This document shows, one piece after another, positions 1 to 64,000 of a stretch of 64,000 nt of DNA. Below the pieces are notes generated by a model, which did not search any database, was not told the DNA's origin, and saw only the letters and a program-made list of their open reading frames with translations. Position 1 is the first letter of the stretch, and every line of letters starts with the position of its first letter. Origin of the DNA: Actinomycetota bacterium (lineage in GTDB: Bacteria; Actinomycetota; Geothermincolia; Geothermincolales; RBG-13-55-18); contig JAQVFR010000001.1 of assembly GCA_028697145.1 (NCBI GenBank), positions 62,001 to 126,000 on the forward strand. Reading direction: 5' to 3'. The translations under genes were made by a program, and so were the position numbers.

Positions 1-1103
1 CGGGGACCCCGAAAGGGGTGATGATCACACATTATAACGGGGTGGTGAACTGCTGCCAGTTCGCGTACTGGTTCGGCGGGGGAGACGTTGACTACCAGGA
101 CGGCAAGTTCATGGTAAGGCGCGAGGAGGGGGACCGGCCCGAGGACCATCCGGTCGGCCAGGGGACGGAGATATCCCTCATCGTGGTGCCGTGGTTCCAT
201 GCCATGGGCGTCATCGGCTATCTCTCCATGCAGCTCCTGGGGGGCAACACCCTGGTGGTCTTCCCGCGCTTCGACCCCACAGAGTACCTGCAGGCGATAC
301 CGAAGTACCGCGCCACCGTCTTCGGGGGAGCCCCGCAGCTCTTCGTGCCCCTGGTGGAGAACCCCCTCTTCGAGGAGACGGACCTCTCTGAGATCCGCAT
401 GGTGGCCTCCGGCGCCGCCCCCATCCCGCACCACCTGCTCGAGACCCTCACGGAGAAGATACCGGGGGTCATCTGCGAGGCCTACGGCCTCTCGGAGTGC
501 ACCATGGGCTGCTGCGCCAACCCGCCCACCCGCGACGGTTTCAGGCTCGGCTCTGTAGGGCTCCCCATGCAGGACACCGAGATCCGGATTATGGAATCCG
601 AAAAAGGTGAAGAGGAGATGCCGGCGGGGGAGATAGGGGAGATATGCGTCAAGGGGCCACAGGTGATGAAGGGGTACTGGAACAAGCCCGAGGAGACGGC
701 CGAGGTGCTGCGCGGCGGCTGGCTCTACACCGGGGATATCGGCAAGTACGACGAGGACGGTTACATATATATCGTCGACCGTAAGAAGGACATGCTCATC
801 TACAAGGGCTACAACGTGTATCCGCGTGACCTCGAGGAGGTCGTCAACGCGCATCCCGCGGTAGCGCAGTCGGCGGTGGTAGGTAAGTATGACGAGCGCG
901 CCGGCGACATCCCCGTCGCCTTCGTAGAGCTCAAGCCCGGCGCCCAGGCAAGCGAGGATGAACTCCTGGAATACGCCAACTCCAAGCTCGCCGCGTACAA
1001 GAAGATAAGGCTGATCCGGGTAGTGGAGGCGCTCCCGGCCAGCGGCGCCGGCAAGATCCTCAGGCGCGAGCTGCGCGACCAGGCCCAGGATTTCGAGATC
1101 TGA
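1..1103 (+). CDS. AMP-dependent acyl-CoA synthetase/ligase (C-terminal part, truncated by window start)
   Basis: Frame is open to the left edge and reads GTPKGVMITHYN (P-loop-like motif), then YTGDIGKYDEDGYIYIVDRKKDMLIYKGYNVYPRDLEE and a C-terminal SGAGKILRRELR motif typical of the ANL superfamily. Confidence 0.93.
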   Translation, partial: GTPKGVMITHYNGVVNCCQFAYWFGGGDVDYQDGKFMVRREEGDRPEDHPVGQGTEISLIVVPWFHAMGVIGYLSMQLLGGNTLVVFPRFDPTEYLQAIPKYRATVFGGAPQLFVPLVENPLFEETDLSEIRMVASGAAPIPHHLLETLTEKIPGVICEAYGLSECTMGCCANPPTRDGFRLGSVGLPMQDTEIRIMESEKGEEEMPAGEIGEICVKGPQVMKGYWNKPEETAEVLRGGWLYTGDIGKYDEDGYIYIVDRKKDMLIYKGYNVYPRDLEEVVNAHPAVAQSAVVGKYDERAGDIPVAFVELKPGAQASEDELLEYANSKLAAYKKIRLIRVVEALPASGAGKILRRELRDQAQDFEI

Positions 1104-1130
1104 CCTCTTGGCCTCCAGTATGCACTCGGA

Positions 1131-1157
1131 AGGGCCCGCCACGGCGCGGGCCCTTTT
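1131..1157 (+). terminator. Rho-independent terminator after the acyl-CoA ligase
   Basis: AGGGCCCGC-CACGGC-GCGGGCCCTTTT: 9-bp perfect GC stem followed by a short T tract, 28 bp after the stop codon. Confidence 0.75.
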
Positions 1158-1549
1158 CATGCCGGGGGAGCATGCCGGGGAGGGAACGCGGGGTGACCGC
1201 TCCGGGGGTATGGAGAACGACATATAAACTTTACATAAGATACATTATCGGCGGTATTATCACCAGGAGTCACATCTCCCTGCCACCTTTTCGCCCGCGT
1301 ATGCAGGGCTCCTCCGCCCACATCCTCGCTCGTCCGGCTAGATTTGAGCACCCCGAGGTTATCCGCGAGGTTCTCACCGCGTAAATGACTCCGGCGCCAG
1401 CGCGATAAACGTACGTGTACTCGCTGTATGAATATAAATGCTGGCGGTTTTGCATACCGAGGAGTAAGCAATATAATCTACTAGAGCCAGTTTGTTATAT
1501 TCTAGTTATCCGGCATGCACGCGCCAGCGAATGAACGGAGGGTCTCACC

Positions 1550-2605
1550 ATGGCCAGGCTGAGGATGTGCAAGCACTGCGGCGTTCCTCTGGGATTCTCC
1601 AGGGAGAACAGTTGGGGGTCCGACGGGAGCATCACCCAGACCAGCAACCCGGACCACAGGGTGATCTTCTACGAGGCGGAGGGCATGAACCGCCTCCTGG
1701 ACAACATCGCGGGGCTGCTGGGGGTGCCCATCGACCATATAGTCATCGAGGGCAAGCGCAAATCCACCTACAACTATCTCCAGGGCATGTTCTCGGGGAT
1801 AAAGCTGGCGGTGGTCAAGGCCTTCCTGCGCCGCAGGGTCTACGAGACCATATCGGCCCGCGGCGGCCTGCTGGGTTACGGGCATTACGAACTCGTCGAT
1901 TTCAAGCCGGGCCGGTACATCGAGGTCAAGGGCAGCAACGTCTACTCCCTCACCCTGTTCAGCGCCGACATGGCCGCCGTCTTCAACCTGGTCGAGGGAC
2001 TGCCCGCGCAGATAACCTGGGAGGACCGGGGCGAGAACGAACTGCTCATACGGGTGGTGCCCGGCCAAGAGGCCGATGCGGAGATGGCGGCCCGCCTCGC
2101 GCGCGTCGTCCTGCCCCGCAAGCCGGGCAATATAACCTTCGAGAGATGCCCCTCGTGCGGGATCCCCATCGACTTCAAGGGTTTCACCTGGGAACCGGAC
2201 AGGGGCACCATCACCGACAACGCGACCGGCAGGCGCATGGCCATCCTGGGGGCGGAGGGCGTTGAGGCGGTCTTCCGCGAGCTCGAGTCCGAGCTGGGCG
2301 AGGAGCTGTCGCGGACCATAGTCGAGGCTCAGCGACGCTACGTCGTCGACACCCTGCAGATGGCCGAGGTGCGCCGGGACCCCTCCTACCTCACCCACCA
2401 GCTCGCCCTGCGCGGCATGGGCAACGTCGTCCGCTTCGAGTTGAGCAGGGACAGGCTGGAGGCAGTGGTGGAGAACGCCATACCTCCCCTGCTGGTGGCC
2501 GGCATGATGCAGGGTATATTCGAACTCCTCACCGGCAAGGGCTCGAGTTGCTCGTACGAGCGCGACGGCGCGGGCTCCCTCAGGCTTACCGTGGAGTCGG
2601 CTTAG
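1550..2605 (+). CDS. Hypothetical protein with two tandem CxxCG(V/I)P zinc-ribbon-like units
   Basis: 351-aa ORF with RBS-like ggaggg upstream. CKHCGVPLGF near the N-terminus and CPSCGIPIDF mid-protein start two alignable repeats. Confidence 0.75.
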   Translation: MARLRMCKHCGVPLGFSRENSWGSDGSITQTSNPDHRVIFYEAEGMNRLLDNIAGLLGVPIDHIVIEGKRKSTYNYLQGMFSGIKLAVVKAFLRRRVYETISARGGLLGYGHYELVDFKPGRYIEVKGSNVYSLTLFSADMAAVFNLVEGLPAQITWEDRGENELLIRVVPGQEADAEMAARLARVVLPRKPGNITFERCPSCGIPIDFKGFTWEPDRGTITDNATGRRMAILGAEGVEAVFRELESELGEELSRTIVEAQRRYVVDTLQMAEVRRDPSYLTHQLALRGMGNVVRFELSRDRLEAVVENAIPPLLVAGMMQGIFELLTGKGSSCSYERDGAGSLRLTVESA

Positions 2606-2619
2606 GCGCCGGACCGCCC

Positions 2620-3123
2620 TCAGCCATCCTCGGCCAGCGGTTTGCCGGTGTGATAAGCCCAGCCGTGGCAGCGCGCGATCTCGCTGCCCTCCCCGTCCCG
2701 CACCTCCATGCGGTAGAACCCGGTCCTCCCGGCCCTTTTCACCAGTTCGACCTCGGCCGTCAGCTCGCCGTCCACGGGAGCCGCGGCGAGAAAGTCCACG
2801 CCCACCGACAGGGCCATCGCCCTGGTCCCGAAGGAATTGGCCGCCGCCCCGAAGGCCAGGTCCGCCAGGGAGAATATGACCCCGCCGTGCACCATGCCCA
2901 GGAAGTTCAGGTGTCGCGGGGCCAGGTCGAGGCGCACCCTCGCCCATCCCTCGCGGATGTCAACCAGTTCCGCCCCGATCGCCTCCCCGTAGGCGTCACC
3001 CTCGATTATCTCCCGGGTACTTTGCGTGACTTTCTTTTCCATCTTCCCTTTCTCCTTGGCCTGGTCCTCGTCCCCCGCCGTCTCCGCGCCGAAGCTGCCA
3101 TATCCGTCCCGGCCCTCATACAT
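2620..3123 (-). CDS. PaaI/YdiI-like hotdog-fold thioesterase
   Basis: GMVHGGVIFSLADLAFGAAANSFGTRAMALSVGVDFLAAA matches the hotdog thioesterase (4HBT) pattern. Confidence 0.82.
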   Translation of the reverse strand: MYEGRDGYGSFGAETAGDEDQAKEKGKMEKKVTQSTREIIEGDAYGEAIGAELVDIREGWARVRLDLAPRHLNFLGMVHGGVIFSLADLAFGAAANSFGTRAMALSVGVDFLAAAPVDGELTAEVELVKRAGRTGFYRMEVRDGEGSEIARCHGWAYHTGKPLAEDG

Positions 3124-3143
3124 GTTCCAGGGCGCGCGCCGCC

Positions 3144-3701
3144 TCAGGCCTGCTCATGCGCGCCTTCACGCTCCATAATGGAGATAATGCGGTCCAGCCA
3201 ACGTAACTCGCTGCGGTACATGGCTCGCTCCCGCGAGAGTATCTCCAGGAACAGGTCGGCTGAGAGCCCCCTCAGCAGATCCCCCTCCCGCGCCAGGCGT
3301 TTCGCCTGACTTGCCAGGAACTCCCGCCGGCGCCGCATGGAATCCAGCGCCTCCCCCGGCTCCAGACGATGCAGGAAGGCCACCCCTACCGCCATATCCA
3401 TGCGCAACGGCTCGCGGCTCGAGCAGAGGGAGTACACCAGGTCACGCAGCCTGTCCTCTCCAGCCGCCGTGATGGCGTACACGCGCCTCTCGGGCAGGTT
3501 CCCCTCCTTCTCGGTCCAGGAGGTCAGACTCCCCTCCTCCTCCAGGCGGGCCAGCGCCTTGTACACGCCCACCTTGCTCGCCCTCGCCCAGCGCAGCATG
3601 CCCCGTTCCTCCATGTCGCGCATGAGGTCGTAGCCGTGCCTCTCCCCCTCCGAGAGCAGCCCCAGGACCATGGCCGTCAGCGTGGAGGCCACTGTCCCCA
3701 C
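3144..3701 (-). CDS. PadR family transcriptional regulator
   Basis: VLGLLSEGERHGYDLMRDMEERG...VYKALARLEEEGSLTSWTEKEGNLPERRVYAITAAGEDRLRDL is a PadR winged-helix signature. Confidence 0.88.
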   Translation of the reverse strand: MGTVASTLTAMVLGLLSEGERHGYDLMRDMEERGMLRWARASKVGVYKALARLEEEGSLTSWTEKEGNLPERRVYAITAAGEDRLRDLVYSLCSSREPLRMDMAVGVAFLHRLEPGEALDSMRRRREFLASQAKRLAREGDLLRGLSADLFLEILSRERAMYRSELRWLDRIISIMEREGAHEQA

Positions 3702-3708
3702 CTCCTCG

Positions 3709-3741
3709 TAATTAATAGTTAACTAATTAATAATTAACTAT
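3709..3741. promoter_or_regulatory. Candidate PadR operator: AT-rich palindrome and direct repeat
   Basis: TAGTTAACTA (3716-3725, perfect palindrome) and TAATTAACTA (3731-3740), 15 bp apart, immediately upstream of padR in otherwise GC-rich DNA. Confidence 0.45.
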
Positions 3742-3805
3742 ATTGGATGCGATACCGCAACACGTCGATACTCGCCGCAAGCTTGCTGCGGCAAGCCGCG
3801 CCGGC

Positions 3806-4441
3806 TCATTCCGGCGGCGGGACCTCCAGCCTGCCGTCCGCTATGCGTATGAGGCGGTTCACCACCTCGCCGCACAGCATACGCAGCTCGAAAGCGTTGA
3901 AGTATGAGGTCGCCGAGGCATCGAAGAGGATGCGGGCGTTGGGCTCGAACTCCTCGTCTCCACTCCACATGATGAAGAGCAGGGGCAGGCGGGGGAAGGT
4001 ATTCACCACCATGCCCAGGTCGCCCTGGTCGACCTCGCGGCCTCCCAGCTTTTCGCAGGCCGCCCGCATCGCCTCCAGGTCATCTCCGAACCTGCGGCAG
4101 ACCCTCTCTTCGACCGTGTCCGAGAAGCTCTTGGCGTAGAAGAGTCCGTCTTTCAAGTCGCGGTACGGGACCCACTGGTTGGCGAGCGGCGTGGCTACGG
4201 CGTTAGCCAGATACAGGACGGCCAGGAGCTTGACCACGTAGGTGTCGAGGAACTCCGGCGCCCTGAACGCCAGGTCCGGGTGGCTCACGCGTATCTCCCA
4301 GCGCATGAAAGATAGCCTGAACGCCTCCTCCTCGTAGGGGACGCCTGCTCTCTCCGCGATATCGCCGGCGGCGCTCCGCCTCAACATGCTGCTCGGCTCG
4401 GAGAAAGGGTCTTTGGCCTTCCCCCCGTCGTTCTCTCCCAT
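3806..4441 (-). CDS. DUF3786 domain-containing protein
   Basis: LANQWVPYRDLKDGLFYAKSFSDTVEERVCRRFGDD...GGREVDQGDLGMVVNTFPRLPLLFIMWSGDEEFEPNARILFDASATSYF resembles DUF3786. Start taken at MGENDGG; the listed longer ORF start is probably spurious. Confidence 0.75.
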   Translation of the reverse strand: MGENDGGKAKDPFSEPSSMLRRSAAGDIAERAGVPYEEEAFRLSFMRWEIRVSHPDLAFRAPEFLDTYVVKLLAVLYLANAVATPLANQWVPYRDLKDGLFYAKSFSDTVEERVCRRFGDDLEAMRAACEKLGGREVDQGDLGMVVNTFPRLPLLFIMWSGDEEFEPNARILFDASATSYFNAFELRMLCGEVVNRLIRIADGRLEVPPPE

Positions 4442-4500
4442 CTCGGCTTGTCCTTCCTGGTCCCCTGGCCGCGCCGCCCCGCGCGTGCGGCGTTGACGAT

Positions 4501-4755
4501 TCAAAGCCGGCCAAACGCGGTTCGGGTGACTTCGAAGGCGACGCCGTCCAGGCCGCGGAGATCCACGAACTCCCCGCCCAACATCTTTCTCCCACGCGTC
4601 CGCCCCGGGACTCCCCCCTCGCCTGCGCCGGGACAGGCCAGCTTTGTGTTGTTGCCCGATGGCTGCGGAAAGATGGTCTCGCTCATGCACAGCGACTTGC
4701 CCGCCTGTGCCCGCGCGGCGTGCCCCTTCCTGCTGTCTGCACATGCCTCTTTCAT
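4501..4755 (-). CDS. Small hypothetical protein (uncertain)
   Basis: 84-aa ORF preceded by CGGAGGCGGTGG-ATG (plausible RBS); no recognisable domain. Confidence 0.3.
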   Translation of the reverse strand: MKEACADSRKGHAARAQAGKSLCMSETIFPQPSGNNTKLACPGAGEGGVPGRTRGRKMLGGEFVDLRGLDGVAFEVTRTAFGRL

Positions 4756-4811
4756 CCACCGCCTCCGTCGCTCGATACCCGCTTATATCTCCGGCTCCCT
4801 CGCGGCGCCAG

Positions 4812-5531
4812 TCACGAGACCGACCCCACCAGGCCCCTTACCTGCGTGGGGACCGCGCGGGAGAGCTTTTCCGCCCATTCCAGCAGGACCTCGTCCGCGT
4901 ATCCCTTCATCCCGGAGAGGCTGGCGTCCAGTGTCTTGCCCGGACTGAACTGCTGCAGGACAAGGACCCGCGCTCCCTGCATGCGCGGCGCCAGCGACTC
5001 GAGGTCCTCGAGGCCCACCAGTCCCGGCACCACCGTGCAGCGGAATTCGTGCTCGACTCCACTGGCGATTATGACGTCTATCGACTCGGCGATGTTCATG
5101 GGGTCCAACGGCATGCGCACGACCTCGGCATACCTCTCAAGGGAGGTCTTGACGTCCATCGCCACGAAGTCGGCCAGCCCCCGCGAGATCAGGTCGGCCA
5201 GCATCCGCGGCCGCGAACCGTTGCTGTCGACCTTCACCGGCTGTCCTGTCCCCTTCAACCTGGCGCAGAGCTCAGGCAGGTCTTCGTGGATGGTCGGCTC
5301 ACCCCCGGTGATCGACACGCCATCTATCCACCCGGCGCGCTGGCGCAGGAAGAATTCCAGGTCATCCCATGCCACGTTGTCCTCGCTGCCGCCCGCCTCC
5401 AGCAGCTCGGCATTGTGGCAGTACGGACAGCGGAAATTGCAGCCCCCCAGGAAAAGGACACTGCATACCCTCCCCGGCCAGTCGAGCATGCTCGAGGGAA
5501 GGAGGCCCCTCATGTTCTCCAGGCACGACAT
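4812..5531 (-). CDS. nrdG: Anaerobic ribonucleoside-triphosphate reductase activating protein (radical SAM)
   Basis: LFLGGCNFRCPYCHNAELL (CxxxCxxC radical SAM motif), SITGGEPTIHEDLPEL; lies next to nrdD. Start taken at MSCLENMRG. Confidence 0.9.
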   Translation of the reverse strand: MSCLENMRGLLPSSMLDWPGRVCSVLFLGGCNFRCPYCHNAELLEAGGSEDNVAWDDLEFFLRQRAGWIDGVSITGGEPTIHEDLPELCARLKGTGQPVKVDSNGSRPRMLADLISRGLADFVAMDVKTSLERYAEVVRMPLDPMNIAESIDVIIASGVEHEFRCTVVPGLVGLEDLESLAPRMQGARVLVLQQFSPGKTLDASLSGMKGYADEVLLEWAEKLSRAVPTQVRGLVGSVS

Positions 5532-5533
5532 GT

Positions 5534-5785
5534 TCAGTTGATGAAGTCGGAGACGTCCTTGGGGCTGGGCACGGCGCAGCGCCACGCATGCACCTCGCTC
5601 CCGCCCTCGTCGACGACTACTATCGACGGCGTGCATAGAACGCTGTAATAAGCCGCTTCCGCCAGCCCGTCCGGCTGCTCGATGTCGTATATCTCGGTCT
5701 CGGGAAAACGTCCCGCGACCTCCTTGGCCGCCGGGCACTTCTGGCAATCCTGCTTAACGAAGACCTTGAGATGCTGCACGCTCAA
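5534..5785 (-). CDS. Glutaredoxin/thioredoxin-like protein of the anaerobic RNR locus
   Basis: LKVFVKQDCQKCPAAKEVAGRF (CxxC) and CTPSIVVVDEGG; lies between nrdD and nrdG with a 32-bp overlap with nrdD. Confidence 0.78.
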   Translation of the reverse strand: MSVQHLKVFVKQDCQKCPAAKEVAGRFPETEIYDIEQPDGLAEAAYYSVLCTPSIVVVDEGGSEVHAWRCAVPSPKDVSDFIN

Positions 5786-8564
5786 AACCCCCTTTCAGGT
5801 CCGTCCTGACGCGGTCCTTCAGCTCCCCCAGCTTCCCCTTGTTCCAGGTGGTCACCTTGGAGAAATAGCCGACGATGCGGGTTATGCCGTATATGTTGTC
5901 GGATCCGCACTGCGGGCATTCCTCGTGCAAGCCGCGGTGGGTGCGCTTGCAGTCGTTGCATACCGTGAACTCCGGGGAGAAGGCTATCTGCGACGACTGG
6001 GTGTTGTGGAAGGTCTTGACGACGAAGCTCTTGATGGCCGCCGGATCCGGCCGGCTCTCCCCCAGCCAAATATGGCAGATGGCACCGGCATCGATGAGCG
6101 GGTGGAAGAGGCTCTGCTTCTGCACCCTCTCGATATAGTCGATGTCGGCGTCCACGTTCAGGTGCACGCTGTTGGTGTAGTAGAACTCGTCGTTATCCGG
6201 GCTCCCCTTGAGCACGCGCACGGCCTGGGTGGGGTAATACTTGGTGTCCAGCTTGGCCAGGCGGTAGCCGCTCGACTCGGCGGGCGATTCCTCCAGCACC
6301 AGGTTTATGCCGTGTTGCTGGGAGAGCCGTTTGCAGGTCAGGTTCATGTGGGCGACGACCTTGAGCCCGAACTTCAGCGCCTCCTGGGACTGGTGAAGCT
6401 CCATCCCGGTATGGTACTGCACCATCTCGTTGAGCCCGAGGAGCCCCGCGAGATAGGTCAGGCGCTCCAGCCTCAGGTACGGCTCGCCGTCTTTTGCGTC
6501 GCAGAGTACGGAGAGGGGGCCTCCGACCCCCTGTCCCAGCAGGCTGGCGATGAACTCCTTCTTCTGGATGTGGGCCTTGGCCACCAGCTCCATGGCCTTC
6601 TCCAGCTCGTGGAAGAGGACCTCTTCGGAGCCGTTGGCCTTGTAGGCTATGCGCGGCAGGTTGATGGTGATGTTCTGGAGGGCGGAAAAGCGCATCCTCT
6701 CCGGGCTCATCGCCTCCTCCAGGTCCTCCTCGTTGAGCTTCAGCTTGAGCCTGCAGCACTGGGAAACGGTTATCTCGTCGCCGCGGTCGAACACGAAATA
6801 GGTGATGCCCTGCCGCGAGGCGACCTCGCACGCCAGGTCCAGGAACTCGTCGTGTCCATCGGTGCGGAAGAAGTCGTCGTTGATGTGCAGCAGCGGCTTG
6901 GGGAACACGAAGGTCTTGCCCATGGCGTCCCCCTCGAGATAGACCTCGAACAGCGCCTTGAGGAAGGTCTGCGCCTCCTTCTCGTAGTCTTTGTACGTCT
7001 TGCCCGTGTAGACTCCACCCGGCCCGATGGCCGGGGCGTCCCGGAAGTGGCGCGGGATGCTCCAGTAGAGGTTGAAATCGGTGAACACCACCTGGCTCCC
7101 CCTGGCGCCGGCGAGCTGGTTGAACTCGTAGATCAGCATCTGCGCCAGCTGCCTGATACGGTCGAAGCCCAGCCCCACCAGGTAAGGAGCGAAGAACATG
7201 TTCACGGCCTCCCAGCCGATGGCCCCGGCGTAGTGCGACTGCAGGGTCGAGGCCATCTTGACCATGTGCCCGATGAGCACCTCGGGGTGCTTGGCCGGGC
7301 GCGAGGTGCTGGTGATGTTGGGAAGGGATATGCCGAACTTCTTGATATAGTCCAGGCTATGGCCGCCGCAATTATGGGAATAGATGCCGTTGGCTATGAG
7401 GGTGCCGCTCTCCGTGGTCACATCGTAGATATATACGTCCAGGACCTCAACGGGTTCGGCCATGATGACCCTGGCTCGACGCGCCGCCGGCGCTGCCGCC
7501 ACGCCCGCCCCGTCGCGGCCGCGCCTCGTGCGGGAAACGGATGAGGCCTGCGCGGCCTCGGAGACCAGTTCCTGCAGCCTCCGGTGCGCCAGGAATACGT
7601 CCTCGGCGTTGAAGCGGAACTTGAACGACGTCGCGTTGGCCTCGATAAGGTGGGAGATATCTATCTCCTCCAGGCCCCTCGCCCTGCCCTCCTCGACGTC
7701 CAGCGTCTCCATTTCGTCACCCACCTGCACCATGGAGGCGGGCTTGGTGTCCTCCGAGGTTATCACGGGGTGGTCATGGGTCACCACGCAGTACCTGCGG
7801 TCGGAGGTGGCCAGGAAGACCATCCCCTTGCCCAGGCGGTCCTTTTTCACCACCCGCTTGACGTCGGTCCAGTTGCCCCCGCGATCGAGCATCTCCAGCC
7901 TCCCGGGATACTTGACCCGGACCGTGGGCTCCGGCCTGGTCTCTCCCGGCAGAAGATGGTATAGCTGCTCCATGGTGGTGGTGAAGACGAGGTGCGATCC
8001 CTTGACCCTCCAGTGCACCACGGTATCTCCGATGTAGGAATAAGGCCTGATGATGAAGCCGAGGTCGTGAAGGTGGATGTCCCCGACCATGTGTGCGCGC
8101 GCGATGTCGTCGGAGAAAACGTTGCGCAGGGCGAACTCCTTGAGGATGGCCTCGGCCAGGGTGAGGTTGATGGACTCCGGGTTATGGGTGGTGTTGGAGT
8201 TCTCCTTGTTGGCGCTGGTGATGATCTGCTCGACGTCGTACATGGGCAGGCCCACGTGCGAGTGTTTCTTATGCATGGTCCCCAGGCCGCGCTCCAGCAG
8301 CTCCAGGTCCACGAGCTCGCGGATGATGGAGGTGGTCACGGTGTTCATGTGACCCTGGACTATCCTCTCCTCCACGCGGTCGGCGATCTCCTGCGCCAGC
8401 TCCCGGCTGGCATCGGTCTCCAGCACCAGGGAGTTGACTATCTTGTCCTTGTCCCAGAGGTTTATCTCCTCCTTGGAAGACGTGCTTACCAGGAGGGCTA
8501 TATCGGTGGCGTCCTCGGCCCTTTCCTTTCTTTTCAATACCCTTATATTGCTGGCAGCAGACAC
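5754..8564 (-). CDS. nrdD: Anaerobic (class III) ribonucleoside-triphosphate reductase, intein-containing precursor
   Basis: N-terminal ATP-cone-like region (IRVLKRKERAEDATD...KIVNSLV), GDIHLHDLGFIIRPY, C-terminal zinc site CNDC...CPQCG and glycyl-radical motif RIVGYFSKVTTWNKGKLGEL. Confidence 0.95.
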   Translation of the reverse strand: MSAASNIRVLKRKERAEDATDIALLVSTSSKEEINLWDKDKIVNSLVLETDASRELAQEIADRVEERIVQGHMNTVTTSIIRELVDLELLERGLGTMHKKHSHVGLPMYDVEQIITSANKENSNTTHNPESINLTLAEAILKEFALRNVFSDDIARAHMVGDIHLHDLGFIIRPYSYIGDTVVHWRVKGSHLVFTTTMEQLYHLLPGETRPEPTVRVKYPGRLEMLDRGGNWTDVKRVVKKDRLGKGMVFLATSDRRYCVVTHDHPVITSEDTKPASMVQVGDEMETLDVEEGRARGLEEIDISHLIEANATSFKFRFNAEDVFLAHRRLQELVSEAAQASSVSRTRRGRDGAGVAAAPAARRARVIMAEPVEVLDVYIYDVTTESGTLIANGIYSHNCGGHSLDYIKKFGISLPNITSTSRPAKHPEVLIGHMVKMASTLQSHYAGAIGWEAVNMFFAPYLVGLGFDRIRQLAQMLIYEFNQLAGARGSQVVFTDFNLYWSIPRHFRDAPAIGPGGVYTGKTYKDYEKEAQTFLKALFEVYLEGDAMGKTFVFPKPLLHINDDFFRTDGHDEFLDLACEVASRQGITYFVFDRGDEITVSQCCRLKLKLNEEDLEEAMSPERMRFSALQNITINLPRIAYKANGSEEVLFHELEKAMELVAKAHIQKKEFIASLLGQGVGGPLSVLCDAKDGEPYLRLERLTYLAGLLGLNEMVQYHTGMELHQSQEALKFGLKVVAHMNLTCKRLSQQHGINLVLEESPAESSGYRLAKLDTKYYPTQAVRVLKGSPDNDEFYYTNSVHLNVDADIDYIERVQKQSLFHPLIDAGAICHIWLGESRPDPAAIKSFVVKTFHNTQSSQIAFSPEFTVCNDCKRTHRGLHEECPQCGSDNIYGITRIVGYFSKVTTWNKGKLGELKDRVRTDLKGGFERAASQGLR
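7371..8039 (-). mobile_element. Mini-intein (223 aa) in NrdD, no homing endonuclease recognised
   Basis: In-frame insert between IIRPY and CGGHSLDYI: block A SYIGDTVV, block B-like RRYCVVTHDHPVIT, block F/G VLDVYIYDVTTESGTLIANGIYSHN followed by +1 Cys. Confidence 0.9.
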
Positions 8565-8593
8565 TTCTTACCCCCTCTCTCGCGCGAGACGTT

Positions 8594-9058
8594 CTACCCG
8601 TCCTCTTTTTTCTCGAGAAGCTGGCCCAGTTCGCTCTGGAATTCGCTGATATCCTTGAAATCCTTGTACACGGATGCGAACCTGAGGTAGGCGACCTCGT
8701 CGATCTCCTTGAGTTTCCTGAGCACCGCCATGCCGATCGCGCTGGCGTTGATCTCCTTCTTCCCCTCCTCCCTGAGCTCCGCCTCTATCTCCGAGGTCAG
8801 ATCCTCGATCTGCTGGCTGGTCACCGGCCTCTTCTCGAAAGCCTTCCCCAGCCCGATCCGTATCTTCTCCCTCTTGTAAGGCTCGCGGTCTCCGTTGCGC
8901 TTGATGACCGTTACCGGGAACTGCTCGAACCTCTCGAAGGTTGTGAACCTTCTCCTGCAGCCCTTGCATTCCCTTCTTCGCCTTATTACCTGCCCGTTTT
9001 CGGCGCTTCGTGAGTCGATCACCTTGCTGTCCGGGTTTCCGCAATAGGGGCACTTCAT
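8594..9058 (-). CDS. nrdR: Transcriptional repressor NrdR
   Basis: MKCPYCGNPDSKVIDSRSAENGQVIRRRRECKGCRRRFTTFERFEQFPVTVIKRNG: zinc ribbon plus ATP-cone. Confidence 0.97.
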   Translation of the reverse strand: MKCPYCGNPDSKVIDSRSAENGQVIRRRRECKGCRRRFTTFERFEQFPVTVIKRNGDREPYKREKIRIGLGKAFEKRPVTSQQIEDLTSEIEAELREEGKKEINASAIGMAVLRKLKEIDEVAYLRFASVYKDFKDISEFQSELGQLLEKKEDG

Positions 9059-9083
9059 CCTTTTCCCCTCCCCAAACAGTACA

Positions 9084-9132
9084 CTCCCACATCTTGTGCT
9101 TTAAATGGAATATAAACCACTAAATGTTGCGT
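9084..9132. promoter_or_regulatory. Candidate tandem NrdR boxes upstream of nrdR-nrdD
   Basis: CCACTAAATGTTGCGT (9117-9132) matches about 12/16 of ACACWATATATWGTGT; CTCCCACATCTTGTGC (9084-9099) matches about 9/16. Start-to-start spacing 33 bp (about three helical turns). Confidence 0.4.
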
Positions 9133-9258
9133 TGTCAAGGCTTTTCACGAAAATACTACCATTTTTTTACTATCTATTCACCTGATGTTTAAACTTCTCC
9201 CTTAAACCTATTCTCAACGGTGACTCGAAGGTTTATCCTTGAAGCGTTACTTCAGGAA

Positions 9259-9936
9259 TCACAGGTAACCCTCCCACATCGGTATAGACATCTCGATCTG
9301 CACCCTGTCCCTATTTACGCTGGCGTTAAGCAATGTGGCGCCTAGTGGAAGGGCGTCGAAAACGATCGTCTTCACCTCCGCATAAGGGTTTGAACCTAAT
9401 CCTGTACCAACGCTGGAAGCACCATATGGCTCCAGGGTAAGGCTGTGATCCCCCGATACCTTGACCTTGTATTGAGTCTTTTCTCCATCGATTTCCACGA
9501 ATATCATGTCGTTTGCGATGAAAAGCGCGCCCTGGCGCAGGCCGCATGCCCGGCCGAGGCCCTCCGCGTCAATGCTTATGGCCGCCTTCTGGCGAGAGAC
9601 ATGCCTGATCTCGAGCTTTCCCTTGAGGAGGGAGGAGACGTTGAGCTCGACGTCGTAGAGGACCACGCTCCCAAGGTAGACCAGGTTCTCCACCGCCCCT
9701 TCGCCGGCCTGGTACTGCAGGTCCCCGCTCCAGCTCAGCCTGACCTCGCTCATGTGGTTTCGCGCCAGGCTCACCAGGAACGGAAAGGAGTTGATGCTGG
9801 ACTCGAGGCTGGTGGGAAGGTCGTATTGCGACCGCAGCGCCCTCTCCATTCCATGCTGGCTGAGCAGCGTGACGCCGACCTCCGCCGCCAGGAGCAATGC
9901 CAGTAACAACACCAGAGAAAACAATATCTTGCGCAA
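9259..9936 (-). CDS. DUF2993 / LmeA-like phospholipid-binding protein
   Basis: N-terminal signal/TM segment, then a DUF2993-like pattern (VENLVYLGSVVLYDVELNVSSLLKGKLEIRHVSRQKAAISI). Confidence 0.68.
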   Translation of the reverse strand: MRKILFSLVLLLALLLAAEVGVTLLSQHGMERALRSQYDLPTSLESSINSFPFLVSLARNHMSEVRLSWSGDLQYQAGEGAVENLVYLGSVVLYDVELNVSSLLKGKLEIRHVSRQKAAISIDAEGLGRACGLRQGALFIANDMIFVEIDGEKTQYKVKVSGDHSLTLEPYGASSVGTGLGSNPYAEVKTIVFDALPLGATLLNASVNRDRVQIEMSIPMWEGYL

Positions 9937-10117
9937 AACGACCCTCCCATCCAGGCAGGGTATATTCTAAGCGCTGGTGACGACATTCCCGTGCGGGCAG
10001 CCAACATGCACAGGGTGTGCCTGCCGGACGTGGAGGTGCGGGATATATGCGGGGGGAAATGCCCGCGGGTTGTGTCCCCGGAGCCGTAAGCCGGGCCCCT
10101 GGAGGTTCAGCGGTTTC

Positions 10118-11155
10118 TCAGCGTCGCCCGAGGAGGAAGTCGCGGTAGAGGTATTCCTCCGATTCCTCCCTCAAGCGGCGCGTCATCAGCCTCTCGACTA
10201 TCCCGGCGGGAGACACCTTCTCCTCTATCACGTCATGCACGCCCCGGGCAACGGGTGTCTCTACCCCCAGATCGCGTGCCAACCCGATCACGGCCCTGGT
10301 CGCGAAGACCCCCTCCACCACCATCCTGCCCTCGGCCAGGACGGCCGAGGGCGACCCACCCGCACCGAGCCTCTCGCCGAAACCCCGGTTTCGAGAATGG
10401 CGGCTGATGCACGTTACTATAAGGTCCCCCACCCCGGATAGTCCGGAGAAGGTGATGGGATTGGCGCCCAGGGCGCTGCCGAAGCGCGCCATCTCCGCCA
10501 GCCCCCGCGTTATCAGGCTCGCCTTGGTGTTGTCGCCGAGGCCGAGCCCGTCGAGGACGCCGGCCGCGATGGCGATTATGTTCTTGTATGCGCCCCCCAC
10601 CTCCACCCCGACGACGTCGCCGTTGGTGTAAACGCGGAAATAGGGTGAGTTGAACGAGCCCTGCAGGCCGGAGGCTACCGCTGCGTCCCCGCAGGCGATC
10701 ACCGTCGCGCTCGGGACCTTCCTCGCCACCTCCTCCGCGTGGTTGGGGCCCGATAACGCCGCCACGCCGCTCCTGGGGTCCCTTCCGAGTTCCTCCGCGA
10801 TAGCCTGCGAAAGGCGGCACCCGCTGGCGTAATCGAAGCCCTTGGCCAGGTTGAGGACGGCCGCTTCGGCGGGGACATACGGGGAAGCGGCCGCGGCGAC
10901 TTCCCGCGTCCAGCGCGACGGCACGGCGTTCACAACCACCTGAGCCCCGCGCAGGGACTCCTCGAGGTCGCCGCAGGCCATGACGCCACGGGCCAGTTCC
11001 ACGTCGCTCAGGAACAGGGGGTTTCTCCTCGCGGCGTTTATGCCCTCGACCACCTCCGCCTCCCTGGCCCACATCCTCACCTCGTGTCCGAGCAGGGCCA
11101 GGTGGGAGGCCATGGCGGTGCCCCAGCTGCCGCAACCGATGACGGAGATCCTCAT
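10118..11155 (-). CDS. gpsA: Glycerol-3-phosphate dehydrogenase [NAD(P)+]
   Basis: MRISVIGCGSWGTAMASHLALLGHEV Rossmann motif, LSGPNHAEEVARKVPSATVIA, GGAYKNIIAIAAGVLDGLGLGDNTKASLITRGLAEM. Confidence 0.95.
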   Translation of the reverse strand: MRISVIGCGSWGTAMASHLALLGHEVRMWAREAEVVEGINAARRNPLFLSDVELARGVMACGDLEESLRGAQVVVNAVPSRWTREVAAAASPYVPAEAAVLNLAKGFDYASGCRLSQAIAEELGRDPRSGVAALSGPNHAEEVARKVPSATVIACGDAAVASGLQGSFNSPYFRVYTNGDVVGVEVGGAYKNIIAIAAGVLDGLGLGDNTKASLITRGLAEMARFGSALGANPITFSGLSGVGDLIVTCISRHSRNRGFGERLGAGGSPSAVLAEGRMVVEGVFATRAVIGLARDLGVETPVARGVHDVIEEKVSPAGIVERLMTRRLREESEEYLYRDFLLGRR

Positions 11156-11790
11156 GCCTCGGCCTCCTCCTCCCGTGGCCTCCGCCTGCCTATCCTGGGT
11201 TCTTCGCCCCCGAGCAGGCGCCTGATGTTCTCGCGGTGTTTGTAGATGGCGAGGGCACAAGTGAGCGCGGCCACGACCATGTGCGGCCAGTATTCTCCGG
11301 CATCGCTCCAGAGCACGACGGCGGATGCGACGGGAAAGGCGACCGCGCCGCTCATGGAGGCCACGGACATTATGCGCGTGATCGCCACCACGACGGCGAA
11401 CGTGCCCAGTGCGGCCACCGTCACCTGCCATGGATACGCCGCTATGATCACTCCTCCACTGGTCGCTATCCCCTTGCCCCCCTTGAATCCCAGGAATATG
11501 CTCCAGTTGTGTCCGACGATGGACGCCAGACCGGCCAGGAGCGAGAGGCTGGGCCCCAGGCCCAGAGCCCTCCCGACCGCTACCGCAGCCACCCCCTTCG
11601 CCATGTCGAGGAGCATCACGGCGATGAACGGCTTCACCCCGTAATTGCGCAGCACGTTCGTGGCGCCGATGTTGCCCGAACCGAGCCTGCGCAGGTCCTG
11701 CTTGAAGAGCAGCTTAGACACCACCAGCCCGAAGGGAACGGAGCCGATGACATAGCTGGCCAGGATCCACGCCACCGCTTTCAGGGCCAA
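11152..11790 (-). CDS. plsY: Glycerol-3-phosphate acyltransferase PlsY
   Basis: ASYVIGSVPFGLVVSKLL...LGSGNIGATNVLRNYG...GHNWSIFLGFKGGKGIATSGG. Confidence 0.95.
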   Translation of the reverse strand: MALKAVAWILASYVIGSVPFGLVVSKLLFKQDLRRLGSGNIGATNVLRNYGVKPFIAVMLLDMAKGVAAVAVGRALGLGPSLSLLAGLASIVGHNWSIFLGFKGGKGIATSGGVIIAAYPWQVTVAALGTFAVVVAITRIMSVASMSGAVAFPVASAVVLWSDAGEYWPHMVVAALTCALAIYKHRENIRRLLGGEEPRIGRRRPREEEAEA

Positions 11791-11886
11791 TTTACCTCCC
11801 CCTGTCGTATCCGCCCGGACGCATGCCTCGTTGAATATAACACATCCGCGCGGGCGGAGTTTCCGTCCTTCCGGGAGCGGCCGCCT

Positions 11887-13230
11887 TCAGCGCCGCCTCC
11901 TCTCCATAGCGCGGCGGGAGCGAAGGACGATGCGTATGGGGGTGCCCTCGAAGGCGAAGGATTCGCGTATCTTGCGCTCCAGGAACCTCTCGTAGGCCGG
12001 ATCGGCGAGGTCGGGGCGGTTGACGAAGAAAACGAACTGCGGTGGAGCCGTCCTCGCCTGGGTGAGGTAATACATCTGCAGTCTCCTCCCCCGGCGGCTG
12101 GGCGGGGGCGTCTGCGAGAGCACCCGGCGCAGCAGCTCGTTGAGGTGGGCGGTCTGTACCCTGGACTCCCAGGCCGCCTTTACGCGGTCCACCGCCGGCA
12201 GCAGGCGCGACACGCCCGAGCCGGTCAGCCCGCTCACGCGCAGGAACGGGGCGTACGAGACGAAGTGAAGCTTCTCCCGCGCGTCCTCGAAAACGACCTG
12301 CGCGTTACCCGCCGCCTTGACCAGGTCCCACTTGTTCAGGACCACCACGCAGGCGCGGCCGTCATCCTTGACGCGCGCCGCTATCCTCTGGTCCTGCTCG
12401 GTGACGCCCATGGAGGCATCTATCACCAGCAGCACCACCTGGGCCCGGTCGATGGCCTTCCACACCCGCACCTGGCTGTAGAACTCCACGCCCTCCTTTA
12501 TCTTGGTGCGCTTGCGCCATCCGGCGGTGTCGATGAAACGGTAGGCGGTCTCCCCCACCTCCATAACCGTATCTACGGCGTCGCGCGTGGTCCCGGGCAT
12601 GTCGCTGATGATGGAACGCTCCTCGCGCAGCAGGCGGTTGAAGAGAGTGGACTTGCCCACGTTGGGCCTGCCCACGATGGCCACGACGGTCTCCGGCCCC
12701 TCCTCCTCTTCCTCCACGGACGGCTGCCCAGGCAGCATTTCCACCATCAAGTCCAGCAGGTCCCCGATGTTGCGCCCGTGCATGGCGGACACCGGCCACG
12801 GCTCCCCCATGCCCAGGGAATACCATTCCACCGCCTCGTCCTCCTGGCGCTGGTTATCGACCTTGTTCGCTACCAGTATGGTCGGCTTGCCGCTGCGCCG
12901 CATCGCCTGGGCGATCTCCTCGTCGGCGGCCGTTATCCCCTCCGCGGCATCGACCATCACGAGCACGACGTCGGCTTCCTCCACCGCCAGCATGGCCTGC
13001 CTGCCGATGGCCCTGGTCAGTCTCTCTTCGGAGACCGGGTCCATGCCGCCGGTGTCCACGATGCGGAAATCCCTCCCCCTCCAGTTGGCGGTGAAGTAGT
13101 TGCGGTCCCGCGTCACCCCGGGATCCTTCTCGACGATGGCATCGCCCCTGGCCACGATGCGGTTTACCATGGTGGACTTGCCCACGTTGGGCCTTCCCAC
13201 CACGGCCACCAGGGGCAGGTTCGCGCCCAT
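11887..13230 (-). CDS. der: GTPase Der (EngA)
   Basis: Two GTPase domains: VVGRPNVGKSTMVNRI and IVGRPNVGKSTLFNRLL, with two NKxD motifs (NKVD, NKWD). Confidence 0.97.
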   Translation of the reverse strand: MGANLPLVAVVGRPNVGKSTMVNRIVARGDAIVEKDPGVTRDRNYFTANWRGRDFRIVDTGGMDPVSEERLTRAIGRQAMLAVEEADVVLVMVDAAEGITAADEEIAQAMRRSGKPTILVANKVDNQRQEDEAVEWYSLGMGEPWPVSAMHGRNIGDLLDLMVEMLPGQPSVEEEEEGPETVVAIVGRPNVGKSTLFNRLLREERSIISDMPGTTRDAVDTVMEVGETAYRFIDTAGWRKRTKIKEGVEFYSQVRVWKAIDRAQVVLLVIDASMGVTEQDQRIAARVKDDGRACVVVLNKWDLVKAAGNAQVVFEDAREKLHFVSYAPFLRVSGLTGSGVSRLLPAVDRVKAAWESRVQTAHLNELLRRVLSQTPPPSRRGRRLQMYYLTQARTAPPQFVFFVNRPDLADPAYERFLERKIRESFAFEGTPIRIVLRSRRAMERRRR

Positions 13231-14564
13231 CAGCCCGTTTCCTCCTCGCCGCGCAGCGCACGAACGAGGGCGTGACCCTCGACGTCGGTGGCGATCAGGC
13301 GGTACCCCGTATCCCGTTCGATGCGCGATGTCGTGACGTCGTCCAGGAAGCGCCCCTCCCTCAGCATGGTGGCAGGGATGAGGAGTTCCAACGAGGTGGG
13401 GGCTTCGTCCATCAGGGAAGCGGCGATGTCCCCTCCCCCCAGCAGCGCCGTTACCGTCACCCCCGGCCCGAAGAGACGGTTGCGCGCGGTGATCACCTCC
13501 ACGCCCTCGATACCCGCCGCACCCAGTGCAGCCCCGATCACTTCCGCCCCCGCCTGCCCGGTGACGATGCCGCGCCGCGTTGCGGCGAGGGGAGTCGCCG
13601 AGGCCGCTGCCTCCCTTACCTCGTCCAGGAATTTTCTCGCCATCCCCACCCCGTTCTCCAGCTGGGGATAATCATCGTATTCCTCCGCGGGCGGGAATTC
13701 CCGCCCAGCCAAACAATAGAACTCATCCGCCGCGAAGAAGGTCCTCCTGCCGTTCCTTTCCATGGCGAGCGCCTGGTACTCTACGACCGTCTCGATGACG
13801 TTGCGGGCGGACGCGCTGTCGTGCGGTGTGAGGCTGTGCCGCATGGCGTGCGACGGCAGCGTCAGCCCGACCGGAACCACGCCAAGCGAAGCCGCGGTGT
13901 AGGTCTCGAGTACGTCGCGGAAGGTGCGGCGGAGCTCGCCGCCGTCGTTGATCCCCGGACACACCACGACCTGCAGGTGGATCTCTAGCCCCTCCTGGAG
14001 CAGTGACTTCAGCACCGAAAGGCCGCGCCCCGCTTCCCCACCCATCATGCGCCGCCGCAGGACGATGTCCGTCGAATGCAGGGAGACGTACAGCGGCGAT
14101 ATGCGCAGCCGCCTGATCCTGTCCAGGTCGTCACGGGAGATGTTGTTGAGGGTTATGAAATTGCCGTAATAGAAGGAGAGGCGGTAATCGTCGTCCTTCA
14201 CGTACAGGCTCGGCCTCAGTCCCCGCGGCAACTGGTCCACGAAGCAGAAGATGCAGTGATTGCGGCACGTTCTCACGCCGTCGAACACGGGGTCGTCGAA
14301 GACGAGTCCCAGGGGAACGCCGGCATCCTTCCTTATCTTCCGCGTCATCCTCTTCCCTTCCCTGGCCAGGCGCAGGGAGACGCTGCTCTCTTCGGAAGCC
14401 TGCATGTAGTCGATGATGTCCATGGGAACTTTGCCGTTTATCTCCAGCAAGAGATCGCCCGGCTGCGCCTTCCCCGCGCAGGGGGACCCCTGTCTGACCT
14501 TCACCACCTCGGGGGGTTTCCAGTTCCCGGGCAACGGGCTCGTGTGCCGCAGTAGCGGGGTCAC
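13230..14564 (-). CDS. DUF512 family radical SAM/PDZ protein
   Basis: PDZ-like N-terminus (GKAQPGDLLLEINGKVPMDIIDYM), CRNHCIFCFVDQLPRGLRPSLYVKDDDYRLSFYYGNFITLNN. Confidence 0.88.
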   Translation of the reverse strand: MTPLLRHTSPLPGNWKPPEVVKVRQGSPCAGKAQPGDLLLEINGKVPMDIIDYMQASEESSVSLRLAREGKRMTRKIRKDAGVPLGLVFDDPVFDGVRTCRNHCIFCFVDQLPRGLRPSLYVKDDDYRLSFYYGNFITLNNISRDDLDRIRRLRISPLYVSLHSTDIVLRRRMMGGEAGRGLSVLKSLLQEGLEIHLQVVVCPGINDGGELRRTFRDVLETYTAASLGVVPVGLTLPSHAMRHSLTPHDSASARNVIETVVEYQALAMERNGRRTFFAADEFYCLAGREFPPAEEYDDYPQLENGVGMARKFLDEVREAAASATPLAATRRGIVTGQAGAEVIGAALGAAGIEGVEVITARNRLFGPGVTVTALLGGGDIAASLMDEAPTSLELLIPATMLREGRFLDDVTTSRIERDTGYRLIATDVEGHALVRALRGEEETG

Positions 14565-15244
14565 CGCGCCTCCCGAGCCGCCCGCTCTTTCACCAGCGAG
14601 GAAAGCCTTCCCACTACCTGCGATACGTTTTCACCCGTGGTGTCTATGAGCAGAGCATCGGGGGCGCGCTTGAGGGGGTTGTATTGGCGGGTGGTATCGA
14701 GATAATCCCTCCGCACCATCTCCTGCTGGATGGTGTGGAGCGAGACATCGTGCCCGTCCTTCGCCATCTCCCGGTGGCGGCGCCGCGCCCGTTCCTTTAC
14801 CGAGGCGGTGATGAAGAACTTCACATCCGCGCGTGGGAACACCACCGTCCCCACGTCCCTCCCCTCCACCACGACTCCCCCACCCGCCGCCATGCGGCGT
14901 TGTTTGTTCACCATCTCGCTGCGCACGAGGGGGTGTGAAGATACCTGGGAGACGTGAGCGGATACCTCCCGGGAACGTATGGCGGAGGTAATGTCCTCGC
15001 CGTCCATGAACACCCGGTAAGGGGGCCTTCTGCGCGACACGTGCTCCATGCCCACTTCCATGTCCGCTGCCACGGAGGCCAGCCTCTCCTCGTCGTCCAG
15101 GTCGATATGTTCGCGCAGTGCGCGCAGGGTGAGGGCGCGGTACATGGCCCCCGTGTCCAGGTAACGGAGGCCGAGGCGCCTCGCGAGCCTCTGCGCGACG
15201 GTGCTCTTGCCGGCCCCCGCCGGTCCGTCTATGGCGATGATCAT
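14561..15244 (-). CDS. cmk: Cytidylate kinase
   Basis: MIIAIDGPAGAGKSTVAQRLARRLGLRYLDTGAMYRALT...VVEGRDVGTVVFPRADVKFFITAS. Confidence 0.96.
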   Translation of the reverse strand: MIIAIDGPAGAGKSTVAQRLARRLGLRYLDTGAMYRALTLRALREHIDLDDEERLASVAADMEVGMEHVSRRRPPYRVFMDGEDITSAIRSREVSAHVSQVSSHPLVRSEMVNKQRRMAAGGGVVVEGRDVGTVVFPRADVKFFITASVKERARRRHREMAKDGHDVSLHTIQQEMVRRDYLDTTRQYNPLKRAPDALLIDTTGENVSQVVGRLSSLVKERAAREAR

Positions 15245-15371
15245 TCCCGCTCCGTCAAATCCTTTTACTGCTGCCATGCCCCCATCATAGAGCGTAACCT
15301 CCCCGCTTTAAAGCCCTACCGCGTGCCGCGCGCTCGCTCCCGCCCCGGCGGAGCTCGTTTGTGCCGGCAGT

Positions 15372-15380
15372 GATATAATC
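15372..15380 (+). promoter_or_regulatory. Extended -10 promoter of the SDR gene
   Basis: TGATATAAT (TGN-TATAAT) 25 bp upstream of the SDR ORF start; no good -35. Confidence 0.45.
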
Positions 15381-15404
15381 TCTATATCCACGTCCATTCG
15401 GGAG

Positions 15405-16223
15405 GTGTCCGAGATGAAGGTATTGCGAGGCAGAAACGTCCTGATCACCGGAGGCGCGCTGGGGATGGGGAAGTCCCTGGCCAGGCTGCTCCTCCAGGAG
15501 GGCTGCCGGGTGGCCCTGGTGGACATCCGCGAGGGCGACCTGGACGCAGCCTTGCGCGAGCTCTCACCCATCGGGGAGGTATACGCCTTCGTCTGCGACA
15601 TATCCGACCGCGAAAAGGTCTACGGGCTCGCGCAGAGGGTGCGGGACGAGTTCGGGGACATCGATATCCTCGTCAACAACGCCGGGGTGGTCAAGTCCGA
15701 TCCTTTCCTCGAGAAACCCGACGAGGTCATAGAGCGCACGGTGGCGGTCAACCTCCTGGCCCACTTCTGGACCATGAAGGCCTTCCTCCCCGCCATGGTG
15801 GCGAAGAAGGAGGGGCACGTGGTCAACATGGCCTCCGCCGGCGGGCTGCTGGGCGTGCCTTATATCAGCGACTATTGCGCCACCAAGTTCGCCGTGATCG
15901 GCCTCACCGAATCGCTGCGCCAGGAGTTCAAACTGAGGGGCCTGCGCAGGGTCCGTTTCACCTATGTCTGCCCAAACACGGTTGGGACGGGCATGTTCGC
16001 CGGAGCCAGGCCGGTAAAGGGGACGAAGCTCCTCGATGCGGACGAGGTCACGCGCAGTATAGTCCAGGGCATCAAGAGGAACCGCTCCTTCATAGGGGTC
16101 CCCTTCTCGGTATATCTCGTGCCCCTCACCAAGGCCCTGACTCCCATACCGGTGCTCGACCTCTTCAACCGCGTCATGGGCATCGCCACCTCGTCTGAGA
16201 CCACGACGGGAAGACCGGAATAA
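15405..16223 (+). CDS. SDR family NAD(P)-dependent oxidoreductase
   Basis: VLITGGALGMGKSLARLLL, DILVNNAG, YISDYCATKFAVIGLTESL (YxxxK). Confidence 0.92.
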   Translation: MSEMKVLRGRNVLITGGALGMGKSLARLLLQEGCRVALVDIREGDLDAALRELSPIGEVYAFVCDISDREKVYGLAQRVRDEFGDIDILVNNAGVVKSDPFLEKPDEVIERTVAVNLLAHFWTMKAFLPAMVAKKEGHVVNMASAGGLLGVPYISDYCATKFAVIGLTESLRQEFKLRGLRRVRFTYVCPNTVGTGMFAGARPVKGTKLLDADEVTRSIVQGIKRNRSFIGVPFSVYLVPLTKALTPIPVLDLFNRVMGIATSSETTTGRPE

Positions 16224-16294
16224 CCCTCTCCCGCACGTAGTGTGAGGTGGTACATGGAGTTTTATTATGACGATGAAAGGCGCCCCTTTACCGA

Positions 16295-17587
16295 TTAGCT
16301 CCCCGACACGAGGTGGCGCAGGGTCTGCCCGAAGCCGGGGAAGGAGATGTTCACGCATTCCCAGCCTGAGATCACCGTGTCTCCCTCGGCGCAGAGAGCG
16401 GCGACCGCCAGGGCCATGGCGATGCGGTGATCTCCGTGTGAGTCCACCACGGCTCCCCTCAGCTCCGCGGGTCCGCTCACCGCGAAGCCGTCGGGCAGCT
16501 CCTTTATCTCCGCCCCCATCTTGCGCAGCTCGCCGCATATGGCGGCGATGCGGTCGCTTTCCTTCACCCGCAGCTCCCCCGCGCCCCTGACCACCGTCAC
16601 TCCGCGCGCCGCGCACCCCAGCACCGCCAGCAGGGGCACTTCGTCTATCATCGCCGGGACGCGGTCGCTCTCGACCTCCACGCCGACCAGGCTGGCGCTC
16701 CTCACCTCGAGGTCCCCCCGTGGTTCGTTGCAGGTCTCGCGGTAGTCGGACTCCATGACCAGCGCGCCCATGGTGTTGAGCGCAGAGAGGAATCCCGCCC
16801 GCGTGGGGTTGAGGCCCACTCCTTTCAGCCTGAGGTGTGAACCGGGCACGAGGGCCGCCGCGGCCATGAGAAAGGCGGCGCTGGAGATGTCGCCGGGGAT
16901 GTCGATCTTGCAGCCCGCGAGGGCGGAGGGCCTGATGCTCATGGTATCCTCCCCCTCGAATTCCAGGTCGGCGCCCATGAGCAACAGCATCCTCTCGGTG
17001 TGGTCGCGTGACGACCTGCCCCCCACGATGCGCGTCTCACCCCGGGCCTGCAGGCCCGCCAGCAGCAGGGCCGATTTCACCTGTGCGCTGTCCACCTCCA
17101 TGCGGTGCTCGATACCCTCGAGCCTGCCTCCGCGGACGGTCAACGGTGGCCTGGTGTCGTCATCCATGCCGCTTATGTCCGCGCCCATCGCGCGCAGTGG
17201 CGAGACGATGCGTCCCATGGGCCGCCGCCGCAGGGAAGCGTCTCCGTCGATGACGCAGGCAAGGGGGCGGCCCGCAAGGGCGCCGCAAAGCAGGCGCATG
17301 GTGGTGGCGGAGTTGCCCGCGTCGAGTATCCCCGCCGGCTCGCTCCAGCCATCGGGCCCCCTGCCCTCTATGGCGAGCTCGCACCCATCCAACTCGACCT
17401 CCACGCCCAGGGACCTCAGGCAGGACAGGGTGGAGAGGCAGTCGTCCGAGAGCAGAAAGGGCGCGGCGGCGGTCCTGCCCTTCGCCATGGCCCCGAGGAT
17501 GGCGGAGCGGTGGGAGATGGACTTGTCCGGTGGCACGCACGCCTCTCCATTGAGTCCTCTCCCCGCCTTGCCGAGCCTGATGTCCAT
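16295..17587 (-). CDS. aroA: 3-phosphoshikimate 1-carboxyvinyltransferase (EPSP synthase)
   Basis: PPDKSISHRSAILGAMAKG, LDAGNSATTMRLLCGALAG, RVKESDRIAAICGELRKMGAEI, SHGDHRIAMALAVAAL. Start taken at MDIRLG. Confidence 0.96.
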   Translation of the reverse strand: MDIRLGKAGRGLNGEACVPPDKSISHRSAILGAMAKGRTAAAPFLLSDDCLSTLSCLRSLGVEVELDGCELAIEGRGPDGWSEPAGILDAGNSATTMRLLCGALAGRPLACVIDGDASLRRRPMGRIVSPLRAMGADISGMDDDTRPPLTVRGGRLEGIEHRMEVDSAQVKSALLLAGLQARGETRIVGGRSSRDHTERMLLLMGADLEFEGEDTMSIRPSALAGCKIDIPGDISSAAFLMAAAALVPGSHLRLKGVGLNPTRAGFLSALNTMGALVMESDYRETCNEPRGDLEVRSASLVGVEVESDRVPAMIDEVPLLAVLGCAARGVTVVRGAGELRVKESDRIAAICGELRKMGAEIKELPDGFAVSGPAELRGAVVDSHGDHRIAMALAVAALCAEGDTVISGWECVNISFPGFGQTLRHLVSGS

Positions 17588-17655
17588 GCCCTTCTCTCCT
17601 TCTTCTCCCGCCCTGCGCTCGCCTCGGCGCATATCCGACCTCCCGGAGGCGCCGC

Positions 17656-18789
17656 CTACTCACCCCCGAGCGTCTTGCCGAGGTTGGCGCGGTAACCCCT
17701 TCCCCGCAGGGCCTCCGCCGAGCGCAGCGCCGCTTCCTCCCCGCAGATGGTAAGGCGCAGGAGGCCTTGCCCGCTCTCCAGCGGGTGCATCAGCTCTATG
17801 TCCTCTATGTTTATGCCCATCTCCCCCACGGTCAGGGTTACGTCGCTGATGACGCCGGGACGGTCGTCCACCGCCAGGATCACGCTGTAGAATCCCGCGA
17901 GCGATTCGCCGAGCACCGGCGCGATGCTCTGCCTTCCCGTGCTGGCGTTCCGCATCCAGCGCACCAGCTCCTCCTCCTCGCCCCCGGCGAGCAGGTCCGA
18001 TATGCGCAGCATGGAGTCCACGCATTCCGACAGCGACTCCCGCACGGCGTCGCGGTTCTCCATCAGAATGTCCAGCCAGAGCCCTGCGTCCGATGCCGCG
18101 ATGCGCGTCATGTCCCTGAAGCCTCCCGCGGCCAGGCGCAGCAGCGGGTACTCCTCGGCGCGCTGCAGGGCCACGTTCATGAGCGACATGGCCATGACGT
18201 GCGGGAGGTGGCTGATTACCGAGGCGGCGCGGTCGTGCTGGCGAGGCTCCATGGCGATGACGCGCGCGCCCAGGGAGGCCAGCAGGGCGTGCAGCCTGGA
18301 ATATGCCTCCGCGTCGCAGTCCTCGCTGGGGGTGAGCACGTAGTACGCGTCGCGGAAGAGCTGCGGGTCGGCGAAACCCACCCCCCTCTGCTCCGATCCC
18401 GCCAGCGGATGGCCACCGATGAAATGGCATGCGGGCGGCAGGATGTCACGCGCCGTCTCCATCACGCGTTCCTTCACGGAACCGACGTCGCTCACGGTCG
18501 CGCCGGGGCGCAGGGCGGGCGCGGCCCGGACCAGCGCGTCCGGTATGGAGCGCACCGGCACGGCAACGAAAACGAGGTCGCACGCGGCCGCCAGCTCGGC
18601 CTCGCCCTCCGCCGCCTCCTCTATCGCCCCCCTCTCCAGGGCCCGGGCGAGCATGGCCGCGTCGGCATCGTAGCCGATCACTTTTCCCGCCGCTCCCTCG
18701 CCGCGCAGCGCCAGCCCCAGGGAGCCTCCGATCAGGCCCGTGCCCAGGATGCCCACGCGCTCGTATTGGGGCTGTTGCACAGCCATCAC
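17656..18789 (-). CDS. tyrA: Prephenate dehydrogenase with C-terminal ACT-like domain
   Basis: VGILGTGLIGGSLGLALRGEG, VSDVGSVKERVMETARDILPPACHFIGGHPLAGSEQRGVGFADPQLF, then VILAVDDRPGVISDVTLTVGEMGINIEDI (ACT). Confidence 0.93.
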   Translation of the reverse strand: MMAVQQPQYERVGILGTGLIGGSLGLALRGEGAAGKVIGYDADAAMLARALERGAIEEAAEGEAELAAACDLVFVAVPVRSIPDALVRAAPALRPGATVSDVGSVKERVMETARDILPPACHFIGGHPLAGSEQRGVGFADPQLFRDAYYVLTPSEDCDAEAYSRLHALLASLGARVIAMEPRQHDRAASVISHLPHVMAMSLMNVALQRAEEYPLLRLAAGGFRDMTRIAASDAGLWLDILMENRDAVRESLSECVDSMLRISDLLAGGEEEELVRWMRNASTGRQSIAPVLGESLAGFYSVILAVDDRPGVISDVTLTVGEMGINIEDIELMHPLESGQGLLRLTICGEEAALRSAEALRGRGYRANLGKTLGGE

Positions 18790-18810
18790 CGCCTCGCCTT
18801 CTCCGTCTCC

Positions 18811-19830
18811 TTACTCTCTTCCCAGGAACGCCGCCAGCTCCGCCAGCTCGTCCATCATCGCCCGGAAGCCGCTCACGGTCAATGACTGCGGGCCGTCGCA
18901 CAGTGCCTCGCGGGGGTTGGGGTGGATCTCCACCATCACCCCGTCCGCCCCGGCCGCCAGGGCGGCCTTGCACAGCGGGGCCACCAGTTCGCGCACCCCC
19001 GTGGCATGGCTGGGATCGACGATGACGGGGAGGTGCGACGCGTTCTTCACCGCCGGCACCGCTGATATGTCGAGGGTATTGCGGGTGCCCGTCTCGAAGG
19101 TGCGTATCCCCCTCTCGCAGAGTATGACGTTCTTGTTCCCCTCCTTGAGGATGTACTCCGCCGCCATCATCCATTCCTCCACCGTCGAGCTCATGCCGCG
19201 CTTGAGGAGGACGGGCTTCTCCTGGTAACCCAGGTCCCTGAGCATGAGGAAGTTCTGCATGTTGCGCGCCCCCACCTGCAGCACGTCCGCGTAGCGCGCC
19301 ACCACCTCTATGTCCCGCACGTCCAGCACCTCGGTGACGACGGGCAGCCCCGTCTCATCGCGAGCCCTGGCCAGCATGGCGAGTCCTTCCTCGCCCAGCC
19401 CCTGAAAGCTGTAGGGGGAGGTGCGCGGCTTGTAAGCGCCGCCGCGGAACAGCGCGGCGCCGGCCTCCCTGGCCGCATGCGCCGCCTCCACCACCTGCTC
19501 CTCGTTCTCCACCGAGCAGGGACCGGCGATGACGGTGAAGCCCCCGCCCCCTATGCGTGCATCCCCCACCGTGATGACCGTGGGCTCGTCCTTGAACTCA
19601 CGGCTCACCAGCTTGTAGGGCTTCATTATGGGCACGACCTTCTCCACGGCGGGATAGGCCTCCAGGGGCATCTGCATGACCCTCTCGCGGTCCCCGATGA
19701 CGCCTATCACGGTGCGGAATTCTCCGCGTGACACGTGGGCCTCGGCGCCCACCTCGTGCAGCCGGGCCACGAGCTCGCCTACGTCCCTGTCGGTCGTACC
19801 CTCGCGCAATACGATCACCATCTCGACCAC
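18811..19830 (-). CDS. aroF: 3-deoxy-7-phosphoheptulonate synthase
   Basis: VIAGPCSVENEEQVVEAA, FRGGAYKPRTSPYSFQGLGEEGL, LPVIVDPSHATG. Confidence 0.95.
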   Translation of the reverse strand: MVEMVIVLREGTTDRDVGELVARLHEVGAEAHVSRGEFRTVIGVIGDRERVMQMPLEAYPAVEKVVPIMKPYKLVSREFKDEPTVITVGDARIGGGGFTVIAGPCSVENEEQVVEAAHAAREAGAALFRGGAYKPRTSPYSFQGLGEEGLAMLARARDETGLPVVTEVLDVRDIEVVARYADVLQVGARNMQNFLMLRDLGYQEKPVLLKRGMSSTVEEWMMAAEYILKEGNKNVILCERGIRTFETGTRNTLDISAVPAVKNASHLPVIVDPSHATGVRELVAPLCKAALAAGADGVMVEIHPNPREALCDGPQSLTVSGFRAMMDELAELAAFLGRE

Positions 19831-19910
19831 TTCCTTCCTGGTATATAACGGTTACGCCCGGGGCCCGCGCCTCCTCCCTGGGACCACCGTCATGCCCTCA
19901 ATAATCCAAA

Positions 19911-19935
19911 GAGTTCGAGCACCTGGCTCGAACTC
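19911..19935. terminator. Hairpin between aroH and aroF (terminator or leader element)
   Basis: GAGTTCGAGC-ACCTG-GCTCGAACTC: perfect 10-bp stem, followed on the minus strand by TTTGGATTATT. Confidence 0.5.
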
Positions 19936-19972
19936 CCCTTACGCTCTATGTGGTTGTGAGGCGCTGCCGGCT

Positions 19973-20335
19973 TTATTCGGGGAGATCCGTCCTCAGCTGG
20001 CGCGCCCCCTCAAGATAGGGATGGCGCATTTCATGCGGGTGTTTTCGCGTATAGAAATGCATGAGGACGCGGAGGCACATCGGCGTCGAATCCTCGATGG
20101 ACAGCTCTCGCGCGCACAGCAGCGGCACGTGGGTCAGGCCGATGTGCCGCGCCGCCGCCGCCGGGAACTCGGCGGTCAGGTCCTCGGTGGCGGTGAATAT
20201 GATATCCATGATGTCCTCCGGCCGGATCTCGTTGCGCTTTATCATCTCCCGCAGGAGCTCCGCCGCTTTCTCCGTTATCTCCTCTTTGGTGTTCTCCCTG
20301 CAGAGGATAGCTCCCCGCAATGCTCTCACCTGCAT
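19973..20335 (-). CDS. aroH: Chorismate mutase, AroH class
   Basis: VRALRGAILCRENTKEEITEKAAELLREMIKRNEIRPEDIMDIIFTATEDLTAEFPAAAAR. Confidence 0.93.
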   Translation of the reverse strand: MQVRALRGAILCRENTKEEITEKAAELLREMIKRNEIRPEDIMDIIFTATEDLTAEFPAAAARHIGLTHVPLLCARELSIEDSTPMCLRVLMHFYTRKHPHEMRHPYLEGARQLRTDLPE

Positions 20336-20410
20336 AACCTGCCTCCTAATGATCAGGACAACAGTTTACCATAACCGCCCCATGACGTCTGCTTTGCATC
20401 TCGCTGACCT

Positions 20411-21139
20411 TCAGGGGCCGCCCCCGCCGAGATCGCGGAGCTTGCGCACCTCCCCCTCCCCGAGGGGACGGTAGCTCCCCTCCTCCACCCCCTTGAGGTC
20501 GAGCGGCCCGAAACGGGTGCGGACAAGGTCGACGACTTCCAGCCCCACTGCTGCGCACATGCGCCGAACCTGCCGTTTCCTGCCCTCGTGGATGGTCATC
20601 TCCAGGAGGCATCCCTCGGCGTCCTGCCCGAGCACCTTCACCTTCGCCTCCGCGGTCGTACCCTCCTCCAGGGGTATGCCCCCGCGCAGCCGGGACAGGC
20701 CACGAGCCGAGAGCCGGCCCCTGGCCCGCACCACGTAGGTCTTCTCGACGCCGTGGCTGGGGTGCATGAGCATGTGGGAGAGATAGCCGTCATTGGTGAT
20801 GAGCAGGAGGCCGCGGGTGTCGCGGTCAAGGCGCCCCACCGGGAAGAGCCTTCCTTCCTCGTGGATGAGGTCCATCACCGTGGCGCGGCCCCGGGTATCC
20901 TTTACGGTGGTTATGTATCCCGCGGGCTTGTTGAGGAGGTAATACCTCTTCGTGACCTCCAGTTCGACGGGTACGCCGTCGACACACACGCGGTCCCGCG
21001 AGACGTCCACCCTGTCCCCCAGCGCAGCCGTCCGGCCGTTCACGCTTACGCGGCCGGACTCTATCATCGCCTCGCAGCGGCGCCGCGAACCCAGGCCCGC
21101 GGCGGCCAGCGCCTTCTGCAGCCGCTCCCCTTCAGGCAT
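20411..21139 (-). CDS. rluB: Ribosomal large subunit pseudouridine synthase B
   Basis: S4 domain MPEGERLQKALAAAGLGSRRRCEAMIESGRVSVNG, VGRLDRDTRGLLLITNDG. Confidence 0.93.
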   Translation of the reverse strand: MPEGERLQKALAAAGLGSRRRCEAMIESGRVSVNGRTAALGDRVDVSRDRVCVDGVPVELEVTKRYYLLNKPAGYITTVKDTRGRATVMDLIHEEGRLFPVGRLDRDTRGLLLITNDGYLSHMLMHPSHGVEKTYVVRARGRLSARGLSRLRGGIPLEEGTTAEAKVKVLGQDAEGCLLEMTIHEGRKRQVRRMCAAVGLEVVDLVRTRFGPLDLKGVEEGSYRPLGEGEVRKLRDLGGGGP

Positions 21140-21160
21140 ACGCCTCCCGCCCCGGCGCCG

Positions 21161-22021
21161 TCAACCCTCCGACCCCCCGGGAGCGCCGTACTCCCCGGCG
21201 GGATCCCACGTCCCGGCGGCGTCTGCGGCGTCATCGCCCGCGGGGACGCTTTCATGCCCATGCCGGCCGTCTTCCGCGAGAGAATCCGCCGTCGCGCCAT
21301 CCGCATGCGGCGCACTACCCGCGCCGGGCGCAGCCAGGTTCCGCGTGAGATCATCCGCATCCCCCCCGCCGGCCCCGCTTCCGGCTTCCACCTGCCCGGA
21401 AAGTGACATAGCGATGCGCTGGACCGTCTCGCGGTCCGGCTCGAAATCCTCCAGCGGAGAAAGGTCGTCAAGGCTGTTCAAGCCGAAGCGCTCCAGGAAC
21501 TTGTCGGTGGTGACGTAGAGGGCGGGGCCTCCGGGGGCCCTCTCCTTCCCGGCCTCGGCGACCAGGCCCTGCTCCTCCAGTACCTTGACCATGTTCTCCG
21601 ACTGCACTCCCCGCAAGTTCGCGACCTGGCCGCGCGTTATCGGCTGCAGGTAGGCCACTATGGCCAGGGTCTCCACCGCGGCCCGCGTGAGCCTGGCCCG
21701 CCGCGAGGCCAGCAGCAGCTTCTCGATGTGCGGGGCATAGGCAGGGTGGGTGTGCATGCGCCAGCCGCCGCCCACCTCCCGCAGCTGCATGCCCCGGTTA
21801 TACGCCAGGTATTCCTCGCGCAGCTCCTGCAGCGCGGAGAGCGCCTTGCCCTCGTCGCACGACAGCGCCTCCGCAAGCTGCCGCGGCGTCAGGGGGTCGT
21901 CGGCCACGAAGAGCATGGCCTCCAGCGCCCCTTTTATGTCCTCCATCCCCTGGATGTCGTCCTGGCCCGCCTCCGTCCTCCACAGCTTTCCTCCGATGGG
22001 CTTAATCTCCATGCTTCTCAT
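21161..22021 (-). CDS. scpB: SMC-Scp complex subunit ScpB (long low-complexity C-terminal tail)
   Basis: IKGALEAMLFVADDPLTPRQLAEAL...TRAAVETLAIVAYLQPITRGQVANLRGVQSENMVKVLEEQGLVAEAGKE. Confidence 0.93.
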   Translation of the reverse strand: MRSMEIKPIGGKLWRTEAGQDDIQGMEDIKGALEAMLFVADDPLTPRQLAEALSCDEGKALSALQELREEYLAYNRGMQLREVGGGWRMHTHPAYAPHIEKLLLASRRARLTRAAVETLAIVAYLQPITRGQVANLRGVQSENMVKVLEEQGLVAEAGKERAPGGPALYVTTDKFLERFGLNSLDDLSPLEDFEPDRETVQRIAMSLSGQVEAGSGAGGGDADDLTRNLAAPGAGSAPHADGATADSLAEDGRHGHESVPAGDDAADAAGTWDPAGEYGAPGGSEG

Positions 22022-22736
22022 CTCCCATGGCGTAGACCCTGATGTCCCCGAACCGCGCGGCCTGGCTTATGTCGATCTCCTCGCGCTTGTACAGCTCCAG
22101 CAGGGCGAGGAATACGGCTATGAGCTCGACCTTGAGCGCGCAATCGGCGGTGAGTTCCCGGTACGAGGTGCTGCCCTTCTCGGCCAGCGTCCTGCGCACG
22201 CGGTCCATGAAATCGTCCATATTTATCTTGATCGGCGCTATGTAGGAGACGTCCAGCTCCGCCTCCGCCTCTATCAGCTCGCGCGCCGCCTGCGCCAGCC
22301 TCTGCAGGGTAAGCCCGCTCAGCACGTCGGGCACGATATGGCTGAAGGGCTCCTCAAGGTCGACCTCGCGGTAATAGTATCTCTCCTCGCGCTCCAGCCG
22401 CTTCCCCAGCTCTGCCGCTGCATCGCGGAATTTCTGGTATTCCACCAGCCTCCACAGCAGCTCCTCCCGCAGCTCCGTGGGGGCGATCTCCTCCGCCTCT
22501 TTCTCGGGCTCCGGCAGGAGGTAATCCGACTTCAGTTTCAGCAGCGTGGCCGCGATGAGCAGGAACTCCGTCGCCACCTCCAGGTCGAGGTCGCGCATGC
22601 TCTCCATGTAGGCGATATATTCGTCCGTGATCTCCGTGATGGAGATATCGTAGATGTCGATCTCCCTGCGGCCGATGAGATGGAGCAGGAGATCGAACGG
22701 CCCCTCGAAGACCTCCAGTTTCACCTGGTAAGGCAC
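22002..22736 (-). CDS. scpA: Segregation and condensation protein A
   Basis: YQVKLEVFEGPFDLLLHLIGRREIDIYDISITEITDEYIAYM...ATEFLLIAATLLKLKSDYLLP. Confidence 0.95.
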   Translation of the reverse strand: MPYQVKLEVFEGPFDLLLHLIGRREIDIYDISITEITDEYIAYMESMRDLDLEVATEFLLIAATLLKLKSDYLLPEPEKEAEEIAPTELREELLWRLVEYQKFRDAAAELGKRLEREERYYYREVDLEEPFSHIVPDVLSGLTLQRLAQAARELIEAEAELDVSYIAPIKINMDDFMDRVRRTLAEKGSTSYRELTADCALKVELIAVFLALLELYKREEIDISQAARFGDIRVYAMGDEKHGD

Positions 22737-22746
22737 GTCTCTCCCC

Positions 22747-23727
22747 TCAATCTATCCCCATGCGCTTCCGCACCTCGTCCAGCACGCTCCTCGCCAGCGG
22801 CTTCACCCTGGCGAGGCCGCTCTCCATCACTTCCCAGACATAGCCGGGCCGGGACTCCAACTCCCCGCGCCTCTCCTGGAAGGGAAGGAGCGCCTCCACT
22901 ACCCTGTCAGCCAGTATGCCCTTGCACTCCACGCAGCCCCATCCCGCGCTGCGGCACCTCTCCGCTATCTCCTCCAGGCGGTCGGCGGTCTGCACCTTGT
23001 GCAGCTGGAAAGCGCTGCATTTCTCCGGATCTCCTGGATCCATGCGGGTGCGGCGGGCGGGGTCGGTGATCATGGACAGCACCTTTTTCCTTATCTCGTC
23101 AGGTGGATCGGTGAGGGATATATAGTTGCCGTAGCTCTTGCTCATCTTGCGCCCGTCGGTGCCCGGGATGCGCGGGCTGCGAGAGAGCAGCGATTGAGGT
23201 TCCTTGAAGGTCTCGCCGTAGAGAAAGTTGAATCGCCGCGTGATCTCGCGCGTGAGCTCGAGGTGCGGCAACTGGTCCTCCCCCACCGGCACCCCGTCGG
23301 CGCGCACTACCAGGATGTCCGCGGCCTGCAGCACCGGGTATCCCAGGAAGCCGTGGGTGGAGATGTCCTTCCCTTTGAGCTGTTCCAGCTGCTCCTTGAA
23401 GGAGGGCACGCGCTCGAGCCATCCCAGCGGGGTGATCATGGACAGGTAGAGCTGGAACTCCGCGACCTCCGGCAGGTCTGACTGGCGGTAGACTGCGGCC
23501 TTGTCGGGGTCTATCCCGGCTGCCAGCCAGTCCAGCACCATGTCCTCCGTATATTCGCGCATGTGCGAAGGGTCCTGGTAATCGGTGGTCAGGGCATGCC
23601 AGTCCGCGATGAAGAAGTAACACTCCGCCTCCTCCTGGAGCACGATCATCTGCTTGAGATTGCCGTGCAGGTGCCCCAGGTGCAGTTTCCCCGTAGGCCG
23701 GTAGCCGGTAAGTATCCTTCGCGCCAA
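22747..23727 (-). CDS. trpS: Tryptophanyl-tRNA synthetase
   Basis: ILTGYRPTGKLHLGHLHGNL, DILVVRADGVPVGEDQLPHLELTREI, GRKMSKSYGNYISL. TTG start. Confidence 0.95.
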   Translation of the reverse strand: MARRILTGYRPTGKLHLGHLHGNLKQMIVLQEEAECYFFIADWHALTTDYQDPSHMREYTEDMVLDWLAAGIDPDKAAVYRQSDLPEVAEFQLYLSMITPLGWLERVPSFKEQLEQLKGKDISTHGFLGYPVLQAADILVVRADGVPVGEDQLPHLELTREITRRFNFLYGETFKEPQSLLSRSPRIPGTDGRKMSKSYGNYISLTDPPDEIRKKVLSMITDPARRTRMDPGDPEKCSAFQLHKVQTADRLEEIAERCRSAGWGCVECKGILADRVVEALLPFQERRGELESRPGYVWEVMESGLARVKPLARSVLDEVRKRMGID

Positions 23728-23838
23728 TGTCTCTCCTCTCCTCCGCTGCGCCCGCCCGCCGGGCGTCGCCCATGTCGCTCATGTCATTATTCTATAATCC
23801 CGCGCAATATGCCTCTTGCCCGCGTCTCCGCGCGTCCC

Positions 23839-24420
23839 TCACAGGCGGTCGTCGGCCTCCCTCAATCTTCTCGCGCTCGCGTCGCGTGGCTCGTCCTGGT
23901 GCGATCCCACCAGTGCCACCAGCATGTCATCACTGCCCAACGCCTCCAGCAGCCTCCCCGCGATCTCGGCGTGATGGAGCTGAACGAACAGCCCCCTCCT
24001 CCAGCCGCGGGGAAGGCTCGCCATGCGCTCCATGACGCCGCTTCCCTCCGCATCCGCCTCGACGCGCCGCTCCAGCTTCCCCAGCAGGGAAGGCGAGGTG
24101 ATCTCCAGGGCGGTGTAAAGCCAGCGCGCGTACAGCCCCAGCTCGCTGCGGAGCTTGCCGGTATCGTGCAGGAGGGCTGCCCTGCGCAGCAGGGGGTCTT
24201 CCTCGACCCTCGCGGCCACGGCCAGGGAATGCGCGAGGTCGTAACGCGCCATGGCCAGGAACAGGCCCGCCTCCCCGGGGGAGAGCCCCGCCGCGGCGCG
24301 CCGCGCCCGCCCCCGCAGCCCGGGATCGAGGGAGGCCAGGGTCACGAATGCCTTGCCGGGGAGGTTGCGCCAGGTGTTCATCGACGACCGCTCCACCCAG
24401 ATCTTCTTACCACGGGGCAT
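23839..24420 (-). CDS. HD-domain (phosphohydrolase-like) protein
   Basis: AHSLAVAARVEEDPLLRRAALLHDTGKLRSELG (H...HD) and VQLHHAEIAGRLLEALGS. Confidence 0.7.
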   Translation of the reverse strand: MPRGKKIWVERSSMNTWRNLPGKAFVTLASLDPGLRGRARRAAAGLSPGEAGLFLAMARYDLAHSLAVAARVEEDPLLRRAALLHDTGKLRSELGLYARWLYTALEITSPSLLGKLERRVEADAEGSGVMERMASLPRGWRRGLFVQLHHAEIAGRLLEALGSDDMLVALVGSHQDEPRDASARRLREADDRL

Positions 24421-24427
24421 GCTCTTT

Positions 24428-25084
24428 TCAGAATATGGGGCTCAAGCCGAAGAGGCGCATGATCAGGTTTGCCAGCCCTCCCACGATACTGCTCAGGACG
24501 AATCCGAAGAACATCACCAGCACGATCACGATGACGAATCCATAAGGCTCCATGGAGGCATACACGCGCTTGACCTCCCCGCGCAGGAAATACCCCACTA
24601 TGCGCGAGCCGTCCAGTGGAGGTATGGGGATGAGGTTGAAGACGCACAGGAGGATATTGATATATGCGATGAAGACGCAGGTAAGGATGATGCGGTCGAG
24701 GGTCGCCCCCCCGTCTATGAGTACGAGTATCCTTATCAGCCCGATGAAGATCATGCCCAGCACGAGGTTGGAAAGCGGGCCCGCCAGCGAAACCCATATT
24801 ATTCCGCGGGGCTTGCGGAAGAGAAAGGGATTGATGGGCACCGGCTTGGCGTAACCGATGATGAAGGTGCCATAGCCCATGATGCTCATGAGCAGCAGCA
24901 AGCCGGGGAGGATGAGGGTCCCGAAGGGGTCGATGTGCGCCAGCGGATCCAGCGTAAGCCTCCCCGCGCGTTTGGCGGTGGTGTCGCCCATGCGGTAGGC
25001 GACGTAGCCGTGCATGTACTCGTGGACGATGACCCCGATGATCAGGCCCACCAGCATGTATAAGGCTCTTTCCCAGTCGCTCAT
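24428..25084 (-). CDS. Site-2 protease family (M50) membrane metallopeptidase
   Basis: IGVIVHEYMHGYVAYRMGD (HExxH) and FNLIPIPPLDGSRIV. Confidence 0.93.
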   Translation of the reverse strand: MSDWERALYMLVGLIIGVIVHEYMHGYVAYRMGDTTAKRAGRLTLDPLAHIDPFGTLILPGLLLLMSIMGYGTFIIGYAKPVPINPFLFRKPRGIIWVSLAGPLSNLVLGMIFIGLIRILVLIDGGATLDRIILTCVFIAYINILLCVFNLIPIPPLDGSRIVGYFLRGEVKRVYASMEPYGFVIVIVLVMFFGFVLSSIVGGLANLIMRLFGLSPIF

Positions 25085-25091
25085 CCCCGCG

Positions 25092-27719
25092 TCAACCTTT
25101 CTTCGCCTTCTTGACCAGGCGGCGCGCCATTTCCAGTTCCTCCTCCCGGCTCTCGACCTCCCCGTCCAGCCTGGCGTCCCTCACCGCTCCCAGGATTTCA
25201 GCGTAGATCCGGGACGGCGCCAGGCCGAGGCCCGCGAGGTCGTTGCCGTCTATCTCCGTCTCCATGTATTTCCATTTATTAACATATAGCTCGACGACAT
25301 CCCGTATGCCGGGGCCTCCGAGCACATAGAGATATGCTAAGGCTTCGCCGGCGAGGGGGTCAAGGAAACCCGCTATGCGGCTGGGGGGCGGCATTTCCGT
25401 GCTCAACGCCCTGATCGTCTCGGGCACCCGTCCCAGGCACTGCAGGATGGCCTGGGTGTCCTCGCGCTTGAAGCGCATGAGGTGGCACCATTTCTCGGCC
25501 TCGCGCCCCGGCAGTTCCTCGAGCATCGCCACCAGGGGCGGTACCCATCTCTTCATTCCTTCGCCCGCGAGCTCCGCGGCCTTCTCGCCGTGCCTCTCCA
25601 GCATGCGGTAGCGCCCGCGCATGGCCTGGCTGACGCATAGCTCGTGGTGCAGGGTGCGCAGCGCTCCCAGGTCCTGCAGGCGCTCCACCGCCCTCAGGGG
25701 CAGCGGCTGCGGCTCGGAGAAGATGTCGATGAGTTCGTCCCTCACCCTGGCGTTGGTCAACTTGCCAACGATCTCCATCTCCACCGCCCGCCTCGCCAGC
25801 ATCTCGGTCTGGGTCTCGAGCTGGAAGCCGTAGCGCTGCTCGAAGCGCACCGCGCGGAAGATGCGCGTGGGGTCCTCGACGAAGCTGAGGTTGTGCAGTA
25901 TGCGCACCTGTCTCCTTTGCAGGTCGCGCAGGCCGCCGAAGAAGTCGAGCAGCTCGCCGAAGCGCTCTCCACTCAGGGCGATGGCCATGGCGTTGATGGT
26001 GAAGTCCCGGCGGTAGAGGTCCTGCTTCACCGAGGATATCTCCACCGTCGGCAAGGCCGCCGGGTATTCGTAGAACTCCGTGCGGGCGGTAGCCACGTCT
26101 ATCCTGCGCCCGTTGGGGAGGATGATCACCGCCGTCCCGAACTTGCGGTGGCTCCTCACCCTGGCCTTCAGCTCGCGTGCCAGCAGGCGCGCGAACTCTA
26201 TACCCTCTCCCTCCACCACGAGGTCCAGGTCGAGGTTGGGGAATCCGAGCAGCAGGTCCCGCACCACCCCTCCCACCAGGAAGACGTTGTACCCTCCCGC
26301 CTCCGCGGTGCGGGATATGTTGCGCAGCAGCGCCTGCATCTCCCCCGGCAGGGCCCTCTGCATGAGTTCGATGATCTCCGCGCGCTTGTATCCGGGGACC
26401 CTCCCGGGCGGCGCGAAGCCGCGCAGATAATCCGCGCCGTGCAGGGCACGGATGACGTCCTTGCGGGTAACGATGCCGATCACCCTCCCGTCCCTCACCA
26501 CCGGCACGCGACCGATGGCGTTCCCTGTCATCAGGGCCTGAATCTCCTGCAGCGGCGCTTTCTCGTCCACGGATATGAGGTTGCGGGACATGAAGCCCTT
26601 GACCGGGGCGTGGCCGAGGCCGTGGTGTCCGGCCTTGTCCAGGTCCTTGCGGGAGATGATCCCGGTCAGCGTCCCCGACTCGTCCACCACGGGGAAGGCG
26701 GTATGCCCGGTGCGTTCCATGCGCCGCGAGGCCTCGATGATGGGGGTTTCCTCCGTGAGCGTCTTCACCGGACCGCTCATGATCTGGCCGGCGGTCACCA
26801 GAGGGCGCACCTTCTCCTCCAGCAGCTCGATCACCCTGGACCTGGCGCGCTCCAGGGTGAATCCCTTCATGACGGCCGACCCGGCCTTGGCGTGCCCGCC
26901 TCCCCCCATGGCGTAAAGGATCTCGTCCACGTTCACCTGGTCGAGGCGGGAGAGGCCCACCACCACCACCCGCCCGTGCATCTCGGACAGGGTGAAGAGC
27001 ACGTCGAGGTTCTCCAGTTCCGCCAGCTTGCCGGCGATGAGGGAAGCTCCCTCCACGTACTCTTCCATGCCGGCCGTGGCCACCGCCACCAGCACCCCCT
27101 TCACGCGGATGAACTCCAGGCCGGTCAGGAGCCTTTTCATCAGTTCGTGCTGTAGAGATGTCAACGGGGGGCTGAGAAAATGCATGATCACGCCCAGGTT
27201 GGCTCCCTGCCGCATGAGATAGGAGAGGGTCTCCGCGTCTTCGTGGGTGGTGCCGGCAAAGGTCAGCGAGCCCGTGTCTTCGTGGATCCCCAGGGCGAAA
27301 AGGGTCGCCTCGAAGGGGGTGACGGCTATGCCCTTGCGGCGGATGATCTTCAACAGCACGGTGGTGGTGGCGCCAAGCTGCTCACTGTGGTCCTTGACGC
27401 CGACCATGTCCTGGGGGGACGGCGGGTGATGGTCGTAGACGAAGACCTCGATCCCGGGGCGGCCCACCAGATCGCGGAACTCGCCCAGGCGCTCGGCGAT
27501 GCGGTTATCCACGACGATGAGGCGGGTGACGGCCTCTACGTCCAGCGCCCGCGGCTCCATGAACTCGAGGACGTCGCCGTGTAGGGCGATGAACTCGCGC
27601 ACGTTGCGGTTCACCGCTCCCGCGAAGACCATCACCGCTTCCGGATAGAGCTTTTTCGCCGCGGCCATGGAGGCCAGGGCGTCAAAATCAACGTTCACGT
27701 GCCCCAGGATCACGTCCAC
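25092..27719 (-). CDS. DHH/DHHA1 - tandem CBS - CCA/poly(A) nucleotidyltransferase fusion
   Basis: GHVNVDFDALASM and YDHHPPSP (DHH), GGGGHAKAGSAVM (DHHA1), two CBS repeats (MSGPVKTL..., MSRNLISV...), then VFLVGGVVRDLLLGFPNLDLDLVVEGEG and RRDFTINAMAIAL. GTG start proposed at 27719. Confidence 0.92.
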   Translation of the reverse strand: MDVILGHVNVDFDALASMAAAKKLYPEAVMVFAGAVNRNVREFIALHGDVLEFMEPRALDVEAVTRLIVVDNRIAERLGEFRDLVGRPGIEVFVYDHHPPSPQDMVGVKDHSEQLGATTTVLLKIIRRKGIAVTPFEATLFALGIHEDTGSLTFAGTTHEDAETLSYLMRQGANLGVIMHFLSPPLTSLQHELMKRLLTGLEFIRVKGVLVAVATAGMEEYVEGASLIAGKLAELENLDVLFTLSEMHGRVVVVGLSRLDQVNVDEILYAMGGGGHAKAGSAVMKGFTLERARSRVIELLEEKVRPLVTAGQIMSGPVKTLTEETPIIEASRRMERTGHTAFPVVDESGTLTGIISRKDLDKAGHHGLGHAPVKGFMSRNLISVDEKAPLQEIQALMTGNAIGRVPVVRDGRVIGIVTRKDVIRALHGADYLRGFAPPGRVPGYKRAEIIELMQRALPGEMQALLRNISRTAEAGGYNVFLVGGVVRDLLLGFPNLDLDLVVEGEGIEFARLLARELKARVRSHRKFGTAVIILPNGRRIDVATARTEFYEYPAALPTVEISSVKQDLYRRDFTINAMAIALSGERFGELLDFFGGLRDLQRRQVRILHNLSFVEDPTRIFRAVRFEQRYGFQLETQTEMLARRAVEMEIVGKLTNARVRDELIDIFSEPQPLPLRAVERLQDLGALRTLHHELCVSQAMRGRYRMLERHGEKAAELAGEGMKRWVPPLVAMLEELPGREAEKWCHLMRFKREDTQAILQCLGRVPETIRALSTEMPPPSRIAGFLDPLAGEALAYLYVLGGPGIRDVVELYVNKWKYMETEIDGNDLAGLGLAPSRIYAEILGAVRDARLDGEVESREEELEMARRLVKKAKKG

Positions 27720-27745
27720 AGGTACCGGCCCCTGACTTCCACGCT

Positions 27746-28708
27746 TCAGCCTACCTGCAGGCCGATATCTTCCAGGGCCGCCTCCATGGTCTCCACGTAC
27801 ATACGCCCGTCCTCCGGCCGGATCCTGTCTTCCCCGTCGCGCGAAACCGAGACGAGATGGTCCGCGGCCCTCCTCAACCCCTCTGCGTCGCCGAAAACAT
27901 CGTAGAGCAGGTCGACTCTCTGCAGCAGCTCGCCTCCCCCGAGTCCCGCCAGCCCCATCGCCTCCTCGAACACCTGCAGGGCCTCGAAGGCGGCGGCTCC
28001 GGAGTCGCCGTCCTCTACCATCCGCCGCACCGTTCCCCACAGGAGATTGAAGCGCAGCCTCACCTCGGGGTTCGCGGCATTGAGGAGATGCAGGTCCATC
28101 AGGTCGCGCGCGAACCGCGTCGCCATGGTCGCAAAGCGGTCCGCCAGCTCGATCTCTTTTTCCATGTCCTCCTCTACGTACGATTCGCTATCATGGGATA
28201 GCGCCTGGCTCCTGCGCAGGTCCTCCAGGTCCTGCTCCAGCCGGCGTATGAGCTCGAAGGGCTCCTCTCTCCACACCCCCGCTCCCCAGCTGGCCAGCAG
28301 GCGGCGGGCGTCGTTTATCATCTCCAGGCCGATCACCGCGTCCAGGTCGTCGTCGTACCGCACGAGTTCCTGAAGGTCCTCGCGTTTATGCATTATCTTC
28401 CGGATCTCGTGGCTCCTGACCATGAACGGACTGAAGGGCTTCTCCAGGGCCGCTCTTTCCTCTCCCAACAGTTCGCTCAAGGCTTCCACCGTGCCGTCAA
28501 GGGAAGCCATCGCCTTCTCGAGAGCCTTACCCGCCTCTCCCCTGGAAAGCAGCGCATCGACCTCGGCCCAGTCCCTTTCGCAATTCACTTCGCCGTCATG
28601 GGCCAGGGACTGCACCTTCTTCCTGACCTTGGCCTTCAAGGCATCCGGGACCCGGGCCTGCTTCAACAGGTCCGCCAGCCATCCATCGCCGAAGAAAAGG
28701 TCCTCCAC
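27746..28708 (-). CDS. Hypothetical protein (acidic, helix-rich)
   Basis: 320-aa ORF in the operon context of the preceding gene; no recognisable domain. Confidence 0.65.
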   Translation of the reverse strand: MEDLFFGDGWLADLLKQARVPDALKAKVRKKVQSLAHDGEVNCERDWAEVDALLSRGEAGKALEKAMASLDGTVEALSELLGEERAALEKPFSPFMVRSHEIRKIMHKREDLQELVRYDDDLDAVIGLEMINDARRLLASWGAGVWREEPFELIRRLEQDLEDLRRSQALSHDSESYVEEDMEKEIELADRFATMATRFARDLMDLHLLNAANPEVRLRFNLLWGTVRRMVEDGDSGAAAFEALQVFEEAMGLAGLGGGELLQRVDLLYDVFGDAEGLRRAADHLVSVSRDGEDRIRPEDGRMYVETMEAALEDIGLQVG

Positions 28709-28907
28709 GCGCCTTTCCCCTCTCTAAGCGGATTATAAGACTATTCTATCATTCGCCCTCACCGTTCCCTTGGCCTCCCGCCAAAGACCGCCATGTTGCG
28801 CTCGCCCGCCACCTCCGGGCCAAGCGGATGCGCCTGTCCGGGGCGGCGTACATCCCGCATGGAGGGCGTGGAGGAACGGCTTGCCCGGGCCCTCGAGGAC
28901 GATAGAG

Positions 28908-28932
28908 GGAGGGCCGCCCGGGGGCGGCCCTC
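28908..28932. terminator. Strong GC hairpin downstream of the radical SAM/SPASM gene
   Basis: GGAGGGCCGCC-CGG-GGCGGCCCTCC: 11-bp perfect stem, 22 bp past the stop codon of the minus-strand gene; no clear U-tract. Confidence 0.5.
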
Positions 28933-28953
28933 CGCGTCGCCGACTTTGCAGGT

Positions 28954-30306
28954 TTAGGCTATGCCGTAGCGTTTCAGCTCTACCGCCGTCTCCTGGAAGC
29001 GCTCCTCCCAGATGGGATCGGCCAGGCGGCCGTACTCCTCGCCGTAGCTGTCGAGGTCAGGTGCGAGTTCCTCGAGGATGCCCTCCGCCTCCGGATGAGT
29101 GGGATGCGCTCCGCACTGCGTCACGCACTCACGCAACACGTAGGGGTGGTCGATGACCATGCAGGGCCGCAGCAGATTGGGGTGGTAGGGGGCGCGCTCC
29201 CGAATGGAGCGGAAGAAGTCCGACTCCAGGACCTGCTTGAGGGATTTCTCCTTGATGTTGTCCACTGCGAAGTGGACGAACACGCACGGTTCCACGTCTC
29301 CGCTCTGGGTGATGTGGAGGTAACGCCGCCCCCCGGCCAGGCATCCCCCCACCAGGGGCCCGTCGCACCAGAAGTCGGAGATGAGCGCCTTCTTCTCCTT
29401 GCGCATGCGGCTGATGCGCTCCAGCCGCTGGATACGCTGCTCCGGAGTGGTCATGAGCTCGAGGGAAGGCCGGGTGCCTATGGGCATGTACTGGAAGTAC
29501 CATCCGATGAAACAACCCATCTCGTCCATGTAGAGGTCCACGAACTCGTCGCTGGTCAGCAGGTCGCTGTTGAAACGGGTCACCGTGGCCGAGAATCCGA
29601 AGAGGGCCTTCGCCTCCCGCAGGTTCCCCATGGCCTGGATGACCTTGTCGTAGACGCCGTCACCCCTTCTCGCGTCCGTCTCCTCGCGATACCCCTCCAC
29701 GGATATGCAGGGGATGATGTTGCCCGCTTCCGCGATCGCCTGGGCCAGTTCGCGGTCTATGAGGGTCCCGTTGGTGTAGACCTGGAAGGTGACGTCGTTG
29801 TGCTTCCTGCATACGTCGAGCAGCGGCTTGTAGGAGAAGGGCTCTCCTCCGGATATGACGTTGAAGTAAACCCCCATCTCCTTGGCCTCGCTGATCGCGC
29901 GGTCGAAGACCTCCACCGGGAGGTCGCCGTCCTTGGAATACATCCCCGCGTAACACCCCACGCACCTGAGGTTGCAGCGCATGGTGGGGCTGATGACCAG
30001 CAGCAGGGGAGGGCTGTAGCCGTGCTCTTTCTCGTATGCCTCCCTTACCCTGGACTTGTAGAAGAGGGCGTCGGTCAGGAAGTTCATGGCGCCGCGTCTC
30101 ACATTCCTGTGCATGTCCGGGAGCCGGTTCTTTATCTGCAGGATAAGGGACCTTATAAACTCCTGCCCCTCGGGCCATTTGATGCCGCTCACGAATTTCT
30201 CCGAGAAAGTGAGCAGTTTGTCGTCGGGGATGTTGGGAAGAACGTAGATTAAGCCGTTGATCGTCTTCTTTATGGCATAGTCCCTTAATATGGATACGTC
30301 CGGCAT
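28954..30306 (-). CDS. Radical SAM protein with Cys-rich SPASM-like C-terminal region
   Basis: SPTMRCNLRCVGCYAGMYSK (CxxxCxxC), NVISGGEPFSYKPLL; C-terminal Cys residues (WCDGPLVGGCLAGG..., CVFVHF, RPCMV, RECVTQCGAHP). Start MPDVSIL preceded by AGGAGGTG. Confidence 0.9.
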   Translation of the reverse strand: MPDVSILRDYAIKKTINGLIYVLPNIPDDKLLTFSEKFVSGIKWPEGQEFIRSLILQIKNRLPDMHRNVRRGAMNFLTDALFYKSRVREAYEKEHGYSPPLLLVISPTMRCNLRCVGCYAGMYSKDGDLPVEVFDRAISEAKEMGVYFNVISGGEPFSYKPLLDVCRKHNDVTFQVYTNGTLIDRELAQAIAEAGNIIPCISVEGYREETDARRGDGVYDKVIQAMGNLREAKALFGFSATVTRFNSDLLTSDEFVDLYMDEMGCFIGWYFQYMPIGTRPSLELMTTPEQRIQRLERISRMRKEKKALISDFWCDGPLVGGCLAGGRRYLHITQSGDVEPCVFVHFAVDNIKEKSLKQVLESDFFRSIRERAPYHPNLLRPCMVIDHPYVLRECVTQCGAHPTHPEAEGILEELAPDLDSYGEEYGRLADPIWEERFQETAVELKRYGIA

Positions 30307-30500
30307 CTTTTTCACCTCCTTTCCTTTACCGTCAGTCCTGCCGTATCGCATCTCGAATAGGTATGTGAAAAGACCGCTGTTACCGGCATTTCTCTAGATT
30401 ATACCCGTTTTCTACATTATATCTAACGGATCGCCGTGGATTCTGTTACGGCCTTCCGCCGTCCGCGCGGCTCGACCGCGCCGCCGCCTCACGCCACCCC

Positions 30501-31451
30501 TCACCGGCCGCGGTCTCGTGCCGGCGGTCGTGCTCGGGCGTGGGGGTGGGCCTCGATATATATCTCCCGCAGCCTCTCCCTGCTCACGTGGGTGTATATC
30601 TGGGTGGTGCTGATGCTGACATGGCCCAGCAGCTCCTGGATATGCCTGAGGTCCGCGCCGCTCTCCAGGAGGTGAGTGGCGTAGCTGTGGCGCAGGGTGT
30701 GGGGGGTCATCTTTTCCTCCAGCCCCGCGCGAGCCGCATATTTCCTCACCACCCCCCATGCGCCCTGGCGGGTGAGCCTCCCTCCCCGCTGGTTGAGGAA
30801 GACCGCACGTTGACCCGGATTTCGCGCCAGCTTCGGCCTGGCCAACGCCATGTACTCCCGCAGAGATGCAGCCGCGGCCTCGCCGACGGGTACCACGCGT
30901 TCCCGCGAGCCCTTGCCCAGCACGCGCATTTCCCTCTCCCCCAGGTCGACGTCCTCCACGTCCAGGCCCGTCAGCTCCGATATGCGTATCCCGGTCCCGT
31001 AGAGCGTCTCCAGGATGGCCTTGTCGCGCAACCCCGGCGCGTCCCCCACTATGGGCTGGTCGAGGAGCCTGGCGGCTTCCTCCTGGCTCAGGACCCTGGG
31101 AAGGGCGAGGGCGTGGCGCGGGGTCGGCAGGTCAGACACGGGAAGGGTCCCGTGCGCGCCCTCCTCCACCAGAAAGCGCTGGAAACCCCTCAGCGCGGCC
31201 GCGACGCGTGCCCGGGAGCGCGGCGCGAGCCCGTCCGCCCTCAGCTCCTCCATGAACAGGGTGATCTCCTCCCGCTCCACCTGATGTGGCGAGGTCTTGC
31301 CGCGGCGTGAGATGAAATCACACCAACGCCGCAGGTCCCTGTCGTACGCTTCCACCGTGCGCGGGGAAAGGCCCTTCTCGACCTTTGTATACACCAGGTA
31401 CTCGTCGACCAGTGCGGACCAGTCGCTCCGCCGGGCATGATTACCGTCCAC
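30501..31451 (-). CDS. Tyrosine recombinase XerC/XerD family
   Basis: Catalytic R (YGTGIRISELTGL), HTLRHSYATHLLESGADLRHIQELLGHVSISTTQIYTH. Confidence 0.95.
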   Translation of the reverse strand: MDGNHARRSDWSALVDEYLVYTKVEKGLSPRTVEAYDRDLRRWCDFISRRGKTSPHQVEREEITLFMEELRADGLAPRSRARVAAALRGFQRFLVEEGAHGTLPVSDLPTPRHALALPRVLSQEEAARLLDQPIVGDAPGLRDKAILETLYGTGIRISELTGLDVEDVDLGEREMRVLGKGSRERVVPVGEAAAASLREYMALARPKLARNPGQRAVFLNQRGGRLTRQGAWGVVRKYAARAGLEEKMTPHTLRHSYATHLLESGADLRHIQELLGHVSISTTQIYTHVSRERLREIYIEAHPHARARPPARDRGR

Positions 31452-31478
31452 GGGACGCCTCCCCGCCGATCCCTCGTC

Positions 31479-32633
31479 TCACTCCGGGCGCCCGAACAGC
31501 TGACCGCTGTCCACATCGATGGGCAGTACGTATTCCAGGGGCTCGTATTCCAGGCCATGCGCCCTGGCGACAGGCTCCGAGGTCACCCGCCCTTCGACGG
31601 TGTTCACTCCCTTCGCCAGGCAGGAATCGCGCCTCACCGCTTCCTTGAGACCGAGCCCCGCTATCTCCGTGATATATGGCAGGGTGACGTTGGCGAGGGC
31701 GAAAGTAGAGGTCCTGGGGACCGCGCCCGCCATATTCCCAACGCAGTAATGTATCACGTCGTGTTCGACGTAAACCGGATCGGAATGGGTGGTCATCCTC
31801 GACGTGCTTATGCACCCGCCCTGATCGACGGAGATGTCGGCCACGACGGAGCCCGGCCGCATCTCCCGTACGGTATCCTCGTCGACGAGCACCGGCGTCA
31901 GCGCTCCGACGACCAGCACCGCGCCGATCACCAGGTCCGCCTCCCTCACCATCTCCCGCACGTTCATCTTGTTGGAGACAAGCGTGGTAACGCGCCCATG
32001 GAGGATGTGCTCCAGGTAGCGCAGCTTCTCGATGTTGTTGTCCAATACCACCACGTGTGCTTCCATGCCCGTGGCCAGGATGGCCGCGTGCGAACCCACG
32101 ATCCCCGCCCCGAGGATGACCACGTTGGCCGGGGGTACGCCGGTCGCTCCGCCCAGGAGCATGCCGCGCCCCCCGTTCATCTTCTCGAGGTAATGCGCGC
32201 CCACTTGCGGGGCCATGCGGCCCGCAATCTCGCTCATGGGCGCCAGCAGGGGGAGGCTGCCGTCCGGCCGCTCCACCGTCTCGTAGGCCACCGCGACCAC
32301 CCTCCGCCTGACCAGGTCCAGGGTCAGTTCCTCTTTCGCCGCCAGGTGGAGAAAGGTAAAGAGGATCTGGTTCTCCCTCAAGAGGTGGAACTCGGAGGGC
32401 TGCGGGTCCTTCACCTTGAGCACCATTTCCGCCTCTGAGAACACGTCTTCCGCACTCTCGACGATAACCGCGCCGGCATCGCGGAAATCGGCATCTGAGA
32501 TACTGGATCCCTCGCCGGCGCCTCTCTCCAGCAATACCCTGTGGCCTTCCATCACCAGCTCGTGAGCCCCCTGGGGGGTCAGGGCCACGCGGTACTCCTG
32601 GTCTACGATCTCTCGTGGAACCCCTACGATCAC
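31479..32633 (-). CDS. ald: Alanine dehydrogenase
   Basis: MIVGVPREIVDQEYRVALTPQGAHELVMEGHRVLLERGAGEGS, GGATGVPPANVVILGAGIVGSHAA. Confidence 0.95.
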   Translation of the reverse strand: MIVGVPREIVDQEYRVALTPQGAHELVMEGHRVLLERGAGEGSSISDADFRDAGAVIVESAEDVFSEAEMVLKVKDPQPSEFHLLRENQILFTFLHLAAKEELTLDLVRRRVVAVAYETVERPDGSLPLLAPMSEIAGRMAPQVGAHYLEKMNGGRGMLLGGATGVPPANVVILGAGIVGSHAAILATGMEAHVVVLDNNIEKLRYLEHILHGRVTTLVSNKMNVREMVREADLVIGAVLVVGALTPVLVDEDTVREMRPGSVVADISVDQGGCISTSRMTTHSDPVYVEHDVIHYCVGNMAGAVPRTSTFALANVTLPYITEIAGLGLKEAVRRDSCLAKGVNTVEGRVTSEPVARAHGLEYEPLEYVLPIDVDSGQLFGRPE

Positions 32634-32763
32634 GATTGCCTCCGCTGTTCGTGCCGCGGTTTACCGCGGCAGCTTTCGTCGCGGTGACCGCTTGCGCCCG
32701 GCGCGCGTCCGCGGCCCGCGCACCGGCCTCTCTCCTTCTCCGCCATGACCTCGTTATCCTGGG

Positions 32764-33315
32764 TCATCCGCTTCCGTACTCTCCCCGCAGGAGCAGGGCC
32801 GTAAGTGACAGGCCGGCTATGGTCTTGCCATCCTCGATCTCCCCCCGCGATACCATGGACAGGGCCTCCGCCAGCGTCACGTGCATTATCTCCAGGAACT
32901 CGTCCTCGTCCGGCCGAGCCTCGACCGGTCGCAGCCCCCGCGCGAGGTATAGATGCAGGATCTCATCGCTGAAACCGGGCGAGGTGTAGAAGGTAGCGAG
33001 CTGCGTCCACTCCCCGGCGTCCCGCCCTATCTCCTCCATGAGCTCACGGCGGGCGCACTCCAGGGGGTCCTCCCCTTCCGCCAGCTTTCCCGCGGGGATC
33101 TCCACCAGCTCCTTTCCCGGCGCCTGCCGGTACTGGCGTACCAGGAACACGCCCTCGTCCTCGTCAAGGGCGACCATGGCGACAGCCCCGCGGTGCAGCA
33201 CCACCTCTCTTTCGGCCTCGACGCCGTTGGGAAGGCGAACCTTGTCGAGATAGAGCCTCACCACCTGCCCCTCGAAGACGGCTTTTCTCTCCAGCGTCTC
33301 GTGCTCCCCCGCCAT
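32764..33315 (-). CDS. NUDIX hydrolase (ADP-ribose pyrophosphatase-like)
   Basis: Nudix box GKLAEGEDPLECARRELMEEIG. Start taken at MAGEHE. Confidence 0.92.
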   Translation of the reverse strand: MAGEHETLERKAVFEGQVVRLYLDKVRLPNGVEAEREVVLHRGAVAMVALDEDEGVFLVRQYRQAPGKELVEIPAGKLAEGEDPLECARRELMEEIGRDAGEWTQLATFYTSPGFSDEILHLYLARGLRPVEARPDEDEFLEIMHVTLAEALSMVSRGEIEDGKTIAGLSLTALLLRGEYGSG

Positions 33316-34442
33316 CAATCCAGGCTCCTCAGTCTTCCCGCGGAAGCGGCGATCTCCGAGCAAAACCGCGCCAACTTGCGCAGTTCCTGCACCTCGAGAT
33401 ATTCATGGGTAGTGTGGGATTCCCTCACGCCCATGCTCAGAACCACGGAGCTCATGCTGGACGCGTTGAGGATGTTGGCGTCGCTCCCGCCCCCCGAAGG
33501 TTTTGTCTCTATCTTCATCCCCATGGCCTTTCCGGCTTCTTCCGCGAGGAGGACGAGCGGGTCCCGGCGGTCAATGAGGAAACCGTCGTAAGCGCGCTTC
33601 GACTCGACCTCGACTCCCACGCCTACCGACACCTCCGCCTCCATCACCGCCTTTATCATCGCTTTCTTCTGCTTTTCCAGCTTGCCGGGGTCAAGCGAGC
33701 GCACCTCGCCCTCCACCTCGACATGGTCCGGCACGATGTTTATCGCCCTGCCTCCCGAGATCACCCCGATGTTGGCCGTCGTCTCGCTGTCGATGCGCCC
33801 CAAGCGCATGAGGCTGATAGCCCAGGACGCCCCGTATATGGCGTTCGTCCCCTTCTCCGGCTCCACCCCGGCATGCGCGGCCTTTCCCTTGAAGACGAAC
33901 CTGAGGTTTTCCTGGGTCGGCGAAGCGTTGATTACATCGCCTACCGGTCCCGCGCCGTCCAGCACGTAGGCGTGGCGGGACTGCAGCCTGTCCCATTCCA
34001 GGTACCTGGCTCCCAGGAGCTGTTTCTCCTCGGCCACCGTGAATACCAGCTCCAGGGGACCGTGGCTCAACTTCCCTTCCCGGGAGAGGTACATGAGCTC
34101 GATGGCGACGGCCACGCCCGCCTTGCAGTCGGCGCCGAGTATCGTCTCGCCGCGTGAAACGATCCTCTCCCTGCTGACCACCGGCTCCACGCCCTTGCCC
34201 GGGCTTACCGTGTCCAGGTGTGACGAGAAGATGACGGGCGGCGCGTCCACGCCGGTCGCCGGCATCTTGACGTACACGTTCCCGGCCTCGCCGCCTATGG
34301 CCTTGCCGGCGTCGTCCACATGGTAATCGAACCCGCATCTCTTCGCGGTTTTGCACACGAAGTCGACCGCCGCGCCCTCGTGAAAAGATTCGCTGTCGAT
34401 CTTTACCAGCTGGAGGAAAGTCTCTAGTACCCTGTCTTCCAT
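33315..34442 (-). CDS. M20/M42-like metallopeptidase (peptidase T-like)
   Basis: VIFSSHLDTVSPG, LGADCKAGVAVAIELM, FTVAEEKQLLGARYL, SGGGSDANILNA. Confidence 0.88.
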   Translation of the reverse strand: MEDRVLETFLQLVKIDSESFHEGAAVDFVCKTAKRCGFDYHVDDAGKAIGGEAGNVYVKMPATGVDAPPVIFSSHLDTVSPGKGVEPVVSRERIVSRGETILGADCKAGVAVAIELMYLSREGKLSHGPLELVFTVAEEKQLLGARYLEWDRLQSRHAYVLDGAGPVGDVINASPTQENLRFVFKGKAAHAGVEPEKGTNAIYGASWAISLMRLGRIDSETTANIGVISGGRAINIVPDHVEVEGEVRSLDPGKLEKQKKAMIKAVMEAEVSVGVGVEVESKRAYDGFLIDRRDPLVLLAEEAGKAMGMKIETKPSGGGSDANILNASSMSSVVLSMGVRESHTTHEYLEVQELRKLARFCSEIAASAGRLRSLD

Positions 34443-34577
34443 GGTGTAACACTCTCCTGTTTGTCCGCTAACATCACAACCTCGTCAAGACGCTACGCTT
34501 GCTGCCGTCACGCCTCACCCGCCTCCAGGCCCCCGCGCCTTCCGGGCCCGCGAACCGCCGCTCCCGCACCCGTGGCG

Positions 34578-36218
34578 CTAGCCTACGACCTTCAAGCCGG
34601 GCGATTCCTGCTGACCGAGGCGGCGGCGGAGAGCGGCCCCGATGAAATCCCTGAAGAGGGGGTGAGGCCTGTTGGGCCTCGATTTGAACTCCGGATGAAA
34701 CTGGCTGGCCATGAACCAGGGGTGGTCATCGCGCTCTATGATCTCCACCAGACGACCATCCGGGGACAGCCCCGAGAAAGTCAGTCCCGCCTCCTGCAGC
34801 ACGGAGCGGTAATGGTTGTTGACCTCGAAGCGGTGGCGGTGGCGCTCGTAGATCACCTCGTCGTCGTAACTCGAGAAGGCCAGGGTGCCCTCCTCGAGTT
34901 TGCAGGGATATAGCCCCAGGCGCATGGTCCCTCCCATCTCGTCCACATCCCGCTGCCCCGGCAGCAGGTCGATGACGGGGTGCGGCGTCGCCGCATCGAA
35001 CTCGGAGCTGTTGGCGTCCGGCAACCCGCATAGATTGCGGGCCGTCTCTATCACCGCGCACTGCAGCCCCAGGCAGATGCCGAAAAATGGCACTTTGTTC
35101 TCGCGCGCGTAGCGTATGGCTTCGACTTTCCCGTCCACCCCCCGCACCCCGAAGCCACCCGGGATGAGTATGCCGTCCAACTCCGACAGGATCTCCTCCG
35201 CGTTGTCGGGGGTTATCTCGTCCGAGGTGATCCAGCGTATGTCCAGGTTGGCCGAATGGGAGAACCCTCCGTGCCTGAGGCTCTCGATGATGGAGAGGTA
35301 GGCGTCGATGAGATCGACGTATTTGCCGACGATCCCGATGGTCACCTCCCGGGTCGCCGACTTGATGCGGCGCACCATCTCCTCCCATTCGGAGAGGTCC
35401 TCCTCGTGCCCCTCCAGACCGAGATGGCAGGCGACCACGTCACCGAGGCCCTCCGCGTGCAGGATCAGCGGCACTTCGTATATGCAGTCGGCGGTGTGTG
35501 CTGAAACCACGGCGTCCATGTCTATGTCGCAGAGGAGGGATATCTTGTCCTTGAGTTCCATCCCAATCGGCTGCGTCGAGCGGCATACGATGGCGTCCGG
35601 CTGAATGCCCATGGAGCGCAGCTCCTTGACGCTGTGCTGGGTGGGCTTGGTCTTCAGTTCCCTGGTGGCCTCCAGGAAGGGCACCAGGCTGACGTGTATG
35701 TACATCACGTTCTCGGGCCCGACGTCCTTCTTGAACTGCCGTATGGCCTCCAGGTAGGGCAGGCTCTCGATGTCACCCACGGTGCCCCCGATCTCGGTGA
35801 TGATCACGTCCACCTCGCTGGAGCGCGTGAGCCGCAGGATACGGTCCTTGATCTCGTTGGTGACATGGGGGATGACCTGCACCGTGCCCCCCAGGAACTC
35901 CCCCTTGCGCTCGCGCGTGATGATCGACCAGTACACGCTGCCGGTGGTAACGTTGTTCTCCCTGCCCAGGTGCTCGTCGACGAAGCGCTCGTAATGCCCC
36001 AGGTCGAGGTCGGTCTCGGTGCCGTCGTCAGTCACGAAGACCTCTCCGTGCTGGAAGGGGTTCATGGTCCCGGGGTCGACGTTGATATAGGGGTCCATCT
36101 TCTGCATGGTAACCTTCAGGCCGCGCGACTTGAGCAGGCGGCCGATTGACGCCGCGGTTATCCCCTTTCCCAGCGACGATGACACTCCCCCCGTCACGAA
36201 GATATATTTCACCGGCAT
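34578..36218 (-). CDS. pyrG: CTP synthase
   Basis: [79 protein letters not shown]. Start with GGGGAGGTC RBS, rather than the 5'-extended ORF at 36311. Confidence 0.96.
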
Positions 36219-36266
36219 CACGCATGACCTCCCCGTGTTCTTCGACGCTTTCCAGTTATATTCTCC

Positions 36267-36302
36267 AAAAAGAGAAGGAATCCCTACGTTTTCAGGGATT
36301 CC
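36267..36302 (-). terminator. Intrinsic-terminator-like hairpin in the pyrG leader
   Basis: Minus strand: GGAATCCCT-GAAAACGT-AGGGATTCC-TTCTCTTTTT; 9-bp perfect stem and U-rich tract, about 50 nt before the pyrG start. Confidence 0.65.
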
Positions 36303-36386
36303 AATATTCATCTCTGCGGGATTCCTCCGGCCTTTCTATCGCCGGTCACCTCCCGGGCTTTCACGATCTTCTTCGGCTACTCAACC

Positions 36387-36416
36387 AGTATAGCCCAAGC
36401 CCGCCGTCGCCCACAA
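36387..36416 (-). promoter_or_regulatory. Predicted pyrG promoter
   Basis: Minus strand: TTGTGG-N18-TATACT, between the end of the znuB-like gene and the leader hairpin. Confidence 0.4.
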
Positions 36417-36422
36417 CAACGC

Positions 36423-37247
36423 TCACCCTGCCTTTCCCCTGAGCCGCCTCATGTAGGAGCGACGTGGCGACAAAACCATGGAGGCAAGGAAGAAGGCGAA
36501 GAGCACCAGCACCATGGCCGCGCCCGATGCCACGTCAAAGGCATACGAGAGATACAGTCCGAGCACCACCGAGACGACCCCGATCACCAGGGCAGCCAGT
36601 AGCACTCCGCGGTAATTGCGCGACAGCTGCAAACCGGAGGCTCCGGGTATGACCAGCAGCGCCGAGACGAGGATGATGCCGGCCAGCTTGATGGACACGA
36701 CTATGGTCAGGGCCATGGTCACCAGCAACCCGTAGTAGACGAACCTCACCGCCAGCCCGCTGGCCGTCGCCGTCTCCTCGTCGAAGGCTATGAAGAGCAG
36801 CTCCTTGAAGAAGAGGATGATGAAAGCAGCCGCGGACACGGCGACGGCGGCGATCACGACCACGTCAGTCCAGCTCAAGGCGAGTATACTCCCGAAGAGA
36901 TAGCCCATGAGGTCCAGGTTGTAGGCGCCCGCCATCCTCACCAGCACCACCCCCAGCGCCATGGCGGCGGCAAAGAGTATCCCGATCGCCGTGTCCTCGT
37001 GGATGCGTCCCTTGCGGCTGAACCACCCGATGCCCAGGGCGATGGCGGTGCAGAAGCCGCCCGCTGCCAGCATGGGGTCGATGCCGGCGGCAAGCCCGGC
37101 GGCCACTCCGCCGAAGGCGGCATGGGAAACGCCCATGCCCACGAAGGCGAGGCGCCTGACCACTACGAAGAACGATATGAGCGAGCAGAGGAGGGCGATG
37201 ATCACCCCGCCCGCAAGTGCCCGCTGCGCGAACCCGTAAGCCAGCAT
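36423..37247 (-). CDS. znuB: Zinc/manganese-type metal ABC transporter permease (ABC-3 family)
   Basis: ABC-3 permease pattern: RLAFVGMGVSHAAFGGVAAGLAAGIDP, ETATASGLAVRFVYYGLLVTMALTIVVSIKLAGIILVSALLVIPGASG. Confidence 0.88.
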   Translation of the reverse strand: MLAYGFAQRALAGGVIIALLCSLISFFVVVRRLAFVGMGVSHAAFGGVAAGLAAGIDPMLAAGGFCTAIALGIGWFSRKGRIHEDTAIGILFAAAMALGVVLVRMAGAYNLDLMGYLFGSILALSWTDVVVIAAVAVSAAAFIILFFKELLFIAFDEETATASGLAVRFVYYGLLVTMALTIVVSIKLAGIILVSALLVIPGASGLQLSRNYRGVLLAALVIGVVSVVLGLYLSYAFDVASGAAMVLVLFAFFLASMVLSPRRSYMRRLRGKAG

Positions 37248-38063
37248 TTATCCTCCTCCGCCCTCATGGCCGCTTATGCCCGCCAGGAAGTCGACCTCGC
37301 AGCGGTATGCCTCCCTCAGCCTGTCGCTCCCCAACACCTCGCCGGGCTTTCCGTGCATGTGCATGGCGCGGTTTATGCATACTATCTCGTCGGCGAAACG
37401 CGCCAGTACGGCCACGTCGTGGGAGACGAAGATCACCGACAGTCCTTTGTCGCGCTTGAGTTCGGCCAGGAGGCTCATGAAATTCTCCTGGGCATCGTAA
37501 TCGAGGCCAGCCGTCGGTTCGTCCAGCAGCAGGATGCGCGTCTCCAGGCACAGCGCACGCGCCAGGAAAGCCCTCTTCTGCTGGCCACCCGAGAGCTCGC
37601 CGATAGGCCTTCTCTCCGAGCCGCCGAGGCCGACCGCTGCGATGCTCTCCATCACCGCCTCGCGATCCGAACGGCGGGCGAAGCGCAGCGGACCGATGCA
37701 GCAGGTGCGCCCCATCATCACCACGTCGTAAACCGATACCGGAAAGAGCGGGTCGAAGAGCACCTGCTGGGGCATGTAGCCGATGTGGTGCAGTTCGTGC
37801 CGCAGCTCCCCCGGGCTGAGACCCATCACCCGGACCGTTCCCCTGGTCGGCCTCAAGAGTCCGAGGATGACCCGGATAAGGCTCGTCTTTCCCGCGCCGT
37901 TAGGCCCGATCACCCCCAGGAAAGTCCCCTCCGCCAGGGAGAAGGTTATGTCCTCGAGCACGGTGTGGCCGTCCAGGCTCAACCATATGCCGTCGAGGTC
38001 TATGACCTTTCTCGGCCCGATGGAGGGCGCCGAGAAGAACTCGCTGACGCGGCATTCCCTCAC
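37248..38063 (-). CDS. znuC: Metal ABC transporter ATP-binding protein
   Basis: GVIGPNGAGKTSLIRVILGL, LSGGQQKRAFLARALCLETRILLLDEPTAGLD. Start by GTG at 38063. Confidence 0.9.
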   Translation of the reverse strand: MRECRVSEFFSAPSIGPRKVIDLDGIWLSLDGHTVLEDITFSLAEGTFLGVIGPNGAGKTSLIRVILGLLRPTRGTVRVMGLSPGELRHELHHIGYMPQQVLFDPLFPVSVYDVVMMGRTCCIGPLRFARRSDREAVMESIAAVGLGGSERRPIGELSGGQQKRAFLARALCLETRILLLDEPTAGLDYDAQENFMSLLAELKRDKGLSVIFVSHDVAVLARFADEIVCINRAMHMHGKPGEVLGSDRLREAYRCEVDFLAGISGHEGGGG

Positions 38064-39007
38064 CCCAGGGCCTCCTTCATGATCTCCACGTTCCTCTCCA
38101 TCATCTTCAGGTACGTGTCGGATCGCGTATCGCCGGGGTCGCCCAGGGGATCGAGCAGTTTCACCACGACCTCTCCACCCGACTCCTCGGCGATCGTTTC
38201 CGCGACGCGCGGATTGAACTGCTGCTCCGCGAATATCACCCTCACGCCCCTTGCCTCGACCATATCGACGAGTTCGGCTATCTCCCCGGCTGAAGGCTCC
38301 TTCCCTGGCAACTCCTCTATTACGCCGACCTGCTCCAGGCCGTAGCGGCGGGCGAAATAAGTCCACGTAGAGTGGAAGGCGATGAACTTCCGCGTGGAAA
38401 AGGCGGCCGCCTCCTCCGCGATGCGGGCATCGAGCTCCCCGAGCCGCGCGACATACCTCTCCGCGTTCTCCCGGAAGACCGCGGCGTTTTCAGGGTCGGC
38501 CTCGCACATGCCGTCCCGTATCGCCTCCACGATATGCATGGCCAGGTCGGGGTCCAGCCATACGTGCGGGTCATATATCCCGCCGCCGCTTCCGGCGATC
38601 TTCACCAGCTCCTCCTCGGGCACCGCCTCCCCGGCCACCACCTCGACCGTGCCGGCGCCGCCTGTCCTGGTAAAAATACCCTCCGCCCAGGGCGTCAAAT
38701 CGAGCCCGTTGCTCACCAGCATGTCGGCTTCCTCCAGGAACCTCATCTGTGCCGTGGTGAGTTCGAACGTATGCGGGGTCGCGCCCGGGGGCACCAGGGT
38801 CTCCACCTCGACCAGGGCGCCCCCCACCTCCGCACAGAAATCCGCGAGGGGGAAGATATCCGCGGCCACCTTCAACCTGTCATCGCTCCCTTCGCCGTCC
38901 GTACATCCCGCGATGACGGGAAGCATCAACACCACCAGGGCGATCGCGAGCAGCGCGGCAGGAGCGCTTGCGATGATATAGTCGATAGACTTTTTCAACA
39001 AAGCCAA
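38060..39007 (-). CDS. znuA: Metal ABC transporter substrate-binding protein
   Basis: N-terminal lipoprotein-like signal (LMLPVIAGC), LKVAADIFPLADFCAEVGG, ATPHTFELTTAQMRFLEEADMLVSNG, YDPHVWLDPDLAMHIVEAI. Confidence 0.9.
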   Translation of the reverse strand: MALLKKSIDYIIASAPAALLAIALVVLMLPVIAGCTDGEGSDDRLKVAADIFPLADFCAEVGGALVEVETLVPPGATPHTFELTTAQMRFLEEADMLVSNGLDLTPWAEGIFTRTGGAGTVEVVAGEAVPEEELVKIAGSGGGIYDPHVWLDPDLAMHIVEAIRDGMCEADPENAAVFRENAERYVARLGELDARIAEEAAAFSTRKFIAFHSTWTYFARRYGLEQVGVIEELPGKEPSAGEIAELVDMVEARGVRVIFAEQQFNPRVAETIAEESGGEVVVKLLDPLGDPGDTRSDTYLKMMERNVEIMKEALG

Positions 39008-39025
39008 GGGCGCACCCCCCGGGTC

Positions 39026-39469
39026 TCAGCTTTCCGCGGCCTCTTTCTCTTTTCCTCCCTCCAGGCATTGCCGGCAATAACCGAATAGGCTCATGCAGTG
39101 CGAGGTGATGAGGAAGTCGCTTCCGTCGCGCACCAACTCCGCGATGTCGTCGATCACGCAAGCCTCCAGCAACTCCAGCTTGCCGCAGGCGATGCATTCC
39201 ATGTGATGGTGATGTTTGCCCAGGTTTATCTCGTAAAACCGGTATCCTCCCCTGAGGTGGACCGGAAAGGCTATGCCCAGTTCGCAGAAGAGGTCCATGG
39301 TGCGGTAGATGGTGGCTATGCCCATGCCGGGTTGCTTCTTGCCGGCCATGGCATGGATATCCTCCGGGCTCAGCGGACGGCCCGCGTTCTCCCGCAACAC
39401 GCCCAGGATGGCCTCCCGTTGCGGCGTCAGACGATAGCCACGCGACCTCAATCTCCTTCCCAGGTCCAT
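39026..39469 (-). CDS. Fur family regulator (Zur-like by context)
   Basis: RGYRLTPQREAILGVLRENAGRPLSPEDIHAMAG, GKHHHHMECIACGKLELLE. Confidence 0.92.
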   Translation of the reverse strand: MDLGRRLRSRGYRLTPQREAILGVLRENAGRPLSPEDIHAMAGKKQPGMGIATIYRTMDLFCELGIAFPVHLRGGYRFYEINLGKHHHHMECIACGKLELLEACVIDDIAELVRDGSDFLITSHCMSLFGYCRQCLEGGKEKEAAES

Positions 39470-39482
39470 ACGGTCTCCTTAT

Positions 39483-39532
39483 TGAATTAAATTATCATTT
39501 AGCATTATACGTGATCGTGGTCGTGCTGTCGC
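39483..39532 (-). promoter_or_regulatory. Promoter and Fur/Zur-box-like element of the fur/zur gene
   Basis: Minus strand: GCGACA-N17-TATAAT (-10 at 39504-39509), then TGATAATTTAATTCA (39497-39483): left half perfect to TGATAAT, about 10/14 of the 7-1-7 motif overall. Confidence 0.45.
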
Positions 39533-39638
39533 CGCCTGGCGGATATCGAGCCCCGCAAGGGACGTCAGGGGTAAAGACCAGCCTGCCTTGTCATGGGCGT
39601 GGTCTCGATTGAGTCAGGGAGATGCCGTTTCGTGCCCA

Positions 39639-41318
39639 TCAGCGCCTGGAAATCTCCTTTTTACCCAGCATGGAGCGTGCGTGCTTGCGGGCGGTGTCCT
39701 CACTTCCTCCCAGCATGCGCGCCAGTTCGTCCACGCGCCCCCCGCCCTCGAGCAGCTCCACCCTGGTCGCGATGCCGTCGGGGGTTTCCATCTTGCTTAC
39801 GGACATGTGTATGTCCGCGTACGCCGCCACCTGGGGAAGATGGGTAACGGCGAAGACCTGGTGGTAGCCGGAGACGCTCGCGAGCTTCTCGGCAAGGATA
39901 TCGGCCGTGCTGCCGCCGATGCCCGCGTCTACCTCGTCGAAGACCAGTGTGGGGACGTCGTCCGCGCGCGCCAGTGAGAGCTTCAGCGCCAGCATTATGC
40001 GCGACAGCTCGCCTCCGGACGCTATGCGCGCCATGGGCTGATATGGCAACCCCTTGCCGGGCGACACCCGGAATTCGACCCCGTCCCTTCCGCGCTCGTC
40101 GCAATCCCCGCCATCGCTCATCTCGACGCTGAAGCGCATCCCTGCCATGTTCAGCTCGGAAAGTTCGCGGTTGGCGTCCCTGGCCAGCTTGCGGGCCAGT
40201 TCTTTTCGCGACGCCGAAAGCCTGGCAGCCATCTTCTCCATCCCGCTCCGCCTGGCCGCTTCCTCTTTCTGCAGCTCCTCTCTTTTCGTGTCCAGGTACT
40301 CGAGCTCAGAGAGGCGCTGACGTGAGCGTTCGAGGTGTTCCAGGATGAGGGAGGTGTCGCGTCCGTACTTGCGGGCCAGCTCCGAGAGCACGCGCAGTCT
40401 CAACTCGACCTCCTCGAGGTGGCCGGGCTCGAACTCGAGGCCCTCCGCATAGGCGCGCAGCTCGTGAGCGAGGTCCGCCAGCTGTTCCTGGGCTTCCCGC
40501 AACCTCGTCGTCCACGCCATGATCTCCTCGTCAAGGGAGGAGGCCCGTTCCAGCGCGGCCTCGGCCGATCCCACGCGATCCATGGCGCCCTCCCCCTCCG
40601 CCTCTCCCGCGATCAGGGCATGGGCCTCGCGCACGGCATTGAAGAGCTCCTCGCGGTTCTGCATGCGCTTGCGTTCCTTGAGCAGCTCCTCCAGCTCCCC
40701 TTCGCGCGGTCCCGCCGTCTCGATCTCCGCGGTCTGAAAGCGCAGGAGGTCGATTTCCCTCAGCCTTTCCGACTCGTCCATCGACGCTCTTTCCAGCATG
40801 CCGCGGGCGTCCCGCCATCGCGCATAGGCCTCCCGGTACGAACGGAGAAGGTCGTGGTGTTCCTTTGTGCCACTCGCATCGAGGTAGGCGAGGTGGCTTG
40901 CGGTGCGCAGAAGACGCTGGTGATCATGCTGTCCGTGTATGTCCACCAGGCGTTCACCCAGGCGCGCCAGGGTGGCCACCGTGCATATGGTCCCGTTCAC
41001 GTAGCACCTGCTCTTGCCGTCGGGCGTTATCACCCGCCTCAGGACGAGCGAGTCCCCGCCAGCGGGCTCTATTCCCTCCTCCGCCGCCGCCTCCAGCGCC
41101 TGCGGAGGCGCCTCGAAATCCGCTTCGAGCTCGAGCCTGCGCGCGCCGGCGCGCACGAGGCCGCTGTCTCCCCTGCCGCCGAGCAGGAGCCCGAGGGCCT
41201 CCACGAGCACGGTCTTACCGGCACCCGTCTCGCCCGAAAGGACGTTGAGACCGTGCCCGAACTCGAGGCTCGCCTCCTCGATGAGCGCCAGGTTGCGTAC
41301 GTGAAGCTCTCTCAGCAT
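39639..41318 (-). CDS. recN: DNA repair protein RecN
   Basis: MLRELHVRNLALIEEASLEFGHGLNVLSGETGAGKTVLVEALGLLLGGR, VFDEVDAGIGGSTADIL. Confidence 0.96.
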   Translation of the reverse strand: MLRELHVRNLALIEEASLEFGHGLNVLSGETGAGKTVLVEALGLLLGGRGDSGLVRAGARRLELEADFEAPPQALEAAAEEGIEPAGGDSLVLRRVITPDGKSRCYVNGTICTVATLARLGERLVDIHGQHDHQRLLRTASHLAYLDASGTKEHHDLLRSYREAYARWRDARGMLERASMDESERLREIDLLRFQTAEIETAGPREGELEELLKERKRMQNREELFNAVREAHALIAGEAEGEGAMDRVGSAEAALERASSLDEEIMAWTTRLREAQEQLADLAHELRAYAEGLEFEPGHLEEVELRLRVLSELARKYGRDTSLILEHLERSRQRLSELEYLDTKREELQKEEAARRSGMEKMAARLSASRKELARKLARDANRELSELNMAGMRFSVEMSDGGDCDERGRDGVEFRVSPGKGLPYQPMARIASGGELSRIMLALKLSLARADDVPTLVFDEVDAGIGGSTADILAEKLASVSGYHQVFAVTHLPQVAAYADIHMSVSKMETPDGIATRVELLEGGGRVDELARMLGGSEDTARKHARSMLGKKEISRR

Positions 41319-41349
41319 CTCCGACCTCGCCGCACCTAGGGTACCTCCC

Positions 41350-42222
41350 CTACTTCCCGCTGCCCGGAAAGTCGAATTTGTCGCGCAAGAGGTTGTAGAA
41401 GGAGTAGCCCTCGAGCTTGACGATCTTCAAGCACCGCTCAGCCCTGCGGATGAGGATCCTCCCCCCGCGCGGCAGCTCTATCTCCTCCCTGCCGTCCAGG
41501 GACAGGGCGGGCAGCACCTCCTCCCTCTCCAGCAGCACCTCTATGGTGCTGTCGGGGGAGATGATCACCGAGCGGTCCATGAGGGAGTGGCTACATATGG
41601 GCGTGAGTATAATACATTCCAGCGAGGGGTCTACTATGGGGCCACCGGCGGAGAGCGAATAGGCGGTGGAGCCCGTCGGCGTTGAGAAGATAACGCCGTC
41701 TCCGGCATAGAAGTGGAAGTAGCGCCCGCATATATCCACTTCCAGCCGTATCATCCTCTGCAGTTCCCTCTTGCCCACGGCTATCTCGTTCAGGGCATAA
41801 TGTGCTTCGCCGGAGTCCTCCCCGCCGAGGGTACACTGCAACAGCATGCGCTCCTGCACGAAGAAGCGGCCCTGCAGTATCTCCTCGAGGCCTGGATACA
41901 TGTGCTCAGATTCCATGGCGGTGAGGAACCCTTTCCTGCCGAGATTGACGCCCACCACGGGCGCTTCCGACTCGTATGCGGCCGCGGCCGCCCTGAGCAT
42001 GGATCCGTCGCCCCCGAGCGAGACCACCAGGTCCAGGCCCGCGATGAAATCCGCCCGGTCCGATCCCCGCTCGGATCGCCCCATGGCCTGCGCGTCCTCC
42101 CGCAGGACCTTTACCCTGATCCCCCTTTGTTCGAGCCACTCCAGCAGTTGGCCGGCTACGGCCAGTGACTGTTCCTTGCGGGCATGGGGCATGAGCCCGA
42201 CCGTCTTTATCCCGCCGGCCAT
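41350..42222 (-). CDS. nadK: NAD(+)/NADH kinase
   Basis: LVVSLGGDGSMLRAAA, GVNLGRKGFLTAME, GDGVIFSTPTGSTAYSLSAGGPIVDPSLECIILTPICSHSL. Confidence 0.95.
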   Translation of the reverse strand: MAGGIKTVGLMPHARKEQSLAVAGQLLEWLEQRGIRVKVLREDAQAMGRSERGSDRADFIAGLDLVVSLGGDGSMLRAAAAAYESEAPVVGVNLGRKGFLTAMESEHMYPGLEEILQGRFFVQERMLLQCTLGGEDSGEAHYALNEIAVGKRELQRMIRLEVDICGRYFHFYAGDGVIFSTPTGSTAYSLSAGGPIVDPSLECIILTPICSHSLMDRSVIISPDSTIEVLLEREEVLPALSLDGREEIELPRGGRILIRRAERCLKIVKLEGYSFYNLLRDKFDFPGSGK

Positions 42223-43004
42223 GCTTCCTCCAACGCCATCCTCACTCTCGCATCCAGGTCGACCGCCTCCGCCGGTTCGCCCTTCCTCCACCACGCGAAG
42301 AACTCTATATTCCCGTCCGCCCCCGCGAGGGGCGAGGGCGCCACCTCCCTCAGGATAAAACCCTGGCGGGCGGCCGCCGCGAGCACGTCTTCGAGCACTT
42401 CGCGGTGCACCGCGGGGTCGCGGACCACGCCCTTCCTGCCCACCTTGCCCTTTCCGGCCTCGAACTGGGGCTTCACCAGCGCCACCAGGTCTCCCCCGTG
42501 CCGCAGCACTCCGTGGAGGGCCGCGAAGACCAGTCGCAGGGAGATGAAGGAGAGGTCCGCTACGATGATGTCGGGCGTATAGGGCAGGTCCCTCTCTCCC
42601 AAAAAACGGACGTTATAGCCCTCCATGACCGTGACCCGTTCATCCCTCCTCAGGTCCCAGTGGAGCTGGCCGCGCCCCACGTCGAGGCATATGACGCGCG
42701 ATACGCCCCTCTTCAGGAGGCAGTGCGTGAAACCGCCCGTAGAAGCGCCGGCGTCCATCGCGCTGAGCCCCGAGACGTCGATCCCCCAGCGCTCCAGCAC
42801 GCCATCGAGTTTATCACCGCCCCGTGACACGAAAAGCGCCTTGCTCCTCACTATGACCCTATCGCCGGGAACGAGCCGGTAGCCCGCCTTGAGCGCGCGG
42901 CCTTTGCCCTCGATCTCTACCTCGCCCGCCATCACCGCCAGGCGGGCGCGCTCACGGGAAGGGTAATGTCCCTCCTCGACGAGCCACTGGTCGAGCCTTT
43001 TCAT
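42207..43004 (-). CDS. tlyA: TlyA family rRNA methyltransferase/hemolysin
   Basis: S4 domain plus FVSRGGDKLDGVLERWGIDVSGLSAMDAGASTGGFTHCLLKRGVSRVICLDVGRGQLHW. Confidence 0.94.
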   Translation of the reverse strand: MKRLDQWLVEEGHYPSRERARLAVMAGEVEIEGKGRALKAGYRLVPGDRVIVRSKALFVSRGGDKLDGVLERWGIDVSGLSAMDAGASTGGFTHCLLKRGVSRVICLDVGRGQLHWDLRRDERVTVMEGYNVRFLGERDLPYTPDIIVADLSFISLRLVFAALHGVLRHGGDLVALVKPQFEAGKGKVGRKGVVRDPAVHREVLEDVLAAAARQGFILREVAPSPLAGADGNIEFFAWWRKGEPAEAVDLDARVRMALEEAWPAG

Positions 43005-44893
43005 CTTCCCCCGGGGTCATCATGCAGCGCGCGCTCTATCTCTCGCGCCACGGAGTCCGCGTCAATCCCCTCTATTCGGAAGAGCTCCGGCACCTTGCCG
43101 TGTCCCACGAAACGGTCCGGCAATCCGAAACTCAGCAGCCGGCAGGAGGAGCCGAGCTTGTGCAGCAGCGCCGCCACCGCCTCTCCAAACCCTCCCATGA
43201 GGGCGTTCTCCTCGATAGTCACCACGACGCGGCATCTCTGCGCGAGCGCCGCTATGGTCACCTCGTCCAGCGGTTTGACGAAGCGGGCGTTTACCACGCC
43301 GGCCTTCAATCCCCTGCCCTCGAGGATCGCGGCGGCCCCCAGCGCCACGTCGACCATCCTCCCCACCGCCAGCATGTAGACTACGTCACCTTCCTTGAGC
43401 GTCTCGGCTCTCCCCGGTTCGATCCTCCTCGGCTCGTCAGCGACCTCTCGCGAGCTGCCGAGGCCCCGGGGGTAGCGGATGGCCACCGGCCCCTCCATCT
43501 CCAGGGCGGCCCAGAGCATGTCCCGCAGCTCCTCCTGGTCCTTGGGGGCCATCAGCGTCATGTTCGGCATCATGCGCAGATAACTCAGGTCAAATGCGCC
43601 GTGATGGGTTGGACCGTCCTCGCCCACCAGCCCCGCGCGGTCCAGCGTGAAGATTACGGGGAGGTTCTGCAGGCACACCTCCTGGATCATCTGGTCCACA
43701 GCCCTCTGCAGGAAGGTGGAATAGATGGAAACCACGGGCCGGAATCCCCCCAGGGCCATGCCCGCGGCAAGGGCCACCGCGTGCTGCTCCGCTATGCCCA
43801 CGTCGAAAAAGCGGCGCGGGAACAGCCTGGCGAAATCGTCGAGCCCCGTTCCGAGCTTCATGGCCGCGGTTATGGCGACGAGCCGCGGTTCGGATCTGGC
43901 CATCTCGCAGAGGACCCTGCCGAAGGTGGCGGTAAAGGATGGTGACTCCGGTTTCTGGAGCGATTTTCCGGTCTCCAGGTCGAAGGGGCCTATGCCGTGG
44001 AAGAGGTCGGGGTCTCTCTCCGCCGGCGCATAACCCCTCCCCTTTCTCGTCAAAACGTGCAGCAGGATGGGCCCTTCGGTCAGCTTCGCCAGAGCCAGGT
44101 CCCTCTCCACCGCCTGGATATCATGCCCGTCCACGATCCCCACGTACTGCAGCCCCAGCTCCTCGAAGATGAACTCGGGGATGAGAAAGTTCTTCAAACG
44201 CTCCTTGAAGGAATGGATGATGCGATCGGTGGGCGCTCCCAGGAAAGGCACGCTCTCGATGATCTCCTTCACCTCGTCCTTGACGCGCATATAGCGCGGG
44301 TTCAGGCGCAGCTGTGTGAGGTAGGAGGACATCGCGCCCACGTTGCGCGAGATAGACATGCCGTTGTCGTTTAGGACGATGATGAGATTCCTTCCGAGAT
44401 GGCCTACCTGGTTGAGTGCCTCGAAGGCCATGCCGCCCGTGAGGGCACCGTCCCCCACCACCGCCACTACGTGGAAGTCCTCTCCCTCCAGGTCGCGCGC
44501 GATCGCCATTCCCAGCCCCAGGCTGATCGAAGTGCTGGAGTGGCCGGGGTTATTGGGATCGTGGGGGCTTTCCTCGCGTCGAGGGAAGCCGCTGCAGCCA
44601 TCGCTGCAGCGTAAGTGGATGAACTCCTGCTTTCTGCCGGTGAGCAGCTTGTGGGCGTATGCCTGGTGCCCGACGTCCCACACGATGCGGTCCCTGGGGC
44701 TGTCAAAAACCCGGTGCAGGGCAATGGTCAGCTCCACCACGCCCAGGCTCGATGCGAGGTGTCCCCCGCATCTCGCGGTCGTCTCTACGATAACGCGGCG
44801 CAGCTCCCCGGCGAGGACGGCCAGTTCCTCGTAGTCGAGTTCCCTCAGGTCGGCTGGACCGGTGATCGCGTCCAGGAGGGGCGTGTCGCTCAT
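43001..44893 (-). CDS. dxs: 1-deoxy-D-xylulose-5-phosphate synthase
   Basis: RCGGHLASSLGVVELTIALHRVFDSPRDRIVWDVGHQAYAHKLLTGR, VVGDGALTGGMAFEALNQ, DVGIAEQHAVALAAGMA. Confidence 0.97.
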   Translation of the reverse strand: MSDTPLLDAITGPADLRELDYEELAVLAGELRRVIVETTARCGGHLASSLGVVELTIALHRVFDSPRDRIVWDVGHQAYAHKLLTGRKQEFIHLRCSDGCSGFPRREESPHDPNNPGHSSTSISLGLGMAIARDLEGEDFHVVAVVGDGALTGGMAFEALNQVGHLGRNLIIVLNDNGMSISRNVGAMSSYLTQLRLNPRYMRVKDEVKEIIESVPFLGAPTDRIIHSFKERLKNFLIPEFIFEELGLQYVGIVDGHDIQAVERDLALAKLTEGPILLHVLTRKGRGYAPAERDPDLFHGIGPFDLETGKSLQKPESPSFTATFGRVLCEMARSEPRLVAITAAMKLGTGLDDFARLFPRRFFDVGIAEQHAVALAAGMALGGFRPVVSIYSTFLQRAVDQMIQEVCLQNLPVIFTLDRAGLVGEDGPTHHGAFDLSYLRMMPNMTLMAPKDQEELRDMLWAALEMEGPVAIRYPRGLGSSREVADEPRRIEPGRAETLKEGDVVYMLAVGRMVDVALGAAAILEGRGLKAGVVNARFVKPLDEVTIAALAQRCRVVVTIEENALMGGFGEAVAALLHKLGSSCRLLSFGLPDRFVGHGKVPELFRIEGIDADSVAREIERALHDDPGGR

Positions 44894-45054
44894 GAGCCGG
44901 CTTCCTCGAGCTGCCCCCCGATACGCTCGGTTTCCGCGACCGCTTCCTCGAGTACCTCCAGGGCCTCCTCGGGCTCGAGGTCCCCCTGCAGCTTCTTTAA
45001 TTTTTCGCGAACACCGTCGAGCGCTCTCTCGAGGTCTTTTTCGTCCTGCGGCAA
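44890..45054 (-). CDS. xseB: Exodeoxyribonuclease VII small subunit-like protein
   Basis: Manual translation from TTG with AGGAGG RBS: LPQDEKDLERALDGVREKLKKLQGDLEPEEALEVLEEAVAETERIGGQLEEAGS. Overlaps the dxs start by ATGA; absent from the ORF track (54 aa). Confidence 0.68.
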   Translation of the reverse strand: MPQDEKDLERALDGVREKLKKLQGDLEPEEALEVLEEAVAETERIGGQLEEAGS

Positions 45055-45383
45055 GTTCTTCAGCCTCCTAAAACCCTGGCCTGCCCCCGGGGCGGCTCAA
45101 CCGCGTTCGCGCACGGTCGGCTAAGGGGGATTACGGTATCTCGTCGCGCACTTGCTTCCCCGAGATTCTCGCTAATGACGCCACCTTCAGCGGCCCCCGG
45201 GTCTCCGCCTGGGCATGGAGCGCGTAGCGAAGCAAGCGTTTGTCCTGCCACTTTTCCGTTGCGCTCCCTCTCTCCGTCCATTATATCCGGATTCTATCCG
45301 ACGACTTCGATATGCCGCAAGGGGTGCGAGACCCATGCAGGTAGCAGGTATGTTCGCGTTGAAGTATTGTATGATATTCACGG

Positions 45384-45417
45384 CAGCCGGCCGCCGCTGG
45401 CGGACGGCTGGATTTTT
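45384..45417 (+). terminator. Terminator-like hairpin in the leader of the M28 peptidase gene
   Basis: CAGCCGGCCGCC-GCT-GGCGGACGGCTG (one mismatch) followed by GATTTTT. Confidence 0.4.
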
Positions 45418-45470
45418 CGATGTCCTCGTGGGGCTGAGAGCCCGATAAAGATTCAGAGGTTGGAACCGTC

Positions 45471-46718
45471 TTGGAAGGTAGCGAGAACATCCTGCACCAT
45501 ACCGTGGGAGGCAGCGAGGGCTCCAGGGGCGGCAGGCAGAGGGAGAGGGGCATCGCCTGGCCCGCGCGCCATCTCGCGAGAGAGATCGGTCCCCGCGCGC
45601 CCGGAAGCAACGGGGAGAGGTCGGCGGCACGTTTCGTCGAGAAGGAGGTGCGCTCCCTGGGCCTCGAGCCCGAGGTGCAAAGCTTTCGCGCTCCCACGAC
45701 CACCGCATGGAGCGAGTTGCTCGTGCATGCCATACCCCTCCTGGGGGTGGCGGTCTTCCCCCTCAACAGCCACGCCTCGTTCGTCCTGGTTTTTCCGGGG
45801 TTCCTTTTTTTCCTCCTCGAGTACTACGGGCGCAGTCCCTTTATCTGGATGCAGGCGCACCGGCGCTCGGAGAACGTGATATCCAGGCTGAAACCCGCCC
45901 GCGAGGAGCGCAGGAAGCTGGTGGTGATCGCCCACTTGGATACCCCGCGTACCGCCTTTTACCGGGGCCCCGCTTTCCTGTGGATGATCCGCAGCGCCTT
46001 TCTCCTCGATTTCGCCTGCATGGCGGCGTTGTTCATGCTTTCCGCGGTGGCATACGCGGGCTTCCTCCTCAGCATGGAGAGCGAGACCCTCGATTTCATA
46101 TGGTATGTGAGCCTGATTATTTCCATCGTGCCCGCCCTTGCCTTCATCGCCCTGCTGGCTAAAGCCCTCGGATCCTCGACCCCGGGGGGCAACGACAACG
46201 CCTCCGGGGTCGCCGTGCTCCTGGAGCTGGTGCGGACGTACCACCGCCGCCAGCCGCTCTTCACCGAGCTGTGGCTGGTATGGACGGGCGGCGCGGACGC
46301 AAGCGGAGCCGGGGTGAAGAGACTGCTGCGCCGTTACCGCCGCGAGCTCAGGGGGGCTTATTTCGTCGTCATGGACGGGGTCGGACGCGGATTCCCCGTG
46401 TGCTACAGGCGCGAGGGGCGGCTGGTACCGTTTCGCGCCAACCGCAGGTTGATCGGCGTCGTCAAGTCCGTAAACGATACCCATGCCCATTACGGCGCCG
46501 GTTTCAGGAGGAACAACCTCTACCTCGGCGAGGGTTTCCAGTTGATCTCGCGGGGACGCAGGGCGATCACCGTGAGTTCGCGTGATGAATCGCGCTACCC
46601 CCGCTACTGGAGGTGCGTCCGGGATGACTACGACAACATCGACGTCCGCTCCCTGAGACTCTCACTCGACCTCATGATCGCCTTTATCGACAGTATCGAC
46701 CGCGGCGGTCTCAAGTGA
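45471..46718 (+). CDS. M28 family zinc peptidase with internal transmembrane segments
   Basis: VVIAHLDTPR, STPGGNDNASGVAVLLELVRTYH; hydrophobic segments between the two motifs. TTG start, N-terminus uncertain. Confidence 0.8.
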   Translation: MEGSENILHHTVGGSEGSRGGRQRERGIAWPARHLAREIGPRAPGSNGERSAARFVEKEVRSLGLEPEVQSFRAPTTTAWSELLVHAIPLLGVAVFPLNSHASFVLVFPGFLFFLLEYYGRSPFIWMQAHRRSENVISRLKPAREERRKLVVIAHLDTPRTAFYRGPAFLWMIRSAFLLDFACMAALFMLSAVAYAGFLLSMESETLDFIWYVSLIISIVPALAFIALLAKALGSSTPGGNDNASGVAVLLELVRTYHRRQPLFTELWLVWTGGADASGAGVKRLLRRYRRELRGAYFVVMDGVGRGFPVCYRREGRLVPFRANRRLIGVVKSVNDTHAHYGAGFRRNNLYLGEGFQLISRGRRAITVSSRDESRYPRYWRCVRDDYDNIDVRSLRLSLDLMIAFIDSIDRGGLK

Positions 46719-46734
46719 CGCCTCACTCCAGCCG

Positions 46735-47193
46735 CTAGGCGCTGTCCCCCTTCCTGCGGCTACTTCTCCGGCTGCGGGCGTTGCGCCCTGGCGCGGTCTT
46801 TCCGCCCCACCAGGACGCGATGAAAAACACCGCCAGCATCACCGCGACCGAGCCGATGCGTGACCATACAGCCCCAGAGGGAGCAATCCCGCTGAGCGTC
46901 GACCATTCGCCGCCTGATGACGCCGCGAACACCGCTCCGAGGATCAGCGCTACCAGCAGGTAGCAGGCGAACGATTCCATTCCCCGCCAGATGGGATGGT
47001 AACGGCCTCTCCTGCTCCACAGGAACGGGGGGGCCGCGCAGAGAAGGAGATAACAGAAGAGGACCGCGGTCAAGGCGAGGGTGTCGGTTAATCCCAGTAG
47101 CTGGTTGTCGAGCACGTTTGTCACGTAATCGAACACGAGAAAGCGGTAGAGGGTGAGCAGCACGGCGAAATAGGCGATGGTCCAACCCCACAT
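46735..47193 (-). CDS. Hypothetical multi-pass membrane protein
   Basis: 152-aa ORF with several hydrophobic segments (IAYFAVLLTLYRFLVF, LALTAVLFCYLLLCAAPPFLW, ACYLLVALILGAVFAA). Confidence 0.6.
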   Translation of the reverse strand: MWGWTIAYFAVLLTLYRFLVFDYVTNVLDNQLLGLTDTLALTAVLFCYLLLCAAPPFLWSRRGRYHPIWRGMESFACYLLVALILGAVFAASSGGEWSTLSGIAPSGAVWSRIGSVAVMLAVFFIASWWGGKTAPGRNARSRRSSRRKGDSA

Positions 47194-47286
47194 GGGAACG
47201 GCCGAGAGGCGGCCTCTCCAGCCGCTCGGTTTGCGCCCCCCCCGGTCCGCAACAGCCTGGTTCCGGGTTATGTCCTGACTCCTTTG

Positions 47287-47706
47287 CTATTCCCCCATTA
47301 TCTGGAGGATCAATACCCGCTTGCGCGGACGACTGTCGAAATCGACGAAAGCGATCTGCTGCCGGGATCCGAGGTCGAGAAGCCCGTCCCTGAAAGGGAC
47401 GCTGAGCGAAGGTCCCACGAGAGCCGCCAGCGCGCCGCGGCGCCCGTTGCCGCCATGCCGTGAGAGCCCGACCCGGCGGGAGGCCATCTCGGACGCCCAC
47501 CGCTCGAAGGCTTTCTCGAGATCGCGCTCCAGGTCCGGTTCCATCTCCAGCGTCATAACTCCGCCGTTAGATCCGGGAACGAACACGGTCAACATGCCGT
47601 CGTTGAAGGGGGAGCCGGAAAGCTCTTCCTGTATCTGTCGCGTGATGTCGATGATTTCCGAGTCCTCATGAATATAGAGTTCCAGGGTCGTGGTGTGAAG
47701 CGGCAA
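47287..47706 (-). CDS. YjbQ/UPF0047 family (secondary thiamine-phosphate synthase-like)
   Basis: EIIDITRQIQEELSGSPFNDGMLTVFVPGSNGGVMTLEMEPDLERDLEKAFERWA and DLGSRQQIAFVDFDSRPRKRVLILQIMGE. Confidence 0.85.
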   Translation of the reverse strand: MPLHTTTLELYIHEDSEIIDITRQIQEELSGSPFNDGMLTVFVPGSNGGVMTLEMEPDLERDLEKAFERWASEMASRRVGLSRHGGNGRRGALAALVGPSLSVPFRDGLLDLGSRQQIAFVDFDSRPRKRVLILQIMGE

Positions 47707-47733
47707 GCGGTGCTCCCCTTTCTTGCTTAGATG

Positions 47734-48165
47734 TCAGATGCGATAGACGTCTTCCTCGCGCATGACCGTGTATCCGCCGTCCCGCAGGGCGCGGATCGCC
47801 TCGTCAAGCTGCTCCACCCTGAACACGACAATGGCGCTTTCCCCGCTCTTCTCGACGAAACAGTACAGGTACTCGATGTTGACGTTGGCGTCGTAGAGCG
47901 GGGCCAGGACCTTGAACAGGCCGCCCGGCACGTCGGGCACCTCTACCGCGATGACCTCGGTCTCGCTCACCGTAAAGCCGCCCTCGGACATCACCCGCAT
48001 GGCCTTCCCGGGATCGTTGACTATGAGCCTGAGCACGCCGTAATCGGCCGTCTCGGCTATGGAGAGCGCCCGGATGTTGACTTCCTCCTCCGCCAACCTC
48101 TTGCACACCTCGTAAAGGCGGCCTTTCTTGTTCTCGAGGAATACGGAAACCTGTCGTACCTTCAC
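47734..48165 (-). CDS. Tandem ACT-domain protein
   Basis: VRQVSVFLENKKGRLYEVCKRLAEEEVNIRALSIAETADYGVLRLIVNDPGKA and VIAVEVPDVPGGLFKVLAPLYDANVNIEYLYCF. Confidence 0.9.
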   Translation of the reverse strand: MKVRQVSVFLENKKGRLYEVCKRLAEEEVNIRALSIAETADYGVLRLIVNDPGKAMRVMSEGGFTVSETEVIAVEVPDVPGGLFKVLAPLYDANVNIEYLYCFVEKSGESAIVVFRVEQLDEAIRALRDGGYTVMREEDVYRI

Positions 48166-48176
48166 CCTGCGACCTC

Positions 48177-49475
48177 CTAGATCTTCCGCTTGTCGATCAC
48201 CCTGACCGCCTTGCCCTCGCTGCGCTGGATGGAGCGCGGCTCCATCAACCGCACCTTTACTCCGACGCCGAGATAGCTCTGGACCTCGTCGCGTATCCTC
48301 TTCTCCAGCACCTCCAGCTGCTTGATCTCGTCGGAGAAGACCTCCGCCGACATCTCTACCTGTACCTCGAGCACATCAAGGTTCTCGACGCGGTCTACCA
48401 CCAACTGGTAGTGGGGACTGAGGCCGGGTATCTGCATGAGAACGATCTCCACCTGCGACGGGAATACGTTTACCCCCCGGATTATCAGCATGTCGTCGGT
48501 GCGTCCGGTCACTCTCTCCATGCGCGTGTGGGTTCGCCCGCACGCGCATGGCTCGGGAAAGAGCCGGGATATGTCCCGCGTGCGATAGCGGATGAGGGCA
48601 AGCCCCTCCTTGTTGATATTGGTGAAGACAAGTTCCCCCCTCTCCCCCGGCGGCAGCACCTTGCCGCTTCCGGGGTCGATGATCTCCGGGATGAAGCTGT
48701 CCTCGAACACGTGCAGTCCCTTCTTTTCCTCGCACTCGATGGAAACCCCCGGTCCGACCACCTCGGACAGGCCGTAGATATCGTGGGCGGAGATCCTCAG
48801 CTCCTCCTCTATCTGCCGGCGCATCTCGTCCGACCATGGCTCCGCACCGAGAATCGCCGCTTTCAGCTTTATGCTGTCCCGCGAGATGCCCATCTCCCGC
48901 ATCACTTCCGCTATGTTCAGCGCGTAGGAGGGCGTGCAGCAGAGTATGGTGCTGCCAAAATCCACCATCATGCGCACCTGGCGCTTGGTGTTGCCCCCGG
49001 ACATGGGCAGCGCTGTGGCCCCCAGTTTCTCGGCCCCGTAATGCAGGCCCAGTCCGCCGGTGAAGAGCCCGTAGCCGTAGGAAACGTGCACGACGTCATC
49101 GCGGTCGCCTCCAGCCGCCACGATGGTGCGGGCCACCAGGTCAGCCCATACCTGTATATCGCCGGCGGTATAGCCCACCACCGTCGACTTGCCCGTGGTG
49201 CCGGAGGACGCATGTATCCTGACGATATCCCGCATGGGGACCGCGAACAACCCGAAGGGGTAGTTGTCCCTGAGATCGTCCTTGGTGGTAAATGGCAGGC
49301 TTTCCAGGTCCTTCAGGCTCTTTATGTCTCCCGGCCTGTACTCCACCGCGTCCAGCTTGTCGCGGTAAAAGGGAACCCGCTCGTACAGGCGGTCCACGGT
49401 GGACCTCAACCTCTCCAGCTTCAGCTCGTCAAGGCGGTCCCCCTCCAGGGTCTCCACCGGGTTGAAGCAACGCAT
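48177..49475 (-). CDS. paaK: Phenylacetate-CoA ligase family protein
   Basis: [82 protein letters not shown]. Confidence 0.94.
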
Positions 49476-49697
49476 CGCTCTCCCTTCTTTCTCCAGTCAG
49501 GCTCGGGATAATTCTAACATAATGGGTCTTCGCCTCCACAGCCCGCGCAACAAGCGGCACGCCGCCCGTGCGCCGCCGTTCTCACCGTCTTCGGGCGCTT
49601 GGGACCGGCTGTCGCGAGCCCCCACATTCCTCCCGCGGCCGTGGGCGGTGAAAGCTCCGCGCGACCGGCGCTCCGCCGCGGAGCCGTACCCTCCGTC

Positions 49698-51392
49698 TCA
49701 TACCGACCTCCTCCGCACCAGGAACGATCCCAGGGCCAGCAGCCCGGCACCGAAGGCCAGGAGCGCTCCAGTCTGCCAGGCCACGTCGGCCAGGGCCTCT
49801 CCCCTCAGCATCACCCCGGACAAGGCCTCGATGGCATAGGTAAGGGGTATGGCCCGTGCTATCCATTGCATGAAGCCGGGCATCTGGGATAAGGGGAAGA
49901 CCGCCCCCGTCATGAAGATGAGAGGAAAGCTGACGAGGACGCTCAGGACGACCGCACCCGCCACCTGGCGCGCGAAGGCCGCTATGACCAGGCCGATACC
50001 GATGCAGGAGAATGAGGCCGCGGCTATGATCACCAGGGCCAGCAGGGCGTTAGAGGCGAACACCCCGAAGACGGCGACGGCGAGGGCCAGCATCACCGCC
50101 GACTGCGCGAAGACCACGGCGGTGGCCAGAAGCAGCTTCGATCCCACCAGGGAAAACGCCCCCATCTCGGTGAGCCCGAGCCGGACGCGCATCCCCTCCT
50201 CGTCCTCGATGACCATGAGGATGGCGCCGCAGAGAACGCCCGTCCACAGGATGGAAAGGGCTATGAGCGAGGGCACCACCGCGTCCTTGGCCGAGAGGAC
50301 CCTGCCGGCCACCGAGGATACCTCCAGCTCGATGGGGAGGGCGGTCCCGCGCAGATAAGCCGCAGCGTCTTCGATATCGGCGATCACCGTTTCGGCCAGC
50401 TCGATACCCACGTCCACCTTCCCCTGCATGTCGGGGCGGTCGCCGGTGGCTTCCTTCAGATCCAGCAGGTTTTCCCTGATCTGTTCGAGCCCCGTCACCT
50501 CGGTGCCGAAAAAATCGCCCCCACTGACCAGCACGTAGAGTCCCGCCACCACGGCTTCCGTTTTGTTCCTCACCACCCCGTCCTTTATGCGGGAGGTGAA
50601 GCCGCGAATGCTGGTCTCCGCGAATTCCGCCTTGACCAGGTTCGACTGATCGATGATCACGTTCAGCACCGCTACCTCGTCCAGCGTCTTCAGGGCATGC
50701 ACGAAGCCGCGGGGGAGGACGATCACCGCGTCGACGCGGCCCCTCTTGAGATCGTCGCGGGCCAGTCTCTCCGACGCGTATTCCCTGATCTCGGTGACGT
50801 CCCGTCCGAACCTCTGCACCAGCGCCGAGGCATCATGGTTCTCACCTTCCAGCCAGATTGTCTCGGCAATATACGGGTAATCCTCCTCCCACACCGCGAA
50901 GAGGACGTCGCTCCGTCCTTCCTCCAGGGACGCGGCGGCCTCCTCCGCGGTGGAGAACTCGTGCCAGGCATCCGCCTCGCCCCTGAGATCCTGCTCGATC
51001 GCGTCTATCTCGTCCCTGGAGAGCTCCGCCCCCAGCCACGCCGCCGTTCCGTCCGTATCCGCGCTCGCCAGAAGGACGTTCACCTCCCCCACCGCCATCG
51101 CCGCCATCGCTTCCTCCATGCCTTCATACTCGCGCACAGACCCCCCGCGGCGGCGGAAACGTCTCTGCAATCCCTGCGCCTCGTCCGTCTCGATCCCGGT
51201 CCATGCCGCCTCTCCCGTATCGGCCCCGTCCATGTTCACCAGGGCTATGGGAACGGGCCGCCCGGCATCCCCGAACGCGGCCCCGATGACGCCCATGATG
51301 AGGAAGGGATAGATCACGAGCACCACCAGCAGCAGCCGGTTGCGGATTATGAGCCTCCAGTCCTTGATGATCAGCGCCGCCATCCCCCGCAT
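49698..51392 (-). CDS. ABC-2 type transporter permease
   Basis: N-terminal IIKDWRLIIRNRLLLVVLVIYPFLIMGVIGAAFGD, long extracytoplasmic region, C-terminal TM bundle with GAVFPLSQMPGFMQWIARAIPLTYAIEALSGVM. Confidence 0.9.
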   Translation of the reverse strand: MRGMAALIIKDWRLIIRNRLLLVVLVIYPFLIMGVIGAAFGDAGRPVPIALVNMDGADTGEAAWTGIETDEAQGLQRRFRRRGGSVREYEGMEEAMAAMAVGEVNVLLASADTDGTAAWLGAELSRDEIDAIEQDLRGEADAWHEFSTAEEAAASLEEGRSDVLFAVWEEDYPYIAETIWLEGENHDASALVQRFGRDVTEIREYASERLARDDLKRGRVDAVIVLPRGFVHALKTLDEVAVLNVIIDQSNLVKAEFAETSIRGFTSRIKDGVVRNKTEAVVAGLYVLVSGGDFFGTEVTGLEQIRENLLDLKEATGDRPDMQGKVDVGIELAETVIADIEDAAAYLRGTALPIELEVSSVAGRVLSAKDAVVPSLIALSILWTGVLCGAILMVIEDEEGMRVRLGLTEMGAFSLVGSKLLLATAVVFAQSAVMLALAVAVFGVFASNALLALVIIAAASFSCIGIGLVIAAFARQVAGAVVLSVLVSFPLIFMTGAVFPLSQMPGFMQWIARAIPLTYAIEALSGVMLRGEALADVAWQTGALLAFGAGLLALGSFLVRRRSV

Positions 51393-52300
51393 CAATCCAC
51401 CCCCCGCATGAAGCGCAGGAAGGCGTCCTCCAGGGTCACCTCGCGGTAGTGAAGATCGCTCACGCGGCCAGCCAGGGTGGATACTATCTCCGGGAGTTTG
51501 TCCGGGAGTTCCGGCCCGGTGACGGTCACTATCTCGCCCTCCCTCCTCCAGGAGAGCCCGAGGCGCCCGCATACCGCTTCCAGCTCGCCCTCGCTTCCCG
51601 CTGGCAGGCGCATCTCCACCCGGTCCGCTCCCAGCAGCCCTTTTATATGTTGCGGCGTCCCCCGCTCCCTGACGCTCCCCTCCACCAGTATGGCAAGCCT
51701 GTCGCATATGCGGTCCGCCTCCTCCATGTCGTGGGTGGTGAGGAAGATGGACCTGCCCTCCCCGGCCAGGAGGTCGATGAGGCCCCAGAGGGAGACGCGG
51801 GCCTCGGGGTCGAGGCCGGACGTCGGCTCGTCCAGGTAGATGATATCGGGCCGGTGCACCAGCCCCATGGCCAGGCTCAGTCGCTGCTGCATGCCCCGCG
51901 AGTAATGCCGTGCCTGCCTATCGGCATGCTCCTCCAGGCCGGCCCAGGAAAGGAGCCATTCCACCCTCCCCGAAGCGCTCTGCCTGTCGATGCCGTACAG
52001 CCGAGCCAGCAGCGCGAGGTTCTCCCTTGCCGTGAGGCGGCCGTAGAAGGCGGGCTCCTGTGGCACCAGGCCGATGCGCAGGCGGTAACCCGGCTGCAGG
52101 GGGTCGATCTCCTCTCCGTCAAAAAGGACCTCTCCGCTGCTCGGCGGAGTCTGGCCGGTGAGGATGCGTATGAGCGTTGTCTTGCCGGCGCCGTTGGGAC
52201 CTATGAGCCCGAAGGCCTCGCCCCTCGCGACCTCCAGGTCCACGCTGCGCAGCGCCTTGACCCCGTCGAACTCCTTGCTGAGACCCCTTACCGCGATCAC
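51392..52300 (-). CDS. ABC transporter ATP-binding protein
   Basis: LIGPNGAGKTTLIRILTGQ, YSRGMQQRLSLAMGLVHRPDIIYLDEPTSGLDPEAR. Confidence 0.95.
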   Translation of the reverse strand: MIAVRGLSKEFDGVKALRSVDLEVARGEAFGLIGPNGAGKTTLIRILTGQTPPSSGEVLFDGEEIDPLQPGYRLRIGLVPQEPAFYGRLTARENLALLARLYGIDRQSASGRVEWLLSWAGLEEHADRQARHYSRGMQQRLSLAMGLVHRPDIIYLDEPTSGLDPEARVSLWGLIDLLAGEGRSIFLTTHDMEEADRICDRLAILVEGSVRERGTPQHIKGLLGADRVEMRLPAGSEGELEAVCGRLGLSWRREGEIVTVTGPELPDKLPEIVSTLAGRVSDLHYREVTLEDAFLRFMRGVD

Positions 52301-52366
52301 GCGCCTACCTCCGTCTCCGTCCGTCTAGTGAATAATAGTAACAGAAGCAGACCGTCCCAACCCCCG

Positions 52367-52433
52367 TTATGTTTTTAACATAAATTGACTTTATCATCAT
52401 AATAATGATTTACTAACAATAGTTAATATTAAC
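52367..52433. promoter_or_regulatory. AT-rich spacer with inverted repeats between divergent genes
   Basis: TTATGTT-TTT-AACATAA (52367-52383) and 12-bp perfect palindrome GTTAATATTAAC (52422-52433), between the ABC-2 locus and the M23 peptidase gene. Confidence 0.4.
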
Positions 52434-52544
52434 AACAGAAATGTTAAAGGTATAGGCGGCGAGTGATGATATATTATCTAGAACGAACAAAAACGCTGAT
52501 GGTAACCTCTAAGGGTAAGAACGGTCGGCACCGGAGGTATTGAA

Positions 52545-53573
52545 GTGGTGAGAAGAGCGGGTTACTGGTTCATCACGGTCTCTGTCTCCTTGCTGCTCGC
52601 CTTCTCCCTTTCGGTCTACGCCATGCCCGCCACGCTGGAGGAGAGACAAGCGGAGGCGGAGAGGGTGAGGCAACAGATCGAGACGATGAAGGCCGAGTCG
52701 CAGCGGCTGGCACAGGACTACAGCGCGGCCTTGAGCGAGTACGAGATCATCCGGGCCGAGGTCGAGATGAACCGCGAGCAACTGGAGAAGGCGCAGAACG
52801 ACTACAAGAGGGCCCGGACCATACTGCACGAACGCCTGCGTTCCATCTACAAGTCGGGAGAGGTGAGCTCGGTGGAGGTCCTGCTGGAGTCAACGAGCCT
52901 GGACGATTTCCTCAGCCGCTATGATTTCTTCTCCTATATCGGCCATCGCGATTTCCAGATATTCGATGAGGTGAGGCGGCTGCGCGAACAGATCAGCGAG
53001 CGCCAGAGGTCCCTCGAGGAAAAAGAGGCGCAGCAGCGCCAGGTATTGGGCTCGGTAAACGCCCGGCGCCAGGCCATGGAATCATCCCTGCAGGAGCAGC
53101 AGGCCTACCTTGATTCGGTGAACAAGGAGATACTGCAGCTCCTGGCGACGACCGGCGGTGGCGGAACCCCGGTGATGACACCCATCGGATCTTTTATCTT
53201 TCCCGTGAAAGGACCCCATACCTTCACAAACGACTGGCACGCTCCCCGCACCGGCCACCTCCACCAGGGCTGTGACGTTTTCGCGTCCGCCGGCACGCCC
53301 TGCGTGGCATGCGTCTCCGGAACCGTTAACCAGGGGGAGGGAAAGAACGCCGGCCTGTACGTGCGCCTGGCGGGCGACGACGGCAACGTCTATTACTACA
53401 TGCACCTGCAGCGCTTCGCCGCCACGGGTCACGTTACCGCCGGTACGGTCATCGGATACGTCGGCGACACCGGAAATGCCGTTGGCGGACCGCCGCACCT
53501 GCATTTCGAGGTCCATCCAGGGGGCGGGGCAGCGGTAAACCCTTATCCCATCCTCCTTGCCGCCGACCGTTAG
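52545..53573 (+). CDS. Murein hydrolase activator EnvC-like / M23 peptidase with coiled-coil
   Basis: Signal peptide, coiled coil, then HLHQGCDVFASAGTPCVACVSGTVNQGEGKNAGLYVRLAGDDGNVYYYMHLQRFA...GGPPHLHFEVHPGG. Confidence 0.92.
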   Translation: MVRRAGYWFITVSVSLLLAFSLSVYAMPATLEERQAEAERVRQQIETMKAESQRLAQDYSAALSEYEIIRAEVEMNREQLEKAQNDYKRARTILHERLRSIYKSGEVSSVEVLLESTSLDDFLSRYDFFSYIGHRDFQIFDEVRRLREQISERQRSLEEKEAQQRQVLGSVNARRQAMESSLQEQQAYLDSVNKEILQLLATTGGGGTPVMTPIGSFIFPVKGPHTFTNDWHAPRTGHLHQGCDVFASAGTPCVACVSGTVNQGEGKNAGLYVRLAGDDGNVYYYMHLQRFAATGHVTAGTVIGYVGDTGNAVGGPPHLHFEVHPGGGAAVNPYPILLAADR

Positions 53574-53669
53574 GGCGGGAGCCGCAGGCGTCCCCGGGGA
53601 AAAGGCTGCTCACCGTGTCATCGACATACGGGCATACCGCTGCTGGACCGGAACCCCTCAAAGGCAGAC

Positions 53670-55451
53670 ATGCGGCGGTCATCGACAAGCTGGAAAGAAG
53701 GGGTGGTGGAATTGAGACCGGTCATCCTCTCCGCGCATGATCTGTGCCGCACTCCTGCCGAACTGCTTGGCAGCGCCCTCTTCGCCGATATCCTCGGTTC
53801 TTTCGTGGGCGACCTCGCCGCCAGGGGATCCGAGCTCCACGGCTTCCTGCGCGAACAAGCCCTGGTGGACGGAGGCGGGAGCGGGGCGGCGGACGCATCA
53901 AGGCTCGTCGAACTCCTCACCCTGCTGTCAGCCAGATCCATTGAGGATGTGAGCGGCGCCCACCCCGCATACGCCGGCCTCGCTGCGTGGTCCGCCTGCA
54001 TGCACGAACTCGTCGAGTCCCTTTACAACTACTGGAGAAAGCTGGAGCGCTACATCCTCATAGAGGAAGGGTACCAGGCCGCCAAGGTGATGAGCGTCGA
54101 TTACCACAACTGGTTCATAGATACCGCCCAGTCCTTCGAGGCGCTGGTGCGCGAGACCTACCGGCGCATAGCTTTCAACGTCGGGGGGGAACTTCCCAGG
54201 GTGTATCGCCAGTTGCCCAGCGGCGCCGGGGCCGGCGCCCTCATCGAGCATATTCCTTGGAGATGCCCAGAAGGGTACGAGATGCTCGCGGATATCCCAT
54301 TCATGCAGCTGGTGGTCATCGAGCCGCCGCTCATCCTCTACCCGCGCCGCAATTATCGCAGGGGCGCCATCAAGCCCCTGGAGGAGAACCCGCTGCGCCT
54401 CCTGGGTGAGCTGCAGGGCAGCTGGTACTGCTATCCGGCCAGGGTGGGCCTGCTGCGCATCTTCATCTTCTTCTCGTCCTCCTTCCTCCACCTCGGGATC
54501 AGCCTCTGCAACCTCTTCGAGATGATCCCCGGCGAGGAGATACACCGCGGCGACCCTGACGGCATACTCGTCTTCGGAGGCACCGCCGGATCCCTGTCTC
54601 CCGATGAGACCTACTATCATGAGGACGCTGTAAACGACCTGGTGGCCGCGTACGTCAGCGGCATCGAGGAACATGATTACTTCGGGTACATGAAGAAGGC
54701 GGCCTTGACCCTGCACAACGTGATCATGCTCAACCGCGGCATGTTGCCGCTCCACGGCGCCATGGCGCGCATCCGCATGAGCTCTGGGAAGACGGCAAAC
54801 ATCGTCATCGTCGGGGACAGCGGTGCGGGCAAGTCTGAATCCCTGGAGGCCCTGCGGGCGATCGCTGGCGAGGGCAGCATCGACATCAAGGTCGTTTTCG
54901 ACGACATGGGGGTGCTGGGCAGCGACAAGGGGGGCCGCGTACTGGCCTACGGCACGGAGATAGGCGCCTTCGTGCGCCTGGACGACCTGCAACCGGGATA
55001 CGCCTATAGCGAGGTCGACCGCTCCATTTTCATGAATCCCCAACTCTCCAACGCCAGGGTCGTCATCCCAGTAAGCGAGTACGGTTACATAATCCGCGGA
55101 CACGCCATTGATGCCCTGCTCTATGCCAATAATTACGAGGAGATCGACGAGGACAATCCCATCCTGGAGTTCTTCTCCTCCATCGAAGAAGCGCTGCCCG
55201 TGTTCGAGAGCGGCGCGCGCATGGCCAAGGGGACCACGGACGAGAAAGGGTTGGTGCACTCCTACTTCGCCAATCCTTTCGGGGCCGCGCAGAAGCGGCG
55301 CGAGCACGATGCCGTCGCAAGGTACTTCTTCGAACGCCTCCTGGCCGGCGGCGTCCGCATCGGCACGCTGAGGACCAGGCTGGGCATAGGGGGATACGAG
55401 ATGAGGGGCCCCGAGGAAGCGGCGCGGGCCATCCTGCGGGAGTTCTTCTAG
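53670..55451 (+). CDS. Divergent PEP carboxykinase-fold P-loop protein
   Basis: LPLHGAMARI...NIVIVGDSGAGKSESLEALRAI, VVFDDMGVL, FMNPQLSNARVVIPVSEYGYI, ESGARMAKGTTDEKGLVHSYFANPFG: motif order resembles ATP-PEPCK. Confidence 0.65.
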   Translation: MRRSSTSWKEGVVELRPVILSAHDLCRTPAELLGSALFADILGSFVGDLAARGSELHGFLREQALVDGGGSGAADASRLVELLTLLSARSIEDVSGAHPAYAGLAAWSACMHELVESLYNYWRKLERYILIEEGYQAAKVMSVDYHNWFIDTAQSFEALVRETYRRIAFNVGGELPRVYRQLPSGAGAGALIEHIPWRCPEGYEMLADIPFMQLVVIEPPLILYPRRNYRRGAIKPLEENPLRLLGELQGSWYCYPARVGLLRIFIFFSSSFLHLGISLCNLFEMIPGEEIHRGDPDGILVFGGTAGSLSPDETYYHEDAVNDLVAAYVSGIEEHDYFGYMKKAALTLHNVIMLNRGMLPLHGAMARIRMSSGKTANIVIVGDSGAGKSESLEALRAIAGEGSIDIKVVFDDMGVLGSDKGGRVLAYGTEIGAFVRLDDLQPGYAYSEVDRSIFMNPQLSNARVVIPVSEYGYIIRGHAIDALLYANNYEEIDEDNPILEFFSSIEEALPVFESGARMAKGTTDEKGLVHSYFANPFGAAQKRREHDAVARYFFERLLAGGVRIGTLRTRLGIGGYEMRGPEEAARAILREFF

Positions 55452-56206
55452 CCGCTCCTCCTCTCGAACCAGTGCTCATCGGACAGCAGGGAAAGCGCGT
55501 CCCTCCTCCGCCGCAACACCGGATAGAAGATAGCGGTGATTATCAGCCCCATGGCAACGCCCCCCAGGTGGGCGAAGAAAGCCGTGCCGACGGCGCCCGA
55601 GCCCACGGAGATGACCCCCTGCACGAACTGCAGCGCTATCCAGAGGCCGATGACCACGAACGCGGGCACCGGCACGATGAAAAGGAAAACCCACGTCCAT
55701 ACCCAGGCGCGTGGATAGAGCAGGATGTAAGACCCCAGTATCCCGGATATCGCCCCGCTCGCCCCCAGCAGCGGGTTGAAACTGCCGGAATACATTGCGA
55801 CATGGGCGAGGGTCCCGAACACCCCACAGACCAGGTAAAAGACGAGGAAGGCGGCATGGCCCATGACGTCCTCGACGTTGTTTCCGAAGATCCAGAGGAA
55901 GAGCATGTTGCCCAGGAGGTGCAGCCATCCCTCGTGCAGAAAGAGGGAGGTCAGCAGCGGGACGTAGACCTGCTTCGACGGCGCCGAGGCCATGGGATAT
56001 CCGAAGAGCTGCTGAAGCGCCGATAAGGGAAGCTGCCCCGCGTGGACGATCTCCCACGGGACCACCGAGAAACGGTAGATGAAGATCTCGTACTGGGCTG
56101 CATCGAGGAACAGCATATAGATAAAAACGGCCGCGTTCAAGAGGATAAGGGCGAGCGTGACCACCGGCGCTCTCCTCGTGGGGTTCCTGTCAAAAAGGGG
56201 CAGCAT
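55448..56206 (-). CDS. Rhomboid family intramembrane serine protease
   Basis: HEGWLHLLGNMLFLWIFGNNVEDVMGH, LLGASGAISGILGSYILLYP, FFAHLGGVAMGL. Start taken at MLPLFDRNPTRR. Confidence 0.94.
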   Translation of the reverse strand: MLPLFDRNPTRRAPVVTLALILLNAAVFIYMLFLDAAQYEIFIYRFSVVPWEIVHAGQLPLSALQQLFGYPMASAPSKQVYVPLLTSLFLHEGWLHLLGNMLFLWIFGNNVEDVMGHAAFLVFYLVCGVFGTLAHVAMYSGSFNPLLGASGAISGILGSYILLYPRAWVWTWVFLFIVPVPAFVVIGLWIALQFVQGVISVGSGAVGTAFFAHLGGVAMGLIITAIFYPVLRRRRDALSLLSDEHWFERRSG

Positions 56207-56220
56207 GGTGATCCGTTTCC

Positions 56221-56943
56221 CTATTTCCTGACGGCTGCGGCGACGATGAAACCCCTGGCGTATTCCAGGCCAAGCAGGGAGACGGCCTTCTCGTACGCCA
56301 CCGCCACCGCCCCCAGGGTTCTGTTGACGGCGCTTGCGAGATAGTCTCCGTAGGTACCAAGGTGGACGACCTCGAATCCCGCCGCCTCCAGCTCCGCCCG
56401 CAGCCTGCGCGGCGTATTGCAGCGGTAATAGACGGGGAAGATCTCGTGCCGGCCCCTGCCGCTGAAGAACCCGACCACCTTCATGCGCCGTTCCTGATCG
56501 AGGAGGCGCGAAAGGAGGAGATTGACCGCATACGGGTAGTAGAGGACGTTGGGCGTCATCACCACCAGCATGCCGCCTGGACGCAGCGAATGGTAGACCT
56601 GGCGGAAGAACTCCCCCGGCTTCCCGAGGTGCTCGATGAGGAACTTGCTCGCGGCTAGGTCGGCGCACCCGGCATCCAACCCGATGTCGCGGTCGAGGTC
56701 GGCCTGGACGTAGCGGCCGTATGCGCCCCGCAGTGGTCTTTCATCCACGCCGATGATCTCGGCCGCCTTTCCCGACAGGCAGGCCAGGTAACATTCATCC
56801 CCGCACCCGAGGTCGACCACCGTGCCCCCCTCGGGACACCCCGACTGCGCGAGACCCAGAAACGTGGCGTAGGCATCTGCTTCGCCCGGCAGGAAGCGCC
56901 GGTACAGGGCCGCCGTCCATTCCCGTGATGCTTCGCGGTTCAC
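56221..56943 (-). CDS. SAM-dependent methyltransferase (class I)
   Basis: GGTVVDLGCGDECYLACLSGKAAEIIGVDERP, HSLRPGGMLVVMTPN. Confidence 0.87.
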   Translation of the reverse strand: MNREASREWTAALYRRFLPGEADAYATFLGLAQSGCPEGGTVVDLGCGDECYLACLSGKAAEIIGVDERPLRGAYGRYVQADLDRDIGLDAGCADLAASKFLIEHLGKPGEFFRQVYHSLRPGGMLVVMTPNVLYYPYAVNLLLSRLLDQERRMKVVGFFSGRGRHEIFPVYYRCNTPRRLRAELEAAGFEVVHLGTYGDYLASAVNRTLGAVAVAYEKAVSLLGLEYARGFIVAAAVRK

Positions 56944-57743
56944 AACAGCTCCAGGAGGCTGTCCACTACCAGGTCCGGCTGGGGCTCGAATCCCTCGAGG
57001 TCCGACCGCCTGGCCACCCCGCTGAGCACAAGGCAGGTATCGAGCCCGGCCCGCCAGCCGCCGAGTATATCCGTCTCCAGACGGTCCCCGATCATCAGCG
57101 TGCCGTCGGGCCTCGCCCCCGTGATGGAGAGCGCCGCCTCGAGCATGTAGACGTTGGGCTTGCCCACGACCAGGGCCTCACGTCCCGCCGCCCTCTCCAG
57201 TGCCGCAACGATCGCGCCCGCGCCGGGCCATAGCCCGTCCGGCGCCGGAAAGGTGGCGTCGTCGTTCGTCGCCACGAACACCGCGCCCGCGTGCAGCGCC
57301 AGGCAGGCTATACGCAGCTTGTCGTAGGTGAGCTCCATATCCCAGCCCACGACGACGAAGCCCGCGTCCCGGCCCTTCTCGCCGGACAGGAGGCGCAAGG
57401 GGGTCGCGGACAAGGCCTCCTCCAGTCCCCGTCCCCCTATGAAAAAGGCCGTCTTGCCGTCCAGGGCGTATCCCTCCTCGAGAAAGCTCGCCGTGGCCAC
57501 GGAGGCGGTCATGAATTCGTCCTCGCTCGACGCGATGCCCATACTTTCCAGTTTATGCCTGTACTCCGACCTGGTATAGCGCGAGTTGTTGGTGAGGAAC
57601 AGCACCCTCTTGCCCATCGCGCGCAAGCGCTTCACGAACTCGACCGCATCCGGGATGGGCTGTTGATTGAGGTAGATCACGCCGTCGAGGTCCAACAGGA
57701 AGCTCTCGTACTTCTCGGCCCTGGGCTCATAATCTGCCGCCAT
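56940..57743 (-). CDS. HAD-IIA family hydrolase (NagD-like)
   Basis: FLLDLDGVIYLNQQPIPDAVEFVKRLRAMGKRVLFLTNNSRYTRSEY, LMIGDRLETDILGGWRAGLDTCLVLSG. Confidence 0.93.
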   Translation of the reverse strand: MAADYEPRAEKYESFLLDLDGVIYLNQQPIPDAVEFVKRLRAMGKRVLFLTNNSRYTRSEYRHKLESMGIASSEDEFMTASVATASFLEEGYALDGKTAFFIGGRGLEEALSATPLRLLSGEKGRDAGFVVVGWDMELTYDKLRIACLALHAGAVFVATNDDATFPAPDGLWPGAGAIVAALERAAGREALVVGKPNVYMLEAALSITGARPDGTLMIGDRLETDILGGWRAGLDTCLVLSGVARRSDLEGFEPQPDLVVDSLLELL

Positions 57744-57750
57744 CAATCCC

Positions 57751-58140
57751 TTACCCCTTCCCTTCCTCGGGCAGCTCACTCCGGTAGCGCCTCAGGGCCT
57801 CGGCGTACAGCTCCACCTCCGGCGCCATGACCGCGGCAAGCTTTGCCTGCCCGATGGCCTGCCGGAGGTGGCCCCCGCGGAAGAGACAGCGGCTGAGCCC
57901 GTACCTGGCGAAATGATTGGTCGGGTCCACCTCCAAAGCTTCCTCGAACTCCCTCATGGCCATTCCCGGGCGGCCGCTGTTGTAATAGGCTATGCCCAGC
58001 GTCTCCAGGACTGAGCCCCGCCCCGGCTCGAGCCGTTTCACCCTCTCCAGAAGAGAGATGGCCTCCCGGTGCCTGCTTTCCCGCAGGAGTTGCCTGGCCT
58101 CCTGATATAGTTCGTACGCGCCGCAGGACAATACGTTCAT
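57751..58140 (-). CDS. Tetratricopeptide-repeat protein
   Basis: LETLGIAYYNSGRPGMAMREFEEALEVDPTNHFARYGLSRCLFRGGHLRQAI. Confidence 0.8.
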   Translation of the reverse strand: MNVLSCGAYELYQEARQLLRESRHREAISLLERVKRLEPGRGSVLETLGIAYYNSGRPGMAMREFEEALEVDPTNHFARYGLSRCLFRGGHLRQAIGQAKLAAVMAPEVELYAEALRRYRSELPEEGKG

Positions 58141-58146
58141 CTCCCT

Positions 58147-59214
58147 CTAGCGCCCCTCGACCGCCGCGTTTCCGCCCCTGCGCTCCGAGAGGCGGAGCAA
58201 ACCCGAGAAAGCAAGCAGCGCGCCCGCGATGACCATAGCGTACGTGGGCCAGAGCGTCACGCGTTCGTATTGTTCGGGCAGGCGGGCCGCGTTTCTTCCC
58301 AACCGCTCGAGGGCGATGGCCAGGAACCTGTCGTTGGAGGCTATGGACGCGTAAAAGAGGGGTATGATCACGATCCCGGCCAGGATGAGCACCACGCCGA
58401 AGTCCACCGCCGCAAGCCCCTTGACCCACAGCCGCGACGCCACCACGTAGAGCAGGGCCGCCGCCGCAATGAATATGCATGCATAGGTGATGAGGCCCAG
58501 GTCCGCCCCCTTCACCTCCACCGGCTGCATCACCATCAATTCCTCATCGAGTATCGATATCCTCGCCCAGGGCAGGAACGAGAGTATCACTATGGCCGCG
58601 ACCGCGATCGCGGCCATGGCCATCGCCGCCATGTCCCCGCGGTCCATAGGGCGGTCCCTGTAGCCCGTCAGCTTCCCGAGGCCGCCCTCCCGCCCGGAAG
58701 AACTCGATATCCCCGCCACTGCCTTGAGGTCCGGCCTTCTCCGCCTATTCGGGTTCTTCGTCGCCCTCCTGGAGCGCACGCTTGACGCCTCGCTTCCTCC
58801 CGTGCCATCGGCCCGGGCGGTGCCCTTCTCTTTCCCGCCCCTCCTGAGCTTTGCCAGGGCTGCGTAGGTCCTCTCGCTGAAGGTTATGGTCACGGTGAAC
58901 CTCTTTCCCCCCGCTTTCTCCTTGCCCGCCCCTTCCGCGTACGGCCTCATAGAGACCACCTTCTTGCCCGCCGCGGGAGTGAGGTCTGCCCTGGCCCTCG
59001 CGGCGGGCGTGATCCCCGCGGGCAAGGCACCGTGCGGGGCGGACCCGGTATCTGCCTGAGGACGCCCTGCGGCAGCGCTGGCATCGCGGCTTCCGGCAGA
59101 GGCATCGGGCACCTCCCCGGAAGGCCTCCTCCTGCCTTTCATCCTGAAATAGCAGTCCTCGCAGAAAAACTTCCCCGCGGGTATGTCTTTCCCGCAACTC
59201 ACGCATTCGGCCAT
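58147..59214 (-). CDS. Hypothetical membrane protein with N-terminal zinc ribbon
   Basis: MAECVSCGKDIPAGKFFCEDCYFRMKGR, basic low-complexity linker, then about four hydrophobic segments. Confidence 0.7.
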   Translation of the reverse strand: MAECVSCGKDIPAGKFFCEDCYFRMKGRRRPSGEVPDASAGSRDASAAAGRPQADTGSAPHGALPAGITPAARARADLTPAAGKKVVSMRPYAEGAGKEKAGGKRFTVTITFSERTYAALAKLRRGGKEKGTARADGTGGSEASSVRSRRATKNPNRRRRPDLKAVAGISSSSGREGGLGKLTGYRDRPMDRGDMAAMAMAAIAVAAIVILSFLPWARISILDEELMVMQPVEVKGADLGLITYACIFIAAAALLYVVASRLWVKGLAAVDFGVVLILAGIVIIPLFYASIASNDRFLAIALERLGRNAARLPEQYERVTLWPTYAMVIAGALLAFSGLLRLSERRGGNAAVEGR

Positions 59215-59257
59215 TCTGGTCTCCGTTCGCGCTACGGAAGGCCCCGCTCCCCGCCTC

Positions 59258-60781
59258 CTACTGCTCCTGCTCCACTCCCCTCACCCGGTCCCTTACCCAC
59301 AGGAAGAAAGCTGGGAACCTGCGGCGAAAGAAGTCCTTGCTTTCGCTCCAGGCCCTCTCGCCCTGCGCCGCCACCGCCACCAGTGCTCGATGCGGCAGGC
59401 GTGGACTCACGAATACCGCGTCCACCATTCTCTCGAGGTATGTGGTAACCGGTTCGGGCAGTCTCTCGAGCGCTCGATAAATGCGCACGAAGGTGCGGAA
59501 ATAATGGCGCGCGAAGTAGAGCTGATCGCGCGGGAGGCTCGGCTGGTCCACGAAGCGGTCCTCGCGGTAATCGTATACCTCGGGCACCCAGCCCTCGCGC
59601 ACCGCCGTCTCGAAGAGGACCGTGTCGGGGTAGGGGTAATAAATGGGGCTGAGTGAATGGTCCGCCCTTATCTCCGCGTTCAGTTTCACGGTATCCAGCA
59701 CCCGTGACTTGTCCTCGTAAGGCAAGCCCACCATGTTGTAGGCAACGGTTTTGATCCCCGCGTCGCGGCAGGCCTCGAAGGCCTCGACGATCTTCTCCCG
59801 GGACATGTGACGGTTCAGCACCTCGTTGCGGATATAGTCGTTGCCGCTCTCCACCCCGAAGAACATCTGGTAGCACCCGGCCTGGCGCAACATGCGCACT
59901 ATCTCCGGGGTCACCAGGTTGGCGCGATAGTTGCATATGAAGGGAAGCCCTATCTCCTTGCGGTAGAGCGAGGTGAACCTCTCGAGCCAGCCGCCCTTCC
60001 AGGGCAGTATGTCGTCGCGGAAGTTGAGGTACTTCACGCCGGGATAGGCGGCGAGCAGCTTCTTCAGGTAATCGATGCTGTACTCGGGGCTGTGAAAACG
60101 CGAGTACCGGCTCTTGTTGGGGTAGATGTCCCGCATGCGCTTGTTGGAACAGTAGGTGCAGCTGTACGGGCACCCCCTGGATAGGATCACCACCCCGGTG
60201 TTGATGCGGGTCGAGAGCAGCTTGGAGAAGTCGAAGATGGAGAAATCGGGAAGGGGCAGCACGTCGATGTCCTCCATGAGGGGGCGTACGGGATTGCGGC
60301 GGACGTTATCGTCCTGTTTGACCCATATGCTCTCGGTGCCGCCGTAGTCTTCCCCCGCGTCCATCCTGCTCACCAGCTCCAGCAGGGCCGCCTCGCCCTC
60401 CCCGCGGCAGAGCATGTCCACGCCGTCGGTCGCGATGACCTCCTCGGGCAGGGTGGTGGGATGATAGCTCCCGGAGATGACGGGGACGTCCAGGGCGTCC
60501 TTCGCCCATCCCACGTACTCCCGCACCTGGGGATACTCCCTGGTCATGGTGACGAAGCCCATGATATCGGGGGCCTCCCGCCGCAGGGTCTCCTGAAAGT
60601 CGCCGCGCCCGACGGGGCTGGTCAGGTGATAGAGCGCGACGTCGTGGCCCGCCTCCTTGAGCACGGCCGAGAGGCTCGCCACGCCCTCCATGTACCAGCC
60701 GCCCTCGTCGACCCCGAGCATGCTGCCGGTGAGGGGGTCGATGTTCACCTTGTAGTCCGGATATATGAAGAGTATCCTCAA
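59258..60781 (-). CDS. B12-binding domain-containing radical SAM protein
   Basis: MRILFIYPDYK...GHDVALYHL N-terminal B12-like domain, VVILSRGCPYSCTYCSNKRMRDIYPNKSRYSRF, FFGVESGNDYIRNEVLNRHMS. Confidence 0.93.
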   Translation of the reverse strand: MRILFIYPDYKVNIDPLTGSMLGVDEGGWYMEGVASLSAVLKEAGHDVALYHLTSPVGRGDFQETLRREAPDIMGFVTMTREYPQVREYVGWAKDALDVPVISGSYHPTTLPEEVIATDGVDMLCRGEGEAALLELVSRMDAGEDYGGTESIWVKQDDNVRRNPVRPLMEDIDVLPLPDFSIFDFSKLLSTRINTGVVILSRGCPYSCTYCSNKRMRDIYPNKSRYSRFHSPEYSIDYLKKLLAAYPGVKYLNFRDDILPWKGGWLERFTSLYRKEIGLPFICNYRANLVTPEIVRMLRQAGCYQMFFGVESGNDYIRNEVLNRHMSREKIVEAFEACRDAGIKTVAYNMVGLPYEDKSRVLDTVKLNAEIRADHSLSPIYYPYPDTVLFETAVREGWVPEVYDYREDRFVDQPSLPRDQLYFARHYFRTFVRIYRALERLPEPVTTYLERMVDAVFVSPRLPHRALVAVAAQGERAWSESKDFFRRRFPAFFLWVRDRVRGVEQEQ

Positions 60782-61061
60782 CTCCCGCTACCTCCAGCCT
60801 TCATCGTATAAGACGCGACCTTCACGCCCGGGGATCGACATTCACCTCGCGTTCCATGGCTGCTCAGGCGATCCTCGAGCTCCGTTTCCTCCTGGCTTCA
60901 TTAGATTATAGAAGACTTGCCGCGACTCAGGCCATAACCAGGCGCAGGGCCTGGTCCTGAAGGCGGGGCGCCGCGGTTCGCCCCCGCGGCCGCGTGCCGG
61001 CTCGCCAACACAAACGGGCACGCACTCGCGTGCTCCCGAACGCCGATCTTCCGGTCGTGGA

Positions 61062-62234
61062 TTATTTGAACCTGTAGAGCGAGAAGGGCTCGATGTCCAT
61101 ACTCGTCTCTCCATCGAGCACGAGTTCGCTTATGAGTCTGCCCGTTATCGCAGCAAGGCAAATGCCGTCTCCCGCGTGTCCCGTCGCCATGAAGAACCCC
61201 TTGACGCCCTTGACCGTTCCCAGGATGGGAAGACCGTCCGGGGAATACGGGCGCAGCCCGGCGAAGGAGCGGATGACATCGAGGTCTTTTATCCAGGGGA
61301 GAAATCCAATGGCGTTTTTGGCAATGGCGTTAATGGCCTCAGGAGTGGTGCCATCGTCAAACCCCGCGAACTCGCGTGTGCTTCCGAGGAGGATGTTGCC
61401 GCTCGCGGTCTGCTCCGCCGTAAATCCCAGCCCCAGCTTCGACGCCTCCTCGTCGGCGGGCATGAGCCCCGCTATGTTCGCCTTCGTCCCCAGGTATTCG
61501 GCACCGGACACTATGGCATCCAGCAGGCGCTCCCTGGCCTCGGTGACGAGTATCTGGCCGCGTTGCGGCATGATGGGGATATCCACGATTATCATCTTCC
61601 CGATCTGGTTGGATCCCGTGCCGGCGGCGCATATCACCCGGCGGGAATGAATGCTTCCCGCCGTGGTGTTGACTTCGCGCACCCGGTTGTTGGTGACCAC
61701 TATGTTCTCGACCTTGCAGCCCTTGAGGATGGTCACCCCCATCTCCTGGGCTTTCTGGGCCATGCCGAGGGTCAGCTTATAGGGATTTACCTGGGCGTCG
61801 TCCTCGCAATACGAGGCCCCCTTGATATCCTTGCTCACATCGGGAAGCCGTTCCTTGAGATCAGACGGAGTCAGCACCTCCACCTGCAGCCCCGCGGCTT
61901 TGAGTTTTTTCGCCCTCGCCCTTATCTCCTTGAGTTGCTCGGCGTTCCTCGCCAGCATCAGTCCGCCGCAGCGGTTGTACTCGATGTCCACCTCCAGGTC
62001 CTCCGCGATGGCGGGAAAGAGCTGCGCGCTCTCCCTCGCCAGATCGAGGTGGCTCCCCAACTGCTTCGTCTGCAGGGAGATAAAACCGTCGCAGGCCCCG
62101 GAGGCGCCGCTGGCGAGGTCCTCCGCCTCCACGATCATGACCTCCGCGCCCTCCTTGCAGAGGTAATACGCGGTGGCGGCACCGATCACTCCCCCGCCTA
62201 TGACAACTACCTCGGAACTGAGAACTTCAGCCAT
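61062..62234 (-). CDS. FAD-dependent oxidoreductase (DAO family; opine/proline/sarcosine oxidase beta-like)
   Basis: EVVVIGGGVIGAATAYYLCKEGAEVMIVEAEDLASGASGACDGF, SFAGLRPYSPDGLPILGTVKGVKGFFMATGHAGDGICLAAITGRLI. Confidence 0.9.
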   Translation of the reverse strand: MAEVLSSEVVVIGGGVIGAATAYYLCKEGAEVMIVEAEDLASGASGACDGFISLQTKQLGSHLDLARESAQLFPAIAEDLEVDIEYNRCGGLMLARNAEQLKEIRARAKKLKAAGLQVEVLTPSDLKERLPDVSKDIKGASYCEDDAQVNPYKLTLGMAQKAQEMGVTILKGCKVENIVVTNNRVREVNTTAGSIHSRRVICAAGTGSNQIGKMIIVDIPIMPQRGQILVTEARERLLDAIVSGAEYLGTKANIAGLMPADEEASKLGLGFTAEQTASGNILLGSTREFAGFDDGTTPEAINAIAKNAIGFLPWIKDLDVIRSFAGLRPYSPDGLPILGTVKGVKGFFMATGHAGDGICLAAITGRLISELVLDGETSMDIEPFSLYRFK

Positions 62235-62994
62235 TTTCTCCCCCTAACCGGCCCAGCTTCACGGGGCGGACGGGAGGCCTGACCTTGAAAACGCCGACTC
62301 CCTCCCGGTCCCTGAACGCCGCCGTCGAGAACTCATCCACGAGCATCGCCTGGCAGAACCTCCCCTGGCAATAACCCAACCCTACACGCGAGAACCTCCT
62401 CAGGGCCCGCAGTGAATTGAAACCCATCGCCGCGTACTCTCGGGCCTGAGAGCGCGATATCTCCTCGCAACGGCACAGGAGATGGTCTTCTTCCCGCTGG
62501 CAGCCGCGTACTTCCAGCGGCTCTCCTATAGACATTACTCGGATTCTCACTCCTCTTACCTTTAGGGCCCATTCCTCCGGGACATCGACGGTCACCAGGA
62601 GCGAGTGGTCTCTTTTGTTCATCTTCGCCGTCTTAACCACCTTTCCCTTGCCCAGCGGTGAACCGTCCTCGTCCAGGGCCCAGACCTCATCACCCGCTTT
62701 TATCTCCTCTTTCATCTCGTAGGGCAGGGTAAGGCGCGCCCCTCCGTCCCGCGATGAGCGGTCCAGCAGGTATATGGCCATGCCGGGGCATATGGCGACA
62801 CAGCGCCCGCAGCCGTTGCAGAGCCCCGGGTCGTAGCGGGGCAGGTCACATACGTTCTTTCCCACCACGATGGCGCCCCTGGCGCAGACAGCCTCGCACG
62901 GGTCGCAGGGTATCTCCTCGCGGCAGTCCAAAATCGCCACCGCTCCCCCCTCGGCTCTACGCCATATCTCGTCGATGTCGCCGCTCTCCCCCAT
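62227..62994 (-). CDS. Ferredoxin-type 4Fe-4S plus BFD-like [2Fe-2S] protein
   Basis: CDPCEAVCARGAI, CNGCGRCVAICPGMAIYLL and C-terminal CRCEEISRSQAREYA...GYCQGRFCQAML. Confidence 0.88.
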   Translation of the reverse strand: MGESGDIDEIWRRAEGGAVAILDCREEIPCDPCEAVCARGAIVVGKNVCDLPRYDPGLCNGCGRCVAICPGMAIYLLDRSSRDGGARLTLPYEMKEEIKAGDEVWALDEDGSPLGKGKVVKTAKMNKRDHSLLVTVDVPEEWALKVRGVRIRVMSIGEPLEVRGCQREEDHLLCRCEEISRSQAREYAAMGFNSLRALRRFSRVGLGYCQGRFCQAMLVDEFSTAAFRDREGVGVFKVRPPVRPVKLGRLGGENG

Positions 62995-63006
62995 GTCCTC
63001 CCCTCC

Positions 63007-64000
63007 TCAGGCGCAGTACAAGCTGCATTTCGCCGCCATCCTGGCCTCTCCGTAAGGGCCTCTCCTCAGGTCCGCCAGGCGGCGGCTCACCGCCGCTCTT
63101 CTCGCCGCCGCCTGGCGCTTTTTCATTGATCCCATTTCCTCGGCGGCGGAGATCCCCGACATCCTCCCCTCCTCCATGGCCACCGATGCCTCCTCCACGC
63201 CTGCCGCGTCTCCCGCCACGTAGACTCCCTGCAGGCCGGCACGCATTTTTTCGTCGTGCCAGGGAAGAAACCCGCCCAGCTCTTCCCGGAAGACCATCCT
63301 GCAGCCGCGCATGGCGGCGAGCTCCGCCATGGGGCTCATCCCCACCGCCATGCACAGGGAGTCCGCCTCGAAGAGCACCGTCCTCCCCCCGCGCAGATCC
63401 TTCACCACGACCGCCTCCAGGCCGTCCCTTCCCCGCGCGGATATGATGCGGTGGCCCGGGTATATGGGTACTCCCTCCCGCCTGACGCGGTCGAGGTGTA
63501 CTTCGTAGCCGCTCACGCCGTGCGACGCCTCGACGATACCCACGACATCGGCGCCGGCCTGTAGCAGCTGATAGCTGACGATGAGCCCGACGTTTCCAGC
63601 GCCGGCTATCAGCACCCTCTTTCCCGGCAGCACACCGTGCACGTTTACAAGGGTCTGGGCGGCGCCAGCGCCCATGATGCCCGGAAGCGTCCACCCCGGA
63701 AAGGCGATGGTCTTCTCCGACGCTCCGGTTGCGATCACGACCGCCTGCGGGCGGACGAGATAAACGCCCCCGGGGCCGTCGACCATCAGCTCGCCTTCAG
63801 GGAAGAAAGCGATCACGCTCGAGCCAAGACGGATATCGACGCCGGCCCGCAGGCATTCAGCGATGAGATCGTCCGCTATCTCGTAACCCCTTTTTCCCGC
63901 GCCGTGACGTCGGGACCCGAAAAAGCGGTGGACCTGCTTGAACAACTGCCCTCCGGCGCGCTCGTTCTCGTCGAGCACGACCACGGGCACTCCCGACCTC
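63007..64000 (-). CDS. NAD(P)/FAD-dependent oxidoreductase (opine oxidase alpha-like), truncated by window end
   Basis: VVVLDENERAGGQLFKQVHRFFGS, AVVIATGASEKTIAFPGWTLPGIMGAGAAQTLVNVHGVLPGKRVLIAGAGNVGL, GVYVAGDAAGVEEASVAMEEGRMSG; frame open at the right edge. Confidence 0.9.
   Translation of the reverse strand, partial: RSGVPVVVLDENERAGGQLFKQVHRFFGSRRHGAGKRGYEIADDLIAECLRAGVDIRLGSSVIAFFPEGELMVDGPGGVYLVRPQAVVIATGASEKTIAFPGWTLPGIMGAGAAQTLVNVHGVLPGKRVLIAGAGNVGLIVSYQLLQAGADVVGIVEASHGVSGYEVHLDRVRREGVPIYPGHRIISARGRDGLEAVVVKDLRGGRTVLFEADSLCMAVGMSPMAELAAMRGCRMVFREELGGFLPWHDEKMRAGLQGVYVAGDAAGVEEASVAMEEGRMSGISAAEEMGSMKKRQAAARRAAVSRRLADLRRGPYGEARMAAKCSLYCA

Follow-up and report, generated by a model that had tools for sequence, protein, structure and literature searches.

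The nrdD gene of this actinobacterium encodes a class III anaerobic ribonucleotide reductase that is broken by a segment of 223 residues, and the question that the locus raises is what this segment is, where it came from and by what route the enzyme might be restored. In the window, the whole 64,000-nucleotide stretch of DNA analysed here, the nrdD precursor gene occupies 5754..8564 on the (-) strand, with 936 codons and a GTG start, and its product is matched by PF13597 at 480 bits and by TIGR02487 at 430 bits (cut-off 326). The nrdR regulator lies upstream (8594..9058, (-); TIGR00244, 199 bits, cut-off 124.65) and an nrdG-type activase downstream (4812..5747, (-); TIGR02495, 190 bits, cut-off 131.15), the true start of the latter probably being downstream of the start of its open reading frame. 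A small open reading frame in the interval between nrdD and the activase (5534-5785, (-)) has a glutaredoxin-type-like reading, QDCQKCPAAKEV, and found no match in an NCBIfam search. The same genome also encodes a second ribonucleotide reductase large chain (G000:C13:21052-22449; L155 and L156), matched by PF02867 in two pieces, so that NrdD is possibly not its sole source of deoxynucleotides.

The insert in NrdD and its identity

The insert spans 7371..8039 (-), runs from SYIGDT to GIYSHN and forms residues 176-398 of the 936-residue product, where it breaks the sequence HDLGFIIRPY|CGGHSLDYIKKFG. Homologue alignment and empty-site DNA define an N-extein of 175 residues (8040..8564, (-)) that ends in HDLGFIIRPY, and homologue alignment defines a C-extein of 538 residues (5757..7370, (-)) that starts with CGGHSLDYIKKFG. 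The insert was deleted in silico, which gives the predicted junction ...RPYCGGHSLDYIK, and the resulting extein of 713 residues was compared with NrdD at 80 loci of GTDB species, sampled as one genome per species within the phyla named here.

The initial annotation had placed a Ser1 intein in nrdD at 7371-8039 and had called for an alignment with homologues lacking it; that alignment, from which the segment is indeed absent, together with the open reading frame and the profile matches, bears out the host and the boundaries to the base. About 25 actinobacterial homologues and the majority of the more remote ones have no break at residues 175/176 of the extein alignment, which is unbroken in L010, L012-L018, L020-L022, L024-L026 and L029-L034. 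In L001-L009, L027 and L028 the extein match falls into two pieces split at 175/176, with a gap of 642-669 bases that is always a multiple of three. Homologues free of the insert reach 70-80% extein identity, and the empty-site DNA of 13 homologues reads ...RPY^CGGHS... without a scar, which is the sequence that excision had been predicted to restore.

It is the comparison of folds that settles the identity of the insert as an intein. An AlphaFold2 model, built from an alignment of 16 sequences, has a pLDDT of 77 and a pTM of 0.69, with linker stretches 133-145 and 166-183 below pLDDT 50, and Foldseek comparison with the PDB gave 44 chains at E<=0.001. The top matches are inteins (the best 7oec, E 1.9e-8; also 5o9i and 2lcj), and the Ser1 inteins 5o9i, 9hth and 8cpo are all within the first 14. 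The two profiles originally suggested as a check for the Hint domain gave a divided answer: TIGR01443 (intein_Cterm) matches the C-terminus of the insert in the whole protein at 19.0 bits (cut-off 15.6), whereas TIGR01445 (intein N-terminus) does not match the window sequence at E<=0.001. Weak TIGR01445 matches at E<1 (best 0.00068) were given by 11 of 12 relatives, and Pfam Intein_splicing also matches relatives weakly (L006, E 2.9e-6). The homing endonuclease that had been thought missing is missing by the same kind of evidence, as the insert alone has no Pfam match, LAGLIDADG and other endonuclease domains included; its 223 residues compare with 334-433 in endonuclease-size relatives, as befits a mini-intein. 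Judged by its profile match and modelled fold, the insert in NrdD is a Hint-domain intein without a homing endonuclease. Elsewhere in the genome no intein was found with TIGR01445 or PF14890, two models that also miss the NrdD mini-intein.

Block A (SYIGDTVVHWRV; 8004..8039, (-)) opens with Ser1 (codon TCC, 8037-8039), block B or N3 is T87-H-D-H90 (7770..7781, (-)), and blocks F/G (IYDVTTESGTLIANGIYSHN; 7371..7430, (-)) contain Asp206 at F:4 and the terminal His222 and Asn223. Ser1, Thr87, His90, Asp206, His222 and Asn223 do not vary among 12 family members and Cys+1 comes next in all, so the serine, the final His-Asn and the +1 cysteine of the initial annotation also stand. The conserved positions S1, T87, H90, D206, H222 and N223, with C+1, match the residues expected of class 1 inteins (PMC4031507). 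Class 2 is made up of inteins without Ser1, Thr1 or Cys1 (PMC5222942), and Ser1 is present here; class 3 has a WCT motif with Cys at F:4, and F:4 is Asp206. Nor does the insert fall in the 'cysteine-less' Ser1/Ser+1(Thr+1) subgroup, having Cys+1 and, at the place of the 'NX' histidine, Lys65-Lys66-Asp67. Lys65-Lys66 (7842..7847, (-)) is where alignments put this histidine of other Ser1 inteins (motif from PMC10189870); hhalign sets it opposite Asp67 rather than Lys65-Lys66, a one-residue uncertainty in where the gap falls, and His is absent there too, as it is from the surroundings of this place in the mini-inteins.

The place taken by LAGLIDADG in relatives is here a linker (about residues 113-188; 7476..7703, (-)) that is fast-evolving, rich in Arg, Ser and Ala, and partly disordered in the model. 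An endonuclease remnant was considered, MAFFT having matched the linker, and in it an 'invariant' Arg142, to the second LAGLIDADG repeat; it was rejected at a profile-profile probability of 0.07%, with 143 of 200 column-shuffled controls scoring equally well.

Distribution, inheritance and relatives at the same site

A search with an insert profile found the insert, in open frame and without stop codons, in all 15 genomes searched of f1, the window's own family of uncultured actinobacteria, and also, in open frame, in one genome of family f3 in the same order (G017); it was absent from both genomes of family f2. The G017 intein spans a contig break (L154, L035) and begins RPY|SYMGE, with Ser1. 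That the same in-frame insert recurs with all its splicing residues in 15 of 15 searched family genomes excludes chance. Values of dN/dS (Nei-Gojobori, compared pairs) were about 0.07-0.17 in the splicing blocks of the intein and no higher than about 0.14 in the exteins, ratios that are approximate because dS is near or above 1 in several pairs; in most compared pairs the linker has a higher dN than the splicing blocks. The extein tree groups the f1 mini-inteins (0.975), with the intein-less L010 and L014 next and L035 apart, and the placement of L010/L014 and L035 requires at least one loss or transfer. The picture suggested by these data is of a mini-intein that lost its endonuclease and has since been inherited vertically, kept by purifying selection. 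A phage source was considered and rejected: none of 50,697 phage records matched, and the relatives in IMG/VR were all larger and distant.

The identical position in NrdD is occupied by inteins in other Actinomycetota (L011, L067, L107 and L097; 380-424 residues, all Thr1), in archaea of the phylum of L036 (L133 and L134, Thr1), in an Omnitrophota genome (L060, Ser1) and on IMG/VR contigs (L102, Ser1; L161-L182, Ser1 or Thr1; L159/L160, Cys1). Among about 40 such inteins residue 1 is always Ser, Thr or Cys, never Ala, Gly or Pro; Thr1 is found in 14 of the 35 of a reduced set, and Cys+1 in every same-site relative. A profile detects LAGLIDADG_3 in L011 and L060, and most others tested have a DOD-type motif. 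The C-extein of the viral relatives tested matches Pfam NRDD, and in six cases out of seven the match opens on the +1 residue, which falls at profile position 58.

The splicing-domain tree joins the Ser1 mini-inteins and the Thr1 intein L097 with 98/99 support inside a larger Thr1 group, and in a wider tree, with the residue 1 and NX columns masked, they join at 100/100. The codons at residue 1 are ACN in Thr1 forms and TCN in the mini-inteins, a difference of one base, and from these relationships we infer that the change in the mini-intein lineage ran from Thr1 to Ser1. At the NX place, nine Ser1 inteins have His (L060, L102, L162, L163, L165, L166, L168, L169 and L175), the Ser1 intein L173 and the whole mini-intein family have Lys, all Thr1 inteins have Lys or Arg, and the Cys1 one has Ile. 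Since those nine combine Ser1 and Cys+1 with the NX histidine, Cys+1 alone cannot account for its loss; the mini-intein family apparently has Ser1 without the NX histidine by virtue of its Thr1 ancestry. Residue 1 and the NX place covary at the level of sequences (Ser with His 9 against 1, Thr with a residue other than His 14 against 0; Fisher p 8e-6), but this was rejected as independent evidence, the tree having four changes at residue 1 and two at NX; with so few changes the association mostly reflects relatedness and stays a lead.

Several further observations concern NrdD inteins more widely. The same-site intein of genome G008 (L097/L108), Thr1 and otherwise full, ends in SKN rather than SHN, and this penultimate Lys may mean poor splicing or compensation. 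A second NrdD intein, at L027:2965-4686, L028:4450-6180 and L035:792-2513 and also in L108 of G008, has 574-577 residues in three complete copies and the junction GARG|S...HN|SQVVFTDF; it is Ser1/Ser+1, with the NX histidine (IRH) and LAGLIDADG_3 (tested in L027). One NrdD protein can thus hold two Ser1 inteins of differing chemistry, one Ser1/Ser+1 and one at the site before the catalytic Cys. More inteins at other NrdD sites were seen in L134, L136, L127, L102, L161 and L173, from archaea, genomes of the Omnitrophota phylum and viral contigs, and some NrdD proteins of these sources carry two or three. A break in the NrdD match, with about 45-100 extra codons, lies close to the C-terminal zinc site in L063, L064, L068, L070, L071, L079 and L080.

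The catalytic cysteine and the proposed route of splicing

The +1 Cys (TGC, 7368..7370, (-)) aligns with Cys125 of Thermotoga maritima NrdD (motif MPYC, counted along the printed chain), and this cysteine, Cys125 in T. maritima, Cys79 in T4 and Cys175 in Escherichia coli, is conserved and acts in the reductive half-reaction (PMC4493059). In the P. copri enzyme, where a second essential cysteine is on the first barrel strand (PMC11226230), the aligned chain position 175 fits the published Cys171, given extra residues in the chain. By these alignments the mini-intein directly precedes the NrdD catalytic cysteine, and one residue would therefore both act as nucleophile in the splicing of the precursor and take part in enzyme catalysis.

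We consider it probable, at about 0.78, that the insert, whose site in NrdD is fixed, is a cis-splicing mini-intein, which would take a class 1 route through a Ser1 ester and would descend from an endonuclease-bearing Thr1/Cys+1 intein. The class 1 route by way of the ester is favoured because Ser, Thr and Cys are the only residues found at position 1. The Hint domain would fold within the NrdD precursor, and Thr87, His90 and Asp206 would activate the bond before Ser1, onto which the N-extein would move as an oxygen ester. Attack on this ester by Cys+1 would produce a branched thioester, Asn223 would cyclise with the help of His222 to release the intein, and an S-to-N shift would ligate ...RPY to CGGHS... 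and restore NrdD. In the ancestor, an endonuclease-bearing Thr1/Cys+1 intein, the endonuclease would have been lost and Thr1 changed to Ser1 (ACN to TCN), with vertical inheritance thereafter. Both splicing itself and the order of its steps are what we infer from sequence.

Against the Ser1-ester route, the transfer from oxyester to thioester is thermodynamically uphill (PMC11766414), and the mini-intein family has Lys where other inteins have the NX histidine that aids their Ser1. It could instead be supposed that Cys+1 attacks the bond before residue 1 directly, as in class 2, with Ser1 or Thr1 not the true nucleophile. Ser1 and Thr1 would be weak nucleophiles next to Cys+1, Thr1 is frequent among the relatives (14 of the 35 inteins of the reduced set have it), and the NX histidine is missing from the Thr1 forms and the mini-intein family alike; the best solved match in a single-sequence search (phmmer, PDB) is moreover the class 2 Ala1/Cys+1 intein MJ0781 (KlbA), a weak match at E 0.013. 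However, class 2 is defined by the missing Ser1, Thr1 or Cys1 (PMC5222942), position 1 at this site is never Ala, Gly or Pro, and the penultimate residue of the mini-intein is the usual His, against Ser in KlbA, so that we regard direct attack as unlikely, though it is the strongest competitor of the ester route.

An intein that no longer splices and only cleaves, or an inactive insert tolerated in an enzyme that the cell can do without, would agree with the second large-chain gene (PF02867), by which another reductase of the NrdA/NrdJ kind is encoded. The strict conservation of the splicing residues, the low dN/dS in both the exteins and the blocks of the intein throughout the family, and the intact frame in 15 genomes make this very improbable. 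That the insert occurs in every family member searched would also suit an ordinary extra domain of NrdD, but a domain at this point would part RPY from the catalytic cysteine, the site is empty and free of scars in homologues with 70-80% extein identity, and the insert has a Hint fold and an intein end motif; this explanation we find scarcely credible. The spliced class 1 mini-intein is the reading that we prefer. More tentatively, and with rather less than even confidence, it could be proposed that the NrdD site hosts an ancient bacterial, archaeal and viral lineage with hydroxyl-1/Cys+1 chemistry, of which the Thr1 forms and the Ser1 mini-intein would do without the NX histidine in splicing, through a modified step 1, whether a Lys-assisted ester or direct Cys+1 attack, and so constitute a mechanistic subgroup of their own.

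Relation to known inteins

The rarity that had been claimed for Ser1 holds in that it is uncommon, but Ser1 is well known together with Ser+1 or Thr+1, and it is the pairing of Ser1 with Cys+1 that is unusual. In Ser1/Ser+1 and Ser1/Thr+1 inteins the NX histidine is critical, and the GOS-TerL split intein (Bachmann and Mootz 2015) is described as the only known Ser1/Cys+1 intein, one without the NX His (PMC10189870), and as the first of its kind (PMC11766414). Compared by description, GOS-TerL shares with the NrdD mini-intein Ser1, Cys+1 and the absent NX histidine; it is split, lies in a terminase gene, comes from metagenome data and has been demonstrated to splice, whereas the NrdD mini-intein is contiguous, fixed in a bacterial family and known from its sequence. 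Two open papers make GOS-TerL the sole or the first case of the pair, and there may be unremarked cases in databases, for example in Methanocaldococcus jannaschii. The NrdD inteins of M. jannaschii are listed in InBase as RNR-1/RNR-2. Phage NrdD inteins are also known, for example in Clostridium phage c-st and Lactococcus phage 949 (PMC3653736), and both these and the M. jannaschii ones, likened to the mini-intein by host gene alone, share its class III reductase host.

The PolB16, Aes123 PolB1, Mvu/Mja TFIIB and Psp Pol inteins resemble the mini-intein in Ser1 and the Hint fold (5o9i, 9hth, 8cpo), and differ in having the NX His and a hydroxyl +1 residue where it has Lys and Cys. The larger same-site inteins (L011, L067, L107, L097, L133, L134, L060, L102, L161-L182) share its insertion point and an alignable splicing domain, but are of 365-433 residues (one 334), are mostly Thr1, or Ser1 with the NX His, and in most of those tested have a LAGLIDADG domain or motif. 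MJ0781 (KlbA) is similar in Cys+1 and in a basic residue close to the NX position, and differs in Ala1 and in having Ser, not His, before the terminal Asn (PMC7765530). The kind of intein is already known, and what sets this form of it apart is the Ser1/Cys+1 pair, the Thr1 ancestry and the position at a catalytic cysteine.

The NrdD site adds many further Ser1/Cys+1 inteins, at least nine of them with the NX histidine, and makes the question of this residue testable in natural proteins in which host, site and +1 residue are all equal. The mini-intein family offers a clear natural example of an intein that lost its endonuclease and then became fixed in a host gene, and in these bacteria a single cysteine would serve both splicing and NrdD catalysis.
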